This document shows, piece after piece, positions 1 to 64,000 of a stretch of 64,000 bases of DNA. The notes below the pieces were generated by a model that saw nothing but the letters and a program-made list of their open reading frames with translations, did not search any database and had not been told where the DNA came from. The position numbers and the translations under genes are program-made. The stretch covers positions 1 to 64,000 of the forward strand of contig JAFSFC010000054.1 in assembly GCA_017435425.1 (NCBI GenBank), read 5' to 3'. The DNA is from Ruminiclostridium sp. (lineage in GTDB: Bacteria > Bacillota > Clostridia > Oscillospirales > Oscillospiraceae). Every line of letters begins with the position of its first letter. Positions within the stretch are counted from its first letter, which is position 1.

Positions 1-98
1 CTTCACTGTGAGAAAGCGGCTGCAAAGCTATGCCAAACAGACGATACTTTGTTTATGCAAAGTGTGCAGGAATAGACCTTCACTGAGGTTACATGACC

Positions 99-149
99 TT
101 TAGGTTCTCGTGCTTACGCGTTGGGGTTCGAGTCCCCATGCCCGCACCA
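99..149 (+). other. orphan 3' half of tRNA-Leu(UAG), likely attachment site
   Basis: The segment runs from the anticodon loop (TAG at 101-103) through a long variable arm, a normal T-arm and an acceptor strand ending TGCCCGCA-CCA (CCA at 147-149). No matching 5' half exists upstream: bases 94-98 do not pair with the 3' anticodon strand 106-110, and no GCGGGCA acceptor strand lies between 1 and 98. This is the usual footprint of an integrase that uses the 3' half of a tRNA gene as its core site. The element itself would lie left of the window. Confidence 0.75.
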
Positions 150-150
150 T

Positions 151-186
151 AAAAGGACCGGTGAACGATTCGTTCACCGGTCCTTT
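151..186. terminator. perfect palindrome, likely terminator after the tRNA end
   Basis: A perfect 18+18 base inverted repeat starts AAAAGGACCGG and ends in a T tract two bases after the tRNA CCA. It probably terminated the original tRNA-Leu transcript in either orientation. Between 190 and 327 there are only small GC-rich hairpins and no gene I can support. Confidence 0.6.
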
Positions 187-327
187 TGTAGGAAGGGTCC
201 CGCTGGGCGGAACCCTTCCCTTCATTTGTGCGCCAGCACAACTTCGTGGCGGCTTGCCGCCGCTTCGTATGCCCCGAAGGGGCATGGTTCATTTTCCTTC
301 ATCTTTCATTTCATCCATCCGTTTGCA

Positions 328-356
328 TTGCGGAATGCTGGCCGAAATGCTATACT
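328..356 (+). promoter_or_regulatory. promoter for the SWIM-domain gene
   Basis: TTGCGG at 328-333 and TATACT at 351-356 are separated by 17 bases. The pair lies 17 bases upstream of the start codon at 374, leaving room for the Shine-Dalgarno-like GAGGTGAT. Confidence 0.45.
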
Positions 357-373
357 CATCCTGAGGTGATAAC

Positions 374-835
374 ATGGGTATTCTGGAATGTGCCAGCAGG
401 GCATCTGTCTGGAAAGGGTTTGACTGCTACGCCCAGGAAAAGGTCCTGCGGCTGAATGAGATCGGGGAAGATATGTTCCGTGCAGAGGTGTCCGGCAGTG
501 AGGACAATGTTTATGAGGTGGAACTAAACATCCGCCATCCGAGAAAGTCCAAGTGCAATTGCCCCCGGGCCAACGGGAAACGGGTGGTCTGCAAGCATAT
601 CGTGGCCACCTATTTCGTGGTTTGTCCCGAGGAAGGGGACCGGCTCATTGCAGAGACGATGGAGGCCCAGCGTGGCGAGGTGCAGCGGCAGGAAGAACTC
701 TACCGCAAGGTGTACCGGAAAATTCAGAGCATGAGTCAGACCGAGCTGCAGGAGTCCCTTCTTGCTCTGCTGGAGTATGGGCCGGAATGGCAGTACGAAC
801 GGTTCATCCGGGAACATGGGTTGGAGGAGACGTAA
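374..835 (+). CDS. SWIM zinc-finger domain protein
   Basis: A 153-residue protein whose middle carries the SWIM zinc-finger signature CxCx(n)CxH, with ligands C61, C63, C73 and H75. SWIM domains bind zinc and are associated with DNA or protein binding. The rest is a charged helical C-terminal tail (about 90-153) with no recognised catalytic domain. It is shorter than SWIM proteins fused to SNF2 helicases, and no helicase is adjacent. A GAGGTGAT ribosome site precedes the ATG. The next gene starts two bases after the stop, so the two are probably co-transcribed. Specific role unknown. Confidence 0.75.
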   Translation: MGILECASRASVWKGFDCYAQEKVLRLNEIGEDMFRAEVSGSEDNVYEVELNIRHPRKSKCNCPRANGKRVVCKHIVATYFVVCPEEGDRLIAETMEAQRGEVQRQEELYRKVYRKIQSMSQTELQESLLALLEYGPEWQYERFIREHGLEET

Positions 836-837
836 CG

Positions 838-1641
838 ATGACATTTCCTGTATCTATCTGGCTGCTGTTGATTGTTGCTCTGGTCATCAGCTCCATCGGC
901 TTTAAAAACTACGTCTGGTTCATCTCCCTGGGTTATGGCTTTTCCATTGCCGGGCTGGGCCTGCTGATGCTGGTCCTCTACCGGGGGAGCCTGACCCTGG
1001 GCACCGCCCTGTGCTGCCTGCTCTTCATGGCCTACGGCCTGCGCCTGGGCGGGTATCTGGCCTTTCGGGAATTCAAAAGCGCCACCTACAACCAGAACAT
1101 GAAGGGGGAGATCAAGGACGGCAAGACCATCCCCTTTGGGGTCAAGTGTTCCATCTGGGTCACCTGCGCCGCCCTGTACGTCCTTCAGGTCCTGCCTGTG
1201 TTCTACCGGCTGGAAAACGGCGGCGGAACCAGCCTCTGGGTCTGGATCGGCGCTGCCGTGATGCTCCTCGGCATCCTCTTTGAGTCCGCCGCCGACCTGC
1301 AGAAGAACGCCGCCAAGAAGATCAACCCCCGGCGGTTCGTGGACACCGGTCTCTACCGCATCGTCCGCTGCCCCAACTACCTGGGTGAGCTCATCTTCTG
1401 GACGGGGGTCATCCTCTCCGGCATCGGGGGCCTGTCCGGGGTGGGCCAGTGGATCATGGCCCTCATCGGCTACGCCGGTATCGTCTTCGTCATGTTCAGC
1501 GGTGCCCGCCGGTTGGAGATCCGCCAGAACAAGAACTACGGGGCCGACCCGGAGTATCAGCAGTATGTGAAAACCGTGCCGATTATGATCCCCTTCGTCC
1601 CTCTCTACTCTGTGGAGAAGTACAAGTGGCTGGTTGCATAA
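838..1641 (+). CDS. DUF1295 / steroid 5-alpha-reductase-like membrane protein
   Basis: A 267-residue polytopic membrane protein with about six hydrophobic segments. The C-terminal half has the motif family GLYRIVRCPNYLGE, typical of DUF1295 and the isoprenylcysteine methyltransferase/steroid 5-alpha-reductase superfamily. Members of that fold act on membrane lipids, often with SAM or NADPH, but the substrate here cannot be named. The ATG at 838 follows the SWIM gene by two bases, so translation is probably coupled. A strong hairpin terminator follows. Confidence 0.75.
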   Translation: MTFPVSIWLLLIVALVISSIGFKNYVWFISLGYGFSIAGLGLLMLVLYRGSLTLGTALCCLLFMAYGLRLGGYLAFREFKSATYNQNMKGEIKDGKTIPFGVKCSIWVTCAALYVLQVLPVFYRLENGGGTSLWVWIGAAVMLLGILFESAADLQKNAAKKINPRRFVDTGLYRIVRCPNYLGELIFWTGVILSGIGGLSGVGQWIMALIGYAGIVFVMFSGARRLEIRQNKNYGADPEYQQYVKTVPIMIPFVPLYSVEKYKWLVA

Positions 1642-1651
1642 TCTTCTAAAA

Positions 1652-1690
1652 TAAGCCCCATCAGAAAGGACAGCTTTCTGATGGGGCTTA
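1652..1690. terminator. bidirectional terminator
   Basis: A 17-base stem starting TAAGCCCCATCAG closes around a short loop between the convergent genes ending at 1641 (+) and 1732 (-). Confidence 0.8.
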
Positions 1691-1731
1691 TTGCAATTTG
1701 AAAGGGAACTGAGGTTGTATAAGAAGCGAAG

Positions 1732-2145
1732 TTAGGTTTTCAAAGACCGATATATTTTTTTAGCTTCCTCTAAATCTGCACCAGGAATATATTTTTCGAT
1801 GAATTCTGAAATGGAAATTTGACGAGATTGAATAATCAGGTCGATATATTCTTCTTTAGTAAATTCGCCTTGAGTCTCTTCGTTAATCAGCATAGCTAAC
1901 GCGGCACGGCGATTGGGGGACATTTTCTCCCAGTTTTCCATAAAGGGCATTAAGAAGTTGTAGAACTTGTCAAGGGGCGAATTTGCATGTTTATTGGAAT
2001 GTTCTTTTCCGTGTTTTGGATTTTGTTTAATATGCTGTTCGACTTCAAGGTCTAACACTTTTGCCAGGATGATATCTTGGTTTTCTGGGCTTAGAGTTGA
2101 AAACGAGGAGAGTAATTGTCGGAATTTTTCTATGTCAATATTCAT
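1732..2145 (-). CDS. hypothetical protein of AT-rich cassette
   Basis: A 137-residue, mostly helical and charged soluble protein that I do not recognise. It is rich in Glu, Lys and Ile, has no signal peptide or membrane segment, and has a His/Lys-rich stretch near residues 38-55. It is the last gene of a three-gene minus-strand cassette behind a PIN-domain protein and an Mrr-type nuclease. Base composition is far more AT-rich than the surrounding core genes, which suggests transfer as a unit. A partner or antitoxin of the PIN protein is possible but unsupported by any motif. Confidence 0.55.
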   Translation of the reverse strand: MNIDIEKFRQLLSSFSTLSPENQDIILAKVLDLEVEQHIKQNPKHGKEHSNKHANSPLDKFYNFLMPFMENWEKMSPNRRAALAMLINEETQGEFTKEEYIDLIIQSRQISISEFIEKYIPGADLEEAKKIYRSLKT

Positions 2146-2180
2146 AATTGTTGCCTCGAGAATTTAAATTTGAAAGAGGG

Positions 2181-2615
2181 TTAGTTGTAGTTTAGAAATT
2201 CATCAAATGTTAAGGCGGTCTTTTCGAGTAGTTTCATTCTTCGTAGAAGGTCTTTATCATCAGTGACTAATATACAGTCTTCGTGTATTGCGGTTGCTGC
2301 AATTAACGCATCATTTCTATTTGCTTTGCTTTCCTTGAGGATGTGCCAATATGATGGTTCAGGAGAGAATGAAAAACTTGAGAAATTTAGATGGTCAAAT
2401 GTAAAAGGTGTTGGAACTAGAGTTGGTCTCAATTCGATTAGATTACGTAAATTGTTGTTGCGTATATCTTTTTTCTCGTCAGGGATAGCGAGGATTTCGG
2501 TAATTTGGATGGAGGAGACATAAAAATCATATTTTTGAAGGGTGTGCTTCAGAGTTGGGATATTATTTTGAAGTTTGTCGTATGCATTGGTATCAAACAT
2601 AATCTTTGTTTTCAT
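2181..2615 (-). CDS. PIN-domain ribonuclease
   Basis: A 144-residue PIN-domain protein. The acidic metal-binding residues of the fold are visible: D8 in FDTNAYD, E40, D102 in NDALIAAT, and D119/D120 in TDDKDL. PIN proteins are Mg/Mn-dependent RNases and often serve as toxins of toxin-antitoxin pairs. No classical small antitoxin gene precedes it. Its start overlaps the end of the Mrr-type gene by 23 bases and the next gene follows after 35 bases, so the three are probably one transcript. The function as a toxin is an inference. Confidence 0.8.
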   Translation of the reverse strand: MKTKIMFDTNAYDKLQNNIPTLKHTLQKYDFYVSSIQITEILAIPDEKKDIRNNNLRNLIELRPTLVPTPFTFDHLNFSSFSFSPEPSYWHILKESKANRNDALIAATAIHEDCILVTDDKDLLRRMKLLEKTALTFDEFLNYN

Positions 2616-3463
2616 TGCTACAAACCTTCCCTTCTGAAGTGCTTTTATCGATAAGATTTGATATAGTTAGTACATCGCTTAAAGTCAAAAGCTGTATAGG
2701 TTTCCCGAGTGTAAAGTCATATACACCTTTAGTAAATCCGTTCTTTGAGATTAGAATTGCTTTGGAAAAATTTCCGCTTATCATTGTCCCATAAAGATCT
2801 CTTGCTACAGCCGGACCTACAGGTTTGCTATGAGCTTTGCACTGTACTGCAATTCGTTCCGTGCCGTGTGTCAAAATAATGTCAATGCCACCGTCACCAC
2901 CGGCCTTACTGACGATTGTTGAATAACCTTGTTTTTGATAAAGAGAAGCAATGGCTTTTTCGAATTGATGGCCATCCATGCTATCCCAGTAAGTGAGAGA
3001 GTTCATTTTCTTCCAATATTCGTATGCTTTTACATGCTGGCTATATATGCTGAAGTTTTTTTCTAGTTCTGATTGTGGTGGTGAGAGATTTTCAATAAAT
3101 GAAAAAATAACGATTCCAAGAACGGGACCAATGGCAAGCATAACTCCAAGTGCATATAAAAAAGATTTCAGAACAGGTTCCCCGTTATGCTTATACAGTA
3201 ATGCTATAATTAAATAACATGCAAAAAGAGCCATACATCCGAGGAAGGCATATAAACGATCACATTTGTCTTTTCTTTTGGCGATTAGCTCTTCAACATT
3301 TTCTGGCAAATTAAAATCAGACAGTGAAGGGAGCTGTGTAACATATGGGACGCTTCCGTTAAATTCATTATATATCTTCTTTACAGAATAATATGGGTCA
3401 TTTATGCGACTTCGGATTTCTTTCTCGATGTTTATTTTTTTTCTTGTTTTGATAACTTCCCAT
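2593..3463 (-). CDS. membrane-anchored Mrr-type restriction nuclease, frameshifted near the start
   Basis: The in-frame part (stop at 2593) has two membrane helices followed by an Mrr catalytic domain with the GGDGGIDI and QCK motifs of PD-(D/E)xK nucleases. That frame stays open upstream to about 3510 but has no well-placed start: the TTG at 3309 lacks a ribosome site. The only good start is ATG 3461-3463, preceded by AAGGAG, and it is in a different frame that stops at 3398. The two frames join if one A is skipped in the run of eight A (3435-3442), giving 289 residues. Slippage, phase variation, a real lesion or a sequencing error are all possible. Confidence 0.7.
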
Positions 3464-3513
3464 AAATGTGTCTCCTTGATTCTGTTTCCTGGACACCTGT
3501 TGAAATGAGTTGG

Positions 3514-4092
3514 TTACAGAATGATATACCGGCCCTCTTTCCGGGTGGGGGCCTTGGGGATCCGGGCGGGATGGCCGATGGTCATGACGGCCACCAGACT
3601 GCCCTTGCCTGGGGCGAACATGTCCCGCAGGAGGTCTCCCGTGCCGGTCTCGATGGGGGCGGTCATCCAGCAGCCTCCCAGGCCCCGGTCCACGGCGGCC
3701 AGGAGGATGTTCTCCATGGCGGCGGCGATGCTCTGGACGATGGTCTCGTCGGTCTTGGTGTAGTTGGGCTTGTGGCGGAAGGCCAGGATGCACACGGGGG
3801 CCTTGCCCAGGTTCCGGATGAAGGTCAGGCTCTCCTCGGCCACCTCGGGGTTGTTGGCAAAGCGGGTGCGGAGGTTATCCTCCAGATCGGTGGAGACCCC
3901 GTCCATTACCGACAGGAGCTTTTCCATCTGCTCCCGGCTTTGGATGGCCACGAAGTACCAGGGCTGGAAGTTTACCCCGGAGGGAGCCCACATGCCTAAG
4001 TCCAGGATGGCTTCCAGGTCCTCCCGAGAGACGGGCTGGTCGGTGTAGGAGCGGATGCTCCGGCGGGACAGAATGGCGTCTTTCAGTTCCAT
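3514..4092 (-). CDS. nitroreductase family protein
   Basis: A 192-residue FMN-dependent nitroreductase-fold protein, normal family length. It begins with the typical DAILSRRSIRSY segment and carries the WAPSGVNFQPW motif, followed by a helical core and a GGCWM segment. Members reduce nitro compounds, quinones or flavins using NAD(P)H; the physiological substrate is not predictable. It lies 15 bases downstream of a TetR-type regulator on the same strand and is probably its target. AAAGGAA precedes the ATG. Confidence 0.85.
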   Translation of the reverse strand: MELKDAILSRRSIRSYTDQPVSREDLEAILDLGMWAPSGVNFQPWYFVAIQSREQMEKLLSVMDGVSTDLEDNLRTRFANNPEVAEESLTFIRNLGKAPVCILAFRHKPNYTKTDETIVQSIAAAMENILLAAVDRGLGGCWMTAPIETGTGDLLRDMFAPGKGSLVAVMTIGHPARIPKAPTRKEGRYIIL

Positions 4093-4107
4093 AGTGTGTT
4101 CCTTTCT

Positions 4108-4662
4108 TTAGTCGGTGGCGGGGTCCGGCCACCAGTAGTGCTTCAGGGATTGGGGCATCATTTCATACAGGGCGTCGGCGGCAGAGGATGGGTCGATGGC
4201 ATAGCGCTGGGCCACCATGTTCCGGTACACGGCGCAGATGCCGTTGCAGAAGACGTCGGCCTGGAGCTCCTCCGCCGGGGTGAAGCCCTCTCCGTTCCGG
4301 TTGGCCCGGGTGATGGCCAGGGCGGTCTGGTAGGAGTACTCATAGATAAAGTTGCTGAAGGAATTGAAGCCCGTGGAGTCCAGGGCCCGCCGGAAGATTT
4401 TTAGGTTCTCCTGACCGTAGGCGAAGAGATGGTAGCACAGGTCCCGGTAGTTCTTGCTCCGCTCCGGGGAGACGTAGTAGTCCAGGACATATTTGTAGTT
4501 GGCGTTCATGACTTCGTACTTGTCCTTGAAGTACCGGTAGAAGGTGGACCGGCTCACCCGGGCCTCCTTCATGATCATGTCTACAGAGATCTTTTGGAAG
4601 TCGTGGTCGGCAATGAGACGGTTGAATGCCTCGGTGATGGCGTGCATGGTTCTGGGTACCAT
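4108..4662 (-). CDS. TetR family transcriptional regulator
   Basis: A 184-residue TetR-type repressor. The helix-turn-helix lies near residues 20-50, with the signature VSRSTFYRYFKDKYE. The rest is the variable ligand-binding and dimerisation domain. The start at 4662 was chosen because AGGAGG lies five bases upstream; the longer reading is unlikely. It is transcribed ahead of the nitroreductase and away from the HypA-like operon, so it may control either side. Ligand unknown. Confidence 0.85.
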   Translation of the reverse strand: MVPRTMHAITEAFNRLIADHDFQKISVDMIMKEARVSRSTFYRYFKDKYEVMNANYKYVLDYYVSPERSKNYRDLCYHLFAYGQENLKIFRRALDSTGFNSFSNFIYEYSYQTALAITRANRNGEGFTPAEELQADVFCNGICAVYRNMVAQRYAIDPSSAADALYEMMPQSLKHYWWPDPATD

Positions 4663-4699
4663 AGGGACCTCCTGACAGAGTGAAAAACAATTTTTGCCC

Positions 4700-4728
4700 A
4701 TTGTATCATAATGGCACAAAACCGGCAA
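4700..4728 (-). promoter_or_regulatory. promoter for tetR-nitroreductase
   Basis: On the minus strand TTGCCG (4728-4723) and TACAAT (4705-4700) are spaced 17 bases apart, 37 bases before the tetR start. Confidence 0.55.
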
Positions 4729-4788
4729 TCTGTTTCAAGACGAAAAACCGGCCTGTCCCATAAAATAGAGGAAAAAGGGGGAGAGACC

Positions 4789-5031
4789 ATGCATGAACTG
4801 GGGGTTCTGACCCACATTGTGAAGACCGTGACCCGGACCGCCCAGGCCCACAACATCCGGCAGGTGAAGCACATCACCCTGGAGGTGGGGGAGACCTCGG
4901 GCTACGTCCCTTACTATCTGCACAAGCTCTTCCCGGTGGCCGCCGACCAGCTTCCCCTGCTGGAGGGAGCGGAGCTGCGGCTGGAGACCGTCCCCGGCCG
5001 GGGGCTGGTCATTCGGGACATCGGATACTGA
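4789..5031 (+). CDS. HypA-like nickel chaperone lacking the zinc domain
   Basis: An 80-residue protein that matches the N-terminal part of HypA: it begins MHEL, where H2 and E3 would be the nickel ligands, and continues to the GAELRLETVPG strand. HypA normally runs to about 115 residues with a CxxC/CxxC zinc ribbon; here the gene stops just before it and contains no cysteine. It is the first gene of an operon with a Fe-S protein and HypB, so the shortened form is probably functional. The role, nickel delivery to a metalloenzyme, is inferred from the neighbours. Confidence 0.7.
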   Translation: MHELGVLTHIVKTVTRTAQAHNIRQVKHITLEVGETSGYVPYYLHKLFPVAADQLPLLEGAELRLETVPGRGLVIRDIGY

Positions 5032-5048
5032 ACCGAGAGGGATCGGAT

Positions 5049-6074
5049 ATGGAAGAACGTAAGAAACAGGCCAGCAATATTGACCAGGCGGGCAACGTCC
5101 TCTATCTGGACCAGGAGCGCCTGGACCGGAAAGAGGTGGGTTTTCCACCCTATCAAAATAAGCCCAACGGCCTGGGTATTTTCAACTGGCTGGTGGAGCA
5201 CGTCCTCTACATGAATGACAAGCGGTGGCCTCTGGCCCTGAAGCTCTACCATATGTTCGTCCGGTTCTCCGTCTGGATGAAGGAGGGAGGTTGGAAGGCC
5301 AGGCTCTACAAGACGGGCATCAAGCTTTATCCGGACATGGAGCGCCAGACCAGCACCCTGGTGATGCCCCTGAACGTGGACGTCACCGACCAGGGAGAGA
5401 AGGTGGTGGTCCCTCTGGACCTCATCAAGGAGTCCCTGAAAAACGTCACTTACATCGCCGGCATGGACACCTGCCTCTGCCGGGAGGCCAACCAGTGCAA
5501 GGACTATCCCATGGATGTGGCCTGTCTGTTTCTGGGTGAGCCCGCCAAGACCGTGGTGAAGCACGGCCTGGGACGGTTCTTTACCTACGAGGAGGCCTGT
5601 GCCCGGGTGGATGAGGCCGCCCGTCATGGCCTTATGGGGCAGGCGGTGTGGATCGAGGTGGAGCAGATCCTGTGGGGGGTCCGGAACGACGAGATGGACC
5701 GCTTTTTGGAGATCTGCTTCTGCTGCCCCTGCTGCTGCATCGCCATGCGGCTGGCCCGGAACGCCACCCCTGCCGAGCGGCACCGGTTCCATCCCTCCGG
5801 GTGGACGGCCGTCCCCGACCGAACCAAATGCATCGGCTGCGGTGCCTGCAGCGAAGGGCCCCACGGCTGCCCGGTGGAGGCCATCTCCTACGATCACGGG
5901 GGCAAGGTGGTCATCGACCAGGAGCTCTGCGTGGGCTGCGGCATCTGTAAGAGCCGCTGTGAGGTGGGGGTCATCCAGATCAAGCAGACCATGCCCATGC
6001 GAAAGGATCTCCACGAATATTTCCTGAAGGACTACAACCTGGACATCAAGGTGTGGGAGGAAGACCATGGATGA
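5049..6074 (+). CDS. cysteine-rich 4Fe-4S protein between HypA-like and HypB
   Basis: A 341-residue soluble protein with three cysteine clusters. C142, C144, C150 and C159 form a first group. An unusual block EICFCCPCCC spans 221-230. A C-terminal 2[4Fe-4S] ferredoxin domain has C261/264/267/274 and C294/297/300/304. It sits in an operon with HypA-like and HypB proteins, overlapping hypB by eight bases. It may supply electrons or act as a scaffold for metallocentre assembly; I do not know the substrate enzyme, and none is encoded in the window. Confidence 0.7.
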   Translation: MEERKKQASNIDQAGNVLYLDQERLDRKEVGFPPYQNKPNGLGIFNWLVEHVLYMNDKRWPLALKLYHMFVRFSVWMKEGGWKARLYKTGIKLYPDMERQTSTLVMPLNVDVTDQGEKVVVPLDLIKESLKNVTYIAGMDTCLCREANQCKDYPMDVACLFLGEPAKTVVKHGLGRFFTYEEACARVDEAARHGLMGQAVWIEVEQILWGVRNDEMDRFLEICFCCPCCCIAMRLARNATPAERHRFHPSGWTAVPDRTKCIGCGACSEGPHGCPVEAISYDHGGKVVIDQELCVGCGICKSRCEVGVIQIKQTMPMRKDLHEYFLKDYNLDIKVWEEDHG

Positions 6075-6735
6075 ACTGAAGATCATTGAACTCAAGGAGA
6101 GCGTCTTTGCCGACAACGATCGGGACGCCGCCCGGCTGCGGGCCCAGCTGAAGGGGGAGAAGACCTTCCTGCTGAACCTCATGTCCGCCCCCGGCTCCGG
6201 CAAGACCAGCACCCTTCTGGCCCTGGCCCGGGAGCTGCGGGGAGAGGTGCGGATGGCCGTCATGGAGGCCGACATCGACGCCACGGTGGATGCCCGGGCC
6301 ATGCGGAACGCCGGGGTGGAGTCCATCCAGCTCCACACGGGGGGCATGTGCCACCTGGACGCCGACATGACCCGCCAGGGGCTCCGGGAGCTGGACACCG
6401 CCGATCTGGACCTGGTGGTCCTGGAGAATGTGGGCAACCTGGTCTGCCCGGCGGAGTTCGACACGGGTGCTGCCAAAAATATGACCATCCTGTCGGTGCC
6501 CGAGGGCCACGATAAGCCCCTGAAATACCCCCTCATGTACGAGACCTGCCAGCTGCTGGTCATCAACAAGATCGACGTGCTGCCCTACTTCGACTTCGAC
6601 GTGGACCAGGCAGTGGAGTACGCCAGGATGCGCAACCCGGATATTGAGGTCATCGTCATCTCGGCCAAAACCGGGGAGGGCATCCCCAAACTGGCGGAGT
6701 GGATCCTGAAACAGGTCAAGGAATGGAATACGTAA
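6067..6735 (+). CDS. hypB: HypB-type GTPase for nickel insertion
   Basis: A 222-residue SIMIBI GTPase. The P-loop SAPGSGKT is at 40-47, followed by EADIDATVDA (switch region), ENVGNLVCPAEFD with the conserved Cys, and NKIDVL as the guanine-specificity motif. It lacks the N-terminal CxxCGC and His-rich nickel stores of some HypB proteins. HypB with HypA loads nickel into [NiFe] hydrogenase or related enzymes using GTP. It is the last gene of the operon, with a strong terminator directly behind. Confidence 0.88.
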   Translation: MDELKIIELKESVFADNDRDAARLRAQLKGEKTFLLNLMSAPGSGKTSTLLALARELRGEVRMAVMEADIDATVDARAMRNAGVESIQLHTGGMCHLDADMTRQGLRELDTADLDLVVLENVGNLVCPAEFDTGAAKNMTILSVPEGHDKPLKYPLMYETCQLLVINKIDVLPYFDFDVDQAVEYARMRNPDIEVIVISAKTGEGIPKLAEWILKQVKEWNT

Positions 6736-6766
6736 AAAATCAGCACCCGGAAGGGTGCTGATTTTT
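6735..6766 (+). terminator. rho-independent terminator after hypB
   Basis: The stem AAAAATCAGCACCC pairs with GGGTGCTGATTTTT around a GGAA loop, starting at the last base of the stop codon. Confidence 0.85.
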
Positions 6767-6832
6767 GTTGGAATATAAGAGTATGGTTGGAATATAACCT
6801 AAACTCGCAAGAATAAAAGAGAGTGTTTGAAA

Positions 6833-8050
6833 TCAGCTGTTCTGAACAGACTCCACGATGGCGTCGGCCAGGACTTCCAGCTCGGCAGCCTTGTCGGGGC
6901 CCATGGAGGAGGCCAGGCTCAGCCGTTCGTTGAGAACTTCACAGTTGCGCAGCTCCTCGTTGATGAACTTCTGCATCAGGTCGCCCGACTTGCAGGCCCA
7001 GGAGCCGTTTTCGATGAGGGCGAAGGTGCGGTTCTGGAGGTTCAGAGCCTTCATGTCCATCATGAAGTTGTGCATCACCGGGTAGATACCCAGGTTGTAG
7101 GTCACCGAGGCCAGCACGATGTGGCTGTACTTCCAGGCCTCGGAGATCAGGTAGGACACGTGGGTATTGGACACGTCGTACACCGACACGTTGGTGACCC
7201 CCTTCTCGCACAGCTTGGCGGCCAGGGCCTGGGCGGCAGCCTCGGTGTTGCCGTACATGGAGGCGTAGGCGATGAGCACGCCCTTTTCCTCGGGAATATA
7301 GCGGCTCCACTTGTCGTACTTGTCGATGAAGTAGCCAAAGTCCTTACGCCACACAGGGCCGTGGAGGGGGCAGATGAACTTGATCTGATCCAGCAGGGGG
7401 GCGGCCTTACCCAGCAGCATCTGGATGTGAGGGCCGAACTTGCCCACGATGTTCACCAGGTAGCGGCGGGCCTCGTCGATCCAGTCCCGGTCGAAGTTCA
7501 CCTCGTCGGCAAAGAGCTTGCCATCCAGGGCGATAAAGGAACCGAAGGCGTCGGCGGAGAAGAGAGCGCCGTTGGTCACGTCCAGGGTGACCATGGCCTC
7601 GGGCCAGTGGACCATGGGGGCCGCCACGAAGGCCACGGTGTGGCCGCCGAAGCAGTGGGTGTCACCCTCGGCCACGATGCGGATGTCGTGGTTATCGGGG
7701 TGGAAGCCGAACTGGCGCATGAGCATGAAGCCCTTCTCGGTGGAGATGATCTTCACGTTGGGCCAGCGGATGAGGACCTGCTCGATGGAAGCGGCGTGGT
7801 CGGGCTCCAGGTGATTCACCACCAGCCAGTTGAGCTCACGGCCTTCCAGCAGGTGCTCCAGATTTTCCATCATCTGGCGGCAGACCGACCAGTCCACGGT
7901 GTCGAACAGGACGGTCTCCTCATCCAGAAGCAGGTAAGCATTATAGCTGACTCCCTTGGGAATCGGGTGAATATTTTCAAACAGGGTGGTGCGGTGGTCG
8001 TTGGCGCCAACCCAGTACAGATCGTCAGTCACTTTACGAACACAATACAT
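6833..8050 (-). CDS. flavodiiron protein (oxygen/NO reductase)
   Basis: A 405-residue flavodiiron protein of normal length. The N-terminal metallo-beta-lactamase-like domain has the diiron motif HLEPDH (H80, E82, D84, H85) and further ligand segments VHWPE, SADAFG and CPLHGP. The C-terminal flavodoxin domain begins near residue 255 with the FMN loop ASMYGNTE. These enzymes reduce O2 to water or NO to N2O in anaerobes, usually taking electrons from rubredoxin. It lies 31 bases downstream of a gene with a fused rubredoxin domain, a likely electron donor. Confidence 0.92.
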   Translation of the reverse strand: MYCVRKVTDDLYWVGANDHRTTLFENIHPIPKGVSYNAYLLLDEETVLFDTVDWSVCRQMMENLEHLLEGRELNWLVVNHLEPDHAASIEQVLIRWPNVKIISTEKGFMLMRQFGFHPDNHDIRIVAEGDTHCFGGHTVAFVAAPMVHWPEAMVTLDVTNGALFSADAFGSFIALDGKLFADEVNFDRDWIDEARRYLVNIVGKFGPHIQMLLGKAAPLLDQIKFICPLHGPVWRKDFGYFIDKYDKWSRYIPEEKGVLIAYASMYGNTEAAAQALAAKLCEKGVTNVSVYDVSNTHVSYLISEAWKYSHIVLASVTYNLGIYPVMHNFMMDMKALNLQNRTFALIENGSWACKSGDLMQKFINEELRNCEVLNERLSLASSMGPDKAAELEVLADAIVESVQNS

Positions 8051-8081
8051 AATTCGTGCCTCCTTTCAGGTTTTCACGGGT

Positions 8082-9998
8082 TCAGCCTTCAATGAACTGG
8101 TCCTTGCCCTCGGAGCATTCGGGGCAGACCCAGTCTGCAGGCAGGTGTTCAAACAGGGTGCCGGGCGGGACCTCGCTGTCCTCGTCACCCAGATCGGGGT
8201 TATACAGGTAGCCGCAGCCGCTGCACACATAGCTCTTGCCGATGGGAGTGGGCTTGGGGGGCTTGGGCCGCTTCATCTTCACCATGGGGGGTGCCGGTTC
8301 CTTTTCGGCGGTGCCGCCCAGGGCCTCGATGAGCAGGGGGATGATCTCCATCATGTCCCCCACGATGCCGTAGTCGCAGTTCTTGAAGATGGGGGCGTTG
8401 CCATTCTTGTTGATGGCCACGATGGTGGAGGCATCCTTGATGCCCTTCAGGTGCTGGGAGGCGCCGGAGATGCCGCAGGCAATGTAGAGGTTGCCCAGGA
8501 ACTTCTGGCCGGACATGCCCACATAGCGGTTCAGGGGCAGATACTGGAGGGTCTCAGCCACGGGACGGGAGGAGCCGATGGCAGCGCCTGCTGCCCTGGC
8601 CAGGTCCTCGATGAGGGCCATGTTGGCCTTGTCGCCCACGCCCTTACCCACAGAGACCACACGCTCTGCCTGGGAGATGGGGGTGTCCATGGGGATGCCC
8701 ACGGAGAAGTCGTAGCCGTCCTTCTTCAGGGCTGCCACCAGGTCAGCCACCTTCTGGGCGGTGTCGCCATCCCGGAAGATCTGCTTCTTGCGGATGCCGG
8801 TGATGGGAGCGGGTTTCTTTCCGACAGAGCGGCCGCCGGACTCATTGCCCTTGGTGAGCTTGCCCAGCAGGTAGGAGGCAATGACCACCCGCTGGATCTC
8901 GTTGGTACCCTCGTAGATGGTGGTGATCTTGGCGTCGCGGTAAGCCCGCTCCACGTGCATACCCTTCAGGAAGCCGGTGCCGCCGAAGATCTGGAGGGCG
9001 TCGTTGCAGACCTCCAGGGCGATGTCGGAGGCGTACATCTTGGCCATGGCAGCTTCCATGGCGTAGGGAGCATGGGCCTCCTTCAGCTCGGCGGCGGAGT
9101 AGACCAGAAGCCGGGCACAGCGGAGCTTGGTGGCCATGTCGGCCAGTTTGAAGGACACGCCCTGGTTCACACCGATGGGCTTGCCGAACTGCTGACGCTC
9201 CTTGGCGTAGGCCAGCGCTTCCTCGTAGGCGCCCTGGGCGATGCCCAGTGCCTGAGCACCAATGCCGATGCGGCCGCCATCCAGGGTGGCCATGGCGATC
9301 TTGAAGCCTTCGCCCTCCTTGCCCAGCAGATTCTCCTTGGGGACCTTCACATCGTTGAAGATGAGCTCAGCGGTGGTGGAGGAGCGGATGCCCAGCTTGT
9401 CGTAATGGTCGCCGTACTCAAACCCGGGCCAGCCCTTTTCCACGATGAAGGCCGAGATGCCCCGGGTGCCGATGTCGGGGGTGGTGACGGCAAAGACCAC
9501 ATAGGTGTCTGCCTTGGGGGCGTTGGTGATGAATATCTTGCCGCCGTTGAGGAGATAGTGGTCGCCCTTGTCCACGGCGGTGGTCTCGGTGCCGCCGGAG
9601 TCGGAGCCTGCGTTGGGCTCAGTCAGGCCGAAGGCGCCGATCTTCTCGCCCTTGGCCAGGGGGACCAGATACTTCTGCTTCTGCTCCTCATTGCCGAAGG
9701 CGTAGATGGGCCAGGTGCCCAGAGAGGTGTGGGCGGAGAGGATGACGCCTGCGCCGCCGTCCACCCGGGCCAGCTCTTCCACGGCGATGGCGTAGCTCAG
9801 GGCGTCGCCCCCCATGCCGCCGTATTCCACGGGGAAGGGGATGCCCATCCAGCCCAGCTCGCCCAGCTTTTTCACGGCCTCGGTGGGGAACTCGTTGTTC
9901 TGGTCCAGCATGAATGCGATGGGTTTGATCTCTTCTTCTGCAAAGGCGCGGATCCGGGAGCGGAGCTCCTCGTGGGCCTGGGTGGTCTGAAACAGCAT
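8082..9998 (-). CDS. acyl-CoA dehydrogenase-EtfA-rubredoxin fusion
   Basis: A 638-residue three-domain protein. Residues 1-380 form an acyl-CoA dehydrogenase with catalytic E363 in IYEGTNEIQ. Residues about 400-560 match the FAD-binding C-terminal domain of electron transfer flavoprotein alpha (SSRPVAE, YIACGISGA, AINKN). A proline-rich linker leads to a rubredoxin with ligands C592, C595, C625 and C628. The EtfA N-terminal domain and EtfB are absent. The fusion could move electrons from acyl-CoA oxidation through FAD to rubredoxin and on to the adjacent flavodiiron protein. AGGAGG precedes the ATG. Physiological acyl-CoA substrate unknown. Confidence 0.9.
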   Translation of the reverse strand: MLFQTTQAHEELRSRIRAFAEEEIKPIAFMLDQNNEFPTEAVKKLGELGWMGIPFPVEYGGMGGDALSYAIAVEELARVDGGAGVILSAHTSLGTWPIYAFGNEEQKQKYLVPLAKGEKIGAFGLTEPNAGSDSGGTETTAVDKGDHYLLNGGKIFITNAPKADTYVVFAVTTPDIGTRGISAFIVEKGWPGFEYGDHYDKLGIRSSTTAELIFNDVKVPKENLLGKEGEGFKIAMATLDGGRIGIGAQALGIAQGAYEEALAYAKERQQFGKPIGVNQGVSFKLADMATKLRCARLLVYSAAELKEAHAPYAMEAAMAKMYASDIALEVCNDALQIFGGTGFLKGMHVERAYRDAKITTIYEGTNEIQRVVIASYLLGKLTKGNESGGRSVGKKPAPITGIRKKQIFRDGDTAQKVADLVAALKKDGYDFSVGIPMDTPISQAERVVSVGKGVGDKANMALIEDLARAAGAAIGSSRPVAETLQYLPLNRYVGMSGQKFLGNLYIACGISGASQHLKGIKDASTIVAINKNGNAPIFKNCDYGIVGDMMEIIPLLIEALGGTAEKEPAPPMVKMKRPKPPKPTPIGKSYVCSGCGYLYNPDLGDEDSEVPPGTLFEHLPADWVCPECSEGKDQFIEG

Positions 9999-10029
9999 AG
10001 GGTTACCTCCTTAAAGAATGTCTATACTT

Positions 10030-10057
10030 GATGAATTTTGTCCAATATTAGGGTAAA
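10030..10057. promoter_or_regulatory. candidate Rrf2 operator upstream of the ACAD fusion
   Basis: This 28-base site matches a site in the rrf2 promoter (10510-10537) at 23 positions, including GATGAA, TTTGTC and TATTAG. It lies in the 65-base gap between rrf2 and the ACAD fusion gene, next to a weak TGGACA -35-like element on the minus strand. Confidence 0.6.
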
Positions 10058-10063
10058 AAAGAG

Positions 10064-10465
10064 TCATCTCCCGGTGAGGATGTTCTGCAGGGAATGGCTC
10101 CGCAGCTGGTCGGTCAGGGTCTTCTGAATGGCCAGCAGCTGGGGATGGACCGAGCAGCCGCCCCTTTCCCGGCGGGGGCAGGTGAAGTCCGGGTCCATGC
10201 AGGCGTTGACTTCGTAGCCCCCCTCTATGATGGAGAGGAGGTCGTACAGGGAGACGGTTTCCAGGTCTCGGTTCAGGCGGCAGCCGCCGTCCACGCCTCG
10301 GGTGATGGCAAGGAGCCCGCCCTTGGCCAGCTTCTTGGTGATCTTATATGCGAACTGCTGGGGGATGAATTCCTTTTGGGAGATCTCGCCCACGGAGCGT
10401 CGCTCCCCGTCCAGCAGGTTCTGCAGGATCCGCAGGGCGTAATCGGTTTCCCGGGTAATGAGCAC
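10064..10465 (-). CDS. Rrf2 family regulator, probably Fe-S or redox sensing
   Basis: A 133-residue Rrf2-type winged-helix regulator. The N-terminal LITRETDYALRIL segment and the recognition region (residues 26-60) are typical. Cysteines C89, C96 and C104 are spaced as the Fe-S ligands in IscR/NsrR-type members. The GTG at 10465 was chosen because AAGGAGG lies eight bases upstream; the GTG at 10474 overlaps it. It precedes the ACAD fusion and flavodiiron genes, and matching operators occur in front of both, so it is probably an autoregulated repressor responding to O2, NO or cluster status. Confidence 0.85.
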   Translation of the reverse strand: MLITRETDYALRILQNLLDGERRSVGEISQKEFIPQQFAYKITKKLAKGGLLAITRGVDGGCRLNRDLETVSLYDLLSIIEGGYEVNACMDPDFTCPRRERGGCSVHPQLLAIQKTLTDQLRSHSLQNILTGR

Positions 10466-10495
10466 GACTGTCACCTCCTTTTTCTTGATGGTGCC

Positions 10496-10537
10496 ATTCT
10501 AACAAAGTGGATGAAGTTTGTCAAGTATTAGAGGAAA
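10496..10537 (-). promoter_or_regulatory. rrf2 promoter with overlapping operator
   Basis: TTGACA (10524-10519) and TAGAAT (10501-10496) are 17 bases apart on the minus strand. The repeated operator at 10510-10537 covers the -35 box, which fits autorepression. Confidence 0.75.
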
Positions 10538-10568
10538 TATTTTCTCACAGTTTTTGTTGCAAAGGATA

Positions 10569-10590
10569 GAGCCGGTCCCAGGACCGGCTC
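10569..10590 (-). terminator. terminator after the EamA transporter
   Basis: GAGCCGGTCC pairs with GGACCGGCTC across two bases. A short T-rich tract follows on the minus strand. Confidence 0.6.
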
Positions 10591-10605
10591 CATTGGAAAG
10601 ATTGT

Positions 10606-11463
10606 TTAAATTTTTGCATGTTCTTTCTTAGTGTTTTCAAATTTGGATGTGAGCACGTTGTAGACCATGATGCTGATAAACACGATGGCGCCGCCCAGAA
10701 GGGCCAGGCCGGAGAGGGACTCGCCCACCACGATGGCCACCAGCACGGGGTTCAGGATGGGCTCGATGCCGGAGACCAGAGAGGCCGACACAGGAGGGGC
10801 CGTGCGGATGCCGGTGGTGAAGCAGATGTAGGCCAGGCCCAGCTGGAAGATACCCATCAGGATGGCGCACAGGACGATCTGTCCGGAGTATTCCGTCTCT
10901 TTTGCCACCGAGGGCAGACCGATGAGGACGCACATGGCGTGGCCCAGAATGGTGGAGTAGAGGGGGTCGCCCCCGGGGATCTTATTCATCAGGAAGACCC
11001 AGGCGTAGCCAATACCGGAAATGAGGGCCACGAAGTTGCCCAGGAGGTTCCCGGCGGAGAGGCCGTCCAGGAAGAAGCAGGCGATGCCCCCAAAGACCAC
11101 CAGGCAGGTGATGATGTCCAGCTTTTTGGGTTTTTCGTGGAAGAAGGCCCACAGGAAAAGGATCACAAAGACCGGGCAGGTAAACTGGATGAGGATGGTG
11201 TTGGCGGCGGTGGTGAGCTTGTTGGCCAGAGCATAGCTGGAGACCGTCAGGCACATGGCGGCGGCTCCCGCCCAGACGCCGGGGGTGAGCTTCAATTCAT
11301 GATGGGTGAGCTTGGCGAAAAGGAGCAGCATACACACCGAGATGCCGCACCGCCAGGAATTGATGGTAAGGGCCTGCCAGGGGATGACCTTGATGAGCAG
11401 ACCGCCCAGGCTGAAGAGGACCGAGGCCACAAAGATCAGTACCAGACCTTTCCTCTGTTCCAT
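10606..11463 (-). CDS. EamA/DMT family transporter
   Basis: A 285-residue inner-membrane protein with about ten hydrophobic helices in two EamA repeats, the usual size and topology of drug/metabolite transporters. The conserved late segment SASLVSGIEPILNPVLVAI is present. Substrate (amino acids or other metabolites) cannot be read from sequence. It is transcribed divergently from an AraC regulator that shares its intergenic region, so it is likely the regulated target. AAGGAGG lies eight bases upstream of the ATG. Confidence 0.85.
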   Translation of the reverse strand: MEQRKGLVLIFVASVLFSLGGLLIKVIPWQALTINSWRCGISVCMLLLFAKLTHHELKLTPGVWAGAAAMCLTVSSYALANKLTTAANTILIQFTCPVFVILFLWAFFHEKPKKLDIITCLVVFGGIACFFLDGLSAGNLLGNFVALISGIGYAWVFLMNKIPGGDPLYSTILGHAMCVLIGLPSVAKETEYSGQIVLCAILMGIFQLGLAYICFTTGIRTAPPVSASLVSGIEPILNPVLVAIVVGESLSGLALLGGAIVFISIMVYNVLTSKFENTKKEHAKI

Positions 11464-11493
11464 GGGGAATCCCTCCTTGCAATAGAAATGGTT

Positions 11494-11513
11494 TGTGGTA
11501 GAATATTACCACA
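11494..11513. promoter_or_regulatory. palindromic operator between EamA and AraC genes
   Basis: TGTGGTA and TACCACA form a perfect 7-base inverted repeat with a six-base centre, 31 bases upstream of the transporter start. It is a candidate binding site for the divergent AraC protein. Confidence 0.4.
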
Positions 11514-11573
11514 GAGATTGGGGGAATACATCGAAAAATCCCACGATATCCTTGACTTATCCTACAATGGGGG

Positions 11574-12476
11574 ATGGATATGGATCGCATTTTACACAAG
11601 CTGGACCCGGCACTCATGGAGCGGGAGACCCTCACCTCGGCAGAGTTCCCTATTTTCTTTACAGAGGACTGTCTGGACGAGGGCGATCGAGGGGGTATGG
11701 AGTGGCGCTGGCACCCAGACCTGGAATTCAACGTAGTTCTCAAGGGGACCATGGAGGTCTATCTGGATGATGTCTGCCTGAAGCTGTCCGCTGGGCAGGG
11801 GATTTTGAAGAACAGTAACCTACTCCATCGGTCGGTCATTGCGCCGGGATGCCGGCAGGCAGAGATGTTCAACATCACCATGGGGGCGGAATTCATTGCC
11901 CCGGCCCAGAGCCTGCTCTACCAGAAATACATGGCCCCCATCCAGGGAAACCACCGCCTGCGCTTTCTGCCTCTGTACCCGGAGATCCCCTGGCAGGGGG
12001 AGATTTTGGACCTCCTCCTCCAGGTGCGGAAGGGGAATCTCCGGCGGGAGGGGGCCTATGAGCTGCACATCCACGAGCTTATGTGCACCGTCTGGCGAGT
12101 CCTGGCAGAGCACGCCGGAGAACTTTCCCAGGAGAATCTTTCTCCTCCGTCCTTTACGGATGAGGTCCGCATCAAGCAGATGCTGGCCTGCATCCACAGC
12201 CGCTACCAGGAAAAGCTGACCCTGGGAGACATCGCCGCGGCGGCCCACGTCAGCGAGAACACCTGCCGGACCTGTTTCCGGGCCATGGTCCACCGGTCCC
12301 CCACGGAGTACCTGACGGAGTTCCGCCTCCAGCAGGCCATCCGGCTCCTGCGGTCCACCGACCTGACCGCCCAGGAGGTGGCCCTTCAGTGCGGCTTCGG
12401 GGACAGCAGCTACTTCAGCCGCCTTTTCCGCCAGCGGATGGGGATGACACCCCTTCAATACAGGCAGGATACATGA
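11574..12476 (+). CDS. AraC family regulator with cupin sensor domain
   Basis: A 300-residue AraC-type activator. Residues about 40-110 form a cupin sensor (WRWHPDLEFNVVLKG). The C-terminal 100 residues carry two helix-turn-helix units, ending in the family signature CGFGDSSYFSRLFRQRMGMTP. It is divergent from the EamA transporter. Two in-frame ATGs (11574, 11580) are possible because the preceding GGGGG overlaps them. Effector unknown. Confidence 0.88.
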   Translation: MDMDRILHKLDPALMERETLTSAEFPIFFTEDCLDEGDRGGMEWRWHPDLEFNVVLKGTMEVYLDDVCLKLSAGQGILKNSNLLHRSVIAPGCRQAEMFNITMGAEFIAPAQSLLYQKYMAPIQGNHRLRFLPLYPEIPWQGEILDLLLQVRKGNLRREGAYELHIHELMCTVWRVLAEHAGELSQENLSPPSFTDEVRIKQMLACIHSRYQEKLTLGDIAAAAHVSENTCRTCFRAMVHRSPTEYLTEFRLQQAIRLLRSTDLTAQEVALQCGFGDSSYFSRLFRQRMGMTPLQYRQDT

Positions 12477-12513
12477 GAAAGGCTCCTCTTTGTCGGGGGT
12501 TCATAACACAGGG

Positions 12514-12552
12514 AAAGCCGACCTATGGTTTCGATCATAGGTCGGCTTTTTT
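12514..12552 (+). terminator. terminator after the AraC gene
   Basis: AAAGCCGACCTATG pairs with CATAGGTCGGCTTT, followed by a T tract. Bases 12553-12636 hold nothing I can identify. Confidence 0.85.
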
Positions 12553-12636
12553 GATGCATTGGCGCGCTGCGACACGCACCGCACGATATGTATGAACGTG
12601 TATAGAAGTGTGTTACAGTTCGTAAATTGGAATAGG

Positions 12637-13110
12637 TTAGTCGGTCAATGTAAGTCGGATTTGATATACATTCTCACTGCCTTCCAAGTCCGTAGTTTTT
12701 AGTTCAAACCATAGGGCTTCTTTCAATTCGTTAATGTTCTTTACCTTATTACTGATAATGATTCCTTTCCCAGATGCTTTGCCAAGGTCGCCATCAACCT
12801 TGACCGAGCCACCAGTTTGGTCAATTACACTATTGGATAGAATGGTTCTTTGCTCTCCGTCTGTGAGTGTATAAAAAGTGGTGGAGTAGGCAGCAACTGA
12901 TTCAAACACGCCAGATTGAGTGATTTGCAAATCGCCACCATCGAACACTTCTTCTGTATCGCTCAAAACAATTGACCCATTTGAGATTGCAAAGTATTCG
13001 TGCTCGCCGTGAAAGGAATATGTTGTAATTAACTCTTGTTCTGCATTGCTACAAGCAATCAAGGGTAGCATACAGGCAAATACAAAAGCCATTGCTATCA
13101 GCCTTTTCAT
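12637..13110 (-). CDS. putative lipoprotein
   Basis: A 157-residue secreted protein with an N-terminal hydrophobic signal and a lipobox LIAC (residues 17-20), so it should be lipid-anchored at C20. The mature part is beta-rich and acidic, with no family I recognise. The start at 13110 was chosen because AAGGAG lies nine bases upstream. The gene is more AT-rich than its neighbours and stands alone between terminators, which suggests acquisition. Confidence 0.65.
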   Translation of the reverse strand: MKRLIAMAFVFACMLPLIACSNAEQELITTYSFHGEHEYFAISNGSIVLSDTEEVFDGGDLQITQSGVFESVAAYSTTFYTLTDGEQRTILSNSVIDQTGGSVKVDGDLGKASGKGIIISNKVKNINELKEALWFELKTTDLEGSENVYQIRLTLTD

Positions 13111-13180
13111 ATAATCACACTCCTTTGTCAACTTCAAGGTTGGTTCACTGATTTTATGCTATCATACTTTAGTCAAATAC

Positions 13181-13226
13181 ACAAGGAACAGGCACAGCAG
13201 TGTGAGCTGCTGTGCCTGTTCCTTGT
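13181..13226. terminator. long hairpin terminator
   Basis: A 20-base-pair stem starting ACAAGGAACAGG with a six-base loop lies between trpB2 and the lipoprotein gene, both on the minus strand. It should terminate trpB2. Confidence 0.8.
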
Positions 13227-13258
13227 TTTATGAGGACTGCCCTTTCTGATGAGGGGGG

Positions 13259-14629
13259 TTAGAACTTGGGCAGCTTGTCGAAGCTGGCCTGGAGGTCTTC
13301 GTCGGTGGGGATGTAGTCGCTCATCTCGCCGTTGTGGAACTTCTCATAGGCCACCAGGTCGAAGTAGCCGGTGCCGGTGAGGCCGAAGACGATGGTCTTT
13401 TCCTCTCCGGTCTCTCTGCACTGGATGGCCTCGTCTATGGCCACCTTGATGGCGTGGGAGCTCTCGGGCGCAGGGAGGATGCCCTCCACCCGGGCGAAGG
13501 TTTCGGCGGCCTGGAAGACCTCGGTCTGGGGAACGGCCACGGCCTCCATGAGGCCGTCGGCGTAGAGCTGGGACAGGGTGGAGCTCATGCCGTGATAGCG
13601 CAGGCCGCCTGCGTGGTTGGGGGCGGGAATGAACCCGCTGCCCAGGGTGTACATCTTGGCCAGGGGGCAGACCATGCCGGTGTCGCAGAAGTCATAGGCG
13701 TACTTGCCCCGGGTGAAGCTGGGGCAGGAGGCGGGTTCCACGGCGATGATGCGGTAGTCGGCCTCACCCCGGAGCTTCTCACCCATGAAGGGGGCGATGA
13801 GGCCGCCCAGGTTGGAGCCGCCGCCGGCGCAGCCGATGATCATGTCGGGCTGGATGCCGTACTTATCCAGAGCGGCCTTGGTTTCCAGGCCGATGATGGA
13901 CTGATGGAGGAGGACCTGGTTCAGGACGGAGCCCAGCACGTAGCGGTAGCCCTCGGTGGAGGTGGCCACCTCTACCGCCTCCGAGATGGCGCAGCCCAGG
14001 CTGCCGGTGGTGCCGGGATGCTCAGCCAGGATCTTCCGGCCCACCTGGGTCTCCAGGGAGGGAGAGGGGGTTACGGAGGCGCCATAGGTCCGCATGACCT
14101 CCCGGCGGAAGGGTTTCTGCTCATAGGAGACCTTGACCATGTAGACCTTGCAGTCCAGATCAAAGTAGGAGCAGGCCATGGACAAGGCAGTGCCCCACTG
14201 ACCGGCACCGGTCTCGGTGGTGACCCCCTTCAGGCCCTGCTGCTTGGCGTAGTAGGCCTGGGCGATGGCGGAGTTCAGCTTGTGGCTGCCGGAGGTGTTG
14301 TTGCCCTCGAACTTGTAGTAGATCTTGGCGGGGGTCTGGAGCTTCTGCTCCAGGCAGTAGGCCCGGACCAGGGGGGAGGGACGGTACATCTTATAGAAAT
14401 CCTGGATCTCCTGGGGGATGGGGAAGTAAGGAGTGGTCTCGTCCAGCTCCTGGCGGACCAGCTCCTCACAGAAGACGCCGGAGAGCTCCTGGGCAGTCAT
14501 GGGGGCGTGGGTCCCGGGGTTCAGAAGGGGAGCGGGCTTGTTCTTCATGTCGGCCCGCAGGTTGTACCATGCCTTGGGCAGTTCGGATTCGTTCAGATAG
14601 ATCTTGTAAGGGATGTTGTTTGCAGACAT
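13259..14629 (-). CDS. trpB: TrpB2-type tryptophan synthase beta chain
   Basis: A 456-residue PLP enzyme of the TrpB2 subgroup, longer than the classical 400-residue TrpB. The PLP lysine lies in SGSHKLNSA (K117), followed by ETGAGQWG and the phosphate-binding GCAGGGSN loop. It condenses serine (or phosphoserine) with indole to make tryptophan. No trpA or other trp genes are near, so it may salvage indole. A tryptophan-specific T-box leader directly upstream supports a role in tryptophan supply. Confidence 0.88.
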   Translation of the reverse strand: MSANNIPYKIYLNESELPKAWYNLRADMKNKPAPLLNPGTHAPMTAQELSGVFCEELVRQELDETTPYFPIPQEIQDFYKMYRPSPLVRAYCLEQKLQTPAKIYYKFEGNNTSGSHKLNSAIAQAYYAKQQGLKGVTTETGAGQWGTALSMACSYFDLDCKVYMVKVSYEQKPFRREVMRTYGASVTPSPSLETQVGRKILAEHPGTTGSLGCAISEAVEVATSTEGYRYVLGSVLNQVLLHQSIIGLETKAALDKYGIQPDMIIGCAGGGSNLGGLIAPFMGEKLRGEADYRIIAVEPASCPSFTRGKYAYDFCDTGMVCPLAKMYTLGSGFIPAPNHAGGLRYHGMSSTLSQLYADGLMEAVAVPQTEVFQAAETFARVEGILPAPESSHAIKVAIDEAIQCRETGEEKTIVFGLTGTGYFDLVAYEKFHNGEMSDYIPTDEDLQASFDKLPKF

Positions 14630-14663
14630 GATGCAGTCTCCTTTCTATTTTTCGGGACAAAAA

Positions 14664-14945
14664 CAAAAAATCCTGTCCCAAAGCAATCTTCTTTGCTGGG
14701 ACAGGATGAAACGATCCTGCGGTGCCACCCGGCTTGACGTGCCCAAAGACACGCCCACTCAACGCGTACCAACATACGCTGACTTTTGATAACGGAGGGT
14801 CCAACTCCGTCTCCCATACTGGGGCTTTTGGGGCCTGTTCTGGTCGCCCTCGGAAGTCCATTGGGCCTTCAGTGTTCCGCCGCACTCCCACCATCTGCGG
14901 CTCTCTGAAGAAACACGGAGAAAGCTTACTCACTCTTCCTCACCG
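14664..14945 (-). promoter_or_regulatory. T-box riboswitch leader, tryptophan specifier
   Basis: On the minus strand the leader has the T-box consensus GGGTGGCACCGCAGGA near 14730-14715, the AG-rich stem I start near 14935, and the GATGGTGGGAG loop of stem I. A TGG codon at 14860-14858 sits at the specifier position, just before ACTTCC. A terminator hairpin (14707-14670, ATCCTGTCCCA stem) with a T tract closes the leader. Uncharged tRNA-Trp would favour the antiterminator and trpB expression. Confidence 0.9.
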
Positions 14946-14958
14946 GTTTGATGTGGTT

Positions 14959-14987
14959 ATTGTATGCCTGCAAACGGCAGATGTCAA
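14959..14987 (-). promoter_or_regulatory. promoter of the T-box/trpB transcript
   Basis: TTGACA (14987-14982) and TACAAT (14964-14959) are spaced 17 bases apart on the minus strand, just upstream of the T-box. Confidence 0.85.
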
Positions 14988-15044
14988 GGGCTTTGGATGA
15001 AAAAGTTCACTGGATTTATATAAAAATATTTCCGGCGAAACCAT

Positions 15045-15079
15045 CAAAAAACGAGAGGCAAGCGGATGCTCACCTCTCG
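15045..15079 (-). terminator. terminator after the thioesterase
   Basis: CGAGAGG and CCTCTCG form a stem, followed by six T on the minus strand. The stem overlaps the very end of the thioesterase region. Confidence 0.7.
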
Positions 15080-15083
15080 ATGG

Positions 15084-15803
15084 TTACTTATACAGCCGGA
15101 TGACGGCTTTTGTGTCGCTGAGGTCCTGGGACTTGATGGTGACATACCGGCTGTCCTCGGTCTCGGTGTAGAGGCAGACCACGGTCTCTCCTGCCACGAT
15201 GGCCTGCTTGTAGGCGATCTCAAACTCACATGCCTCCGGCTGGTCCCAGATTTCCTCCGGCAGGACCAGGCTGGCCAGGTCCAGATAGTTCACGTTGTTC
15301 ATGTGGCGGTTGGCGTCCATGAAGAACCGGGGGATGGGGACCTCCAGCCGGGCCAGTTCCCCTTCCGGTTCCCGGAGCTTTCCCAGGCGGAGGGCCCCGA
15401 AGAGGGTCCGGTCAGGCTCGCTGCCGTAGCTGTCGTTGAAGTGGGCGGGGATGCGCTCGGGCTTTCCCGTCTCAATGTTGATGTGGCCCCAGTTGGACAG
15501 GGCGGTGACCGCCAGCTCCCCGGTCTCGTCGTAGAGGGCGAACTCACGGGAGGCAGTGACTCCCCGCGTCTCCCGGCTCCAGGTCTCCACCCGGACCCGT
15601 TCCTCGTGGCGGGGCCGCTTGTGGACCTTCACATGGTAGGCCGTCAGGAACCACCGGGCAGGGGAAGTCCCCAGGCCGTTGCCCACGGCAGAGCCGTGCA
15701 TGGAGGCGGCGTTCTCGAAATATTTCAGGATGGATGTGTTGGACAGGCCCAGCTCCCTGTTGATATCGCTGTAGCCCACATAGAATGATTCGGTGAATAC
15801 CAT
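15084..15803 (-). CDS. acyl-ACP thioesterase
   Basis: A 239-residue FatA/FatB-like thioesterase with two tandem hotdog folds. The first contains GLSNTSILKYFENAA and WFLTAYHVK; the second contains the conserved DANRHMNNVNYLDL segment with the catalytic Asn/His region near residue 160. It releases free fatty acids from acyl-ACP. The start at 15803 was chosen from AAAGGAG placed eight bases upstream; an upstream ATG at 15848 overlaps the promoter. It is a single-gene unit with its own promoter and terminator. Confidence 0.88.
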   Translation of the reverse strand: MVFTESFYVGYSDINRELGLSNTSILKYFENAASMHGSAVGNGLGTSPARWFLTAYHVKVHKRPRHEERVRVETWSRETRGVTASREFALYDETGELAVTALSNWGHINIETGKPERIPAHFNDSYGSEPDRTLFGALRLGKLREPEGELARLEVPIPRFFMDANRHMNNVNYLDLASLVLPEEIWDQPEACEFEIAYKQAIVAGETVVCLYTETEDSRYVTIKSQDLSDTKAVIRLYK

Positions 15804-15838
15804 GGAAGGGTCTCCTTTGGGAATAAAAATACTATAAT

Positions 15839-15867
15839 AATATACCACAGGAGAGCCGATGGGACAA
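15839..15867 (-). promoter_or_regulatory. promoter of the thioesterase gene
   Basis: TTGTCC (15867-15862) and TATATT (15844-15839) with a 17-base spacer on the minus strand. Confidence 0.55.
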
Positions 15868-15921
15868 TGGACGGTTTGCCCCCATTGACAGGATGAGGAA
15901 ATTATAGTATGATAAGTTGCA

Positions 15922-15947
15922 AATCATTCATAGACCTATGAATGATT
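15922..15947. repeat. intergenic palindrome
   Basis: AATCATTCATAG and CTATGAATGATT form a perfect 12-base inverted repeat with only two central bases. It lies between two divergent promoters and has no T tract, so it looks more like a protein-binding site than a terminator. Confidence 0.4.
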
Positions 15948-15982
15948 ATTCATGCAAGAACTGGCGCTGCCCAGGGCTTACA

Positions 15983-16010
15983 TTGACAAACGAGAAAAAC
16001 ATGGTATGAT
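15983..16010 (+). promoter_or_regulatory. promoter of the small acidic membrane protein
   Basis: TTGACA and TATGAT with a 16-base spacer, 47 bases before the start codon at 16057. Confidence 0.75.
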
Positions 16011-16056
16011 ACTATTGTTACCGTTTTTTCCACATCAATGTTAAGGAGGAACTACG

Positions 16057-16371
16057 ATGGCAAAGAAGTTTTCTATGGGCGCACTGATCGCCGTGGGCGC
16101 AGCAGCAGCCGCAATCGGCGGCGGTGTGGCAGCCTACCTGAACCGTGAGACCCTCAAGCAGGTGGTCAACGACATCTCCGAAAAGATCGCCGCCAACAAG
16201 GAAGAGGACGATTTTGTCCTGGAATTTGAGGAAGAGCCTGTTGTCCACGCAACCGATAAGGCAGCCGAAGAGAGCGACTTCGTGGATGTTGAAGGGGAAG
16301 CTGAGGCAGAACCCGAGACCCCCGTTGAGGAGCCCGAAGCACCTGCTGCCGAGGAGGCAGTGGAAGCCTGA
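16057..16371 (+). CDS. small membrane-anchored acidic protein
   Basis: A 104-residue protein with one N-terminal hydrophobic segment (about 7-26, rich in Ala and Gly), a short basic/amphipathic stretch and a strongly acidic Glu/Pro/Ala-rich tail from about residue 48. The layout resembles small YtxH-like envelope proteins but I cannot assign a family. A strong promoter and AAGGAGG-like site suggest good expression. Function unknown. Confidence 0.65.
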   Translation: MAKKFSMGALIAVGAAAAAIGGGVAAYLNRETLKQVVNDISEKIAANKEEDDFVLEFEEEPVVHATDKAAEESDFVDVEGEAEAEPETPVEEPEAPAAEEAVEA

Positions 16372-16457
16372 ATCCAATGAGAAAACCTCTGTCCCCTGCC
16401 CCCTCCGGGCAGGGGACAGCATTCCCCCAAGAGGAAAAAACGGAGGCGCAAGACCCC

Positions 16458-16949
16458 ATGCAGATCACCATCAAGCCGGCCTACCGGGAACGGAAGGCCA
16501 TTCAGGAACTTTTATTTGAATATACCGACATGGTGGTGGCCGAGGACCCCAGATATGCCGATTTCCTGGAACTCCAGCGGTTCGAGTCCGAGGTGGCCCA
16601 CCCGGAGAAGAAGTATGGCCGACCCGGCTGCCGCCTGTATCTGGTGGAAGCCGACGGCGCCCCCGCCGGGTGCATCGCCATGCAGAAGCTGGACGAGGAG
16701 CGGTGCGAGATGAAGCGGCTCTACATCCGCCCGGCCTTCCGGGGCAGGGGCATCGCCCGCCGCCTGGTGGAACGGCTTCTGGCCGACGCCCGGAAGGACG
16801 GCTACGAGGCCATGGTGCTGGACACCTTCCCCTTCCTGTGGCAGGCGGTGAGCCTGTACCGGGACCTGGGCTTCTATGAGATCCCCAGCTACAACTACAG
16901 TCCCCTGGATTCCACCATTTATATGAGAAAAGATCTATGCCCAGCATAA
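16458..16949 (+). CDS. GNAT family N-acetyltransferase
   Basis: A 163-residue GNAT acetyltransferase. The acetyl-CoA loop RPAFRGRGIARRLVERLL lies near residues 93-110, followed by the conserved LYRDLGFYEI segment. The start at 16458 excludes an upstream stretch that contains a GC-rich hairpin (near 16390-16420) and resembles no family member. The acceptor substrate is unknown. Confidence 0.8.
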   Translation: MQITIKPAYRERKAIQELLFEYTDMVVAEDPRYADFLELQRFESEVAHPEKKYGRPGCRLYLVEADGAPAGCIAMQKLDEERCEMKRLYIRPAFRGRGIARRLVERLLADARKDGYEAMVLDTFPFLWQAVSLYRDLGFYEIPSYNYSPLDSTIYMRKDLCPA

Positions 16950-16954
16950 AATCA

Positions 16955-16980
16955 GCCTTCCTCAGACGAGGAAGGCTTTT
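16955..16980 (+). terminator. terminator between GNAT and TrmH genes
   Basis: GCCTTCCTC pairs with GAGGAAGGC, followed by a T tract on the plus strand. Confidence 0.75.
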
Positions 16981-16982
16981 GT

Positions 16983-17816
16983 TTATTCCTGTGGAACCTG
17001 CAGCTGCCAGAAGGCTACGGCACTGGCGGCGGCTACGTTCAGGGAGTCCACTCCGTGGGTCATGGGGATGCGGACGGTGAAGTCGCAGTCGGCGATGGTC
17101 CCCTGGGCCAGGCCGTCCCCCTCGGTGCCCAGGATGATGGCCAGCTTTTCGCAGTCCTGGAGCCTGGGGTCCCGGATGCTGATGGAGTCATCGCTGAGGG
17201 CCATGGCGGCGGTGCGGAAGCCCATGGCTTTCAGCCGGTCCAGACCGGGCTGGGGCCAGTGGTCGTCCTCGCTCCCCAGGAAGGTCCAGGGGACCTGGAA
17301 GACCGTGCCCATGCTCACCCGGATGGCCCGGCGGTAGAGGGGGTTGCTGCAGGCGGGGGTCAGCAGGACAGCGTCCATCCCCAGGGCGGCGGCGGAACGG
17401 AAGATGGCCCCCACGTTGGTGGGGTTCATGACGTTTTCCAGGATGGCGATGCGCCGGGCGTCTTTGCAGACCTCCTCCACCGTGGGGAGCTTGGGCCGCT
17501 TCATGGCGCACAGGACCCCTCGGGTCAGCTTGAAGCCGGTGAGCTGGGTGAGGACGTCAAAGGGGGCGGTGTACACGGGGATCTCCCCGCACCGGGCGAT
17601 GACCTCCCTGGCCTGGCCCTCGATGTGCTTGTCCTCCACCAGGATGGAGACCGGCTGATACCCGGCGTTCAGGGCCCGCTCCACCACCTTGGGGCTTTCG
17701 GCGATGAAGAGGGCGTTGTCCGGGTCCTCCCGGTTGAGGAGCTGATTTTCTGTGAGCCGGGCGTAAACGTCCAGGGCGGGGTCGTTGAAATCGGTGATCT
17801 CGATGATATTCGGCAT
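16983..17816 (-). CDS. TrmH/SpoU family RNA 2'-O-methyltransferase (copy 1)
   Basis: A 277-residue SPOUT methyltransferase. An N-terminal substrate-binding domain (1-105) precedes the knot fold with the three SpoU motifs NPTNVGAIFRSAAALG, ILGTEGDGL and IPMTHGVDSLNVAAA. It should methylate a ribose in rRNA or tRNA using SAM. The start at 17816 is set by GGAGG eight bases upstream. A close paralogue is encoded at 60264-61091. The exact RNA target is not predictable. Confidence 0.88.
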   Translation of the reverse strand: MPNIIEITDFNDPALDVYARLTENQLLNREDPDNALFIAESPKVVERALNAGYQPVSILVEDKHIEGQAREVIARCGEIPVYTAPFDVLTQLTGFKLTRGVLCAMKRPKLPTVEEVCKDARRIAILENVMNPTNVGAIFRSAAALGMDAVLLTPACSNPLYRRAIRVSMGTVFQVPWTFLGSEDDHWPQPGLDRLKAMGFRTAAMALSDDSISIRDPRLQDCEKLAIILGTEGDGLAQGTIADCDFTVRIPMTHGVDSLNVAAASAVAFWQLQVPQE

Positions 17817-17913
17817 AGTAAAACCTCCCAGTGGGTTTCCTCCATTATGGAGACTTCCCAGGTCCTTGTCAATGTGGTATGATGGAAATAGTAAAGAAAA
17901 AGGAGAGGGAACC

Positions 17914-18408
17914 ATGGCAATCAAAAATGAACCCAAGATCAAAAACGGCCTCATCGTGGCCATCCGGGAGCAGCTGGAGCACCGGGCACTGTGGATGTAC
18001 CTTCTGTGCGACGAGGCAAAGAAGAAGGGCCTGCCGCCCGAGGAGTACGCCCCTGCCGCCATCCGTCGGTGCGGCCTGTTCCAGGGGGCCAACCTGCGGA
18101 AGAAGGCCGGGGGAGGGTCCTCCCTGAAGGGCCTGAAGAAGACCCTGTTCACCAAGCCCGCCCAGTGGGTCTTTGAGATGAAGGTCCTCCGGTGCGACGA
18201 CGACCACCTGGACATCGACTTCCACTACTGCCCCCTGGTGAAGGCCTGGCAGAAGCAGGGCTGCAGCGACGAGGAGATCCAGCTGCTGTGCGACCACGCC
18301 ATGTGCGGGGACCGAGGCATCGCCGAGAGCTTCGGCTGTGAACTGGACCTGCCGGCCACCATTGCAAATGGGGATGATTGCTGTAAGATTCGGTTTGTAA
18401 GGAGATAA
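17914..18408 (+). CDS. L-2-amino-thiazoline-4-carboxylic acid hydrolase family protein
   Basis: A 164-residue protein resembling the ATC hydrolase family. The C-terminal segment CPLVKAWQKQGCSDEEIQLLCD followed by AMCGDRGI is the family signature. In pseudomonads a member opens the thiazoline ring during L-cysteine formation, but many anaerobe homologues have unknown substrates. AAAGGAG precedes the ATG. It converges on the DUF262 gene with a shared terminator. Confidence 0.7.
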   Translation: MAIKNEPKIKNGLIVAIREQLEHRALWMYLLCDEAKKKGLPPEEYAPAAIRRCGLFQGANLRKKAGGGSSLKGLKKTLFTKPAQWVFEMKVLRCDDDHLDIDFHYCPLVKAWQKQGCSDEEIQLLCDHAMCGDRGIAESFGCELDLPATIANGDDCCKIRFVRR

Positions 18409-18414
18409 AAGAAA

Positions 18415-18446
18415 AAGGACCTGTAATCATAGGATTACAGGTCCTT
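18415..18446. terminator. bidirectional terminator
   Basis: AAGGACCTGTAATC pairs with GATTACAGGTCCTT around a four-base loop between convergent genes. Confidence 0.85.
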
Positions 18447-18452
18447 GGTTTG

Positions 18453-20126
18453 TTACTTCCAGATGAGTAATGCATAATCTGCGAATAAATGTTGACGAGT
18501 TTCGATTTCGGCTGGAGTCCAAACAGAATTGTTTGCAATTTCTTTGTTTGGATCAATTTTGGAGGTTAAATATCTTGGTTTTTTAGTGTCGAAGTCTTTG
18601 TTAGAAATAGATCGATTGATGGGGCCACTCAAAAGAGCAAGATTACCTAATCGCCAAAGATATTCTTCGTGAATATCGTCGGAAACCATCCAAATGGAGT
18701 TATCCTCAGGCATAATATGTTCTATATGGACGTCAGTGTTGTCGATGTTTATTTCGTTAGTACGATCTAAGTGCTTATGAATCTTACGAAGGATGTATCG
18801 AATGGTTTCCTTGGTTGATTTTGATCCGCTCCAAATACAGAAAGCGTCATGAAACTCTTTGTCGCCAACCATTTCTGTTTTAATACGGTCAACAATTAGG
18901 TCAACTGTGTCTAATGTTCCGTCATATATTTCTTTTGCAATAGTCGCAAAAATAACCTCGGATTTGTTTGCAACTTTTCCGCAAATAGTGAAATTTCGAA
19001 AAATATATGTCTCGATAGACTGAATGACAGTTCGAATATCTGCCTCGGTAAAGGGGGTTGGGGCTTGGCGGATAGCAAGGACAATGGGGTAAAAAGAACT
19101 GGCTTTCAGTGTTTTTAATGCAACCAAGCTGTTGATCAAATAATTGTCTGAAAAATCAACATTGTCAGACGGAGTTGTTATGTCATGGTAACACTGAGCG
19201 TGGGCAGCAAGATTTTTCAGCAATTCTTTACTTGCTCTTGGACTAGAGATGCGTTTGCTAATACTGCGGTAAAGATCTTTTTCGCGAGTAAAGTTGTTGG
19301 TAGCATTCCAAAAGTGGCGAATGTACTTGGTGGGGTCTGCACGATCTAGGGCGTTGATCATAGAATTCCATTGAGATTGTGCTTGAGAGATATCCTTGGA
19401 TTGACTAAATACAAAGTTTTTTAAGAGATCGGCAGTTTCGAGATCCTTGCCTCTAGCATTCAATGTTTCAAAAATGACAAAGGCTTCGTCTAACTTTGTT
19501 GCTTCTAAGTATAGAACATTAAAACGCTTGGTGAAAGTGTTGTAGTATTCATCTAAAACATCTAGTTTGTCTTCATCATCAGATGCGGCGTCTAATTGAA
19601 TGTTTAGCTTCTCAAAAAAATACACGTATGCTTTTCGAAGTCGCTCGTGGGATTTTTTCTTTACTTTTTTTGTGTTGTCGGGGAGGCCTAGTTGGATTTT
19701 GTCTCTAAAATAATCACAATCTAATTCGCCTAAATGTAAGTGCAACTGATTGTCCGAAGGGGACAAGTAACGACCGATGTGGATGCTGGCAATATCAGAT
19801 TTTTTGTAATCAGCACGGGGCAAATTAGTGCTTTTATAAAGATCATCGTACAAGTGTTGCAGTGTCCTCATAAAGATTGTAGAAGTAATTGTGCGTTGCT
19901 GTCCATCGATTATATATTTTTTCTTGCTACTTTCATCATTATGGATAACGATCTGACCAAAGAAATGATCAGCACTGTCACTAGATTCCTTTGTAGTATT
20001 GAGATCATCCCAAAAATCACTTAATTCAGCATCTTCCCAGGAGTATTCCCGCTGATAATTGGGGATGTAATAAGTATTGCCGAGGAAAGTGTTCATGGTT
20101 TGAATAGCGCAGTTTTGTAAAGCCAT
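18453..20126 (-). CDS. DUF262/DUF1524 GmrSD-like protein
   Basis: A 557-residue protein with an N-terminal DUF262 domain (IPNYQREYSW near 21-30, DGQQR at 74-78) and a C-terminal DUF1524 HNH-like nuclease segment (HIEHIMPED). This is the architecture of GmrSD-type modification-dependent restriction enzymes and of several orphan anti-phage proteins. DUF262 uses nucleotide hydrolysis; the HNH part cleaves DNA. The gene is much more AT-rich than both neighbours, stands alone with its own promoter, and looks recently acquired. AGGAGG precedes the ATG. Confidence 0.85.
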   Translation of the reverse strand: MALQNCAIQTMNTFLGNTYYIPNYQREYSWEDAELSDFWDDLNTTKESSDSADHFFGQIVIHNDESSKKKYIIDGQQRTITSTIFMRTLQHLYDDLYKSTNLPRADYKKSDIASIHIGRYLSPSDNQLHLHLGELDCDYFRDKIQLGLPDNTKKVKKKSHERLRKAYVYFFEKLNIQLDAASDDEDKLDVLDEYYNTFTKRFNVLYLEATKLDEAFVIFETLNARGKDLETADLLKNFVFSQSKDISQAQSQWNSMINALDRADPTKYIRHFWNATNNFTREKDLYRSISKRISSPRASKELLKNLAAHAQCYHDITTPSDNVDFSDNYLINSLVALKTLKASSFYPIVLAIRQAPTPFTEADIRTVIQSIETYIFRNFTICGKVANKSEVIFATIAKEIYDGTLDTVDLIVDRIKTEMVGDKEFHDAFCIWSGSKSTKETIRYILRKIHKHLDRTNEINIDNTDVHIEHIMPEDNSIWMVSDDIHEEYLWRLGNLALLSGPINRSISNKDFDTKKPRYLTSKIDPNKEIANNSVWTPAEIETRQHLFADYALLIWK

Positions 20127-20154
20127 GGTAGTCCTCCTTTGTCTGTATACGTAT

Positions 20155-20183
20155 ATGCTAACATATTATTAAAGGAAACTCAA
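20155..20183 (-). promoter_or_regulatory. promoter of the DUF262 gene
   Basis: TTGAGT (20183-20178) and TAGCAT (20160-20155) with a 17-base spacer on the minus strand, 29 bases from the start codon. Confidence 0.5.
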
Positions 20184-20232
20184 TATTATTAGCGGTTTTG
20201 GCCTGTAGAGGGACACAGTGGCGATGAAAACC

Positions 20233-20256
20233 GAGCACCTGCCGTGGCAGGTGCTC
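20233..20256 (-). terminator. terminator after alanine dehydrogenase
   Basis: GAGCACCTGCC pairs with GGCAGGTGCTC around two bases, eight bases beyond the ald stop. Confidence 0.65.
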
Positions 20257-20264
20257 TTCGTTTC

Positions 20265-21431
20265 TTACAGCTCAATAAAATTAGTAGACCGGGAGGTAGT
20301 CGCAGGAGGAGCGGGGTCCAGCTGGCGGTCAGCGATCCCCAAAATCTTCTCCGGCTGGATCCAGGGTCTGCCCTGGATGCAGCTGGTCTCCTCGTGGGTC
20401 AGGTAGCCCTTGTAGGCGGTGAGGCTCCGGCGGATGAAGCCGTCCCGGACGCAGGCCTCCTCCAGGCCGTTGTTCAGGATGTTCAGCAGCATGGGCAGGG
20501 TCTCGGCGGCCAGGGCCACAGAGGTGGAGTGGGCCACGGCACCGGGGATGTTGCTGACGCAGTAGTGGACCACGCCGTTGACCACATAGCGGGGGTTGTC
20601 GTGGTGGGTCTCATGGCTGGACTCGATGGCGCCGGGGTCGTCGTTGGAGATGTCCACCAGGACGGAGCCGGGCTCCATGAGCTTGAGCATTTCCTTGTCG
20701 ATGAGGAAGTCCTTGCGCTGCTTGGGCCACTTGACGCAGTTGATGACCATGTCCATCTGGTCCAGCACGGAGGTGATGGTCTCCTTGGTGCAGAACATGG
20801 TGTTGATCTGGTTGTGATAGCGCTCGCCCAGGGTCTTCAGGACGCCGATGTTGATGTCCATGACGGTGCAGTTGGCTCCCAGGGCGTGGAGGACGGACAG
20901 AGCCCCCTGGCCCACGATGCCGCCGCCCAGGATGAGGACGTTCATGCCGGGGGCACCGGCGAAGCCGCCCACGAACTTTCCCTTGCCGCCGTTGATGGTC
21001 AGCATGGACTCCAGACCGAAGAGGGCACCCTGCTTGCCGGCGGCCTCGCAGTTGGGGGAGCCGTAGCGGTGGCTGTCCTCGGCGGTGATGGCGATGCACT
21101 TGCTGTCCAGGATGGCCTGGACCTCCTCGGGGTGTCCGGCGGGGTGGACGCAGCAGTAGATCATGAGGCCTTCCCGCAGGTAGTGGAATTCGGAGGGTTC
21201 GATCTCCTTGACCTTGGCGATAAACTCGCAGGTGGTCCAGATTTCCTCGGCGGTGTCCACCAGGATGGCCCCGGCCTTTTCATAGGCGGCGTTGGCAAAG
21301 CCAGCCCCCAGACCGGCGTCCTTCTGGACCTTGACGGTGTGACCGGCGGCCACGATGGAGGCGATCTCCACGGGGGTGCAGATGACCCGGCTCTCGCCCT
21401 CCTTGATGTCTTTCAGCATACCGAATACCAT
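20265..21431 (-). CDS. ald: alanine dehydrogenase
   Basis: A 388-residue member of the alanine dehydrogenase/transhydrogenase family. The N-terminal substrate domain has the KVKE segment with the catalytic Lys and a His-containing VHPAG stretch. The Rossmann NAD domain has VLILGGGIVGQGA. The late segment SNIPGAVAHSTSVAL is diagnostic. It converts L-alanine to pyruvate and ammonium with NAD. The C-terminal tail after about residue 360 is somewhat longer than in Bacillus Ald. Its leader contains a GC-rich CCGGGGC hairpin. Confidence 0.88.
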   Translation of the reverse strand: MVFGMLKDIKEGESRVICTPVEIASIVAAGHTVKVQKDAGLGAGFANAAYEKAGAILVDTAEEIWTTCEFIAKVKEIEPSEFHYLREGLMIYCCVHPAGHPEEVQAILDSKCIAITAEDSHRYGSPNCEAAGKQGALFGLESMLTINGGKGKFVGGFAGAPGMNVLILGGGIVGQGALSVLHALGANCTVMDINIGVLKTLGERYHNQINTMFCTKETITSVLDQMDMVINCVKWPKQRKDFLIDKEMLKLMEPGSVLVDISNDDPGAIESSHETHHDNPRYVVNGVVHYCVSNIPGAVAHSTSVALAAETLPMLLNILNNGLEEACVRDGFIRRSLTAYKGYLTHEETSCIQGRPWIQPEKILGIADRQLDPAPPATTSRSTNFIEL

Positions 21432-21495
21432 ACGAATTCCTCCTATAGGTTCCGGGGCAGGGCCCCGGTGCAGTTTGACACGAATCTTGTCATAT

Positions 21496-21524
21496 ATTAT
21501 AAAGAGAATCTATGGTGTTGTAAA
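21496..21524 (-). promoter_or_regulatory. promoter of ald
   Basis: TTTACA (21524-21519) and TATAAT (21501-21496) with a 17-base spacer on the minus strand. Confidence 0.7.
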
Positions 21525-21669
21525 GGTCTTCTTCCTGATTCGCCGAGCGGAGAATCCACCATTGAACTTTATGCATGTATTTGAAAGATTTCTCTTGCTT
21601 ATTGGCGAAAAATAGTATAAATTATCATAGTTCGTATTTTTGTGTAAATAGATTGAAAAAGGTGCATAC

Positions 21670-23007
21670 ATGAAACTATGGAAAGACCCCCGCTTTTGTA
21701 AATTCCTCATCCCCTCGATGATCGGTGCCTTTCTTTTCGTGATCCCCATCAACCAGGGCGGCAACCTGACCATCCCCATTGCTGTGGCGGCCAACAAGCT
21801 GCTGGACCTCATGGGGGACCACACCCTGACCATCATCTGGGCGCTGATCTCCATCAGCGCCATCCTGACCCTCCTGCACAGAGCCTTTGGCCTTCCGTTC
21901 CTGAAGAAGAACCCCAAGATGGATGCCCTCTTTGGGGTAAAAGGATTTTGGTTCTGGATCCGCATGATCGGCTTCCTCTTCGCCAACATGATCTTCTTTG
22001 GCCTTGGTCCCGACTTCATCATCGGCGACCTCACCGGCGGCCTGGTCATCAACGACCTGATCCCCATCCTGGTGTGTGTCTTCCTGCTGGCAGGCCTCCT
22101 GCTGGCCCTGCTGCTGAACTATGGTCTGCTGGACTTTTTCGGCGCTCTGCTGATCAAGATCATGCGCCCGGTCTTCAATCTGCCCGGCCGAAGCGCCCTG
22201 GACTGCGTGGCATCCTGGCTGGGTGACGGCTCCATCGGTGTTCTGCTCACCAGTAAGCAGTATGAGGAGGGCTTTTACTCCCGCCGGGAGGCCACCGTCA
22301 TTGCCACCACCTTCTCTGCCGTCAGTATCACCTTCAGCCTGGTGGTCATCAGCCAGGTGGGGCTGGAGCATATGTTCCTTCCCTTCTATCTGGTCGTGAC
22401 CTTGGCGGGCATTGTGGCGGCCATCATCGTCCCCAAGCTGCCCCCTCTGTCCCGGATCCCCGACACCTACAACACCGAAGTTCCCCACCGGGAGGATATC
22501 CCCAATGGCATGACCCCTGCTCAGTACGGTCTGGAGCTGGCCCTGAACAAGGCAGGGAAGGCACCCAGCCTCAAGGCCTTTTTCAAAGAGGGCTTTGAAA
22601 ATGTGTTCGAGATGTGGTTCGGCACCCTGCCGGTGATTCTGGCCATGGGTACCCTGGCCCTGATCGTGGCAGAGTTCACCCCTGTGTTCAAGATCCTGGG
22701 CATGCCTTTCATCCCTGTCTATGAGCTGCTGCAGCTGCCCGAGGCCCAGCTGGCCAGCCAGACGGTCATTGTGGGCTTTGCAGATATGTTCCTGCCCAGC
22801 GTCATTGCCAGCTCCATTGAGAGCGAGATCACTCGGTTCGTGGTGGCGGCCACCAGCGTGACCCAGCTGATCTATATGTCCGAGATCGGCAGCATCATCA
22901 TGGGCAGTAAGATCCCCGTTTCTCTCCCCAAGCTGTTCATCATCTTCCTGGAGAGAACCATCGTCACCCTGCCGGTGGTGGCCCTCCTTGCCCATTTGAT
23001 TTTCTAA
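21670..23007 (+). CDS. YjiH family transporter with nucleoside-recognition (Gate) domains
   Basis: A 445-residue inner-membrane protein with about ten to eleven hydrophobic segments. Two Gate-type motifs are visible around DCVASWLGDGSIGVLLTS and the ADMFLPSVIASSIES repeat, as in YjiH and SpmA/B-like proteins. Members are thought to transport nucleosides, purines or other small solutes; the substrate is unknown. The gene has its own start region (a TATAAA-like box at 21616-21621) and a strong terminator. Confidence 0.78.
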   Translation: MKLWKDPRFCKFLIPSMIGAFLFVIPINQGGNLTIPIAVAANKLLDLMGDHTLTIIWALISISAILTLLHRAFGLPFLKKNPKMDALFGVKGFWFWIRMIGFLFANMIFFGLGPDFIIGDLTGGLVINDLIPILVCVFLLAGLLLALLLNYGLLDFFGALLIKIMRPVFNLPGRSALDCVASWLGDGSIGVLLTSKQYEEGFYSRREATVIATTFSAVSITFSLVVISQVGLEHMFLPFYLVVTLAGIVAAIIVPKLPPLSRIPDTYNTEVPHREDIPNGMTPAQYGLELALNKAGKAPSLKAFFKEGFENVFEMWFGTLPVILAMGTLALIVAEFTPVFKILGMPFIPVYELLQLPEAQLASQTVIVGFADMFLPSVIASSIESEITRFVVAATSVTQLIYMSEIGSIIMGSKIPVSLPKLFIIFLERTIVTLPVVALLAHLIF

Positions 23008-23015
23008 GTAAAACG

Positions 23016-23046
23016 AAGAAAAACCGCCGTTTCCGGCGGTTTTTCT
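23016..23046 (+). terminator. terminator after yjiH
   Basis: AAGAAAAACCGCC pairs with GGCGGTTTTTCTT. Confidence 0.85.
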
Positions 23047-23075
23047 TTTTGCTTTCCTATTTGATTCAGGATCGG

Positions 23076-23891
23076 TTACTCCACCGAGATCAGCTCAATG
23101 TGGAAGTTCAGCTCCTTGTCTGCCATTTCGTGGTTGGCGTCAAAGGTGATGGTGGACTCGTCACGGGCGGCCACTCGAACCTGCACGGGCTGACCGTTGG
23201 CGCCATACAGCATAGCATGCTCGCCCACCTGCAGATCTTCACAGCCGGGCAGCTGGCTGATCTCCACCGTCAGGATGGCACGGGGATCGGAATAGCCGTA
23301 AGCCTGGTCGGGGGTCAGATGGATGTCGATGCTCTGGCCCACTTCCATGGTGGCCACGGCTTCATCATAGCCGCGGATCATCATGCCCACGCCGCAGATG
23401 AACTCCAGAGGCTCACCCCGCTCATAGGAAGAGTCAAAGACGGTGCCGTCGTTCAGGGTGCCGCGATAGTGGGTCTTGCATAGCTTGCCCACGTTGGGGC
23501 CCTCAATGTCGGGCATGGCGTGGCCGCCGCAGCCACCGCCGCAGTGATGGTCTTCGCCGTGGTGGTGGTCGCAGTTGGCACCGGCGGACTGGAGCTCGCC
23601 CTTCAGATAGGCCTGGACGGCTGCGTCGGCATCGCCCTCTGCACCGGAGCAGATCTCAATACCGGCGCCAGACAGAGCGGCCTGTGCGCCGCCGCCGATG
23701 CCGCCGCACAGCAGGACGCTCACGGAACGCTCAGCCAGAAAGCCTGCCAGCGCCTCGTGGCCGCTCCCGTTGGTGTCAATGAGCTCGCTGGAGACCACCT
23801 GACCGGCCTCGATCTCGTACAGCTTAAAGTTTTCAGTATGGCCGAAGTGCTGAAAGACTTCGCCATTATCAAAAGGAACTGCAATTTTCAT
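23076..23891 (-). CDS. NifX-like/FKBP (SlyD-like) fusion with metal-binding linker
   Basis: A 271-residue two-domain protein. Residues 1-100 match the dinitrogenase Fe-Mo cofactor (NifX/NafY-like) domain: MKIAVPFDN, HFGH and the LLCGGIGGG turn. A His/Cys-rich linker (107-124) follows. Residues about 133-271 form an FKBP-type prolyl isomerase with an inserted flap domain as in SlyD, ending DANHEMADKEL. SlyD binds nickel and helps hydrogenase assembly in enterics. The fusion suggests a metal-cluster chaperone/foldase. It is a single gene with its own promoter. Confidence 0.85.
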   Translation of the reverse strand: MKIAVPFDNGEVFQHFGHTENFKLYEIEAGQVVSSELIDTNGSGHEALAGFLAERSVSVLLCGGIGGGAQAALSGAGIEICSGAEGDADAAVQAYLKGELQSAGANCDHHHGEDHHCGGGCGGHAMPDIEGPNVGKLCKTHYRGTLNDGTVFDSSYERGEPLEFICGVGMMIRGYDEAVATMEVGQSIDIHLTPDQAYGYSDPRAILTVEISQLPGCEDLQVGEHAMLYGANGQPVQVRVAARDESTITFDANHEMADKELNFHIELISVE

Positions 23892-23933
23892 GGATAACTT
23901 CCTCCGTTATGTAATCAAATCAATCAAACAAGA

Positions 23934-23962
23934 ATTATACTCCAAACAAGAGAAAATGGCAA
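23934..23962 (-). promoter_or_regulatory. promoter of the NifX-FKBP gene
   Basis: TTGCCA (23962-23957) and TATAAT (23939-23934) with a 17-base spacer on the minus strand. Confidence 0.75.
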
Positions 23963-23976
23963 CCGGAAACATGATG

Positions 23977-24080
23977 GGATTTTACGGCGGCCAAGCCGCC
24001 TGGAAGTGGCCGTGGGTTCGATGCACCAACGTGGGAAAAGCAAAAAGAGCACCTGCAAAAATGCAGGTGCTCTTTTTGGT
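23977..24080 (+). repeat. 104-bp direct repeat, copy A
   Basis: Nearly the same sequence recurs in the same orientation at 24978-25081. It contains GGCGGCCAAGCCGCC, a segment CCGTGGGTTCGA that matches the tRNA-Pro T-arm, then GTGGGAAAAGC and a terminator-like hairpin. The hairpin stems differ in sequence between the copies but remain paired. Confidence 0.8.
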
Positions 24081-24109
24081 AACAGTTGATAATAATGATA
24101 CGGTTTTAT

Positions 24110-24145
24110 ATGGTTGCATTATGGTTGCATTGGAACTGCAACCAT
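24110..24145 (+). repeat. tandem 11-bp repeat plus inverted repeat
   Basis: ATGGTTGCATT occurs twice in tandem (24110-24120, 24121-24131). The second forms a perfect 9-base stem with TGCAACCAT at 24137-24145, and another TGCAACC follows near 24158. Such clusters resemble integrase arm sites, but no integrase gene is present. Confidence 0.45.
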
Positions 24146-24220
24146 AAGAGCGAAAAATGCAACCCTTTCCCAGAAATGCAACTCTCATAAAAACGGTTAG
24201 ACAAATTGGAATTTGCTTAA

Positions 24221-24736
24221 CTACTTCAAACCACAGCGCATGTATAATTCTTCAATGCACGATGTTTTATAATCGATGTATTTCTCAATCTCATTTGGAA
24301 ATAGTATTGCGGCAGTTTCCTTTACTAAGCTGTACTTTTTGACTGCTTCTCGATTATTTTTCAAGTAATCTCTAAATGTGACATGACGATGTAATTCCTC
24401 AGAATATTGAGGGCAAACATACAAATGGTGTTTGTGTAGATGGGGTTTATTCGAATACTTAAATGCCTCTCTATCTTTGATTCCAAGGTCGCCTTCGTGT
24501 ATATATCCAATCGTTTCTAATTTTTGAACAACAGTCGCAAATACAGAATAATCTTTGATTACTACATCAATATCAATAATAGGCTTAGCAGATAGTCCTT
24601 CAACCGATGTGCTTCCAACATGCTCAATCCCAATAATTAAATCACCGATTACACGTTCAATTTCCTTTTTTATTTCTTCAAAAGCGGATTTCCATGCTTT
24701 GTCATAAGGCACAACGATAACTTTTTTTGTTCTCAT
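24221..24736 (-). CDS. GrpB family (UPF0157) nucleotidyltransferase-like protein
   Basis: A 171-residue GrpB-family protein with the core IEHVGSTSVEGLSAKPIIDIDV, where the GS and DxD residues are those of a nucleotidyltransferase fold. The molecular role of this family is not established. The gene is markedly AT-rich and lies between two direct repeats and an orphan tRNA-Pro end, so it was probably carried in by a small mobile element. Confidence 0.82.
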   Translation of the reverse strand: MRTKKVIVVPYDKAWKSAFEEIKKEIERVIGDLIIGIEHVGSTSVEGLSAKPIIDIDVVIKDYSVFATVVQKLETIGYIHEGDLGIKDREAFKYSNKPHLHKHHLYVCPQYSEELHRHVTFRDYLKNNREAVKKYSLVKETAAILFPNEIEKYIDYKTSCIEELYMRCGLK

Positions 24737-24804
24737 ATATAAACACCGTCAAATTCAAGTTTGTTTAACTGATTATATCATAGATTCGTAAAATGGAAAG
24801 TATA

Positions 24805-24849
24805 AAGACCGACCATTCTAATACTTCTCGTATCAAAATGATCGGTCTT
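24805..24849 (-). terminator. hairpin downstream of the orphan tRNA-Pro end
   Basis: AAGACCGA and TCGGTCTT (with CATT/AATG inside) form a long imperfect hairpin just beyond the orphan tRNA 3' end at 24851-24870 on the minus strand. It may be the original tRNA-Pro terminator. Confidence 0.55.
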
Positions 24850-24850
24850 A

Positions 24851-24870
24851 TTTGGTCCGAGTAGCGGGAT
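24851..24870 (-). other. orphan 3' end of tRNA-Pro
   Basis: Twenty bases identical to 25076-25095, covering the acceptor strand and CCA of the intact tRNA-Pro gene. No remaining tRNA body adjoins it. It could be an attachment-site remnant or what is left of a tandem tRNA copy. Confidence 0.7.
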
Positions 24871-24977
24871 GCCTCCGCGCTAAGAGCCGCCTTCGGCGGT
24901 TGCGCTCCGACACGCCCACTGCGGTGGGTGTCGAACCCACGGGGAAGTCGGGCTTGCGCCCGATTCCCCGCCACGGC

Positions 24978-25081
24978 GGATTTAACGGCGGCCAAGCCGC
25001 CTGAAGAGGCCGTGGGTTCGATGCACCAACGTGGGAAAAGCAAAAAGGACACTTGCAAAGAATGCAAGTGTCCTTTTTGGT
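24978..25081 (+). repeat. 104-bp direct repeat, copy B
   Basis: Second copy of the element at 23977-24080, ending at the CCA of the intact tRNA-Pro gene. On the minus strand it forms the sequence immediately downstream of that tRNA. The stretch 24871-24977 beside it holds small GC-rich hairpins only. Confidence 0.8.
25042..25077 (-). terminator. terminator after tRNA-Pro
   Basis: AAAAAGGACACTTGCA pairs with TGCAAGTGTCCTTTTT directly after the tRNA CCA on the minus strand. Confidence 0.8.
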
Positions 25082-25154
25082 CCGAGTAGCGGGATTCGAA
25101 CCCACGGCCTCTTGGACCCGAACCAAGCGCGATACCAAGCTTCGCCATACCCGG
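25078..25154 (-). tRNA. tRNA-Pro(CGG)
   Basis: A 77-base cloverleaf on the minus strand: acceptor CCGGGTA with TACTCGG, D-arm, anticodon stem CTTGG/CCAAG around the loop TTCGGGT (anticodon CGG), T-arm GTGGG/CCCGC, and encoded CCA. A consensus promoter lies upstream and a terminator downstream. Confidence 0.93.
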
Positions 25155-25178
25155 ATAAACTATCACATAGACTTTAAT

Positions 25179-25207
25179 ATTATACGCAACCGCCCTTAGA
25201 ATGTCAA
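25179..25207 (-). promoter_or_regulatory. promoter of tRNA-Pro
   Basis: TTGACA (25207-25202) and TATAAT (25184-25179) are both perfect, with a 17-base spacer on the minus strand. Confidence 0.9.
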
Positions 25208-25280
25208 GGTTTTTTCCGCCGCATATTCCCGGCCCCACGGGCATAGAGATAGGACAAACCAATCGGAAAGGGGTGGTTCC

Positions 25281-25556
25281 ATGACGGGAAAGAAGGGAAA
25301 GCGGGAGCCGTTGACCCCCGAGGAGAAGGGGAGGATGCGGCGGCTGGTGGTCTGCCTGGTCCTCTTCGGCGTTGTCTTCGTGGGTCGTGGGGTGGACCTG
25401 GAGCCGGTGACCCAGCTGTCCCAACGGGCGGCGCAGTTGGTCCGGCAGGACACGGAGTTCCAGGCAGTCTTCGCCCAGGTGGGGCGGACCATTGCCCAGG
25501 GGGAGGCCTGGCTGAAGGGTATGATCCCGGAAGGTGGGGATGGGGAGAATCCATAG
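25281..25556 (+). CDS. small single-span membrane protein next to M50 protease
   Basis: A 91-residue protein with a basic N-terminus, one hydrophobic helix (about 22-38) and a short extracytoplasmic tail. It overlaps the start of an SpoIVFB-like protease gene. In Bacillus, SpoIVFB is held by its membrane partner SpoIVFA encoded just upstream; this gene has the position and topology of such a partner but is far shorter and lacks the M23 domain. Function inferred from position only. Confidence 0.55.
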   Translation: MTGKKGKREPLTPEEKGRMRRLVVCLVLFGVVFVGRGVDLEPVTQLSQRAAQLVRQDTEFQAVFAQVGRTIAQGEAWLKGMIPEGGDGENP

Positions 25557-26091
25557 CACCGGCGGCTTCTGGCTGCTTGTGGGGGCGCTGCTGCTGGCGG
25601 CGCCCCTTTCCCTGATGGTGTGGTTCCTGCTGGCCTGTGCCGTCCATGAGTTGGGACATTTCCTGGCGATTCGTTTTTTGGGCGGCAGGATAGAGGGATT
25701 TCGCCTCACGGGTCTGGGAGCGGTGATGACCCCTCGGGGAATGTTTGGCTACCGGGAAGAGTGCCTGATCGCCCTGGCAGGACCCGCTGCCAGTCTGATC
25801 CTGGCCCTCCTGGCCGCCCCCTTCAGCCAGACCCTGGCGGGGCTGAGCCTGGTGCTGGGCCTCTTCAACCTCCTGCCCCTTGGTCCTCTGGACGGGGGGC
25901 GGGTCCTGGGAGCAGTGGTGTCCCGACTGGCCGGGCCGGACCAGGGGGAGGGGGTCTGCCGTCTGGCGGACCGGGTTGCGGCCCTGGTTATGGCCGGAGC
26001 GGGCCTGTGGCTGGTCCTTCACGGCGGGAGCTTTACCCTGCTTTTATTTGCCCTGGGATTTGCGCTGATGGAAACAAAAGCCTCCCTCTGA
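25540..26091 (+). CDS. site-2 protease family protein, SpoIVFB-like
   Basis: A 183-residue M50 membrane metalloprotease. The zinc motif HELGH lies near residue 35 and the second motif NLLPLGPLDGG near 110. SpoIVFB cleaves pro-sigma-K in the mother cell during sporulation; this protein is shorter than SpoIVFB and lacks the CBS domain. The ATG at 25540 was preferred, with a GTG two codons upstream as alternative. It overlaps the small membrane-protein gene, so the two are translationally coupled. Confidence 0.75.
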   Translation: MGRIHSTGGFWLLVGALLLAAPLSLMVWFLLACAVHELGHFLAIRFLGGRIEGFRLTGLGAVMTPRGMFGYREECLIALAGPAASLILALLAAPFSQTLAGLSLVLGLFNLLPLGPLDGGRVLGAVVSRLAGPDQGEGVCRLADRVAALVMAGAGLWLVLHGGSFTLLLFALGFALMETKASL

Positions 26092-26142
26092 CGAGGGAGC
26101 CGATTTTTGCGGGATGTAAACAAGGACAACGCTTCCTTTTTC

Positions 26143-26171
26143 TTGCCAGCCGGGGGCTTTTTTGGTATAAT
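26143..26171 (+). promoter_or_regulatory. promoter of the M50-scpAB transcript
   Basis: TTGCCA and TATAAT with a 17-base spacer, 37 bases before the ATG at 26209. Confidence 0.8.
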
Positions 26172-26208
26172 GTACTATCAACTATGCAAACTTGGAAGGA
26201 GAAGGGAT

Positions 26209-26892
26209 ATGGAACTGATCCACGGGATCGACTGGTACGGTATGGGGACCATGTTTCTGCGCATCGTGGCCATCCTGCTGTGCCTGGTGGTCCATGAGGT
26301 CTGCCACGGGCTGGCGGCCTATCGGCTGGGGGACCCCACTGCCAAGATGAGCAACCGCCTGTCCTTCAACCCCCTCCACCATCTGGATGTTTTCGGCCTT
26401 ATTATGATGGTCACCGTGGGCTTCGGCTGGGCCAAGCCTGTGCCGGTGGATCCCCGGTACTTCCGCAAGCCCAAGCAGGGCATGGCCATTACCGCTCTGG
26501 CCGGGCCCATTTCCAACTTCCTCCTGGCCTACATCGCCGCCCTGGGGGCCAACGCCCTGGCGGGGGTCATGACCCTTCGGGGGGAAAGTACCGCCCTCAT
26601 CACGGCCTTCTCCTTCTGCTATATGCTCATTCTCATGAACATCGGCCTGGGTGTGTTCAATCTCATCCCCTTCCCGCCCCTGGACGGCTCCAAGGTGGTG
26701 GCCATGTTCCTGCCCGACCGGCTGTATATCCGGTGGATGCAGCTGGAGCGGTACGGCATGGTCATCCTCATGGCCGTTCTGTGGTTCGGTTGGCTGGATA
26801 CTTACCTCTACGCAGCCCGGACCTTCCTGGTGGATATGATCCTTCGCCACACCGAGGGGGTCTTCTACCTGACCATGCGTTTGCTGGGGTGA
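26209..26892 (+). CDS. site-2 protease family protein (M50)
   Basis: A 227-residue M50 membrane protease with the zinc motif HEVCH near residue 29, the LSFNPLHHLD segment and the second motif NLIPFPPLDGSKV near 150. This subgroup (YwhC-like) commonly precedes scpA in Firmicutes. The substrate is not known. GGAAGGAG sets the start at 26209. It is followed by scpA after three bases, making it the first gene of an operon with chromosome-segregation genes. Confidence 0.85.
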   Translation: MELIHGIDWYGMGTMFLRIVAILLCLVVHEVCHGLAAYRLGDPTAKMSNRLSFNPLHHLDVFGLIMMVTVGFGWAKPVPVDPRYFRKPKQGMAITALAGPISNFLLAYIAALGANALAGVMTLRGESTALITAFSFCYMLILMNIGLGVFNLIPFPPLDGSKVVAMFLPDRLYIRWMQLERYGMVILMAVLWFGWLDTYLYAARTFLVDMILRHTEGVFYLTMRLLG

Positions 26893-26895
26893 GCT

Positions 26896-27651
26896 ATGGA
26901 ACGACCGGTCTATTACATCAAAGGCGTGGTCCAGGAGAAAAACCAGGACGCTGGGGACTTTGTGGGTCCCCTGGACCTGATCCTGCACCTGCTGCGCAAA
27001 CATAAGATCGCCATCCGGGACATCCCCCTGGCCGACCTGCTGGAGCAGTACCTGGCCTGGATGTCCGCCCGCCAGGCCATGGACCTGGAGGTGGCGGGGG
27101 AGTTCATCGAGATGGCCTCCCACCTGATGCTGCTCAAAACCAAGATGCTCCTGAAGGAGGAGGACCAGGAGGCCCTCTCCGAGATGGAGGAGCTGATGGC
27201 CTCCCTGGAAGCCAGGGAGCGCCACGCCAGCCTGGCCCGGGTGAAGCAGGTCCTGGGAGGGCTGGAACTCCGCTACCTGGAGAACCGCCGGTCCTTCCCC
27301 AAACCTCCGGAGGAGGTCTTTGCCAAGCGGGTCTACCGCTATGAGCATACCCCTGCCGACCTGACCAGGGCGGTGGAAGCCTGGCAGGCCCGCCAGGGAC
27401 GAGCCCTGCCCCCGGACCTCAAGGAGTTCCGAAAGGTGGTCCGCCCTGAGCCATACCGGGTGGAGGAAAAGGCCCGGGAGCTCTTGGACCTGTTGGGGGA
27501 GGAAGGGCCCTCTTCCCTGTCCCGCCTCATTGCCCGGAGCCAGAGCCGCTCCGAGGTCACGGCGGTCTTTCTGGCTCTGCTGGAGCTCTGCCGTGGGGGA
27601 AAGGTCACCCTGGCGGGCACCATGGAAGAGCCGCTGATTTCCGTCTTGTAA
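26896..27651 (+). CDS. scpA: segregation and condensation protein A
   Basis: A 251-residue kleisin. The N-terminal helical domain (FVGPLDLILHLLRKHKI near 22-38, conserved in ScpA) binds the SMC neck; the C-terminal winged helix (about 170-251) binds the SMC head. The middle binds ScpB. With SMC and ScpB it organises and segregates the chromosome. It sits directly ahead of scpB with a nine-base gap. Confidence 0.93.
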   Translation: MERPVYYIKGVVQEKNQDAGDFVGPLDLILHLLRKHKIAIRDIPLADLLEQYLAWMSARQAMDLEVAGEFIEMASHLMLLKTKMLLKEEDQEALSEMEELMASLEARERHASLARVKQVLGGLELRYLENRRSFPKPPEEVFAKRVYRYEHTPADLTRAVEAWQARQGRALPPDLKEFRKVVRPEPYRVEEKARELLDLLGEEGPSSLSRLIARSQSRSEVTAVFLALLELCRGGKVTLAGTMEEPLISVL

Positions 27652-27660
27652 GAAAGGAGG

Positions 27661-28209
27661 ATGGCTTTGGAACAGAATCAACTGAAGAGCGCTGTGGAGG
27701 CCATCCTCTTTGCCCTGGGGGAGCCTGTGGCCCAGGATCGTCTGGCTGAGGCCCTGAACGTATTCCCCCATCAGATCGAAGAGGCCTGCCTGGCTCTGGC
27801 CCGGGAGTATGAAGAACGGGAGGCCGGTATCCGCCTGATCCGGCTGGAGGAGGACTGGCAGCTGGTCTCCGCCCCCCAGTGGGGGGACACCGTCCGGCAG
27901 ATCCTGTCCCGGCGCAAGCCGGACAAGCTCTCCCCGGCGGCGTTGGAGACCCTGGCCGTGGTGGCCTATTTCCAGCCGGTGACCCGGGTCTACATCGACC
28001 AGGTCCGAGGGGTGGATTCCTCCCACTCCCTGTCCCTGCTGCTGGACCGGGAACTGGTGGAGCCCTGCGGAAACCTGGACGCCCCGGGACGGCCCAACCT
28101 GTACCGGACCACGGAGAACTTTCTCCGGTCCTTTGGCCTGGCCAGCCTGGACGACCTGCCGCCCCTGCCTGAGGAACTGGCAGAACCGGAAGGGGGGGAG
28201 GACCTGTGA
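27661..28209 (+). CDS. scpB: segregation and condensation protein B
   Basis: A 182-residue ScpB with two winged-helix domains (about 8-80 and 90-165). The conserved LETLAVVAYFQPVTR segment and the PGRPNLYRTTENFL segment identify it. It dimerises on ScpA in the SMC condensin complex. Its TGA overlaps the GTG of the next gene by three bases, so expression is coupled. Confidence 0.93.
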   Translation: MALEQNQLKSAVEAILFALGEPVAQDRLAEALNVFPHQIEEACLALAREYEEREAGIRLIRLEEDWQLVSAPQWGDTVRQILSRRKPDKLSPAALETLAVVAYFQPVTRVYIDQVRGVDSSHSLSLLLDRELVEPCGNLDAPGRPNLYRTTENFLRSFGLASLDDLPPLPEELAEPEGGEDL

Positions 28210-28952
28210 CCGAAGTGGTGGGCGTGTACGCCGCCATCCCTGTGGGATGGATCATCTTCCTGGTGGTCCTGCTCCTGCTGATCCTGGCCGCCTGTGTCCT
28301 GCGGCTGGGGGTCCTGGCCTGCTACGATGAGAACGGCCCCTGGGTGAAGGTCAAAGTAGGCCCCAAATACATCCAGGTCTACCCCATCGTGAAGGACCCA
28401 AACAAGGAAGCAAAAAAACAGAAGAAAAAGGAAGCCAAGGCCGCAAAGAAGGCGGCCAAGGAGGCAAAAAAGGCCCAGAAGCCACCGAAACCCAAGGTCA
28501 AGCGGCCCATCGGCGGCCTGTTGGAGCTGGTGGTGGATATTCTGCCGGTGGTCCAGAAGGCGGCGGGGGCATTGAAGCACAAGCTCCGGATTGACGACCT
28601 GACCATCGACGTCACCTGGGCCCAGGAGGATCCCGCCGACACGGGCATCCGCTACGGCTACGCCTGGGCGGCGGCCGAGGCCCTCCTGTCCTTCCTGGAA
28701 GCAAATTTCATCATCAAAAACCGCCAGGTGGCCGTGTATGTGGACTTCCTGGAGGAGAAGCCCCGGGTGTACATCCGGGCGGGACTCTCCCTGACCCTGG
28801 CCCAGATCCTGGGCATCGGGCTCCGCACCGGTGTGGGGGCAGGCAAGGTCCTGTGGCGCCATAGAAAAACCATCATCCCGCCTCAGGAAAAAACCGGGGC
28901 TCTACAGAAGAAAGGGGAAGCCAACCATGGAAAACAATCGTCCGTTGAATGA
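28206..28952 (+). CDS. DUF2953 domain protein
   Basis: A 248-residue protein with one N-terminal membrane helix (about 14-34), a Lys/Ala-rich linker (65-100) and a C-terminal DUF2953 domain. In Bacillus the DUF2953 gene ytfI is adjacent to ytfJ (gerW), as here. The GTG start overlaps the scpB stop. It overlaps gerW by 26 bases. A role in sporulation or germination is suggested only by context. Confidence 0.8.
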   Translation: MTEVVGVYAAIPVGWIIFLVVLLLLILAACVLRLGVLACYDENGPWVKVKVGPKYIQVYPIVKDPNKEAKKQKKKEAKAAKKAAKEAKKAQKPPKPKVKRPIGGLLELVVDILPVVQKAAGALKHKLRIDDLTIDVTWAQEDPADTGIRYGYAWAAAEALLSFLEANFIIKNRQVAVYVDFLEEKPRVYIRAGLSLTLAQILGIGLRTGVGAGKVLWRHRKTIIPPQEKTGALQKKGEANHGKQSSVE

Positions 28953-29328
28953 CATGCTCGCCACCACCATCCAGCAGATCCGGGACACCGTAGATGCCAA
29001 CACCGTCGTGGGTGAGCCAATTATGGTGGGGGAGGTCACCCTCATCCCCATCTCCAAGATCTCCTTCGGCTTCGGCACCGGCGGCTCTGAGTTCCCCGGC
29101 AAGGCAGATGCAGCCAAGGCCAACCCCTACGGGGGCGGCGGCGGCGCCGGCGTGAAGATCACCCCCGTGTGCTTCCTGTCCGTGGTAGGCACCAACGTCC
29201 GGGTCCTGCCCATGGCCACCCCCGTAGAGGGCAGCGTGGACCGTGCCGTGGAGATGATCCCCGATATCCTGAATAAGATCAGTGAGTTCATGGACAAGAA
29301 GAAGGAAAAGTCTGCGGATACCGTGTAA
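28927..29328 (+). CDS. gerW: GerW family sporulation protein
   Basis: A 133-residue GerW/YtfJ protein, normal length. It shows the conserved GEPIMVGEVTLIPISKISFGFGTGG segment, a Gly-rich loop near 70-78 and the IPDILNKISEF tail. GerW is needed for proper spore germination in Bacillus. Its location between DUF2953 and a DacF-type carboxypeptidase matches known sporulation clusters. Confidence 0.9.
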   Translation: MENNRPLNDMLATTIQQIRDTVDANTVVGEPIMVGEVTLIPISKISFGFGTGGSEFPGKADAAKANPYGGGGGAGVKITPVCFLSVVGTNVRVLPMATPVEGSVDRAVEMIPDILNKISEFMDKKKEKSADTV

Positions 29329-29375
29329 ACATTTGTCCATACTAAAAGAGATTCTTTTGGTATGGAGGAATGCCT

Positions 29376-30500
29376 GTGAAGAAAATTTTTGCAGCCCTGG
29401 GGGTGCTCTGCGCCCTTTTACCGGGGCTTACCACCCAGACCCAAGGGGCGGAGGTTCCGGCGGTTTCCGCGGCCTCCGCCCTTTTGATGGACGGGGAGAG
29501 CGGCCGCATCCTGTTTTCCCACAATGCCAACGAACCCCGGGCCATCGCCAGCATCACCAAGCTCATGACCGCCCTGGTGGCGGCAGAGTATTTTGGCGGA
29601 GACCTGTCAAGAACTGTCACCATCCGGCCCGGCTGGACGGGGATCGAGGGGACCTCACTCTATCTGAAGCCGGGGGAGGAGCTCACCTGCCAGACCCTTC
29701 TCTACGGCCTTCTCCTCCACTCGGGCAACGATGCCGCCGTGGCCCTGGCAGAGATCTGCGCCGGAGACACCGAGACCTTCGTAGACTGGATGAACCAGCG
29801 GGCGGCGGACTTAGGGATGACGGGGACTCACTTCTCTGACCCCAATGGACTGGGAGACGAAAATCACTACTCCACCGCTCTGGACATGGCGAAGCTGGGC
29901 CGGGCCTGCCTGAAAAATGAAACCGTGGCCCCCATCCTGGCCACCCGGTCCATCACCCTGGAGGGCCGGAGTTTTACCAACCACAACAAACTTCTGTGGC
30001 AGTACCCCGGCTGCACCGGCATGAAGACGGGCTACACCCGTCAGGCTGGGCGGACCCTGGTGTCCAGCGCCCAGCGGGAGGGTCAGACCCTTATCTGCGT
30101 CACCCTGGACGACGGCAACGACTGGGCCGACCACACCGCCCTGCTGGATTACGGGTTCGAAACCTGGCCCAGGAAGGAACTGGCCCGGGCCGGAGAGGTC
30201 CTGGGGACGGTTCCGGTGGAGGGGAGTCTCCTTCGACAGGCTCCGGTCACCGTCCGGGAGCCTCTGGGGTTTCCCCTGAGAGAGGGGGAGAAGGTCACTG
30301 CAGAGGTGCAGCTCCCGGAAACCGCCCAGGCCCCGATCCACGCGGGAGAGATCGCCGGGTCTGTCACCTTCCGGTTGGGAGACCGGCAGGTGGGTCAGGC
30401 CTATCTGGTATGGGGGATCTCTGCGGAACGGGATGTGGTAAGCCGGGATTCCCCTCACAGCCCCCTGGGCTTTCTGAAAAAGCTGGCAGGGGAGACGTAA
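29376..30500 (+). CDS. D-alanyl-D-alanine carboxypeptidase (DacF/PBP5 type)
   Basis: A 374-residue secreted peptidase of the S11 family with an N-terminal signal sequence. The active-site motifs are SITK, SGN and KTG, in the expected order across residues 60-225, followed by a C-terminal beta domain. It trims pentapeptides in peptidoglycan. In Firmicutes, the DacF form acts in the forespore cortex, consistent with the neighbouring gerW. The GTG at 29376 was chosen because GGAGG is seven bases upstream; the ATG two codons earlier is too close. Confidence 0.88.
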   Translation: MKKIFAALGVLCALLPGLTTQTQGAEVPAVSAASALLMDGESGRILFSHNANEPRAIASITKLMTALVAAEYFGGDLSRTVTIRPGWTGIEGTSLYLKPGEELTCQTLLYGLLLHSGNDAAVALAEICAGDTETFVDWMNQRAADLGMTGTHFSDPNGLGDENHYSTALDMAKLGRACLKNETVAPILATRSITLEGRSFTNHNKLLWQYPGCTGMKTGYTRQAGRTLVSSAQREGQTLICVTLDDGNDWADHTALLDYGFETWPRKELARAGEVLGTVPVEGSLLRQAPVTVREPLGFPLREGEKVTAEVQLPETAQAPIHAGEIAGSVTFRLGDRQVGQAYLVWGISAERDVVSRDSPHSPLGFLKKLAGET

Positions 30501-30522
30501 AACAGAGACAAAGGAGACGGCT

Positions 30523-31227
30523 ATGGAAGATCGTCTGCAAAAGATCCTCTCGGCGGCGGGCATCTGTTCCCGCCGCAAGGCAGAGGAATACATCACCGCC
30601 GGACGGGTCACCGTCAACGGCGTTACCGCCTCCCTGGGAGACCGGGCCGACCCGGAAAAGGACGTGGTGGCTCTGGACGGCAAGGAGGTCCTCCGACCCG
30701 GGAGCCGCACCGTCCTCATGCTCTATAAGCCCCGTGGGGTGGTGACCACCCTCTCCGACGAGAAAGGGAGAAAGAACGTGGCCGACCTGGTGAAGGACTG
30801 CCCTGTCCGGGTCTGGCCGGTGGGCCGCCTGGACATGGACTCCGAAGGCCTCCTCCTTCTCACCGACGATGGAGAACTGACCAACACCCTCATTCACCCC
30901 CGCCATGAGGTGGAGAAGGAGTACCTGGTTTGGGTCACAGGCTTTACCCAGGAGGGGGCGGACCGGCTGGCCCAGCCCATGACCCTGGACGGCCAGGGCC
31001 TTCGTCCTGCCAGGGTGAAGGTCCTCCGCCGGGAAGGGGAGCGGACCGTGCTGTCTGTCACCATCCATGAAGGAAAGAACCGCCAGGTCCGCCGGATGTG
31101 TGCCTTCTGCGGCATGACGGTCCGCCGGCTCAAGCGGATCCGGGAGGGGAAACTTCACCTGGACCGGGGCCTGAAACCCGGCCAGTGGCGCCCCCTGACA
31201 ACCGAGGAACTGGATAGTTTGCTGTGA
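30523..31227 (+). CDS. rluB: 23S rRNA pseudouridine synthase RluB type
   Basis: A 234-residue enzyme with an N-terminal S4 RNA-binding domain (1-60) and a RsuA/RluB-type catalytic domain. The catalytic Asp lies in GRLDMDSEGLLLLTDDG, and the KEY and GKNRQVRRM motifs follow. It isomerises a uridine in helix 89-90 region of 23S rRNA in RluB homologues. It is often next to scpAB in Firmicutes, as here. Confidence 0.9.
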   Translation: MEDRLQKILSAAGICSRRKAEEYITAGRVTVNGVTASLGDRADPEKDVVALDGKEVLRPGSRTVLMLYKPRGVVTTLSDEKGRKNVADLVKDCPVRVWPVGRLDMDSEGLLLLTDDGELTNTLIHPRHEVEKEYLVWVTGFTQEGADRLAQPMTLDGQGLRPARVKVLRREGERTVLSVTIHEGKNRQVRRMCAFCGMTVRRLKRIREGKLHLDRGLKPGQWRPLTTEELDSLL

Positions 31228-31257
31228 ATTCCGTCCTGCAAGAGCGTGATTTTTTTC

Positions 31258-31286
31258 TTGCAAAAGCTGTGGAACCGCGCTATAAT
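31258..31286 (+). promoter_or_regulatory. promoter of the RpiR-type operon
   Basis: TTGCAA and TATAAT with a 17-base spacer. A leader of about 105 bases precedes the start at 31398 and I see no riboswitch in it. Confidence 0.8.
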
Positions 31287-31397
31287 ATCTCCAAACGACA
31301 CCGGCCCGGATACACACCGGAGACCGGCCATTCCCCGCCAACTTTGGGGCAACAGAAGAAGGGCGACCATCCGGCCGCGTAATGGGAGGACGATTCC

Positions 31398-32267
31398 ATG
31401 GCAAAAGATATTTTAGCGCTCATCAGCAGTAAAATGAACACCTTCTCCAAGGGGCAGAAGCTCATTGCAAACTACATCCTCACTTCTTACGATAAGGCTG
31501 CCTTCATGACGGCCAGCAAGCTGGGCAAGACCGTCCACGTCAGTGAATCCACCGTGGTCCGTTTTGCCTCGGAACTGAAATATGACGGATATCCCGCCAT
31601 GCAGAAGGCCCTCCAGGAGATGATCCGCAACAAGCTCACCTCCATCCAGCGCATCGAGGTGTCCAATGACATCATCGGCAGCCAGGACGTGGTCTCCTCC
31701 ATCATGCAGTCCGACATGGAAAAGATCCGCATGACCATGGAGGAGCTGGACCGGGATAGCTTTGATGCTGCCGTGGAGGCCATTGTCAACGCCAAGAAGA
31801 TCTACATTCTGGGCACCCGTTCTTCCGGCGCCCTGGCAGGCTTCATGTCCTTCTACTTTGGCCTCATGTTCGATAACGTGGTCCATGTGGGCGAGTCTGC
31901 CAACCAGGAGATCTTTGACCAGATCGTCCAGGTGGGCGAGGGGGACGTGACCATTGGTCTGTCCTTCCCCCGGTACTCCCGCCGTACCGTCCGGGCCATC
32001 AACTTTGCCCACGAGCGGGGCTCCAAGGTCATCGCCATCACCGACAGCCACTCCAACGCCATGGCTAAGGCGGCAGACTATGTGCTGCTGGCCAAGTCCG
32101 ACATGGCCTCTGTGGTGGACTCCCTGGTGGCACCTCTGAGCCTCATCAACGCCCTGCTGGTGGCCATTGCCCGGAGCAAGTCCGATGTGGTGGACCATTT
32201 CGAGCGCCTGGAGAACATCTGGGAGGAGCATGGCATTTTCGTCAGTATGGAGGAAGAAAACCAATGA
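31398..32267 (+). CDS. MurR/RpiR family transcriptional regulator
   Basis: A 289-residue regulator with an N-terminal RpiR helix-turn-helix (VHVSESTVVRFASEL near 47-61) and a C-terminal SIS domain (about 115-255) that binds phosphorylated sugars. The ligand is unknown. It leads a run of overlapping genes (BaiN-like, cmk, plsC, ispH-rpsA) and overlaps the next by four bases, an unusual location for this regulator type that may simply reflect operon insertion. Confidence 0.88.
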   Translation: MAKDILALISSKMNTFSKGQKLIANYILTSYDKAAFMTASKLGKTVHVSESTVVRFASELKYDGYPAMQKALQEMIRNKLTSIQRIEVSNDIIGSQDVVSSIMQSDMEKIRMTMEELDRDSFDAAVEAIVNAKKIYILGTRSSGALAGFMSFYFGLMFDNVVHVGESANQEIFDQIVQVGEGDVTIGLSFPRYSRRTVRAINFAHERGSKVIAITDSHSNAMAKAADYVLLAKSDMASVVDSLVAPLSLINALLVAIARSKSDVVDHFERLENIWEEHGIFVSMEEENQ

Positions 32268-33517
32268 TGCAGACCCATGTGGTCGTGGTGGGCGGCGGCG
32301 CAGCCGGTATGATGGCTGCCCTGGCTGCCCGGGAAGCAGGGGCCGACGTGACCCTGCTGGAGCCCAACGAAAAGCTGGGCCGCAAGCTCTACATCACCGG
32401 CAAGGGCCGGTGCAACCTCACCAACAACACCACCGTGGAGGGGGTTTTGAACAACGTGCCCCGGAACAGCCGGTTCCTGTATAGTGCGGTCACCAAGTTC
32501 CCTCCCTCCCAGGTGATGGAATATTTTGAGAAATTAGGCGTCCCCCTGAAGACCGAGCGGGGGGGACGCGTTTTTCCGTGTTCTGACAGGGCGGCCGATG
32601 TGATCGACGGCCTGTTTTTCGCATTGAAAAAGGCAAAGGTGACCATCCGCCGGGCCAAGGTCCAGAGCCTGGAACTGGATGAGTCCGGGGTCACCGGGGT
32701 CCGTCTCACCGACGGGGAGACCGTCTCCGCCGACGGGGTCATTGTGGCCACCGGCGGCGTGTCCTACGTGGGCACCGGTTCCACCGGGGACGGCTACCGC
32801 CTGGCCCAGGAGGCCGGGCATAAGGTGGTCACCCCTCGGGCATCCCTGGTCCCCCTGGTGGAGGATGGGGAGACCTGCGCCAAAATGCAGGGACTGTCCC
32901 TGAAGAACGTCACCCTCACCCTGAAGAACCAGAAGAAAAAGGTGGTCTTCCAGGAGCAGGGGGAGATGCTCTTCACCCACTTCGGCATCTCCGGCCCTCT
33001 GGTCCTGTCGGCCAGCGCCCACGGAGACTGGACCAAGGACAAGTACACCGCCATCATCGACCTGAAGCCCGCCCTGGATGAGGCCAAGCTGGAGGCCCGC
33101 ATCCTGCGGGATGTCTCCGAGGCCCCCAACAAGGCCTTCCACAACTTCCTGGAGGGACTGGCCCCCCGGCTCATGGTCCCCGTCCTTTGCGAAAAGGCGG
33201 ACATCGACCCTGACCTGCCGGTGAACGCCATGACCAAGGGCCAGCGCCGCCGTCTCATGGAGACCATGAAGCATTTTGTGATTCCCATTTCCGGCACCCG
33301 CCCGGTGAACGAGGCCATCATCACCGCCGGCGGTGTCAAGACCGGGGAGATCGACCCCGGCACCATGATGTCCAAGAAAACCCCCGGCCTTTTCTTTGCC
33401 GGCGAGGTCATGGACGTGGACGCCTACACCGGCGGCTTCAACCTGCAGATCGCCTGGTGCACCGGCCGGGCAGCCGGCCTCAGCGCCGCCGCTTACAAAA
33501 AGGAGGAGCAGGCATGA
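32264..33517 (+). CDS. BaiN/HI0933-like flavoprotein
   Basis: A 417-residue NAD(P)/FAD-dependent oxidoreductase. The dinucleotide fold VVVGGGAAGMMAA is at the N-terminus, KLGRKLYITGKGRCN follows near 40, and the C-terminal AGEVMDVDAYTGGFNLQIA closes the FAD site. Some gut members (BaiN) participate in bile-acid 7-dehydroxylation, but the family is widespread and most members have no known substrate. Four-base ATGA overlap with the RpiR gene. Confidence 0.85.
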   Translation: MMQTHVVVVGGGAAGMMAALAAREAGADVTLLEPNEKLGRKLYITGKGRCNLTNNTTVEGVLNNVPRNSRFLYSAVTKFPPSQVMEYFEKLGVPLKTERGGRVFPCSDRAADVIDGLFFALKKAKVTIRRAKVQSLELDESGVTGVRLTDGETVSADGVIVATGGVSYVGTGSTGDGYRLAQEAGHKVVTPRASLVPLVEDGETCAKMQGLSLKNVTLTLKNQKKKVVFQEQGEMLFTHFGISGPLVLSASAHGDWTKDKYTAIIDLKPALDEAKLEARILRDVSEAPNKAFHNFLEGLAPRLMVPVLCEKADIDPDLPVNAMTKGQRRRLMETMKHFVIPISGTRPVNEAIITAGGVKTGEIDPGTMMSKKTPGLFFAGEVMDVDAYTGGFNLQIAWCTGRAAGLSAAAYKKEEQA

Positions 33518-34191
33518 AAAAATACAGCATTGCCATCGACGGACCCTCCGGGGCCGGAAAGAGTACCCTGGCCAAGGCCCTGGCGGCCAAGCTGGGGTTC
33601 CTCTATGTGGATACCGGCGCTATCTACCGCACTGTGGGTCTGTACGTGGCCCGCAATGGGGGAGACTGCGCCGTGGAATCTGATGTCCTGGCCCGTTTGC
33701 CTGCAATCAAGATCACCATGACCTACGGGGAGGACGGCCTGCAGCGGATGATCCTCAACGGGGAGGACGTGACCACCGATATCCGGAAGAACGAGGTCTC
33801 CCGGTACGCCTCCCAGGTGTCTCCCATTCCCGGGGTCCGGGCATTTCTGCTGGAGATGCAGCGGTCCATGGCCCGGGAGCACAGCGTCATCATGGACGGC
33901 CGGGACATTGGCACCGTGGTCCTGCCCGATGCCGACCTGAAGATCTTCCTGACCGCTTCTGTGGAAGAGCGGGCCCGCCGCCGCCATAAAGAACTTCTGG
34001 AAAAGGGCCAGCAGATCGATTTGGAAACGGTGAAGCAGGAAATTGCCGACCGGGACTATGCCGACAGCCATCGGGCTGTGGCTCCTCTGAAGCAGGCCGA
34101 GGACGCTGTGGTGGTGGACACCTCCGGCCTGGACCTGGAGGAAAGCCTGGAGACCCTGTATACCCTGGTGAAAGAGAGGCTTGACCTTTGA
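33514..34191 (+). CDS. cmk: cytidylate kinase
   Basis: A 225-residue CMP/dCMP kinase. The P-loop GPSGAGKST is at 10-18, followed by VDTGAIYRTVG and the MDGRDIGTVVLPDADLKIFL core. It phosphorylates CMP and dCMP using ATP. In Firmicutes it commonly precedes plsC, ispH and rpsA, exactly the order found here. The ATG at 33514 overlaps the previous stop. Confidence 0.94.
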   Translation: MKKYSIAIDGPSGAGKSTLAKALAAKLGFLYVDTGAIYRTVGLYVARNGGDCAVESDVLARLPAIKITMTYGEDGLQRMILNGEDVTTDIRKNEVSRYASQVSPIPGVRAFLLEMQRSMAREHSVIMDGRDIGTVVLPDADLKIFLTASVEERARRRHKELLEKGQQIDLETVKQEIADRDYADSHRAVAPLKQAEDAVVVDTSGLDLEESLETLYTLVKERLDL

Positions 34192-34787
34192 CCAAGTTTG
34201 AATTTTTATATTCTGCCAGCAAGCTCGTCTTCAACGTGGTGAGCTTCCTGAAGCCCAAGCGCATTTACGGCGTGGAGAACGTGCCGGAAGGTCCTGCAGT
34301 CATCTGCGCCAACCACGTCCACTTCTCCGACCCCTTCTACATTGTCCATGCGATCCCCCGCAGACATAAGATTTGGATCATGTCCAAGGAAGAGGTCAGC
34401 CGCTGGCCGGTGGTGGGACCTCTTCTGAAATGGAGTGAGTTCATCATCTTCGTCAAGCGGGGTAAGTCGGATGTGGGGGCTGTGAAGAATGCCCTGAAAG
34501 CCCTGAAGGGGGGCGAGAAGCTTCTCATCTTCCCTGAGGGAACCCGCCACGATGAGATCGGCGAGGGCAAGACCGGCGCGGCCATGATGGCCATTCGGAC
34601 GGGTTCTCCTGTCCTGCCGGTGCACATCTCCCCCCAGCGGAAGCTCTTCCATCCCATTGAGATCCGGTTCGGCGAACCCTATATGCCCTTCACCGAGGAC
34701 CGGAAGGCCAATGCGGAGGACTATCAAATCGCTACCGATGCCCTCATGGAGAAGATCAAGGCCCTGGGCCAGGAGGGGAAGGCATGA
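34188..34787 (+). CDS. plsC: 1-acyl-sn-glycerol-3-phosphate acyltransferase
   Basis: A 199-residue PlsC-type acyltransferase. Motif I NHVHFSD gives the catalytic His and Asp; motif III is FPEGTR. It adds the second acyl chain to lysophosphatidic acid at the membrane. Start is a TTG overlapping the cmk stop, giving translational coupling. Confidence 0.9.
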   Translation: MTKFEFLYSASKLVFNVVSFLKPKRIYGVENVPEGPAVICANHVHFSDPFYIVHAIPRRHKIWIMSKEEVSRWPVVGPLLKWSEFIIFVKRGKSDVGAVKNALKALKGGEKLLIFPEGTRHDEIGEGKTGAAMMAIRTGSPVLPVHISPQRKLFHPIEIRFGEPYMPFTEDRKANAEDYQIATDALMEKIKALGQEGKA

Positions 34788-36739
34788 GAGAGGTCATCCT
34801 GGCCAAGTCTGCCGGGTTCTGCTTCGGCGTCCGCCGGGCAGTCCAATTGGCAGAGAAGATCGCAGAGGAGGGCAAGCCCTATGTGATGCTGGGGCCGGTC
34901 ATCCACAACGACAACGTCATTGAGGACCTGGCTGCCCGTGGGGTAGGCTGCGTCCATTCCATCGAGGATGTGCCCCCGGGACACGGGGTCATCATTCGCT
35001 CCCACGGAGAGCCCAAGGCGGTCTATGACAGGCTGGAAGAGATGGGCTGTCCCATCGCCGATGCTACCTGCGTGAAGGTCTCACAGATCCATCAAATTGT
35101 CAGGGAGGCCAGCGACCGTGGCCGGCAGGTCATCATCATCGGCTCCCCGGAGCACCCGGAAGTCAAGGCCATTGCGGGCTGGTGTGAGGGGGCAGAGATC
35201 TTCCGAAATGTGGAAGAACTGTCTGATTTTCTGAGCGCTGCCAAAGAAAATCCACAAAAACCGGTGACCCTGGTCTCCCAAACTACATCTACGGATAAAA
35301 TTTGGACTCCGTGCAGAGAAAAAGTAAAAAAAGAGTGTACAAACGCAGAAATTTTTGATACAATATGTGATGCTACGTGTAAGCGGCAATCAGAAGCACA
35401 GAGATTGGCGGAGCACTGCGGCGCAATGATCGTGATCGGCGACCGAAAAAGCTCCAACACAAACCGTCTTGCTGAGTTATGCCGGGCGCACTGCCCACTG
35501 GTTTTCCACATCAGCCGGGCTGAGGAGCTTGACCGGAGTATGGTAAGCGGGGTAGCTTCTGTGGGAATCACCGCCGGCGCGTCGACGCCGGGGTGGATAA
35601 TAAAGGAGGTAAACAACAAAATGAGCGAAGAGCTGAACAACGTTATGGAGATCGAAGAGTCTTTCGCAGACATGCTGGAGAGATCCATCAAAACTTTAAA
35701 TACTGGTGATAAGGTCGTTGGTGTCGTTACCGGCATCACCAACACCGAAGTCAACGTCGACCTGGGCACCAAGCACGCAGGTTACATCCCCCTGTCCGAG
35801 CTGACCGACGACCCCTCCCTGAAGGTTGAGGACATCGTCAAGATCGGTGACGAGATCGAGACCTATGTCATGCGCGTCAACGACATGGAAGGCGTTGCTA
35901 CCCTGTCCAAGAAGCGTCTGGACACCGTCAAGAACTGGGACACCATCGAGGCTGCTGTGGAAGACAAGACCGTCATGGAAGGCGTTGTCACCGAGGACAA
36001 CAAGGGCGGCGTCGTTGTCAACGTCAAGGGCATCCGCGTGTTCGTTCCCGCTTCTCAGACCGGAATGCCCCGCGGCGCTGACCTGTCCGAGATGCTGAAG
36101 GAGCGCGTCCAGCTGCGCATCACCGAGGTCAACCGTTCCCGCCGTCGTGTGGTCGGTTCCATCCGTGCTGTTGCTGCTGAGGCTCGTGCTGCTAAGGCTG
36201 CAGAGGTCTGGGAAGGCATCGAGGTCGGCAAGAAGTACGAGGGTACCGTTAAGTCCCTGACTTCCTACGGCGCATTCGTCGACATCGGCGGCGTTGACGG
36301 CATGGTCCACGTTTCCGAGCTGTCCTGGAGCCGCATCAAGAACCCCGCTGAGGTTGTTGCTGTTGGCGACGCAGTTTCCGTCTATGTCATCTCCTTCGAC
36401 CCCGAGAAGAAGAAGATCTCCCTGGGCATGAAGGATCACTCTCAGGATCCTTGGTCCGTCTTCACCTCCACCTACGAGGTGGGCTCCGTGGCTTCCGTCC
36501 GCGTTGTCAAGCTGATGACCTTCGGTGCTTTTGCTGAGATCGTTCCCGGCGTTGACGGTCTGATCCACATCTCTCAGATCGCTGATCACCGCATCGAGAA
36601 GCCCGGCGACGTTCTGGAAGAGGGCCAGGTCGTTGACGTCAAGGTCACCGACATCGACATGGACCGCAAGAAGGTCTCCCTGTCCATCCGCGCACTGCTG
36701 AACGACGCAGCTGAGGAAGAGGCAGAGGACGCTGAGTAA
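34784..36739 (+). CDS. ispH: IspH-ribosomal protein S1 fusion
   Basis: A 651-residue bifunctional protein. Residues 1-275 are HMBPP reductase (IspH) with [4Fe-4S] ligands C13, C96 and C195, the last step of the MEP isoprenoid pathway. Residues about 300-640 are four S1 RNA-binding domains of ribosomal protein S1. This fusion is known from Clostridia. Within the linker, AAAGGAGGT at 35602-35610 stands 10 bases before an in-frame ATG (35621, M280), so free S1 could be made as well. The S1 half has codon use typical of highly expressed genes, unlike the IspH half. Confidence 0.93.
   Translation: MREVILAKSAGFCFGVRRAVQLAEKIAEEGKPYVMLGPVIHNDNVIEDLAARGVGCVHSIEDVPPGHGVIIRSHGEPKAVYDRLEEMGCPIADATCVKVSQIHQIVREASDRGRQVIIIGSPEHPEVKAIAGWCEGAEIFRNVEELSDFLSAAKENPQKPVTLVSQTTSTDKIWTPCREKVKKECTNAEIFDTICDATCKRQSEAQRLAEHCGAMIVIGDRKSSNTNRLAELCRAHCPLVFHISRAEELDRSMVSGVASVGITAGASTPGWIIKEVNNKMSEELNNVMEIEESFADMLERSIKTLNTGDKVVGVVTGITNTEVNVDLGTKHAGYIPLSELTDDPSLKVEDIVKIGDEIETYVMRVNDMEGVATLSKKRLDTVKNWDTIEAAVEDKTVMEGVVTEDNKGGVVVNVKGIRVFVPASQTGMPRGADLSEMLKERVQLRITEVNRSRRRVVGSIRAVAAEARAAKAAEVWEGIEVGKKYEGTVKSLTSYGAFVDIGGVDGMVHVSELSWSRIKNPAEVVAVGDAVSVYVISFDPEKKKISLGMKDHSQDPWSVFTSTYEVGSVASVRVVKLMTFGAFAEIVPGVDGLIHISQIADHRIEKPGDVLEEGQVVDVKVTDIDMDRKKVSLSIRALLNDAAEEEAEDAE
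35602..35623 (+). promoter_or_regulatory. internal ribosome site for free S1
   Basis: AAAGGAGGT followed ten bases later by the in-frame ATG of codon 280 looks like the ancestral start of rpsA retained inside the fusion. Confidence 0.7.
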
Positions 36740-36914
36740 TCTCAGTTTCTGAAAAAAGCTGGTAGGCGCGAGCGCCATCCAAACAAACACTTGCCGGCAG
36801 AACACAGAATCAAGAAAGGGGGACTGCCGTATGGCTGGTCCCTCTTTTTTTGACAAAATAAAAGGGTGGCTGTCAGGAGAACCTAACAACACCCGAAAGA
36901 ATGGAGGACAAACC

Positions 36915-37124
36915 ATGGTTACCATTACCAAAGACACCATTGTGGGCGACATCCTGGATATCGCACCCGAGACCGCACCCGCATTCATCGAGATCGGTAT
37001 GCACTGCCTGGGCTGCCCCGCATCCCGCAATGAGACCGTGGAGATGGCTTGCATGGTCCACAACGAGAACGTTGACGACCTGGTCAAGAAGCTCAACGAT
37101 CTGATCGCTGCCAACAAGAAGTAA
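36915..37124 (+). CDS. DUF1858 protein
   Basis: A 69-residue DUF1858 protein with the family core TIVGDILDIAPETAPAFIEIGMHCLGCPAS, where the two cysteines C31-x2-C34 are conserved. The family is linked to hybrid-cluster and redox proteins, but its biochemical role is unclear. GGAGG is seven bases before the ATG at 36915. An in-frame ATG at 36831 with its own AAGGGGG site would add 28 residues and cannot be excluded. Confidence 0.8.
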   Translation: MVTITKDTIVGDILDIAPETAPAFIEIGMHCLGCPASRNETVEMACMVHNENVDDLVKKLNDLIAANKK

Positions 37125-37136
37125 TCAAACAACCGG

Positions 37137-37160
37137 AAAGGGGCGGGATTCCGCCCCTTT
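37137..37160 (+). terminator. terminator after DUF1858 gene
   Basis: AAAGGGGCGG pairs with CCGCCCCTTT around a four-base loop, followed by T. Confidence 0.8.
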
Positions 37161-37185
37161 TTATTTTGTAAAGCGAGGAATTTCC

Positions 37186-37890
37186 ATGAGAGAACTGGAA
37201 TTGACCCCACGACTGATGGCCATTGCCGACCAGGTCCCACAGGGGGCCAAACTGGCCGACGTGGGCACCGACCACGCCTACCTGCCGGTATATCTGCTCC
37301 TTCGGGACCGCATCCAAAGTGCTGTGGCCTCTGATGTGAACGAAGGTCCTCTTCAGCGGGGCCGGGAGACCGCCCGGACCTATGGGGTGCCCGGGGAGAA
37401 GATCGCCTTCCGCATCTGCGACGGCCTGGCCGGGGTGGAGGCCTACGAGGCCGACACCGTGGCCATCTGCGGCATGGGAGGCGAGCTGATCTCCCGCATC
37501 CTGGGGGCTGCCCCCTGGACGAAAGAGGCCCTCCTGCTCCTCCAGCCCATGAGCTCCCAGCCGGAGCTCCGCCAGTGGCTCATGGCCAACGGCTACACCA
37601 TCGGGCGGGAGCAGGTGGTGAAGGAGGGGGAGAAGTATTACGTGATCCTCACTGTCACCGGCGGGGCCTCCGAACATTACACCCCGGCGGAGCTCTTTGT
37701 GGGCCGTCAGCGGGAAGGGGAGGACAACCCCCACCGGGGGGCCTACCTGACTGACCAGATCCGCCGCCGGGAACGGGCCCTGGCAGGGATGAAGCAGGGA
37801 ACCCCCGACCCTGAGACTCTGGCCCGGGAGGAAGCCCTCCTTCAGGGCTTGAAAGACATGGAAAAGGAGTGGAAGGCATGGCAACGGTAA
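37186..37890 (+). CDS. trmK: tRNA (adenine-22-N1)-methyltransferase
   Basis: A 234-residue TrmK. The SAM-binding core ADVGTDHAYLPVYLL lies near 24-38, followed by AICGMGGELISRIL and LQPMSSQPELR. The C-terminal third is the coiled-coil typical of TrmK. It methylates A22 of tRNAs in Gram-positive bacteria. It overlaps the Nif3-like gene by 13 bases, the usual pairing in Firmicutes. Confidence 0.92.
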   Translation: MRELELTPRLMAIADQVPQGAKLADVGTDHAYLPVYLLLRDRIQSAVASDVNEGPLQRGRETARTYGVPGEKIAFRICDGLAGVEAYEADTVAICGMGGELISRILGAAPWTKEALLLLQPMSSQPELRQWLMANGYTIGREQVVKEGEKYYVILTVTGGASEHYTPAELFVGRQREGEDNPHRGAYLTDQIRRRERALAGMKQGTPDPETLAREEALLQGLKDMEKEWKAWQR

Positions 37891-38672
37891 AAGAGATCTA
37901 CACTCTTCTGGACGGGAAGGCGCCCTTCCGGTACCAGATGGGTTTTGACAATGCAGGCTTCCTGGTGGGCCGGGGGAACGCAGAGGTTTCCAAGGTCCTG
38001 GTGGCCCTGGACATCACCCCGGCGGTCATCGCCGAGGCGGTGGAGCTGGGAGCTCAGCTCATCGTGGCCCACCACCCGGTGATTTTTGGCCAGATCGGTC
38101 AGGTCACCGATGAGACCTCTACCGGCCGGAAGGTCCTGGCCCTCATTGAGAACGGCATCGCCGCCATCTGTGCCCACACCAACCTGGACGCCGCCGAGGG
38201 GGGCGTGAACTCCGAGCTGGCCCGCCGGATGGGCCTGGAGAACCCTGTGCCCCTGGAGGTGGATGGGGAGGACGAGAACGGGGTCCCCTACGGTATTGGC
38301 CGGGTGGGCACTCTGCCCCAGGCCATGTCCCTGGCCGACTTCGCCGCCTACACCAAGCAGGCCCTGGACCTGGAAGGGGTCCGTGTCCTGGACGCTGGTG
38401 TCCCCGTGTCCAAGGTGGCAGTGGGAGGCGGCTCCTGCGGCTCCATGCTCCCTCTGGTCAAGGCCCAGGGCTGTGACACCTTCGTCACCTCGGATCTGAA
38501 GCATGACCTGTATCTGGAGGCCCGGGACATGGGCATCAACCTGCTGGACGCCGGCCACTACTCCACCGAGACGGTGGTCTGCCCGGTGGTGAAGACCTGG
38601 TTGGAAGAGGCTTTCCCCGGCCTGACCGTGGAAATTGCCCAGAACCAGGGCGAGGTTTTTACATATTTCTAA
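37878..38672 (+). CDS. Nif3-like dinuclear metal centre protein
   Basis: A 264-residue Nif3/YqfO-type protein. The metal ligands are visible in VAHHPVIFG, AHTNLD and the C-terminal DAGHYSTE motif. It lacks the inserted PII-like domain of Bacillus YqfO. The family has been proposed to have GTP cyclohydrolase-like or phosphodiesterase activity but its role is unsettled. Translationally coupled to trmK. Confidence 0.88.
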   Translation: MATVKEIYTLLDGKAPFRYQMGFDNAGFLVGRGNAEVSKVLVALDITPAVIAEAVELGAQLIVAHHPVIFGQIGQVTDETSTGRKVLALIENGIAAICAHTNLDAAEGGVNSELARRMGLENPVPLEVDGEDENGVPYGIGRVGTLPQAMSLADFAAYTKQALDLEGVRVLDAGVPVSKVAVGGGSCGSMLPLVKAQGCDTFVTSDLKHDLYLEARDMGINLLDAGHYSTETVVCPVVKTWLEEAFPGLTVEIAQNQGEVFTYF

Positions 38673-38682
38673 GGTCAGCCCC

Positions 38683-38711
38683 TTGCCAAGGCCAGCCCTC
38701 TGTGATAAAAT
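38683..38711 (+). promoter_or_regulatory. promoter of yebC
   Basis: TTGCCA and TAAAAT with a 17-base spacer, about 70 bases before the yebC start. Confidence 0.6.
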
Positions 38712-38783
38712 TAATTAGTTAAAGAGATACGCGGGGCAGGCTCTGTCCGGCGAACAATATATGATACGAAGGGAACGATACCT

Positions 38784-39518
38784 ATGTCCGGACATTCCAA
38801 GTGGCATAATATTCAGAAGACCAAGGGTGCCGCTGACGCAAAGCGCAGCGCTGCCTTCACCAAGATCGCCAAGGAGATCATCGTGGCTGTTAAGGCCGGC
38901 GGCTCCGGCGACCCCGCAAACAACTCCCGCCTGGCTACCGTCATCGCCAAGGCAAAGTCCGCCAACATGCCCAACGACAACATCAAGCGCACCATCGAGA
39001 AGGCACTGGGCGCCAACAACACCGACAACTACGAGTCCGTGGTTTACGAAGGCTACGGCCCCAACGGCGTTGCTGTTATCATCGAGGCTCTGACCGACAA
39101 CCGTCAGCGCACCGCTCCCGAAATGCGCCACCTGCTGGACAAGTACGGCAAGGGCCTGGGCGCTACCGGCTGCGTGTCCTGGTCCTTCGACCGCAAGGGC
39201 GTGCTGGTCATGGTGGACGAGGACGGCGAGCTGGACGAAGATACCGTCATGATGGACGCTCTGGACTGCGGCGCAGCCGACCTGGAAGTGGACGGCGAGG
39301 TCTTCACCGTCTACACCGAGCCCGATGATTGCGGCGCTGTGGCAGCTGCCATGCAGGAGAAGGGCTATGTCTTCGCCTCTGCCCAGGTGGAGATGGTCCC
39401 CCAGAACTACGTGAAGCTGACCGACGCTGGCGACATCAAGAACATGGAGAAGCTCATCGACATGCTCGAGGACAACGACGACGTCCAGAACGTGTACCAC
39501 AACTGGGACGAAGAATAA
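38784..39518 (+). CDS. yebC: YebC/PmpR family protein
   Basis: A 244-residue YebC with the diagnostic N-terminus MSGHSKWHNIQ and the three-domain layout of the family. YebC2-type members act on ribosomes stalled at proline stretches, while PmpR-type members were described as DNA-binding regulators; which applies here is not clear from sequence. Monocistronic with promoter and terminator. Confidence 0.93.
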   Translation: MSGHSKWHNIQKTKGAADAKRSAAFTKIAKEIIVAVKAGGSGDPANNSRLATVIAKAKSANMPNDNIKRTIEKALGANNTDNYESVVYEGYGPNGVAVIIEALTDNRQRTAPEMRHLLDKYGKGLGATGCVSWSFDRKGVLVMVDEDGELDEDTVMMDALDCGAADLEVDGEVFTVYTEPDDCGAVAAAMQEKGYVFASAQVEMVPQNYVKLTDAGDIKNMEKLIDMLEDNDDVQNVYHNWDEE

Positions 39519-39525
39519 GTGATTC

Positions 39526-39557
39526 AAAAGACCGCTGGAATATTCCGGCGGTCTTTT
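39526..39557 (+). terminator. terminator after yebC
   Basis: AAAAGACCGC pairs with GCGGTCTTTT around a mixed loop. Confidence 0.75.
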
Positions 39558-39583
39558 CTTTGGCCCCTAAGAGTCCCCGTGGC

Positions 39584-39611
39584 TTGCTTTTCGTTCTCAG
39601 TTTGATATAAT
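39584..39611 (+). promoter_or_regulatory. promoter of the cas12f gene
   Basis: TTGCTT and TATAAT with a 16-base spacer, 62 bases before the GTG start. A hairpin TATGCG/CGCATA lies between at about 39632-39649. Confidence 0.65.
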
Positions 39612-39673
39612 AACAGCATAAGGAACATGACGTATGCGTAGTGCGCATAGTCCAATGGCTGAGAGGTGATGTC

Positions 39674-40966
39674 GTGGGAACTGTTACAAAGGTTATGAAG
39701 TATGAGCTTCGCTATCTGGATGGAAGCGGCAGCTTCCATGATATGCAGAACTATGTTTGGCAGCTGCAAAGGCAGACAAGGGAAATCCTGAATCGCACCA
39801 TACAGGAAGCGACCCTTTGGGATTATAGAAGCAGAGAGCACTTTCTGGAAGCAGAGGAATACCTTGATGTTTATGCAGAAACTGGTTACAAGACACTTGA
39901 TGGCTACATATATAATCGCCTAAAAGGTTCCTATGGTGATTTTGCCGGAGCCAACCTGAACGCAACGTTGAGGAAGGCATGGAAGAAGTATAAAACTTCT
40001 AAAACAGAAGTTCTTCGGGGGACAATGTCCCTTCCTTCCTATAAGGGAGACCAGCCGTTGGTTCTGCACAATGGTTCTGTGAAACTTCAGGGAGATAGTC
40101 GGGATGCCGTTGTTGAATTGACGCTGTTTTCTAACACCTTCAAAAAGAGGGAGGGTATCAAAGGGAATCCAAGCTTTTCTTTGCTGGTTCGGGATAACAC
40201 ACAACGGTCAATTTATCAGAGTTTAATAGATGGCGTCTATAAGCTTGGCGAATGCCAGTTGGTGTATCAGAAGAAAAAGTGGTTTCTTCTCTTGACGTAC
40301 ACTTTTGAAGCCAGGCAGCATGAGGTGGACCCTGAAAAGATTCTGGGCGTTGATCTGGGAGAGGCCTATGCCATCTATGCAAGTTCCAAAGACAATTTCG
40401 GAAGCTTGAAAATTGAAGGTGGAGAGGTAACCGACTACGCAAAAGGTCTTGAGCGACGGAAACGAGCCCTCCAGCAGCAGGCCCGCTACTGTGGCGAAGG
40501 CCGTGTTGGCCATGGAACGAAAACCAGAGTAACCGAGGCGTACAAGGCAGAAGACCGCCTTGCAAACTTCCGCAAGACCATCAATCACAGGTACAGCAAG
40601 GCCTTGATTGACTATGCGGTAAAAAATGGGTATGGCACCATTCAGATGGAGGATCTCTCCGGCATTAAGGCGGATACAGGGTTTCCTAAGCGGCTGCAGC
40701 ATTGGACCTACTATGATTTGCAGAGCAAGATTGAGGCCAAAGCCAAAGAATATGGAATCCATGTGGTGAAGGTTGACCCCAGCTATACCTCCCAGCGATG
40801 TAGCAAGTGCGGGCATATTGATTCGCAAAATCGAAAGACCCAGGAACGTTTTCTGTGCGTCAGTTGTGGCTTCAGTTGTAATGCAGACTTCAATGCCTCT
40901 CAAAATCTCTCCATCAAGGGGATTGAAAAAATCATCAAAAAAACAAAAGGTGCGAAGGTGGAGTGA
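39674..40966 (+). CDS. cas12f: Cas12f1-type (type V-F) RNA-guided nuclease
   Basis: A 430-residue miniature Cas12. The RuvC triad is intact: D227 (ILGVDLGEA), E326 (TIQMEDLSG) and D405 (NADFNASQN). A zinc ribbon between the last two has C376, C379, C395 and C398. From memory the whole length resembles Cas12f1 proteins: an N-terminal QLQRQTR helix, LRGTMSLPSYK, TINHRYS, WTYYDLQ and YTSQRCS. Known Cas12f1 proteins of similar size act as dimers on dsDNA with a crRNA and tracrRNA. GTG 39674 follows GAGAGGTGAT; an ATG at 39695 is poorer. A CRISPR array lies 164 bases downstream and there is no TnpA. The alternative is a TnpB. Confidence 0.85.
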   Translation: MGTVTKVMKYELRYLDGSGSFHDMQNYVWQLQRQTREILNRTIQEATLWDYRSREHFLEAEEYLDVYAETGYKTLDGYIYNRLKGSYGDFAGANLNATLRKAWKKYKTSKTEVLRGTMSLPSYKGDQPLVLHNGSVKLQGDSRDAVVELTLFSNTFKKREGIKGNPSFSLLVRDNTQRSIYQSLIDGVYKLGECQLVYQKKKWFLLLTYTFEARQHEVDPEKILGVDLGEAYAIYASSKDNFGSLKIEGGEVTDYAKGLERRKRALQQQARYCGEGRVGHGTKTRVTEAYKAEDRLANFRKTINHRYSKALIDYAVKNGYGTIQMEDLSGIKADTGFPKRLQHWTYYDLQSKIEAKAKEYGIHVVKVDPSYTSQRCSKCGHIDSQNRKTQERFLCVSCGFSCNADFNASQNLSIKGIEKIIKKTKGAKVE

Positions 40967-40981
40967 CCAGACATACCTGGC

Positions 40982-41130
40982 CTCTTTCGCACTAGGTTCG
41001 GGGCGACTTCCCGTCCCAAAATCGAGAAAGTGGCTGTTAGCCCCGGATTATCCGGGCGGGCAATACACTCGAGAAGGTTAAGATGCACATAGTAATCCGT
41101 GCATGAGTCACTGTGCTGTGCATATTTGCC
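40982..41130 (+). ncRNA. candidate tracrRNA of the Cas12f system
   Basis: The region between cas12f and the array is non-coding and folds well by eye: CCCGGA/TCCGGG around TTA (41042-41056), an enclosing TCGAG/CTCGA pair (about 41022 and 41070) and ATGCAC/GTGCAT (41083-41104). The CGAGAAAGTG stretch resembles the conserved CGAGAAGTG part of known Cas12f tracrRNAs. The 3' end has an anti-repeat: AGTCAC and TTTGC/GTG segments can pair with GTGACT and GCAA/CAC of the repeat in the same order. Ends are approximate. Confidence 0.6.
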
Positions 41131-41292
41131 GTTGCAACTTACACGTGTACGTGACTTGAAGGGGAAGGAGTCACCAACATGACAAACAATAATGTAGTTG
41201 CAACTTACACGTGTACGTGACTTGAAGGTCCATTGACGAGGGCAACAAGGGCGAGCAGTTCAAGTTGCAACTTACACGTGTACGTGACTTGA
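41131..41292 (+). CRISPR. three-repeat CRISPR array (type V-F)
   Basis: Three 29-base repeats start at 41131, 41197 and 41264; all begin GTTGCAACTTACACG and end GTGACTTGA. The first two share further bases (AAGG). Repeats are identical over 29 bases and contain the palindrome TACACGTGTA. The spacers are unique, 37 and 38 bases. The last repeat loses the extra A at its end, which suggests it is the leader-distal one and that the array reads in the cas12f direction. No cas1, cas2 or cas4 is in the window. Confidence 0.92.
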
Positions 41293-41341
41293 TATGCTGT
41301 CAAGAAACGGCATATGTAATAAGAAACGAAATAGGCGTAAA

Positions 41342-41371
41342 AAAGCACCCGCTCAGCCGAGCGGGTGCTTT
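41342..41371. terminator. terminator shared by array and minus-strand operon
   Basis: AAAGCACCCGCTC pairs with GAGCGGGTGCTTT around four bases. The T tract is better on the minus strand, ending the 41377-44358 operon. Confidence 0.8.
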
Positions 41372-41376
41372 CACGT

Positions 41377-41754
41377 TTAGCCTTGCTTTCCCTTGGGGAA
41401 CCAGTTGTAGGCGATGGTGGTGTAGAGGGTGACGGTGATGAGATACTCGATCACGTTCTGGGCGGTGAAAATGGACAGGTCGGCAGAGAAGAGATACCGG
41501 CCTACCAGACCCAGGGAGGCGAAGATAAAGACCATAACCAGGATGCGGAGGGTGTAGCCCGAGCCGTAGATGCGGGTCATCAGGCTGCCCAGGGCACCGA
41601 AGAACAGCAGGAAGCAGAGGAGAGGAAAAATCTGAACGTCCGGCTCAAAGATCCGGCTCAGGGGGAACTGATAGCCGCTGAGGAGAGCGGTGCACAGCCA
41701 GAGCATGGCCAGGAAAAAGAGTTGGGTTGCTCTGTCGTTTCGGGGTGTACTCAT
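41377..41754 (-). CDS. hypothetical four-helix membrane protein
   Basis: A 125-residue integral membrane protein with about four hydrophobic helices and no recognised motif. It is the last gene of a minus-strand group behind the metallophosphoesterase (21-base gap). An AAGGAAG site precedes the ATG. Function unknown. Confidence 0.65.
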   Translation of the reverse strand: MSTPRNDRATQLFFLAMLWLCTALLSGYQFPLSRIFEPDVQIFPLLCFLLFFGALGSLMTRIYGSGYTLRILVMVFIFASLGLVGRYLFSADLSIFTAQNVIEYLITVTLYTTIAYNWFPKGKQG

Positions 41755-41775
41755 GGGGATACTTCCTTTCTGTGT

Positions 41776-42609
41776 TCAGGTGATTTCGATGATGACCAGC
41801 TCCGGGCTGTTGAAGAGCCGGGGGATGGAGGTGGACTCCCGGGCCAGGCCCCGGCTCACCAGGAAGGTGCAGTCGGGGAAGTCGTACCGGCCTCCGGCAT
41901 ACTTTGGGAAAAACCCCTGGTTGGGGGCCAGCAGACCGTTGAGGAGGCCGGGGATCCGCCACTGGCCTCCGTGGGCGTGGCCGGACAGGATCAGGTCAAA
42001 GGCCCCGAAGGACCGGTAGTGTTCGATCTGCTCCGGCCGGTGGGACAGGAGGACGGTAAAGCGGGCGGGGTCTGCCTGGGCGGCGGCCTGGGTCAGCTGG
42101 CGGTCCATGGCCTCCTGGCCGATCCCCTCGGGGTCGTCCACCCCGCAGATCTGGATGGTCTGCCCCTCTGCGGTCAGGGGAATACAGTCCCCTTCCAGGA
42201 CATAGGCCCCGGCAGAGCGGATGAATTCCTTGATCCCATCCATGTCCTCGGTGCGGTACTCGTGATTGCCCGAGACGTAATAGGCGGGATAGGTTTTGGA
42301 AACTTCTGTTACAAATTGCTCGCCTTTTTCCCTGGGGATATCGTCGTCGATGATGTCGCCCCCCAGAAGGACAGCGTCCGGATTTTGGGCGGCGATGGCA
42401 TCCAGCAGTTCCCGCTGGCCCTCTCCGTAATCGCAGGAGTGGAGGTCGGTGACCAGGGCCAGCCGGATGGGCCGGTCCACTTCCGGGGCATCCAGCTCAT
42501 AGGTGACAGTGATCATTTCGTCGGTAGAACCCACCAGGAAAAGGGCGGCCGTCCCCAGAAGGAGGACGGCCAGAGCTGCGAGCAGCCCATTTCTTGCAGA
42601 TGCTTTCAT
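41776..42609 (-). CDS. membrane-anchored metallophosphoesterase
   Basis: A 277-residue calcineurin-like phosphoesterase. An N-terminal membrane helix (8-27) precedes the catalytic domain with the ligands in TDLHSCD, GGDIIDDD, GNHEYR and GHAHGGQ. It resembles YkuE-type enzymes that hydrolyse phosphodiesters or UDP-sugars at the membrane. It starts six bases after the SLH protein gene, so the two are one transcript. Confidence 0.87.
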   Translation of the reverse strand: MKASARNGLLAALAVLLLGTAALFLVGSTDEMITVTYELDAPEVDRPIRLALVTDLHSCDYGEGQRELLDAIAAQNPDAVLLGGDIIDDDIPREKGEQFVTEVSKTYPAYYVSGNHEYRTEDMDGIKEFIRSAGAYVLEGDCIPLTAEGQTIQICGVDDPEGIGQEAMDRQLTQAAAQADPARFTVLLSHRPEQIEHYRSFGAFDLILSGHAHGGQWRIPGLLNGLLAPNQGFFPKYAGGRYDFPDCTFLVSRGLARESTSIPRLFNSPELVIIEIT

Positions 42610-42615
42610 GGTTCG

Positions 42616-44358
42616 TTAAGCCAGGTTGAACAGAACGCGGGCATTGGGGTCAGCCATGCGCACCAGGATGGTGGCAACCTCCGCGCGGGTGATGGGAGCG
42701 TTGGGGAGGAAGGTGCCTGCGCTGTCGTTGCCGGCCAGGATGCCTGCACGATAGAGCTTGTAGATGGAGGCATCGGAGCGGTACACATCGGGAATGGAAC
42801 CGAAGGGGACGTTGTTCACTGCAGGCAGGGCCTCGGCAGGCAAGGCGTTGGCCACGATGGCGGCAAACTCCTGACGGGTCAGGGTACAGTTCATGTCGGA
42901 GGGGAGATTGCCGATGATGCCCTGGCTGATGGCGTAATCGGAATAGGCCTTGTACCAGGGGTTGGTGGCGGCAAAGGAACCGTTGCCGGTAACAAAGAGC
43001 TTCCGCATACGGGCGGCCAGGGTGATGGTCTGGGCAGCGGTGACCTGGGAAGTGGGCTCAAACTTGGCGGGCTCCACACCGTTCATCAGGCCGTAGGCGT
43101 AGACATTGGCGATGCTGTCGTAGTACCAGGCGTTTTTGGAGACATCCCGGAAGACGCCGTTGTACGTGTTGTTCTTATGGAAGCCCCTGCCGGTGGTGGT
43201 CCACTTGGCAGTGAGGGTGTGGCCGGTGGTGGTGGAGATCAGAGAGGAATTGTTCACCGGCTTGCCATTGGCGTTATACCAGCCCAGGAAAGCTGCCCCG
43301 TTTTTGGTGGGGGTGGGGAGCTGGTACTTGGTCCAGGCCTGGGCCAGCTGGTACTTGTTGGAGAGGGAGCCGCCGTTGGCATCGTATGTGACCGTCAGAT
43401 AACCTTTCTTCACCTGGAAGGTCTGCCAGTCAGAGTTGGTGTAGGTCCAGGGATTGGCGTTGGCGTTGGTGGCCTGGACCTTCACCCGGTAGGTGCCGGC
43501 GGGCAGGGGCTCCAGAGAGAAGGGAGAGATCACATAGAAGTGGTAGCGGTAGTTTTGCTTCCAGGAGCCGTCGGCCTGCTTCTGCTCCACATAGATGTTG
43601 TAGTGGGTGGCCAGGTTGGCGGCGCCCCAGGAAATTGCGATCTTATCCCCGGTGCCGTAGGCGTCGGCCAGGTCGGCCACCTGGGGGGTGGTGGGAAGGC
43701 CAAAGGCGGGCAGGATGGTGTCCTTGGCAGAGGGGTTGGCCTTGAAGCAGATCAGACCGCCGATGGTGCCGCTGTACTCGGACAGGAGCTTCTTGGCGGC
43801 CACGCCGGAGTCAAAGATCTTCACGTCAGAGCCGATCACCTGATCCACCGCCACAAAGTGGCCGCTGTACTTCACACGGGCGATGACATAGTAGCCGCTG
43901 GCCTGGAGCTGGCTGACCCGCAGGGCCACATCGGCCATGGGGGTGTCCGTGGAAAAGAACTCCTGGTTGGTGAAGTAGAACCGGGGGGAGGTGTTGTAGG
44001 TGATCTGCCCGAAGGACAGCAGGGCGTCCTGGGAACTGGTCTGGCTGTGGCTGATGTACCCCTGCTTGTCCAACCAGTCCCGGAGGGTGCCGGGGTTCAG
44101 CTGGGCGGGGTCATAGGCACCGGAGTGGCACATGAGCACAGCGATGGAGGAGATCAGGCAGCCGGAGCCGCCGAAGGTATGCAGATCACCCAGAGGGGTT
44201 TTGCCCCAGGCGGGGTCGCCCTGCCGCCAGGTGGTGTAGTCGGTGCTGTAGTTGGTGCCGTTATAGACAGAGGTTCCGGCGGCGCCGGCCAGGGGGACCG
44301 GCAGCAGGGTGAGGAGCATCACCAGGGCCAGGAACGCAGGTAACATTCTTTTTCGCAC
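42616..44358 (-). CDS. secreted SLH protein with C39-like peptidase domain
   Basis: A 580-residue exported protein. A signal peptide (1-27) precedes a C39-like papain-fold domain (about 30-200) with Cys in GSGCLISS and His in SGHFVAVD. A fibronectin-like and an InlB-repeat region (YDANGG, about 320-375) follow, then three SLH domains (about 400-580) for attachment to secondary cell-wall polymer. The start is the GTG at 44358, eight bases after AGGAGG. It heads an operon with a metallophosphoesterase. Confidence 0.82.
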   Translation of the reverse strand: MRKRMLPAFLALVMLLTLLPVPLAGAAGTSVYNGTNYSTDYTTWRQGDPAWGKTPLGDLHTFGGSGCLISSIAVLMCHSGAYDPAQLNPGTLRDWLDKQGYISHSQTSSQDALLSFGQITYNTSPRFYFTNQEFFSTDTPMADVALRVSQLQASGYYVIARVKYSGHFVAVDQVIGSDVKIFDSGVAAKKLLSEYSGTIGGLICFKANPSAKDTILPAFGLPTTPQVADLADAYGTGDKIAISWGAANLATHYNIYVEQKQADGSWKQNYRYHFYVISPFSLEPLPAGTYRVKVQATNANANPWTYTNSDWQTFQVKKGYLTVTYDANGGSLSNKYQLAQAWTKYQLPTPTKNGAAFLGWYNANGKPVNNSSLISTTTGHTLTAKWTTTGRGFHKNNTYNGVFRDVSKNAWYYDSIANVYAYGLMNGVEPAKFEPTSQVTAAQTITLAARMRKLFVTGNGSFAATNPWYKAYSDYAISQGIIGNLPSDMNCTLTRQEFAAIVANALPAEALPAVNNVPFGSIPDVYRSDASIYKLYRAGILAGNDSAGTFLPNAPITRAEVATILVRMADPNARVLFNLA

Positions 44359-44479
44359 GTTCAATGCCTCCTTTTCATGGGTATGGAGTCTGTACATAAT
44401 AATACAGTTTCAGTATGGCATAAAATAGCGGAAAAGTCCAGTAAATTGGGGGAACTGTAAGATTTCTGCAATAAAAAGA

Positions 44480-44515
44480 GCCACAGGCCGGGACTTTGCT
44501 GTCCCGGCCTGCGGC
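44480..44515 (-). terminator. terminator of the dehydratase transcript
   Basis: A 15-base stem starting GCCACAGGCCGGGAC with a six-base loop is followed by TTTTTATT on the minus strand. Confidence 0.88.
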
Positions 44516-44540
44516 CCAAAGAGAGATAGGGAGAAACATA

Positions 44541-44648
44541 TCAATGGGGGCTTGACCGGCGGTGGCTTCCCAGGCAGACGGCAAAGACCAGAGCCAGGGA
44601 CAGCAGACTTCGGATGATGGAGAGGATGGAGTGGATGCGCTTGACCAT
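44541..44648 (-). CDS. 35-residue membrane peptide
   Basis: A short gene on the minus strand, starting at ATG 44648 six bases after AAAGGAG and ending at a TGA before the terminator. The product begins MVKRIHSILSII, has one hydrophobic helix (about 7-27) and a basic tail. It is 21 bases downstream of the dehydratase-family gene and shares its terminator, so it is probably translated. Function unknown. Confidence 0.55.
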   Translation of the reverse strand: MVKRIHSILSIIRSLLSLALVFAVCLGSHRRSSPH

Positions 44649-44669
44649 AAGAAGCTCCTTTCCGGTGGG

Positions 44670-45917
44670 TCACACGGCGGCAGTCTGCTGACGGAGACCG
44701 GCCTTCTCCCGAGCGGTGGCCAGCATGAGCTTGATGCGGTTTTCCTGGTTCACCCGGGAGGCGTTGGCATCGTAGTCGATGGAGCAGATGTTGGCGTTAG
44801 GGTAGAGCTCCTTGAATCGGCGGAAGGCACCACGGCCCACAATGTGGTTGGGCAGGCAGCCGAAGGGCTGGGCGCAGAGGATGTTCTCGTATCCGTGGCG
44901 GACCAGTTCGCTCATCTCGGCCGACAGGTACCAGCCCTCGCCCATCTTCACGCCTCGGTCCAGGATCTTTTCCCCTTGGGCCCGTATATGCCGGAAGGAG
45001 GAGGGGCGGACAAACTGGGGGAAGTCCTTCAGAGTGTGGTTCAGAACAGCCTCATAGGCGGTGATCACTCCGGTGGTGACCTTGCTGACCAGAGCCTTGA
45101 TCCGGCTGTCCCCATAAAGGGCCCGGTCCACTGCCGGACCGTCCAGACAGTAGTGGAGGAAGCCCAGGACCCCGGGGAGCATATACTCGCAGTCCTGCTC
45201 CTGGAGGAATTCCTCCAGGTTGTTGTTGGCGAAGGGGGAATACTGGGCGTAGACCTCTCCCACGATACCCACCCTGACCTTCTTCTGGGTCTTGGTGGGG
45301 ATGGCGGCAAAGTCTTCGGCCATCTGGCGCAGATGCTTTCTCAGCTGGAAGGGGAGGACCGAGGCGGAGAAGAGGAGACTCTTCATGTAGTCGTACCATC
45401 GCTCCATGACGGCTTGGGTGTCCCCGGGGTTGACCTCATAGGGCCTGACCTGATTTTTCAGGAGCATCATCAGGTCCCCGTAGGTGACGGCGGCCAGAGC
45501 CCGGAGGCAGAGAATGGGGGTCAGGCGGAAGCCGCTGTCCCGGCTCAGGGTGGTGAAACCCAGGGTGATCACCGGGATGTGCTCCATGCCCAGCTTCTGC
45601 AGGGCTTTCTTCAGGGCCATCACGTAGTTGGAGGCCCGGCATCCGCCGCCGGTCTGAAACTGCATGAGGGCAATGGATCTGGTGTCATGGTCTCCGCTGA
45701 TGACGGCGTGGAGCTGCTGACCCAGGGAGCAGATGGCGGGGTAGCACATGTCGTTGTGGATATACTTGAGGCCTGCCTCCAGAACGGAGGGACCCTGGGT
45801 CCGCAGGACCTGCGCCTTGTATCCGCTGGCCCGAATGGCGTTGGCCAGCAGCTCCATGTGGACGGGAAACAGATCGGGGATCAGCAAAGTATGCTGTGAT
45901 TTGGAAAAAGCTGTCAC
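44670..45917 (-). CDS. 2-hydroxyacyl-CoA dehydratase family protein
   Basis: A 415-residue protein of the 2-hydroxyacyl-CoA dehydratase (HgdB-like/DUF2229) family. Cysteine-containing segments NDMCYPAI, GGGCRASN and CAQPFGCLPNH are those that bind an Fe-S cluster. It lacks the ATPase activator domain. Related proteins in Clostridia are fused or paired with activators and act on radical-type dehydration; the substrate is unknown. GTG start after AAGGAGG. Divergent from a TetR gene with operators covering both promoters. Confidence 0.8.
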   Translation of the reverse strand: MTAFSKSQHTLLIPDLFPVHMELLANAIRASGYKAQVLRTQGPSVLEAGLKYIHNDMCYPAICSLGQQLHAVISGDHDTRSIALMQFQTGGGCRASNYVMALKKALQKLGMEHIPVITLGFTTLSRDSGFRLTPILCLRALAAVTYGDLMMLLKNQVRPYEVNPGDTQAVMERWYDYMKSLLFSASVLPFQLRKHLRQMAEDFAAIPTKTQKKVRVGIVGEVYAQYSPFANNNLEEFLQEQDCEYMLPGVLGFLHYCLDGPAVDRALYGDSRIKALVSKVTTGVITAYEAVLNHTLKDFPQFVRPSSFRHIRAQGEKILDRGVKMGEGWYLSAEMSELVRHGYENILCAQPFGCLPNHIVGRGAFRRFKELYPNANICSIDYDANASRVNQENRIKLMLATAREKAGLRQQTAAV

Positions 45918-45936
45918 TGTTCTCCCTCCTTTCGAA

Positions 45937-45965
45937 TTGACAATGGAAACGAAATGTGGTACAAT
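45937..45965 (+). promoter_or_regulatory. promoter of the TetR gene
   Basis: TTGACA and TACAAT with a 17-base spacer, 95 bases before the start at 46060. Confidence 0.8.
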
Positions 45966-45972
45966 TTGTACC
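45958..45972. promoter_or_regulatory. palindromic operator 1
   Basis: GGTACAA and TTGTACC form a perfect 7-base inverted repeat around one base, covering the -10 of the TetR promoter. Confidence 0.6.
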
Positions 45973-45989
45973 TGATACAGATTGTATCA
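45973..45989. promoter_or_regulatory. palindromic operator 2
   Basis: TGATACA and TGTATCA form a perfect 7-base inverted repeat around GAT, overlapping the -10 of the minus-strand promoter and directly adjoining operator 1. Confidence 0.6.
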
Positions 45990-46008
45990 AAATTGAATTT
46001 AATGTCAA
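45981..46008 (-). promoter_or_regulatory. promoter of the dehydratase-family gene
   Basis: TTGACA (46008-46003) and TACAAT (45986-45981) with a 16-base spacer on the minus strand. Confidence 0.75.
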
Positions 46009-46059
46009 CATTTGGAAGGAGGCAGAATCCGAAGTTCTGTCTCAAAGGGATGGGATAGG

Positions 46060-46644
46060 ATGGACAAACGCAAGGCAGCACGGCAGCGGGTGCGGACGAA
46101 GATCACAGAAGCTCTGCTGGAACTGATGGGGGAAAAACCCTTTTCTGAGATCTCGGTCATCGAGATCGTGAACCGGGCTGGGGTGGCCCGCCAGTCCTAC
46201 TACCGAAACTTTTCCAGCAAGGAAAAGGTGGTGGAGGGGTTCTACTTCGGCCTGCGGGATCTGGGACTGGCAGAAATGCGGCGAAGGCAGCCGGAGAATG
46301 ACTGCCAGTGGGTGTCTGTGATCCTTGAGGTCATGAGCACCAAGCGGGAGGAGCTTCTGCGCCTCTACCACGGCGGCTTTTCCAAGGTCCACCTGGATAT
46401 CATCAATCAGTTTGTAGAGGATGCCGCAGGGGATATGCCGGCTTTTTCTCCGGATCGCTATAAGCTCTACTGCTATGCCGGGGCGGTCTACAACACCACC
46501 CTGGTTTGGTACCAGGGGGGATGCCGGGAGACCCCGGAAGAGGTGGCCCGGATCATCTGCAGCTTCCAGGCGGTCGATCTGCTCCCCAATCTGGTGGAGT
46601 ACGCCTCCCGCCTGCGGGAGGAGCAGGCGCCTGCGGAGGAATAA
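46060..46644 (+). CDS. TetR family regulator (AcrR-like)
   Basis: A 194-residue TetR-type protein. The helix-turn-helix (about 28-50) has the typical GVARQSYYRNFSSKEKVVEGF segment. The ligand-binding domain has no recognisable specificity. It is divergent from the dehydratase-family gene and two perfect palindromes lie across both -10 boxes, so it probably represses both. The ATG at 46060 was preferred over an in-frame upstream start. Confidence 0.87.
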   Translation: MDKRKAARQRVRTKITEALLELMGEKPFSEISVIEIVNRAGVARQSYYRNFSSKEKVVEGFYFGLRDLGLAEMRRRQPENDCQWVSVILEVMSTKREELLRLYHGGFSKVHLDIINQFVEDAAGDMPAFSPDRYKLYCYAGAVYNTTLVWYQGGCRETPEEVARIICSFQAVDLLPNLVEYASRLREEQAPAEE

Positions 46645-46684
46645 AAAGGCTCCCTCGTCAGAGGGAAGCATAGATTGGCGCAAA

Positions 46685-46714
46685 AAAAGGAACCGGAGTG
46701 ATCCGGTTCCTTTT
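46685..46714. terminator. terminator
   Basis: AAAAGGAACCGGA pairs with TCCGGTTCCTTTT around a GTGA loop, between convergent TetR and eno regions. Confidence 0.8.
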
Positions 46715-46734
46715 TTATACGTTAGGTTGTGTAT

Positions 46735-46790
46735 CTTACTTCAGGTTGAAGAAAGCGTCCTTGCCCAGGTAGACAGCCACGTCGTCCAGC
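46735..46790 (-). pseudogene. duplicated 3' end of eno
   Basis: Fifty-six bases repeat the end of the eno gene, stop codon included (47002-47057), with one mismatch. It lies beyond the current eno terminator. It encodes only about the last 17 residues and cannot be functional. The 160 bases between it and the current terminator (46791-46953) contain small hairpins and no gene I can identify. Confidence 0.85.
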
Positions 46791-46953
46791 GAATCCCATC
46801 CGGCAATTCTGCCGTATGGGGACCCGTGGCTCGATTTGCCATCCTCGGGGGAAATGAATCCCCCCTGCGGGAACTCTGCGAGATTCACGCAGCACCCGCT
46901 GCGGCCCGTCTGTAACGGGCTGGAAGAGCTGGCCGATGTGGCGGGGAAAAAGA

Positions 46954-46980
46954 AAGAGGACTGGAAGAACCAGTCCTCTT
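46954..46980 (-). terminator. terminator of the glycolytic operon
   Basis: AAGAGGACTGG pairs with CCAGTCCTCTT, followed by T on the minus strand. Confidence 0.8.
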
Positions 46981-47002
46981 CTGTTTCGTTGGAGGGAGAA
47001 GC

Positions 47003-49868
<2,866 letters not shown>

Positions 49869-49927
49869 AGGACCTCCTGGCTGTGGGATCCCCACAGCCG
49901 ATGATACTGATTTATCAAGAAAAAGTA

Positions 49928-50701
49928 TTATTCCTGATTTGCGATCTGAATGATCTTGAGGAAGCTCTCCACTTTCAGGGAGGCAGAGCCGATGAGGCCG
50001 CCGTCCACATCCTCTTGTGCAAGGAGAGCTTCTGCATTGTTTTCGTTCATGGAACCACCGTACTGGATGGTGGTGGAGCGGGCGATCCGGGCACCGTAAA
50101 GCTTGCGCAGGATGCCGCGGATGGCAGAGCAGACCTCTCCTGCCTGCTCGGGGGTGGCGGTGTTGCCGGTGCCGATGGCCCAGATGGGCTCGTAGGCGAT
50201 GACCACATGGCGCATCTGCTCAGGGGTGACCCCGGCCAGAGCGGTCTTGATCTGGTAGCTGATGAGCTCCAGGGTGACCCCCAGCTGGCGCTGGTCCCAG
50301 TCCTCGCCCACGCAGATGATGGGGTTCAGGCCGGCCTCCAGAGCGGCGTGGACCTTGCGGTTGACCACCAGGTCGTTTTCGCCAAAGAGATTCCGTCGTT
50401 CGCTGTGGCCCACGATGACGTACTTTACATCCAGGTCGGCCAGCATGTCAGCAGAGACCTCGCCGGTAAAGGTGCCTTCGTTGGCCCAGTGACAGTTCTG
50501 GGCGCCCACAGCGATGCGGCTGTCCTTCAGGATCTTGGATGCAGCGGGAATGTCCACATAGGGCACGCACAGGGCGATGCTGCACCGCTTGGCCCGGGGC
50601 AGGCCGGCCTTCAGTTCCTCAGCAAAGACTTTGGCCTCGGAAGGGGTCTTGAACATCTTCCAGTTGCCCGCAATGATGGTTTTACGATATTTTCTGTTCA
50701 T
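49928..50701 (-). CDS. tpiA: triosephosphate isomerase
   Basis: A 257-residue TIM barrel. Catalytic residues N13 and K15 (GNWKM), H99 (VGHSERR) and E171 (YEPIWAIGTG) are present. It interconverts dihydroxyacetone phosphate and glyceraldehyde 3-phosphate. It lies between pgk and gpmI in the glycolytic operon with 25- and 59-base gaps. Confidence 0.96.
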   Translation of the reverse strand: MNRKYRKTIIAGNWKMFKTPSEAKVFAEELKAGLPRAKRCSIALCVPYVDIPAASKILKDSRIAVGAQNCHWANEGTFTGEVSADMLADLDVKYVIVGHSERRNLFGENDLVVNRKVHAALEAGLNPIICVGEDWDQRQLGVTLELISYQIKTALAGVTPEQMRHVVIAYEPIWAIGTGNTATPEQAGEVCSAIRGILRKLYGARIARSTTIQYGGSMNENNAEALLAQEDVDGGLIGSASLKVESFLKIIQIANQE

Positions 50702-50726
50702 ATCCTTATTATCTGTTCCGAATGGA

Positions 50727-51923
50727 TCACTTATCGTTCAGGCAGACCACGCCGGGCAGGGCCAGACCCTCCAGGAACTCCAGGGAGGCACCGCCGCCGG
50801 TGGAGATGTGGGTGATCTTGTCTGCCAGGCCGGACTTTTCCACAGCAGAGGCGGAGTCGCCGCCGCCCACGATGGTGATGGCACCTTCCAGATCGGCCAG
50901 AGCCTTGGCCACAGCGTTGGTGCCTTCTGCGAAGGCGTCAAACTCGAAGACACCCATGGGACCGTTCCAGATGACGGTGCCTGCACCCTTAATGGCCTCG
51001 GAGAAGAGTTCCACGGTCTTGGGGCCGATGTCCATGCCCATCCAGCCGTCGGGGATCTGACCGGCGGTGACCACCTGGTACTCGGCATCGCCGGAGAACT
51101 CCTTGGTGATCTTGTTGTCCACGGGCAGCAGGAGCTTCACGCCCTTTTCCTTTGCCAGGGCGATCATGTTGCGGGCGTAGTTCAGGCGATCCTCGTCCAG
51201 GAGGGATTCGCCGATGTCGCCGCCCATGGCCTTCTGGAAGGTGTAAGCCATGCCGCCGCCGATGATGATGGTGTCAGCAATGTTCAGCAGATTGTTGATG
51301 ACGCCGATCTTGTCGGCCACCTTAGCGCCGCCCAGGATAGAGACCAGAGGACGCTGGGGGTTTTCCAGGGCACCGCCCATGACGGCCAGCTCCTTTTCCA
51401 CCAGGAAGCCTGCCACGGCGGGCATGTAGTCGGCAACACCAGCGGTGGAGGCGTGGGCACGATGGGAGCAGCCGAAGGCGTCAAAGACGAAGATGTCGGC
51501 CAGGGAAGCCAGTTCCTTGGCGAATTCGGGGTCGTTCTTCTCCTCTTCCTTACGGAAGCGCAGGTTTTCCACCAGCATGACCTGACCGGGCTGCAGGGCA
51601 GCGGCCATCTCCTTGGTGTTGGGGCCCAGCACGTCGGTGGTCATGGGCACGGGAATGCCCATCAACTTTTCCAGGTGCTCCCGGGCGGAGTACAGGGAGT
51701 TCTCCTTCTTCCACTCGCCCTTGGGACGGCCCAGGTGGGAGGTCAGGATAACGGCGGCGTTCTGGTCCAGCAGGTAGCGGATGGTGGGGATGGTGGCGAT
51801 GATACGGGTGTCGTCCAGGATCTCGCCGGTCTTCTTGTCGTAGGGAACGTTAAAGTCGCAGCGCATCAGGATCTTCTTGCCGGCGACGTCGATATCACGA
51901 ATGTTCTTCTTGTTGTAATTCAT
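50727..51923 (-). CDS. pgk: phosphoglycerate kinase
   Basis: A 398-residue PGK. The N-terminal substrate domain has [10 protein letters not shown] and [10 protein letters not shown]; the C-terminal domain has [14 protein letters not shown] and the ATP loop [14 protein letters not shown]. It makes ATP from 1,3-bisphosphoglycerate. The usual partner gap is not in the window, the gene upstream being trmL. Confidence 0.96.
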
Positions 51924-51960
51924 AGGAAAAAAGCCCCTTCTCTTTTTTTCAATGGTTGAT

Positions 51961-52464
51961 TCATTCTTCGTGGGTAATACTCTCTTGTTTCATTTCGCCC
52001 TCTCCGGTCAGGCCGGGAAAGTCCAGCTGACGGAGGGCCTCGTAGGTCACAACGGCCACAGAGTTTGCCAGGTTCAGGCTGCGGGCGTCGGGACGCATGG
52101 GGATGCGGATACACCGATGGGCATGGGCCTCGCGGAACCACTGGGGCAGACCGGCGGTCTCTTTTCCGAAAAAGAGCCAGGAGTCCTGGGTGAAGGCTGC
52201 CTTGCTGTAGTCCTGGGGGGCCTTGGTGGTGGCCAACCACAGATCGGTGATGGTGTTTTTGCGAAACAGATCTTCCAGGTTGTCATAGACCTGGACATCC
52301 ACCATGTGCCAGTAGTCCAGACCTGCTCGCTTCACTGCCTTGTCGCTGATGTCAAACCCAAGGGGTCTGACCAGGTGCAGACGGCTGCGGGTGGCGGCGC
52401 AGGTGCGGGCGATGTTGCCGGTGTTCATGGGGATCTCCGGTTCTACGAGAACGATGTTAAGCAT
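51961..52464 (-). CDS. trmL: tRNA (cytidine/uridine-34-2'-O)-methyltransferase
   Basis: A 167-residue SPOUT methyltransferase with the TrmL signature VEPEIPMNTGNIARTCAAT, FGKETAGLP and the knot region RSLNLANSVAVVTYEALRQ. It methylates the wobble ribose of tRNA-Leu isoacceptors. It is the first gene of the glycolytic transcript, 37 bases ahead of pgk. Confidence 0.93.
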   Translation of the reverse strand: MLNIVLVEPEIPMNTGNIARTCAATRSRLHLVRPLGFDISDKAVKRAGLDYWHMVDVQVYDNLEDLFRKNTITDLWLATTKAPQDYSKAAFTQDSWLFFGKETAGLPQWFREAHAHRCIRIPMRPDARSLNLANSVAVVTYEALRQLDFPGLTGEGEMKQESITHEE

Positions 52465-52513
52465 GATATCTGTCGCCTCGATCCTTCTTTGCTGTCATTC
52501 TGATACAGCTTGC

Positions 52514-52542
52514 ATTTTACTGCAAGTGGGTCTGGAATTCAA
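52514..52542 (-). promoter_or_regulatory. promoter of trmL-glycolysis operon
   Basis: TTGAAT (52542-52537) and TAAAAT (52519-52514) with a 17-base spacer on the minus strand. The stretch 52543-52714 holds nothing else that I can identify. Confidence 0.55.
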
Positions 52543-52714
52543 CCAAAATGTTTTGAAAAGTGAGAAAAATCCGGAAATTGAGATAAAGTATCAAATTTCA
52601 GAGCCGATTTTTAGATAATTCGTTCCCTTTGCCTATTGGACAGTGACAAGAAAATGCAGGAAATCCGTCGTGTTGGGCGAAATGCCAAAGAACTGATGCC
52701 CCGAAAAAATGGAC

Positions 52715-52763
52715 TTGACAAAAGTCGTGTTATAGATTACTCTATTTTGTAGAATAATCTATA
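52715..52763 (+). promoter_or_regulatory. promoter with palindromic operator
   Basis: TTGACA (52715-52720) and TACTCT (52738-52743) with a 17-base spacer. An inverted repeat TATAGATTA/TAATCTATA (52731-52739 and 52755-52763, plus TCT/AGA inside) covers the -10 and is a likely binding site for the regulator of this operon. Confidence 0.7.
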
Positions 52764-52776
52764 AAGAGGTGATAGT

Positions 52777-53541
52777 ATGAACCAAACCAACAAGGCGCTT
52801 CACGGGGCCATGGAGGACCTGCATCACATTCGATCTGTGCTGGATGGTCCGGCGGCCCTCCGGCCTCTGGCTCCCTACTTCCTGTGCACCGGGGTGGTGT
52901 GGCTGACCTATGCCGTCATCATGGCCTCCATCACTGTCCCTGACACGCTGGGATATTTGTGGCCCAATGTTTCGGCCTTTGTCTTTGAGTCCTTCGGGGC
53001 CCTCACCATGGTGGTGTACGACTATGGCAAATGGGTCATCTGGGCCTTCCTTCTGGTCCAGTGCGGCCTGTGGCAGAGAGAGAAGACCGCCCAGGCCCTG
53101 ACCGGGACCGCCCGTCGGAGCCTTACCACCTGGCAGGTCTTTTTGCTCCTGTACCTGGTCTTTGTCATCGCCCTGGAGGTGGCCCGGGGTGCCGCCACCA
53201 ATGAGGTGCAGATGCTTTCCGAGGGTATGTTCTACTTTTGGCAGACTGCCGGGCTGCTGCAGAACGCCCTGCCCATTCTTTTCCCGGCTCTGCCCCTGAT
53301 CCTCATGGGGAACCAGTTGGAGGACAAGGCTCTCTCCCTGTGGGGCTGGCTGAGCCTGGTCTGGGGTGTGGCATTGGTTGCCATCTCCCTGTACGGTCTG
53401 TCCTTGAATGGGACCATGATGGAGACGGGCCTGCTTTTGGTCAGTACTTTCCTGTCTCTGCTTATGGGTTTCCTGGCCCCCATCGGTCTGCTGCTGACCG
53501 CCTGGCGGCTGGGAAGGAAAGGAGAATACCATGAAACTTGA
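52777..53541 (+). CDS. six-helix membrane protein of unknown function
   Basis: A 254-residue integral membrane protein with about six hydrophobic helices. I do not recognise the family. It is translated ahead of, and overlaps by 11 bases, a winged-helix regulator. Such pairs in Firmicutes form autoregulated envelope modules in which the membrane protein may sense a signal. Role unproven. Confidence 0.7.
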   Translation: MNQTNKALHGAMEDLHHIRSVLDGPAALRPLAPYFLCTGVVWLTYAVIMASITVPDTLGYLWPNVSAFVFESFGALTMVVYDYGKWVIWAFLLVQCGLWQREKTAQALTGTARRSLTTWQVFLLLYLVFVIALEVARGAATNEVQMLSEGMFYFWQTAGLLQNALPILFPALPLILMGNQLEDKALSLWGWLSLVWGVALVAISLYGLSLNGTMMETGLLLVSTFLSLLMGFLAPIGLLLTAWRLGRKGEYHET

Positions 53542-53884
53542 TCAGATCCCCTCTGCGTTTCAATCCCGTCTGCGGCTGTCGGTCATCGCTGCCTTGTTGA
53601 CTGGCCCTCAGAACTTCCGGGCCCTTCAGGACCTCACCGGGGCAACCCCCGGCAACCTGGGCAAGCAGCTGGAGCTGCTGGAAGGAGAGGGCTACATTCA
53701 AAGTAAGAAGGAATTCGTAGGCCGTCGGCCCAACACCACCTACACCCTTCTGCCCTTCGGCCGGGATCAGTTCGCCCAGTATGTGGCCCTGCTGGAATCT
53801 GTCCTGGCCCAGGCGGCCCCTGTGGAGGAGGAACCCGAACCGGAGCCCCTGCCCCAGGGGAAACAGGCCCCTGGATTTGCCTGA
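53531..53884 (+). CDS. winged-helix transcriptional regulator
   Basis: A 117-residue protein with one winged-helix DNA-binding domain (about 8-85, with LGKQLELLEGEGYI as the recognition region and GRRPNTTYTL in the wing), followed by a Glu/Pro-rich tail. It resembles the DUF/HTH_27 type regulators. It is the downstream gene of the pair with the membrane protein, and a palindrome over the shared promoter suggests autorepression. Confidence 0.78.
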   Translation: MKLDQIPSAFQSRLRLSVIAALLTGPQNFRALQDLTGATPGNLGKQLELLEGEGYIQSKKEFVGRRPNTTYTLLPFGRDQFAQYVALLESVLAQAAPVEEEPEPEPLPQGKQAPGFA

Positions 53885-53893
53885 AAGACCGTG

Positions 53894-53924
53894 AAAACCG
53901 CGCCGTTGTAGTCGGCGCGGTTTT
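53894..53924 (+). terminator. terminator after winged-helix gene
   Basis: AAAACCGCGCC pairs with GGCGCGGTTTT, followed by T. Confidence 0.85.
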
Positions 53925-53953
53925 TCTGTCCTCAAACTTGTTTGATTTTTCTG

Positions 53954-53982
53954 TTGAGAAACGGCGGCGGCTGTGCTAGAAT
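53954..53982 (+). promoter_or_regulatory. promoter of ychF
   Basis: TTGAGA and TAGAAT with a 17-base spacer, about 90 bases before the ychF start. Confidence 0.6.
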
Positions 53983-54073
53983 TATCCTGTTGCATTGGGT
54001 CCATTTTTAGGGCCCCCGCACCCTACATATAAAATAGGTGCCAACCGCACCCTGGAGATAAAGGAGAACCGCT

Positions 54074-55168
54074 ATGAAATTAGGTATCGTGGGTCTGCCC
54101 AACGTGGGCAAGAGCACCCTGTTCAATGCCATCACCAATGCAGGCGCAGAGTCCGCCAACTACCCCTTCTGCACCATCGATCCCAATGTGGGCATGGTCA
54201 CCGTCCCCGACGCCCGTCTGGACAAGCTGGCCGAGATCTACAACCCCAAGAAGAAGACCCCCGCCGTCATCGAGTTCGTGGACATCGCCGGTCTGGTGAA
54301 GGGCGCCTCCAAGGGCGAGGGCCTGGGCAACAAGTTCCTGGCCAACATCCGTGAGACCGACGCCATCGTCCATGTGGTCCGCTGCTTCGACGACAGCAAC
54401 ATCATCCATGTGGAGGGCTCCTGCGACCCCGCCCGTGACATCGAGATCATCGACATTGAGCTCATCATGGCCGACATGGAAATGGTGGAGCGCCGCATCG
54501 ACAAGGACACCAAGGCCGCCAAGGGCGACAAGAAGTTCCTCCACTCTGCCGAGGTCTTCAAGGGCCTGCTGGCCTGGCTGGGTGACGGCAAGTCCGCCCG
54601 CAGCTACCCCTGCGACCCCGAGGACATGGAGATCCTCCAGACCTCTGACCTGCTGACCCTGAAGCCCATCATCTTCGCCGCCAACATGGACGAGGAGGGC
54701 TTTAAGAACCATGAGAACAACCCCTACTACCAGGCCGTCCTGAAGGCTGCTGAGGGTGAGAATGCCCAGGTGGTGCCCATCTGCGCCAACGTGGAGGCTG
54801 ACATCGCCCAGATGGACCCCGAAGACCGGGAGATCTTCCTGGAGGACCTGGGGGTGGAGGAGTCCGGTCTGGACCGTCTCATCAAGGCCAGCTACACCCT
54901 GCTGGGCCTGATCTCCTACCTGACCGCCGGCGAGGACGAGTGCCGTGCCTGGACCATCACCCGGGGCACCAAGGCACCCAAGGCCGCCGGTAAAATCCAC
55001 ACCGACTTCGAGCGTGGCTTCATCCGTGCAGAAGTGGTGGGCTTTGAGGACCTGGACGCTTGCGGCGGCTCCATGACCGCTGCCAAGGAGAAGGGCCTGG
55101 TCCGTTCCGAGGGCAAGGAGTACGTGATGCAGGACGGCGACGTGGTCCTGTTCCGCTTCAATGTCTAA
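54074..55168 (+). CDS. ychF: YchF/OLA1-type redox-regulated ATPase
   Basis: A 364-residue Obg-family P-loop protein. The P-loop GLPNVGKST, the switch DIAGLVKGAS and the atypical ANMDEE in place of NKxD point to ATP rather than GTP use. The C-terminal TGS-like domain ends the protein. It binds ribosomes and is linked to oxidative stress. The next gene overlaps by eight bases. Confidence 0.94.
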   Translation: MKLGIVGLPNVGKSTLFNAITNAGAESANYPFCTIDPNVGMVTVPDARLDKLAEIYNPKKKTPAVIEFVDIAGLVKGASKGEGLGNKFLANIRETDAIVHVVRCFDDSNIIHVEGSCDPARDIEIIDIELIMADMEMVERRIDKDTKAAKGDKKFLHSAEVFKGLLAWLGDGKSARSYPCDPEDMEILQTSDLLTLKPIIFAANMDEEGFKNHENNPYYQAVLKAAEGENAQVVPICANVEADIAQMDPEDREIFLEDLGVEESGLDRLIKASYTLLGLISYLTAGEDECRAWTITRGTKAPKAAGKIHTDFERGFIRAEVVGFEDLDACGGSMTAAKEKGLVRSEGKEYVMQDGDVVLFRFNV

Positions 55169-55895
55169 GACTGTTCTCATCACCGGGGCCTCCCGGGGCA
55201 TCGGGGCGGAGACCGCCCGGCGGTTCGCCCGGGAGGGCTATGCCGTTGGCGTGAACTACTGCAGCTCCCAGGCCCGGGCGGAAGAACTGGTCCGGGAGCT
55301 GGAGGCCATGGGGGTGTCCGCCAAAGCCTATGGGGCGGATGTCTCCGACCGGGCCCAGGTGGATCGGATGGTTGGTGACTTCCTGTCTGACTTTGGCCAT
55401 ATGGATGTGCTGGTGTGCAACGCCGGCATCGCCCGGCAAGAGCTCTTCACCGACGTGACCGAGGCCCAGTGGCGGCAGATGCTGGGCATCAACCTGGACG
55501 GGGTCTTCCACTGCTGCCAGGCTGCCCTGCCGGATATGATCCGCCGGAAGTCCGGTCGGGTCATCACCCTGTCCTCCATGTGGGGCCAGGTGGGGGCCTC
55601 CTGCGAGGTGGCCTATTCCGCTGCTAAGGCGGGGGTCATCGGCCTGACAAAAGCTCTGGCCAAGGAGGTGGGTCCTTCGGGGATCACCGTCAACTGCGTG
55701 GCCCCCGGGGTCATCGAGACCGAGATGAACGGCCTCCTGGACCAGGAGACCAAGGATGCTCTGGCGGAGGAGACCCCTCTGGAGCGGATGGGCACCCCGG
55801 CTGACGTAGCCGAGGCCATCTGGTTTTTGGCCAGCCAGGGTGGCAGCTTCTTCACCGGTCAGGTGCTGGCCCCCAACGGCGGCTTTATCATTTAA
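55161..55895 (+). CDS. SDR family oxidoreductase, FabG-like
   Basis: A 244-residue short-chain dehydrogenase. The cofactor loop TGASRGIG, NAG motif, catalytic Ser (SSMWG), and YSAAKAG (Y, K) are all present, and the PGVIETEM loop is as in FabG. It resembles 3-oxoacyl-ACP reductase but stands outside a fatty-acid operon, so the substrate is uncertain. Coupled to ychF by overlap. Confidence 0.85.
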   Translation: MSKTVLITGASRGIGAETARRFAREGYAVGVNYCSSQARAEELVRELEAMGVSAKAYGADVSDRAQVDRMVGDFLSDFGHMDVLVCNAGIARQELFTDVTEAQWRQMLGINLDGVFHCCQAALPDMIRRKSGRVITLSSMWGQVGASCEVAYSAAKAGVIGLTKALAKEVGPSGITVNCVAPGVIETEMNGLLDQETKDALAEETPLERMGTPADVAEAIWFLASQGGSFFTGQVLAPNGGFII

Positions 55896-55908
55896 TACCA
55901 GTGATTGG

Positions 55909-55937
55909 AAAGGACGAAACCTGCGGGTTTCGTCCTT
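55909..55937 (+). terminator. terminator after SDR gene
   Basis: AAAGGACGAAACC pairs with GGTTTCGTCCTTT around three bases. Confidence 0.85.
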
Positions 55938-55972
55938 TTTCATAGTATTTTCTCCCAAACAGTCGATTCTCC

Positions 55973-56001
55973 TTGCTCTAAGCACAAAAATACGGTATCA
56001 T
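55973..56001 (+). promoter_or_regulatory. promoter of the phospholipase C-like gene
   Basis: TTGCTC and TATCAT with a 17-base spacer, 39 bases before the ATG at 56041. Confidence 0.55.
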
Positions 56002-56040
56002 GACAGTAATAATATCTTTGTAAAGACAAGGAGTGACGGC

Positions 56041-56679
56041 ATGGCAGACGGGAATACTCACATCTATTTCGGCATTGGGGTGCTGGCTGCCCTGCCGGAA
56101 CGGATCAGCCAGAAGCTGGCCCGGGATATGGACGCCTTTTATCTGGGCCTTCAGGGACCGGACCCCTTGATCTTCGATCCCCGCACCCAAAAGGAAGCCC
56201 GGGGCTTCCATAAACGATGGGAAGTGGCCCTGCCCGGTCTGGTGAATGCCATGCTGTACGGCGGAGAGAGCATGTGCAGCTTTGCGGCAGGGGGATACCT
56301 CCATTACGTCCTGGACGATATCGTCCATCCCCCCATCTGGGAATGGATGAAGGAGGGGGCCAACCACATGCGCATGGAACTGGCCCTGGACTTCATGATC
56401 CTGGCTGAGGAGGGCATCAAAAAGATGCCCCGTCTTTTCACCCAGGGGCGGAAGCGGGTGGCCCCCTATGCTTACTTGATTCTTCCCACCGCCACCCCCA
56501 ACCAGTACCTCACCGGCCTGCGCCATATGCAGGTGACCATCGACTACCTCCGCCAGCGGGGGCCCGATAGTCTTGGACGGCTGACCCTGGCGGAAAAAGA
56601 CCATGTGGCAGACCTTCGCCGCCGGGTGGACGAGGGCATCCAGCCCACAGCCGACCGGCTGGTGGAGCTCATTGGATGA
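56041..56679 (+). CDS. zinc-dependent phospholipase C-like protein
   Basis: A 212-residue protein resembling the zinc-dependent phospholipase C/S1-P1 nuclease fold. His and Asp ligands are seen in NTHIYFG, LGLQGPDPL, YLHYVLDD and a later His-rich stretch. No signal peptide is obvious, unlike secreted phospholipases, so it may act in the cytoplasm on unknown substrates. A 13-base gap separates it from the coiled-coil gene. Confidence 0.72.
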   Translation: MADGNTHIYFGIGVLAALPERISQKLARDMDAFYLGLQGPDPLIFDPRTQKEARGFHKRWEVALPGLVNAMLYGGESMCSFAAGGYLHYVLDDIVHPPIWEWMKEGANHMRMELALDFMILAEEGIKKMPRLFTQGRKRVAPYAYLILPTATPNQYLTGLRHMQVTIDYLRQRGPDSLGRLTLAEKDHVADLRRRVDEGIQPTADRLVELIG

Positions 56680-56692
56680 GAAAGGAGCGGCC

Positions 56693-57640
56693 ATGGCCAA
56701 CTACAGAGCACAGCTGCGGGACCTTCAGCAGAAGGCATACCAGAAAAACCATCTGGAGAACCTGGCGGCAGAACTGGAAAAGGAATACGAGGACCTGAAG
56801 CAAAAGGTCTTCCTCTATGAGGCCCAGATGAACCAGGAGCAGGCCGACGTGGATAAGCTGGAGGGCCGCAGTCTGTCCGCCTTCTTTGCCGGCCTTCGGG
56901 GCAACAAGGAGGAGCGGCTGGACAAGGAACGCCAGGAGGCCCGGGCAGCCCGGGTGAAGTACGATATGGCTCTTCTGGAGCGAAATCAGGTGGAGGATCA
57001 GCTCCGCCGGACCCGGGAGGAACTGGCCGACCTGGAGACCATCCCTGCCCAGCGGGAAGCCATTCTGGACCAGTGGGCCCAGGCGGTGAAGGCCGTGGGC
57101 GGCGCTGCAGGCAAGGCCGTCCTGGACCTGGAGGAGAAACGGGCCTGGTATGAGGGCCAGCGCCGGGAGATCAGCGAGGCTGTGGCAGCGGGACAGGAAG
57201 CCCTGACCCATGCTGATGGTATTTTAGATAGTCTAAACTCGGCAGATGGATGGGCCACGATGGATGTTTTTGGAGGCGGTCTGTTGTCCTCTGTGTTTAA
57301 GTATGACGCCATCGACCAGGCCCAGGCCAAGGTGGAGGGGCTGCAGCTGGCTCTGCGCCGGTTCCGGACCGAGCTGGTGGATGTCTCCGTGGATGCTGAC
57401 CTGAACTTCACCATGGATGGGACTACCCAGTTCTTTGATGTCTTCCTTGATAATATCTGCACAGATTTTCGCGTTATGGATGAGATCAACAAGTCTCAGG
57501 AACGGGTGTGGCAGGTGAAGAAAGAGATCCAGTCTCTGCAGGAACATCTGACCCAGCAGGACAGCCAGCACCAGGCCGACCTGGAACAGCTGGACCGAGA
57601 CCTGGAAGAACTGCTTTTGAACATGGAACAGGACACGTAA
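56693..57640 (+). CDS. coiled-coil protein
   Basis: A 315-residue, soluble, strongly coiled-coil protein (long heptad-like stretches at about 15-160 and 275-315) with a central segment (about 185-270) that is less charged. No catalytic motif. AAAGGAG precedes the ATG. Its partner is the adjacent phospholipase C-like gene. Function unknown. Confidence 0.7.
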   Translation: MANYRAQLRDLQQKAYQKNHLENLAAELEKEYEDLKQKVFLYEAQMNQEQADVDKLEGRSLSAFFAGLRGNKEERLDKERQEARAARVKYDMALLERNQVEDQLRRTREELADLETIPAQREAILDQWAQAVKAVGGAAGKAVLDLEEKRAWYEGQRREISEAVAAGQEALTHADGILDSLNSADGWATMDVFGGGLLSSVFKYDAIDQAQAKVEGLQLALRRFRTELVDVSVDADLNFTMDGTTQFFDVFLDNICTDFRVMDEINKSQERVWQVKKEIQSLQEHLTQQDSQHQADLEQLDRDLEELLLNMEQDT

Positions 57641-57715
57641 ACAGTACGGCAGAGAGTGGCGGTTGGCCGCTCTCTGCTGTTGTACTTTTTTCGGAGAAAT
57701 ATGGAGGGATATGCT

Positions 57716-59980
57716 ATGAAAAAACGTATGTTGAGTCTGGCGTTGGTCTTTTCCTTTCTGTTGGCGCTGTGCCCCTTGCCGGTTGCCCTGGCGGCCGACC
57801 TATCCGGTGCGGAGGTGACCGTCCTTGGTGGCTCCTTTGTGTATAACGGCAAAGCCCAGGAACCGAACGTCACCGTGAGCCTGGACGGAATGGTTCTGAA
57901 CGAGGAGGCAGACTATACCCTGTCTTACGGGAATAACGTCAACGCCGGAGAGGGGCGGGTGACAGTCACCGGAACAGGAAATTATGGTGGAACTGCCGGT
58001 GCAACGTTCACCATTGAGCCCTATACCCTGACGGCAAAGCATTTGGAAGGGCAGGATGTTTGCAAGAAAACCTTTGATGAGAGAGCAAAAGCTTATCCTG
58101 AGATCAAAGCCTCTGCCAATGGAGAAACAGTAAAAGTGGACTACAACAAGGCGCTCTATTCCCAGAAGGGAGCAGGGGCTGCCTCCGTTACGGTTTCCGG
58201 TTTGAAATTGCCGGCTGGGTGCGAGAACTATGTCCTGGAGGAGGGACTGACCGAGCTTGTCCTGGATGGACAGATCCTTCCTCAGCAGACAAAGGTAAAC
58301 AATGGCACGGTTGAAGTGGGCCAGACCCTGGACCTCTGGACCCTGGTGGAGAATGCAGGGGTGGTTGGCAGCGACGGCGGTCCCACCGCATCCTTTGATA
58401 TCATCGAACCGGCGGACAAGCTAGGCTGTGCCGAGCCCTCGCCGGAGCATGTTTTTACCGCAGGCAGCAAACCCGGTGTGCTCACCTTGTCTGCCAGCAT
58501 ATCGGAAAGCTACTGGGACGAGGATGAGACCCCTGATTACACAGGTGTGGTGGCAGAGACATTTACCATCACCATCACCGAACCTAAGCAGGAGGAAACA
58601 CCGCCTGCTTCTCCGCCCGAACCCTCGGTTCCAACCCCGATTCCGCCTTCGGTCACCCAGAATCAGCCCCAGGAGAAACTGGTCATCACCGGAGCCAAAG
58701 ACATCACCTATGGCCAGACCCTTCAGCTGTCCTGCAAAGGCGGCAGCACCAATGGGGCTGTGACCTGGGGCATTGCCGCGTTTGCAGCCAGCGGCCAGGC
58801 AGACATCAGCCCTGCCGGATTGCTTACGCCCACCAAGGCGGGCACGGTGTGGGTCACAGCCACCATGGCGGGGAATGACACCTATCAGGATGTGACCGCC
58901 GATGCAGTGAAGCTCACCATCCGGCAAGCGCCGATTCGCATTACCGTGTCCAACAAAACAGCCCAGATGGGAGACCCGGTCCCGGCCCTGACCACCTCGG
59001 ACTATTCCGTTTCCGGTCTGGTGGGAAGGGATAAGCTGGCCACCCTGCCTACCCTGTCCTACGAGACCACCCCTGACATGACCCGGGCGGGAACGGTGGC
59101 CATCCTGGCCTCGGGAGCTGCTGTCCCGGCTGGCGGAAACTACGATCCCAACATCACCTATTTGCCCGGTAAGCTGACCATTGGCGCAGCCTATCCTATC
59201 ACCATCCTTGCGGCTGAAGGCGGCGTGGTCACTGCCGATGCCGCTCAGGCCCCGGAGGGAGCGGTTGTCACCCTGACGGCCCAGCCTGAGAAAGGGTTCG
59301 TGTTGGATTCCCTCAAAGTGGAGTCCGGCAGCACCGTCATCCAGACAAGGGAAGCAGGGAAGGGGAAGGTTACCTTTACCATGCCGGATGGCGGCGTTCT
59401 GGTCACGCCAACCTTTGTGACAAAAGAACTGCCGTTCACCGATGTGAAGACCCAGGACTGGTTCTATGAGAGCGTGGCTTATGTGTACGAAAATGGTCTG
59501 ATGAATGGCACCTCGGACACTGCCCTTACCCCCAACGGGACCACCACCCGAGGGATGATCGTCACCATCCTCTATCGCCTGGCGGGCAGCCCCGAGGCGG
59601 CGGCATGGTCTCCCTTCCATGATGTGGCGCCCGGCAAGTATTACGCCGAGCCCATTGCCTGGGCGGCCTGGAACGGTATCGTCAACGGCAAGACGGCCAC
59701 CAGCTTTGGGCCCAACGATCCCATTACCCGGGAGCAGATGGCGGCCATCCTGTACCGCTATGCCGGGTTCCGGGAGATGGATGTGTCCCAGCGAGGGGAC
59801 CTGACCCAGTTCGGAGATCAGGAGAAGGTCAGTTCCTATGCCCGGGAGGCTCTGGCCTGGGCCAACGGTGCCGGACTCATCACCGGCAAGGGCGGCGGTG
59901 TCCTGGACCCCAAGGGGCCGGCTACCAGAGCCCAGGTGGCAGCCATTTTCCAGCGATTCTGTGAGGGAACCAACCAGTGA
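57716..59980 (+). CDS. SLH-domain surface protein
   Basis: A 754-residue exported protein. A signal peptide (1-26) is followed by MBG/Ig-like beta repeats (YNGKAQEP, YTLSYGNN near 40-90 and further repeats near 330-500), a Pro-rich linker (about 300-325), an InlB-like bacterial repeat, and three C-terminal SLH domains (about 580-754). SLH domains anchor to pyruvylated cell-wall polymer. It is probably an S-layer-associated adhesin or scaffold. The start at 57716 follows GGAGGG by six bases. Confidence 0.85.
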   Translation: MKKRMLSLALVFSFLLALCPLPVALAADLSGAEVTVLGGSFVYNGKAQEPNVTVSLDGMVLNEEADYTLSYGNNVNAGEGRVTVTGTGNYGGTAGATFTIEPYTLTAKHLEGQDVCKKTFDERAKAYPEIKASANGETVKVDYNKALYSQKGAGAASVTVSGLKLPAGCENYVLEEGLTELVLDGQILPQQTKVNNGTVEVGQTLDLWTLVENAGVVGSDGGPTASFDIIEPADKLGCAEPSPEHVFTAGSKPGVLTLSASISESYWDEDETPDYTGVVAETFTITITEPKQEETPPASPPEPSVPTPIPPSVTQNQPQEKLVITGAKDITYGQTLQLSCKGGSTNGAVTWGIAAFAASGQADISPAGLLTPTKAGTVWVTATMAGNDTYQDVTADAVKLTIRQAPIRITVSNKTAQMGDPVPALTTSDYSVSGLVGRDKLATLPTLSYETTPDMTRAGTVAILASGAAVPAGGNYDPNITYLPGKLTIGAAYPITILAAEGGVVTADAAQAPEGAVVTLTAQPEKGFVLDSLKVESGSTVIQTREAGKGKVTFTMPDGGVLVTPTFVTKELPFTDVKTQDWFYESVAYVYENGLMNGTSDTALTPNGTTTRGMIVTILYRLAGSPEAAAWSPFHDVAPGKYYAEPIAWAAWNGIVNGKTATSFGPNDPITREQMAAILYRYAGFREMDVSQRGDLTQFGDQEKVSSYAREALAWANGAGLITGKGGGVLDPKGPATRAQVAAIFQRFCEGTNQ

Positions 59981-59984
59981 AAAA

Positions 59985-60021
59985 CAGCCCGGAGGGGGAG
60001 AAAACACTCCTCCTCCGGGCT
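59985..60021 (+). terminator. terminator after the SLH gene
   Basis: AGCCCGGAGG pairs with CCTCCGGGCT in a long hairpin. Confidence 0.75.
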
Positions 60022-60054
60022 CCAAAATATTTTTCAAAAAGTGTAAAATAATGC

Positions 60055-60082
60055 TTGACTTTTGCAGAAAGGGTGGTATAAT
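60055..60082 (+). promoter_or_regulatory. promoter of tRNA-Gln
   Basis: TTGACT and TATAAT with a 16-base spacer, 40 bases before the tRNA. Confidence 0.85.
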
Positions 60083-60122
60083 CATTTTTGTCGGTTGCGA
60101 GAGAGCACCGAACAAAGGAAAT

Positions 60123-60196
60123 AGCGGGTTTGTGTAAAGGTAGCACAGCAGACTCTGACTCTGTTTGTGAGGGTTCGAATCCTTCACCCGCTGCCA
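60123..60196 (+). tRNA. tRNA-Gln(CTG)
   Basis: A 74-base cloverleaf: acceptor AGCGGGT/ACCCGCT, anticodon stem GCAGA/TCTGT around CTCTGAC (anticodon CTG), T-arm, discriminator G and encoded CCA. Flanked by a promoter and a terminator. Confidence 0.93.
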
Positions 60197-60225
60197 AAGC
60201 CGAGGACGAAAGTCCTCGGCTTTTT
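60197..60225 (+). terminator. terminator after tRNA-Gln
   Basis: AAGCCGAGGA pairs with TCCTCGGCTT and T tract follows. Confidence 0.85.
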
Positions 60226-60263
60226 CGTTAATATTTCCGCATTTCGATATAGAGGAAGAAACA

Positions 60264-61091
60264 ATGGCTAACATCATCGAAGTCACCGAATTCAACGCCC
60301 CTGAGCTGGATGTCTTTGCCCGGCTCACGGAAGCCCAGCTCCGCAACCGGATGGAGCCGGAAAAGGGCGTGTTCATTGCCGAAAGCCCCAAAGTCATCAG
60401 CGTGGCCCTGGATGCGGGGTGCCAGCCCAAGGCTCTGCTCATGGAGCGCAAGCACATTGAGGGCCAGGCCAGGGAGATCATCGCCCGCTGCGGGGACATT
60501 CCTGTGTACACAGCAGACCGGGAGGTCCTGGCCGGTCTCACCGGCTTCCAGCTGACCCGGGGCATCCTGTGCGCCATGAGCCGCCCCAAGCAGCCCTCTG
60601 TGGAGGAGATCTGCGCCAAGGCCCGCCGGGTGGCCGTCCTGGAGGGGATCGTGGACACCACCAATGTGGGTGCCATCTTCCGTTCTGCTGCCGCTCTGGG
60701 CATGGATGCGGTCCTCCTGAGCCCCACCTGCTGCGACCCTCTGAATCGCCGTGCCGTCCGGGTGAGCATGGGTACGGTCTTCCAGATCCCCTGGGCCCGC
60801 CTGGGGGAGGAGGCCAGCCAGTGGCCGGGTGAGGGGATGGCCCGCCTCAAGGCCATGGGCTTCCGAACTGCCGCCATGGCCCTGAAGGAGGACTCTGTCT
60901 CTGTGGAGGATCCCATACTCATGGCCGAGGACAAGCTGGCCATCATCCTGGGCACCGAGGGGGATGGCCTGGGAGCTGAGACCATCGACAGCTGCGACTA
61001 CACCGTCCTCATCCCTATGGCACACGGGGTGGACTCCCTGAATGTGGCAGCCGCCAGCGCCGTGGCCTTCTGGCAGCTGCGGGCAAGATAA
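60264..61091 (+). CDS. TrmH/SpoU family RNA 2'-O-methyltransferase (copy 2)
   Basis: A 275-residue SPOUT methyltransferase closely similar over its whole length to the protein encoded at 16983-17816, including the N-terminal domain and all three SpoU motifs (DTTNVGAIFRSAAALG, ILGTEGDGLG, IPMAHGVDSLN). The two are paralogues and both appear complete. Its RNA target is not predictable; the two copies may have split targets. Confidence 0.88.
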   Translation: MANIIEVTEFNAPELDVFARLTEAQLRNRMEPEKGVFIAESPKVISVALDAGCQPKALLMERKHIEGQAREIIARCGDIPVYTADREVLAGLTGFQLTRGILCAMSRPKQPSVEEICAKARRVAVLEGIVDTTNVGAIFRSAAALGMDAVLLSPTCCDPLNRRAVRVSMGTVFQIPWARLGEEASQWPGEGMARLKAMGFRTAAMALKEDSVSVEDPILMAEDKLAIILGTEGDGLGAETIDSCDYTVLIPMAHGVDSLNVAAASAVAFWQLRAR

Positions 61092-61095
61092 ACGC

Positions 61096-61132
61096 AAAAA
61101 TACCTGAGAGGAGATTTCCTCTCAGGTATTTT
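61096..61132. terminator. terminator between convergent genes
   Basis: AATACCTGAGAGG pairs with CCTCTCAGGTATT, with A and T tracts on the two sides. Confidence 0.85.
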
Positions 61133-61891
61133 TTATAGGTAGAGTTGATTGGGCTTTCGGCCCTTGCAGGACTTCCGCATGGCAAGGCCTGCGGGAATCA
61201 GGACCAGAGGACTGACCTTTCGGGCCCGCTGGGGGCAGAAGGCTGTGCATGCCATGCAGGAGATGCAGATCTTTGTGTTGGTATGGTTGGGGGCATCCTG
61301 GGGGATGGCGCCAACAGGACAGTGCCGGGCGCAGTGTCCGCAGCGGATGCAGCCGTGGTCTGCCTTGGGCTTCATGGGAATGCCGTTGTACGCCCGATAG
61401 GGGAAATGACCGGGGACGGTCAGGTCTTCAGAGGTCTCGCAGGACAGCTTCTCTTTGATCTGTTTAGCAAAGTCCATCAGCTCCCGATGATCCTGGTTGT
61501 CGGGGCGGCCCGGGCCGAACTGCGGCATGATGGAGTGCTGGGCCACGGCTTCCAGTGCGGCCACGGGACGGAACCCTGCCTGGGTGAGCACGTCCTTCAG
61601 TTCCAGCAGGGTGTCATCAATGGCTCGGTTGCCGTAAACTGCCATGAGAATGGCCCTGGCCCCGTTTCCTTTCATCCTGGAAAGCCGCTTGACCGCAGGG
61701 GCAGGGACCCGCCCGCCGAAGGAAGGAACGGCCACGATACAGAGGTCCTCCTGGGTAAGGGGGATGGCAGAGAAGTCTGCCGTCCGGTCCATCAGGTCCA
61801 CCACACGAACATCGGCGGAGAATTCTTTGGTCAGCAGGTTGGCTGTTTTCATGGTGCCGCCGGTGGGGCTGAAGAGGATCTCATAGGTCAT
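61133..61891 (-). CDS. EFR1-family ferredoxin with flavodoxin-like domain
   Basis: A 252-residue protein with an N-terminal flavodoxin-like domain (SPTGGTMKTA near 8-17) and a C-terminal 2[4Fe-4S] ferredoxin (C181, C184, C187, C191 and C209, C212, C215, C219 by count). This is the EFR1-type layout seen in Clostridia. It should shuttle electrons in the cytoplasm; partner enzymes are unknown and not adjacent. Confidence 0.82.
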   Translation of the reverse strand: MTYEILFSPTGGTMKTANLLTKEFSADVRVVDLMDRTADFSAIPLTQEDLCIVAVPSFGGRVPAPAVKRLSRMKGNGARAILMAVYGNRAIDDTLLELKDVLTQAGFRPVAALEAVAQHSIMPQFGPGRPDNQDHRELMDFAKQIKEKLSCETSEDLTVPGHFPYRAYNGIPMKPKADHGCIRCGHCARHCPVGAIPQDAPNHTNTKICISCMACTAFCPQRARKVSPLVLIPAGLAMRKSCKGRKPNQLYL

Positions 61892-61970
61892 GTCAGGGGC
61901 TCCCTTCCTTGGATATCTTTGGTTCCATTATACAGGAAGATTGGGAAGGGTGCAACGGCTCCGGAGCAAT

Positions 61971-62726
61971 TCAGGCGGGTTCCGGGGACTGAAATTCTGT
62001 GAGATCCCCCCAGAATCTCTTGGGCATATGGGTCTGGCGGCACTTGGGGTTATGCCGGGAGGGGATGGCGATGGTGTTATAAAATTTTCGCCACAATGCT
62101 TGGCATTCCAGCTCTGCCTGGTCGGGCTTGTCCAGGTCCAGATGGTCCACGGGACGGATCTTCCACTTGCCCCCGGCGTAGAATAGGGCCTCCTTGTGGG
62201 TCTTGTCGTGGAGGAGGAAGGCCTCGTTGGGGAGCCGCTGGCAGAAGTGGGGCCGCAGGAGGGGGAGGACCCGGTTTTTGGGGGTGATCTGCCCCACCAG
62301 CACCCCGTGGTAGTCGGCGAACCGGACAAAGCCCTTGTACTGGTGGGCCTCGTGAGTCAGGTGGTGGATGGCCCGGTCCAGGATGAGGATCCGCTGGTCG
62401 GTGACGTTCTGGGGAAGGGCGTGGGAGAAGGCCAGATAGATCAGGTCGAACATATGCCGCTCCTTTTGGGGCAGATCGGTGAGGAAGGCATAGGTCATCA
62501 TCCGGCGGAAGGATTCGGAGACCTCCTGTTCCAGGTCCTGGTAGACCTGACGTGCCAGATGGGGGTCGGTGACGATCTCCCGCAGGGGATACAGGGAGAA
62601 CTGTCGGTTGCCGGGAGTCAGGAAGTAGAAGGGGTATTCCTTGCGCCGGAAGCTGTCCCCCACGCAGGTGAGAAAGCCGGTGAAGGTGCCGTCGTAAGCC
62701 AGGGTGCACTGGGGCCAGGTAGACAT
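61971..62726 (-). CDS. DUF4130/TIGR03915 predicted DNA-metabolism protein
   Basis: A 251-residue protein of the TIGR03915 (DUF4130) family, with the uracil-glycosylase-like C-terminal region and conserved segments ALAYDGTFTGFLTCV, YKGFVRFADYHGVLVG and FYNTIAI. Family context is always with a radical SAM protein (TIGR03916), as here, and a role in DNA modification or repair is predicted. The start at 62726 follows AAGGAG by eight bases. It lies 46 bases downstream of the radical SAM gene. Confidence 0.85.
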   Translation of the reverse strand: MSTWPQCTLAYDGTFTGFLTCVGDSFRRKEYPFYFLTPGNRQFSLYPLREIVTDPHLARQVYQDLEQEVSESFRRMMTYAFLTDLPQKERHMFDLIYLAFSHALPQNVTDQRILILDRAIHHLTHEAHQYKGFVRFADYHGVLVGQITPKNRVLPLLRPHFCQRLPNEAFLLHDKTHKEALFYAGGKWKIRPVDHLDLDKPDQAELECQALWRKFYNTIAIPSRHNPKCRQTHMPKRFWGDLTEFQSPEPA

Positions 62727-62772
62727 AAAGATGACTCCTTTCCTTAAAAAATCAAGTGATAAAATGAAACAT

Positions 62773-64000
62773 TCAGGTGAAAAGGGAGAGCTGTTCATAC
62801 TGGGGTTGGATGGCCGGAGCCTCCAGAGCGGTGAGGGCACGAAGGACGTTTTCCGGCCTGGTCCGCAGGGCGGGGGTCATCCGCCCCGAGCAGGTGAGGA
62901 AGTATTGGGCCCGTTTCATGACGATACCCAGCTTTTTCAGGCTGTCCTCGTCCAGGGACCGCCAACGGCGGGCAGACAGGATCTTCCGGGCACCGATGAC
63001 TCCAATGCCCGGGACCCGCAGGAGGGTCCGATAGTCGGCGGTATTTACCTCCACGGGAAAGTGTTCCAGGTGGTTCATGGCCCAGTTGCACTTGGGGTCC
63101 AGCAGGGGGTTCAGGTTGGGCTGGTCGGGAGAGAGGATCTCATCCGCCTGAAAGTGGTAAAACCGCAGGAGCCAGTCGGACTGGTACAGCCGATGCTCCC
63201 GGAGAAGGGGCGGCTTGAAGTCCAGGGGAGAGGGGAGAAGGGGGCTGTCTGCCACGGGGATGTAGGCAGAGAAAAAGACACGCTTCAGGGCGTATTTTTG
63301 GTACATTCCCTCGGAGAGCTTGAGGATGTGGTAGTCGGTTTCATCCGAGGCCCCCACGATCATCTGGGTGGATTGCCCCGCCGGGGCGAATTCCGGGGTG
63401 TGGCGGAACTTCAGTTTGTCTGCCTTGGTTTGGAGGATGCCCTCCCGGATCTGGGCCATGGGCCGGAAGATGTCGTCCTTTTTCTTGTCCGGGGCCAGCA
63501 GTGCCAGGCTTTTGGAGGAGGGGAGCTCGATGTTCACGGAAAGCCGGTCAGCCAGAAGGCCCAATCGGTGGGTGAGAAGGGGGTCCGCCCCGGGGATGGC
63601 TTTGGCGTGGATGTACCCGGAAAACCCGTACTCCTCCCGGAGGATGGTGAGGGTCTTGATCATGAGTTCGGTGGTGTAGTCCGGGCTGCGGACCACAGCG
63701 GAGCTGAGGAAGAGCCCCTCGATGTAGTTCCGCCGGTAGAAGTTGATGGTCAGGTCGGCCAGCTCCCGGGGGGTGAACATGGCTCGGGGCAGGTCGTTGG
63801 AGGTCCGGTTCACGCAGTAGCGGCAGTCGTAGCAGCAGATGTTGGTGAGCAGGACCTTCAGCAGGGTGATGCACCGGCCGTCAGCCGAGAAGGAGTGACA
63901 GCACCCGGCGGCGATGGTCTTGCCCAGCTGGCCGCCCCGGCGGTCACCGCCGCTGGAGGTGCAGGCGACGTCGTACTTGGCGGCATCGGTGAGGATCTGG
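62773..64000 (-). CDS. radical SAM DNA modification/repair protein (TIGR03916), 5' end cut by window
   Basis: At least 409 residues to the window edge. The open frame continues upstream without a start within the window. The radical SAM motif CxxxCxxC lies in CCYDCRYC (about 63830-63810), and the C-terminal part has a helix-hairpin-helix DNA-binding segment (LLRVPGIGVIGARKIL). It is paired with the DUF4130 protein downstream. A predicted DNA-lesion repair or modification enzyme; substrate unknown. Confidence 0.85.
   Translation of the reverse strand, partial: QILTDAAKYDVACTSSGGDRRGGQLGKTIAAGCCHSFSADGRCITLLKVLLTNICCYDCRYCVNRTSNDLPRAMFTPRELADLTINFYRRNYIEGLFLSSAVVRSPDYTTELMIKTLTILREEYGFSGYIHAKAIPGADPLLTHRLGLLADRLSVNIELPSSKSLALLAPDKKKDDIFRPMAQIREGILQTKADKLKFRHTPEFAPAGQSTQMIVGASDETDYHILKLSEGMYQKYALKRVFFSAYIPVADSPLLPSPLDFKPPLLREHRLYQSDWLLRFYHFQADEILSPDQPNLNPLLDPKCNWAMNHLEHFPVEVNTADYRTLLRVPGIGVIGARKILSARRWRSLDEDSLKKLGIVMKRAQYFLTCSGRMTPALRTRPENVLRALTALEAPAIQPQYEQLSLFT

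What the first reader, a model, noticed from the sequence alone, without database searches (positions are those of the whole stretch)
39584..41292. Complete minimal type V-F CRISPR module with a Cas12f1-like nuclease
Seen in the sequence: a 430-residue protein with intact RuvC residues D227, E326 and D405 and a zinc ribbon, a following non-coding region, and three identical repeats with two unique spacers. From memory, the protein resembles Cas12f1 of Acidibacillus and Oscillibacter across its whole length, not only the RuvC core. The module has no adaptation genes and lies alone between housekeeping genes in a lower-GC patch. A small natural nuclease with all catalytic residues would be of practical and evolutionary interest. 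Whether this exact protein has been described cannot be told from sequence alone; CRISPR-linked TnpB-like intermediates have also been reported in related genera.
Basis: partly seen in the sequence, partly recalled or inferred. Interest (0 to 1): 0.9.

Follow-up and report, generated by a model that had tools for sequence, protein, structure and literature searches.

The report
Small Cas12f1 CRISPR gene, OsCas12f1 relative
This is a complete but very small stand-alone CRISPR system: one 430-residue DNA-cutting enzyme closely related to the already engineered OsCas12f1, with its guide-RNA gene and two stored invader sequences. It is a new member of a known kind, with the unusual layout that the tracrRNA runs straight into the first CRISPR repeat.

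Summary
The window carries a 430-aa Cas12f1 gene (39674-40966), a tracrRNA scaffold (40994-41104), an anti-repeat (41105-41130) and a three-repeat, two-spacer CRISPR array (41131-41292). The protein is 63.5% identical to OsCas12f1 (PDB 9nzq) and groups with it at full support, inside a clade of array-linked nucleases and apart from array-less TnpB-like proteins. A covariance model built from other genomes finds the scaffold as the only hit in 64 kb (E=1e-15). The genome has one copy, no Cas1, no other copy of the repeat, and its only TnpA lies on another contig. A congener with yebC 96% identical lacks the module. LaTranC-type intermediates are only remotely similar. Two additions: (1) in this clade the anti-repeat directly abuts repeat 1, so the array transcript begins as a natural single-guide-like hairpin, and cognate anti-repeats and repeats co-vary (permutation P about 1e-4 or less); (2) a 41-bp inverted repeat (TGCGAA-N29-TTCGCA) sits just 5' of the scaffold here and in distant Cas12f1 loci. 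I found neither described in the papers read. Spacer targets were not found; RNA processing and cleavage are inferred.

The parts
39674..40966 (+). cas12f1, 430 aa, GTG start, stop included; RuvC D227/E326/D405 and four-Cys zinc ribbon
   Evidence: start matches the N-termini of L001 and OsCas12f1
40950..40992 (+). conserved inverted repeat GTGCGAA-N29-TTCGCAC across the stop codon, just 5' of the scaffold
   Evidence: only match in the window (0.06 expected by chance)
40994..41104 (+). tracrRNA scaffold (GGGCGAC stem, TCGAGA...ACTCGA long stem, ATGCAC...GTGCAT stem)
   Evidence: covariance model R1, built without the window and L001: 64 bits, E=1.1e-15 at 40994-41102, only hit in 64 kb; compensatory changes
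41105..41130 (+). anti-repeat, ends at the base before repeat 1
   Evidence: cognate pairing test over 8-10 loci P 2e-5 to 8e-5
41131..41162 (+). CRISPR repeat 1 (32 nt); pairs in cis with the anti-repeat
41163..41196 (+). spacer 1 (34 nt)
   Evidence: no match elsewhere in own genome, none in viral contigs
41197..41228 (+). CRISPR repeat 2 (32 nt)
41229..41263 (+). spacer 2 (35 nt)
   Evidence: no match in viral contigs
41264..41292 (+). terminal repeat, 29 nt kept, then diverged
41333..41371 (.). terminator-like hairpin between the array and the convergent neighbour gene
   Evidence: two sites on the - strand; number not above chance

Best explanation
A stand-alone type V-F1 CRISPR-Cas locus, orthologous to OsCas12f1. 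Shown from sequence: a full-length Cas12f1 with intact catalytic and zinc residues, a conserved tracrRNA scaffold with a cognate anti-repeat, and a two-spacer array on the same strand. Inferred from characterised orthologues: two Cas12f1 subunits bind one tracrRNA:crRNA guide, find a protospacer next to a T-rich 5' PAM (5'-TTN for enOsCas12f1), open an R-loop and cut both strands with RuvC, so the locus gives sequence-specific interference against mobile DNA. Inferred here: because the anti-repeat abuts repeat 1, the first guide folds in cis as a natural single-guide RNA, while spacer 2 needs the tracrRNA in trans or processing of the duplex. Spacers must come from an adaptation machinery supplied in trans, or the array is static: no Cas1 was found in the genome.
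For: 63.5% identity to OsCas12f1 over 425 residues with all catalytic residues and the lid-side tryptophan kept; PDB hit 9e-185; Cas12f profile 1e-122; tree. Scaffold found blind by a model from other genomes; 31 scaffold matches (E up to 1) in 25 of 51 related loci searched, none in the array-less TnpB-like loci among them (L049-L073; L055, which matches, is a Cas12f1 locus with a repeat pair). Cognate anti-repeat:repeat pairing exceeds permuted pairings, P=2e-5 for all ten loci, 8e-5 for eight, 0.003 without the window and L001; controls 0.049 or above except the reversed anti-repeat, 0.014. Arrays lie beside most relatives of about 35% identity or more and beside very few of the more distant ones. 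OsCas12f1 structures and activity: PMC13186708, PMC10090079.
Against: No protospacer was found for either spacer, so past immunity is not shown. NCBIfam's inclusive TnpB model scores 186 bits against a cut-off of 100. For the window alone the anti-repeat duplex is not better than in shuffled sequence (P=0.25); the support is comparative. A fold of the window's non-coding stretch alone is only mildly stable (z=-1.64). No expression data.
Confidence: 0.93

Rival explanations
1. A transposon TnpB of an IS200/IS605-type element that happens to lie beside short repeats.
For: NCBIfam guided_TnpB above its cut-off; TnpB and Cas12f share the RuvC/zinc-ribbon fold; one TnpA exists in the genome.
Against: Single copy in the genome; TnpA on another contig; tree groups it with OsCas12f1 and array-linked relatives; array and cognate anti-repeat present in orthologues.
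Confidence: 0.02
2. A transposon-CRISPR intermediate of the LaTranC kind rather than Cas12f1.
For: CRISPR array without adaptation genes; TnpB-like size; the guide scaffold follows the gene directly, as TnpB guide RNAs do.
Against: LaTranC matches only over residues 328-413 at E=0.002, against 9e-185 for OsCas12f1.
Confidence: 0.02
3. A decaying or dormant CRISPR locus: intact enzyme, but a static two-spacer array kept for another role, such as regulation or exclusion of one element.
For: Only two spacers; no Cas1 in the genome; no targets found; L012 has diverged repeats and no clean array.
Against: Intact reading frame, catalytic residues and scaffold; repeats 1 and 2 identical; orthologues have longer arrays with different spacers (L001 five repeats, L086 at least eight).
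Confidence: 0.2

Closest known systems
OsCas12f1 (Oscillibacter sp., 433 aa; PDB 9NZQ/9NZS/9NZT)
   Same: 63.5% identity over 425 residues, same catalytic, zinc and lid-side tryptophan positions; 100-supported clade with L001; characterised with a tracrRNA fused to crRNA as sgRNA
   Different: Protein differs at 36% of positions; its native locus was not among the loci fetched, so tracrRNA-array spacing could not be compared
AsCas12f1 (Acidibacillus sulfuroxidans, 422 aa)
   Same: Full-length homology (5e-93), tracrRNA between gene and array (PMC8548392)
   Different: Separate branch of the tree; its nearest fetched relatives, L017, L018, L019 and L022, have a longer stretch between scaffold and array, while L020 in the same group is short
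L001, uncultured Clostridiales RUG518
   Same: 65% identical protein, same layout, five repeats, anti-repeat abutting repeat 1
   Different: Not described in any paper read here; longer array
LaTranC (PDB 9jfo)
   Same: TnpB-derived RuvC nuclease with a CRISPR link (from memory; the paper is not held)
   Different: Only remote similarity (E=0.002 over 86 residues)

Membership tests
Type V-F1 (Cas12f1) CRISPR-Cas | Full-length Cas12f1-like effector of about 400-550 aa | tested here: met
   PADLOC PDLC01699 1e-122 over 4-424; OsCas12f1 9e-185
Type V-F1 (Cas12f1) CRISPR-Cas | Intact RuvC triad and zinc ribbon | tested here: met
Type V-F1 (Cas12f1) CRISPR-Cas | Groups with characterised Cas12f1 in a tree | tested here: met
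   100 support with OsCas12f1
Type V-F1 (Cas12f1) CRISPR-Cas | Adjacent CRISPR array | tested here: met
Type V-F1 (Cas12f1) CRISPR-Cas | tracrRNA with anti-repeat between gene and array | tested here: met
Type V-F1 (Cas12f1) CRISPR-Cas | Guide-dependent double-strand DNA cleavage next to a PAM, one dimer per guide | not testable with these tools
   inferred from OsCas12f1 (PMC13186708, PMC10090079)
IS200/IS605 TnpB | Carried by a transposon with TnpA or element ends, often in several copies | tested here: not met
   single copy; the only Y1 transposase is on contig C71; element ends not searched
TranC (transposon-CRISPR intermediate) | Sequence kinship with LaTranC | tested here: not met
   E=0.002 over 86 residues only; no tree with LaTranC
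Cas12f1 with its own adaptation module | cas1/cas2/cas4 at the locus or in the genome | tested here: not met
   no Cas1 (PF01867) in the genome; Cas2 and Cas4 not searched

The most novel reading that the evidence does not exclude
OsCas12f1-type loci encode a natural single-guide RNA: scaffold, anti-repeat and repeat 1 are one continuous hairpin RNA that guides Cas12f1 with spacer 1 without RNase III cleavage, as a TnpB guide RNA does, while later spacers work through tracrRNA in trans. The conserved TGCGAA-N29-TTCGCA element would be the 5' boundary or control site of this RNA. That would be a living mixture of the TnpB one-piece guide and the CRISPR two-piece guide.
Probability: 0.3. Interest if true: 0.62.

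Novelty: new member of a known kind. Interest (0 to 1): 0.38.

Why it matters
The enzyme is a close relative of a nuclease already engineered for genome editing, so it is a ready candidate for that toolbox. The directly abutting anti-repeat and repeat bear on how one-piece TnpB guides became two-piece CRISPR guides: the native locus looks like an engineered sgRNA with its own tetraloop, and it can be tested with one RNA-sequencing experiment. The inverted repeat 5' of the scaffold is a conserved element for which I found no description in the papers read and no match in Rfam.

Tried and rejected
Spacer targets: full spacers and their first 20 nt against viral contigs, blastn against phage records, and a codon-degenerate version of spacer 2: nothing convincing; the best phage blastn hits had E about 0.1-0.4. 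The first 20 nt of spacer 1 match nothing else in the own genome, so no self-target for it; spacer 2 was not searched there. Rfam: nothing relevant at the locus or in the loci with the inverted repeat. Promoter scan: no sigma-70-like match at the locus; a TATAAT at 39606-39611 is visible but its upstream hexamer is poor. Single-sequence fold and single-locus anti-repeat test: not significant, so the comparative test was used. RNAalifold on A2 does not recover the anti-repeat:repeat helix, probably because MAFFT misaligns that part. Structure prediction not run, since a 63.5% identical structure is solved.

Full report
What is there. The ORF at 39674-40966 codes for a 430-residue protein. D227, E326 and D405 and the cysteines C376, C379, C395 and C398 fall on the RuvC triad and zinc ribbon of OsCas12f1, and the lid-side tryptophan W345 of OsCas12f1 is W344 here. 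Two details change: the repeat is best read as 32 nt, with a diverged last copy as in L001, and the spacers are 34 and 35 nt. The 29-nt core occurs nowhere else in the genome.

What it is. PADLOC's Cas12f profile covers residues 4-424 at 1e-122. In the PDB the best match is OsCas12f1 (9nzq, 9e-185), then AsCas12f1 (5e-93); LaTranC appears only at E=0.002 over 86 residues. Identity to OsCas12f1 is 63.5% over 425 residues. In a tree of 64 proteins the window joins L001 and OsCas12f1 with full support; 20 TnpB-like proteins with no array found beside the gene form another part of the tree. An automated annotation may call this protein TnpB, since NCBIfam's guided_TnpB model passes its cut-off.

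Surroundings. One copy in the genome, no Cas1, one TnpA on another contig. The locus lies between yebC and a convergent small gene beside a metallophosphatase. In the 400-genome family sample only this genome and one other had a match at 1e-30, and the nine congeners listed there had none. A congener with yebC 96% identical over 557 bases (G1844, L094) has a different 0.7-kb stretch with a small ORF at this place, so the site is variable. Such genes are rare: 4 of 394 genomes of the order and 2 of 391 of the class at 1e-70, own genome included.

The guide RNA. A covariance model built from nine scaffold sequences of other genomes, leaving out the window and L001, has a single hit in the 64-kb window, at 40994-41102, 64 bits, E=1.1e-15. 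The same model finds scaffolds in 25 of 51 related loci searched, and in none of the array-less TnpB-like ones of the outer part of the tree. The consensus fold shows compensatory changes in the first stem and the long stem.

The junction. The anti-repeat (41105-41130) ends at the base before repeat 1, and the two fold into one hairpin. The distance from the scaffold motif to repeat 1 is 40-54 nt in nine Clostridia loci of the OsCas12f1 side of the tree (WIN, L001, L014, L012, L086, L089, L015, L016, L090), 64-66 nt in L020 and L087, and 88-213 nt in others (L023, L010, L017, L030, L022, L019, L024, L036). In ten loci the cognate anti-repeat and repeat pair better than permuted ones: P=2e-5; with eight loci 8e-5; without the window and L001 0.003. 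Scaffold and stem controls gave 0.049 to 0.97, the reversed anti-repeat 0.014-0.07. The window alone would not show it (P=0.25). Six of these loci share the leader end TTTGC plus one base next to the repeat; where the repeat starts with GTTGCAA (or AAAGCAA in L012) the two can close a four-base loop, where engineered sgRNAs carry GAAA (sequences; design in PMC10090079). In the papers I could read (PMC10090079, PMC13186708, PMC8548392, PMC7229846, PMC12669027) I saw the gene-tracrRNA-array order but, in the passages read, no remark on this direct junction; supplements were not readable.

The inverted repeat. TGCGAA-N29-TTCGCA lies at 40951-40991, across the stop codon, just before the scaffold; 0.06 such matches are expected in the window. 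Over the fetched loci, with spacing of 3-90 allowed, 16 pairs were found, 12 at 29 bases, three at 28 and one at 17; many lie just 5' of a scaffold, some elsewhere beside the gene. Inner bases are partly conserved too (AAGC..ACATA). Rfam has no match. Whether it acts as RNA hairpin or DNA site is open.

How it most likely works. By orthology, guide-loaded Cas12f1 dimers cut DNA next to a T-rich PAM (PMC13186708, PMC10090079). This is inferred. Spacer targets were not found, and the source of new spacers is unknown because no Cas1 was found in the genome.

Verdict. Observation confirmed, interpretation supported, a new member of a known kind. The cis junction and the inverted repeat are the parts that deserve a bench test.

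Noticed in passing
window 40950-40992; also L009, L010, L011, L012, L023, L030, L032, L042, L055, L086, L089: Inverted repeat TGCGAA-N28/29-TTCGCA with near-fixed spacing beside Cas12f1 genes, often just 5' of the tracrRNA scaffold, partly conserved inside, not in Rfam.
   Followed up: partly
L009, L015, L016, L018, L042, L055, L087: Second (in L009 third) copies of the scaffold, before and after the gene in L009, L018, L042, L055 and L087, both downstream of it in L015 and L016.
   Followed up: partly
L012:1297-1466 (G007): Scaffold runs into a single guide between two diverged repeats, no clean array: looks like a one-guide version.
   Followed up: no
L094:557-1289: Congener with yebC 96% identical lacks the module; a small ORF of unknown function lies in the gap instead.
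   Followed up: partly
window 18453-20126 (-): GmrSD-type protein (PADLOC HEC-06, 1e-150) in a 39% GC patch: another likely defence gene.
   Followed up: partly
window 2181-3309 (-): PIN-domain protein and Mrr-type nuclease domain protein side by side in a 37% GC patch.
   Followed up: partly
L031, 136 nt after the gene: Repeat pair spaced only 51 nt, leaving a spacer of about 20 nt.
   Followed up: no
IMG/VR loci L018-L046, L055: Many Cas12f1-like genes with arrays lie on contigs listed as viral; whether phage-borne or host DNA was not checked.
   Followed up: no
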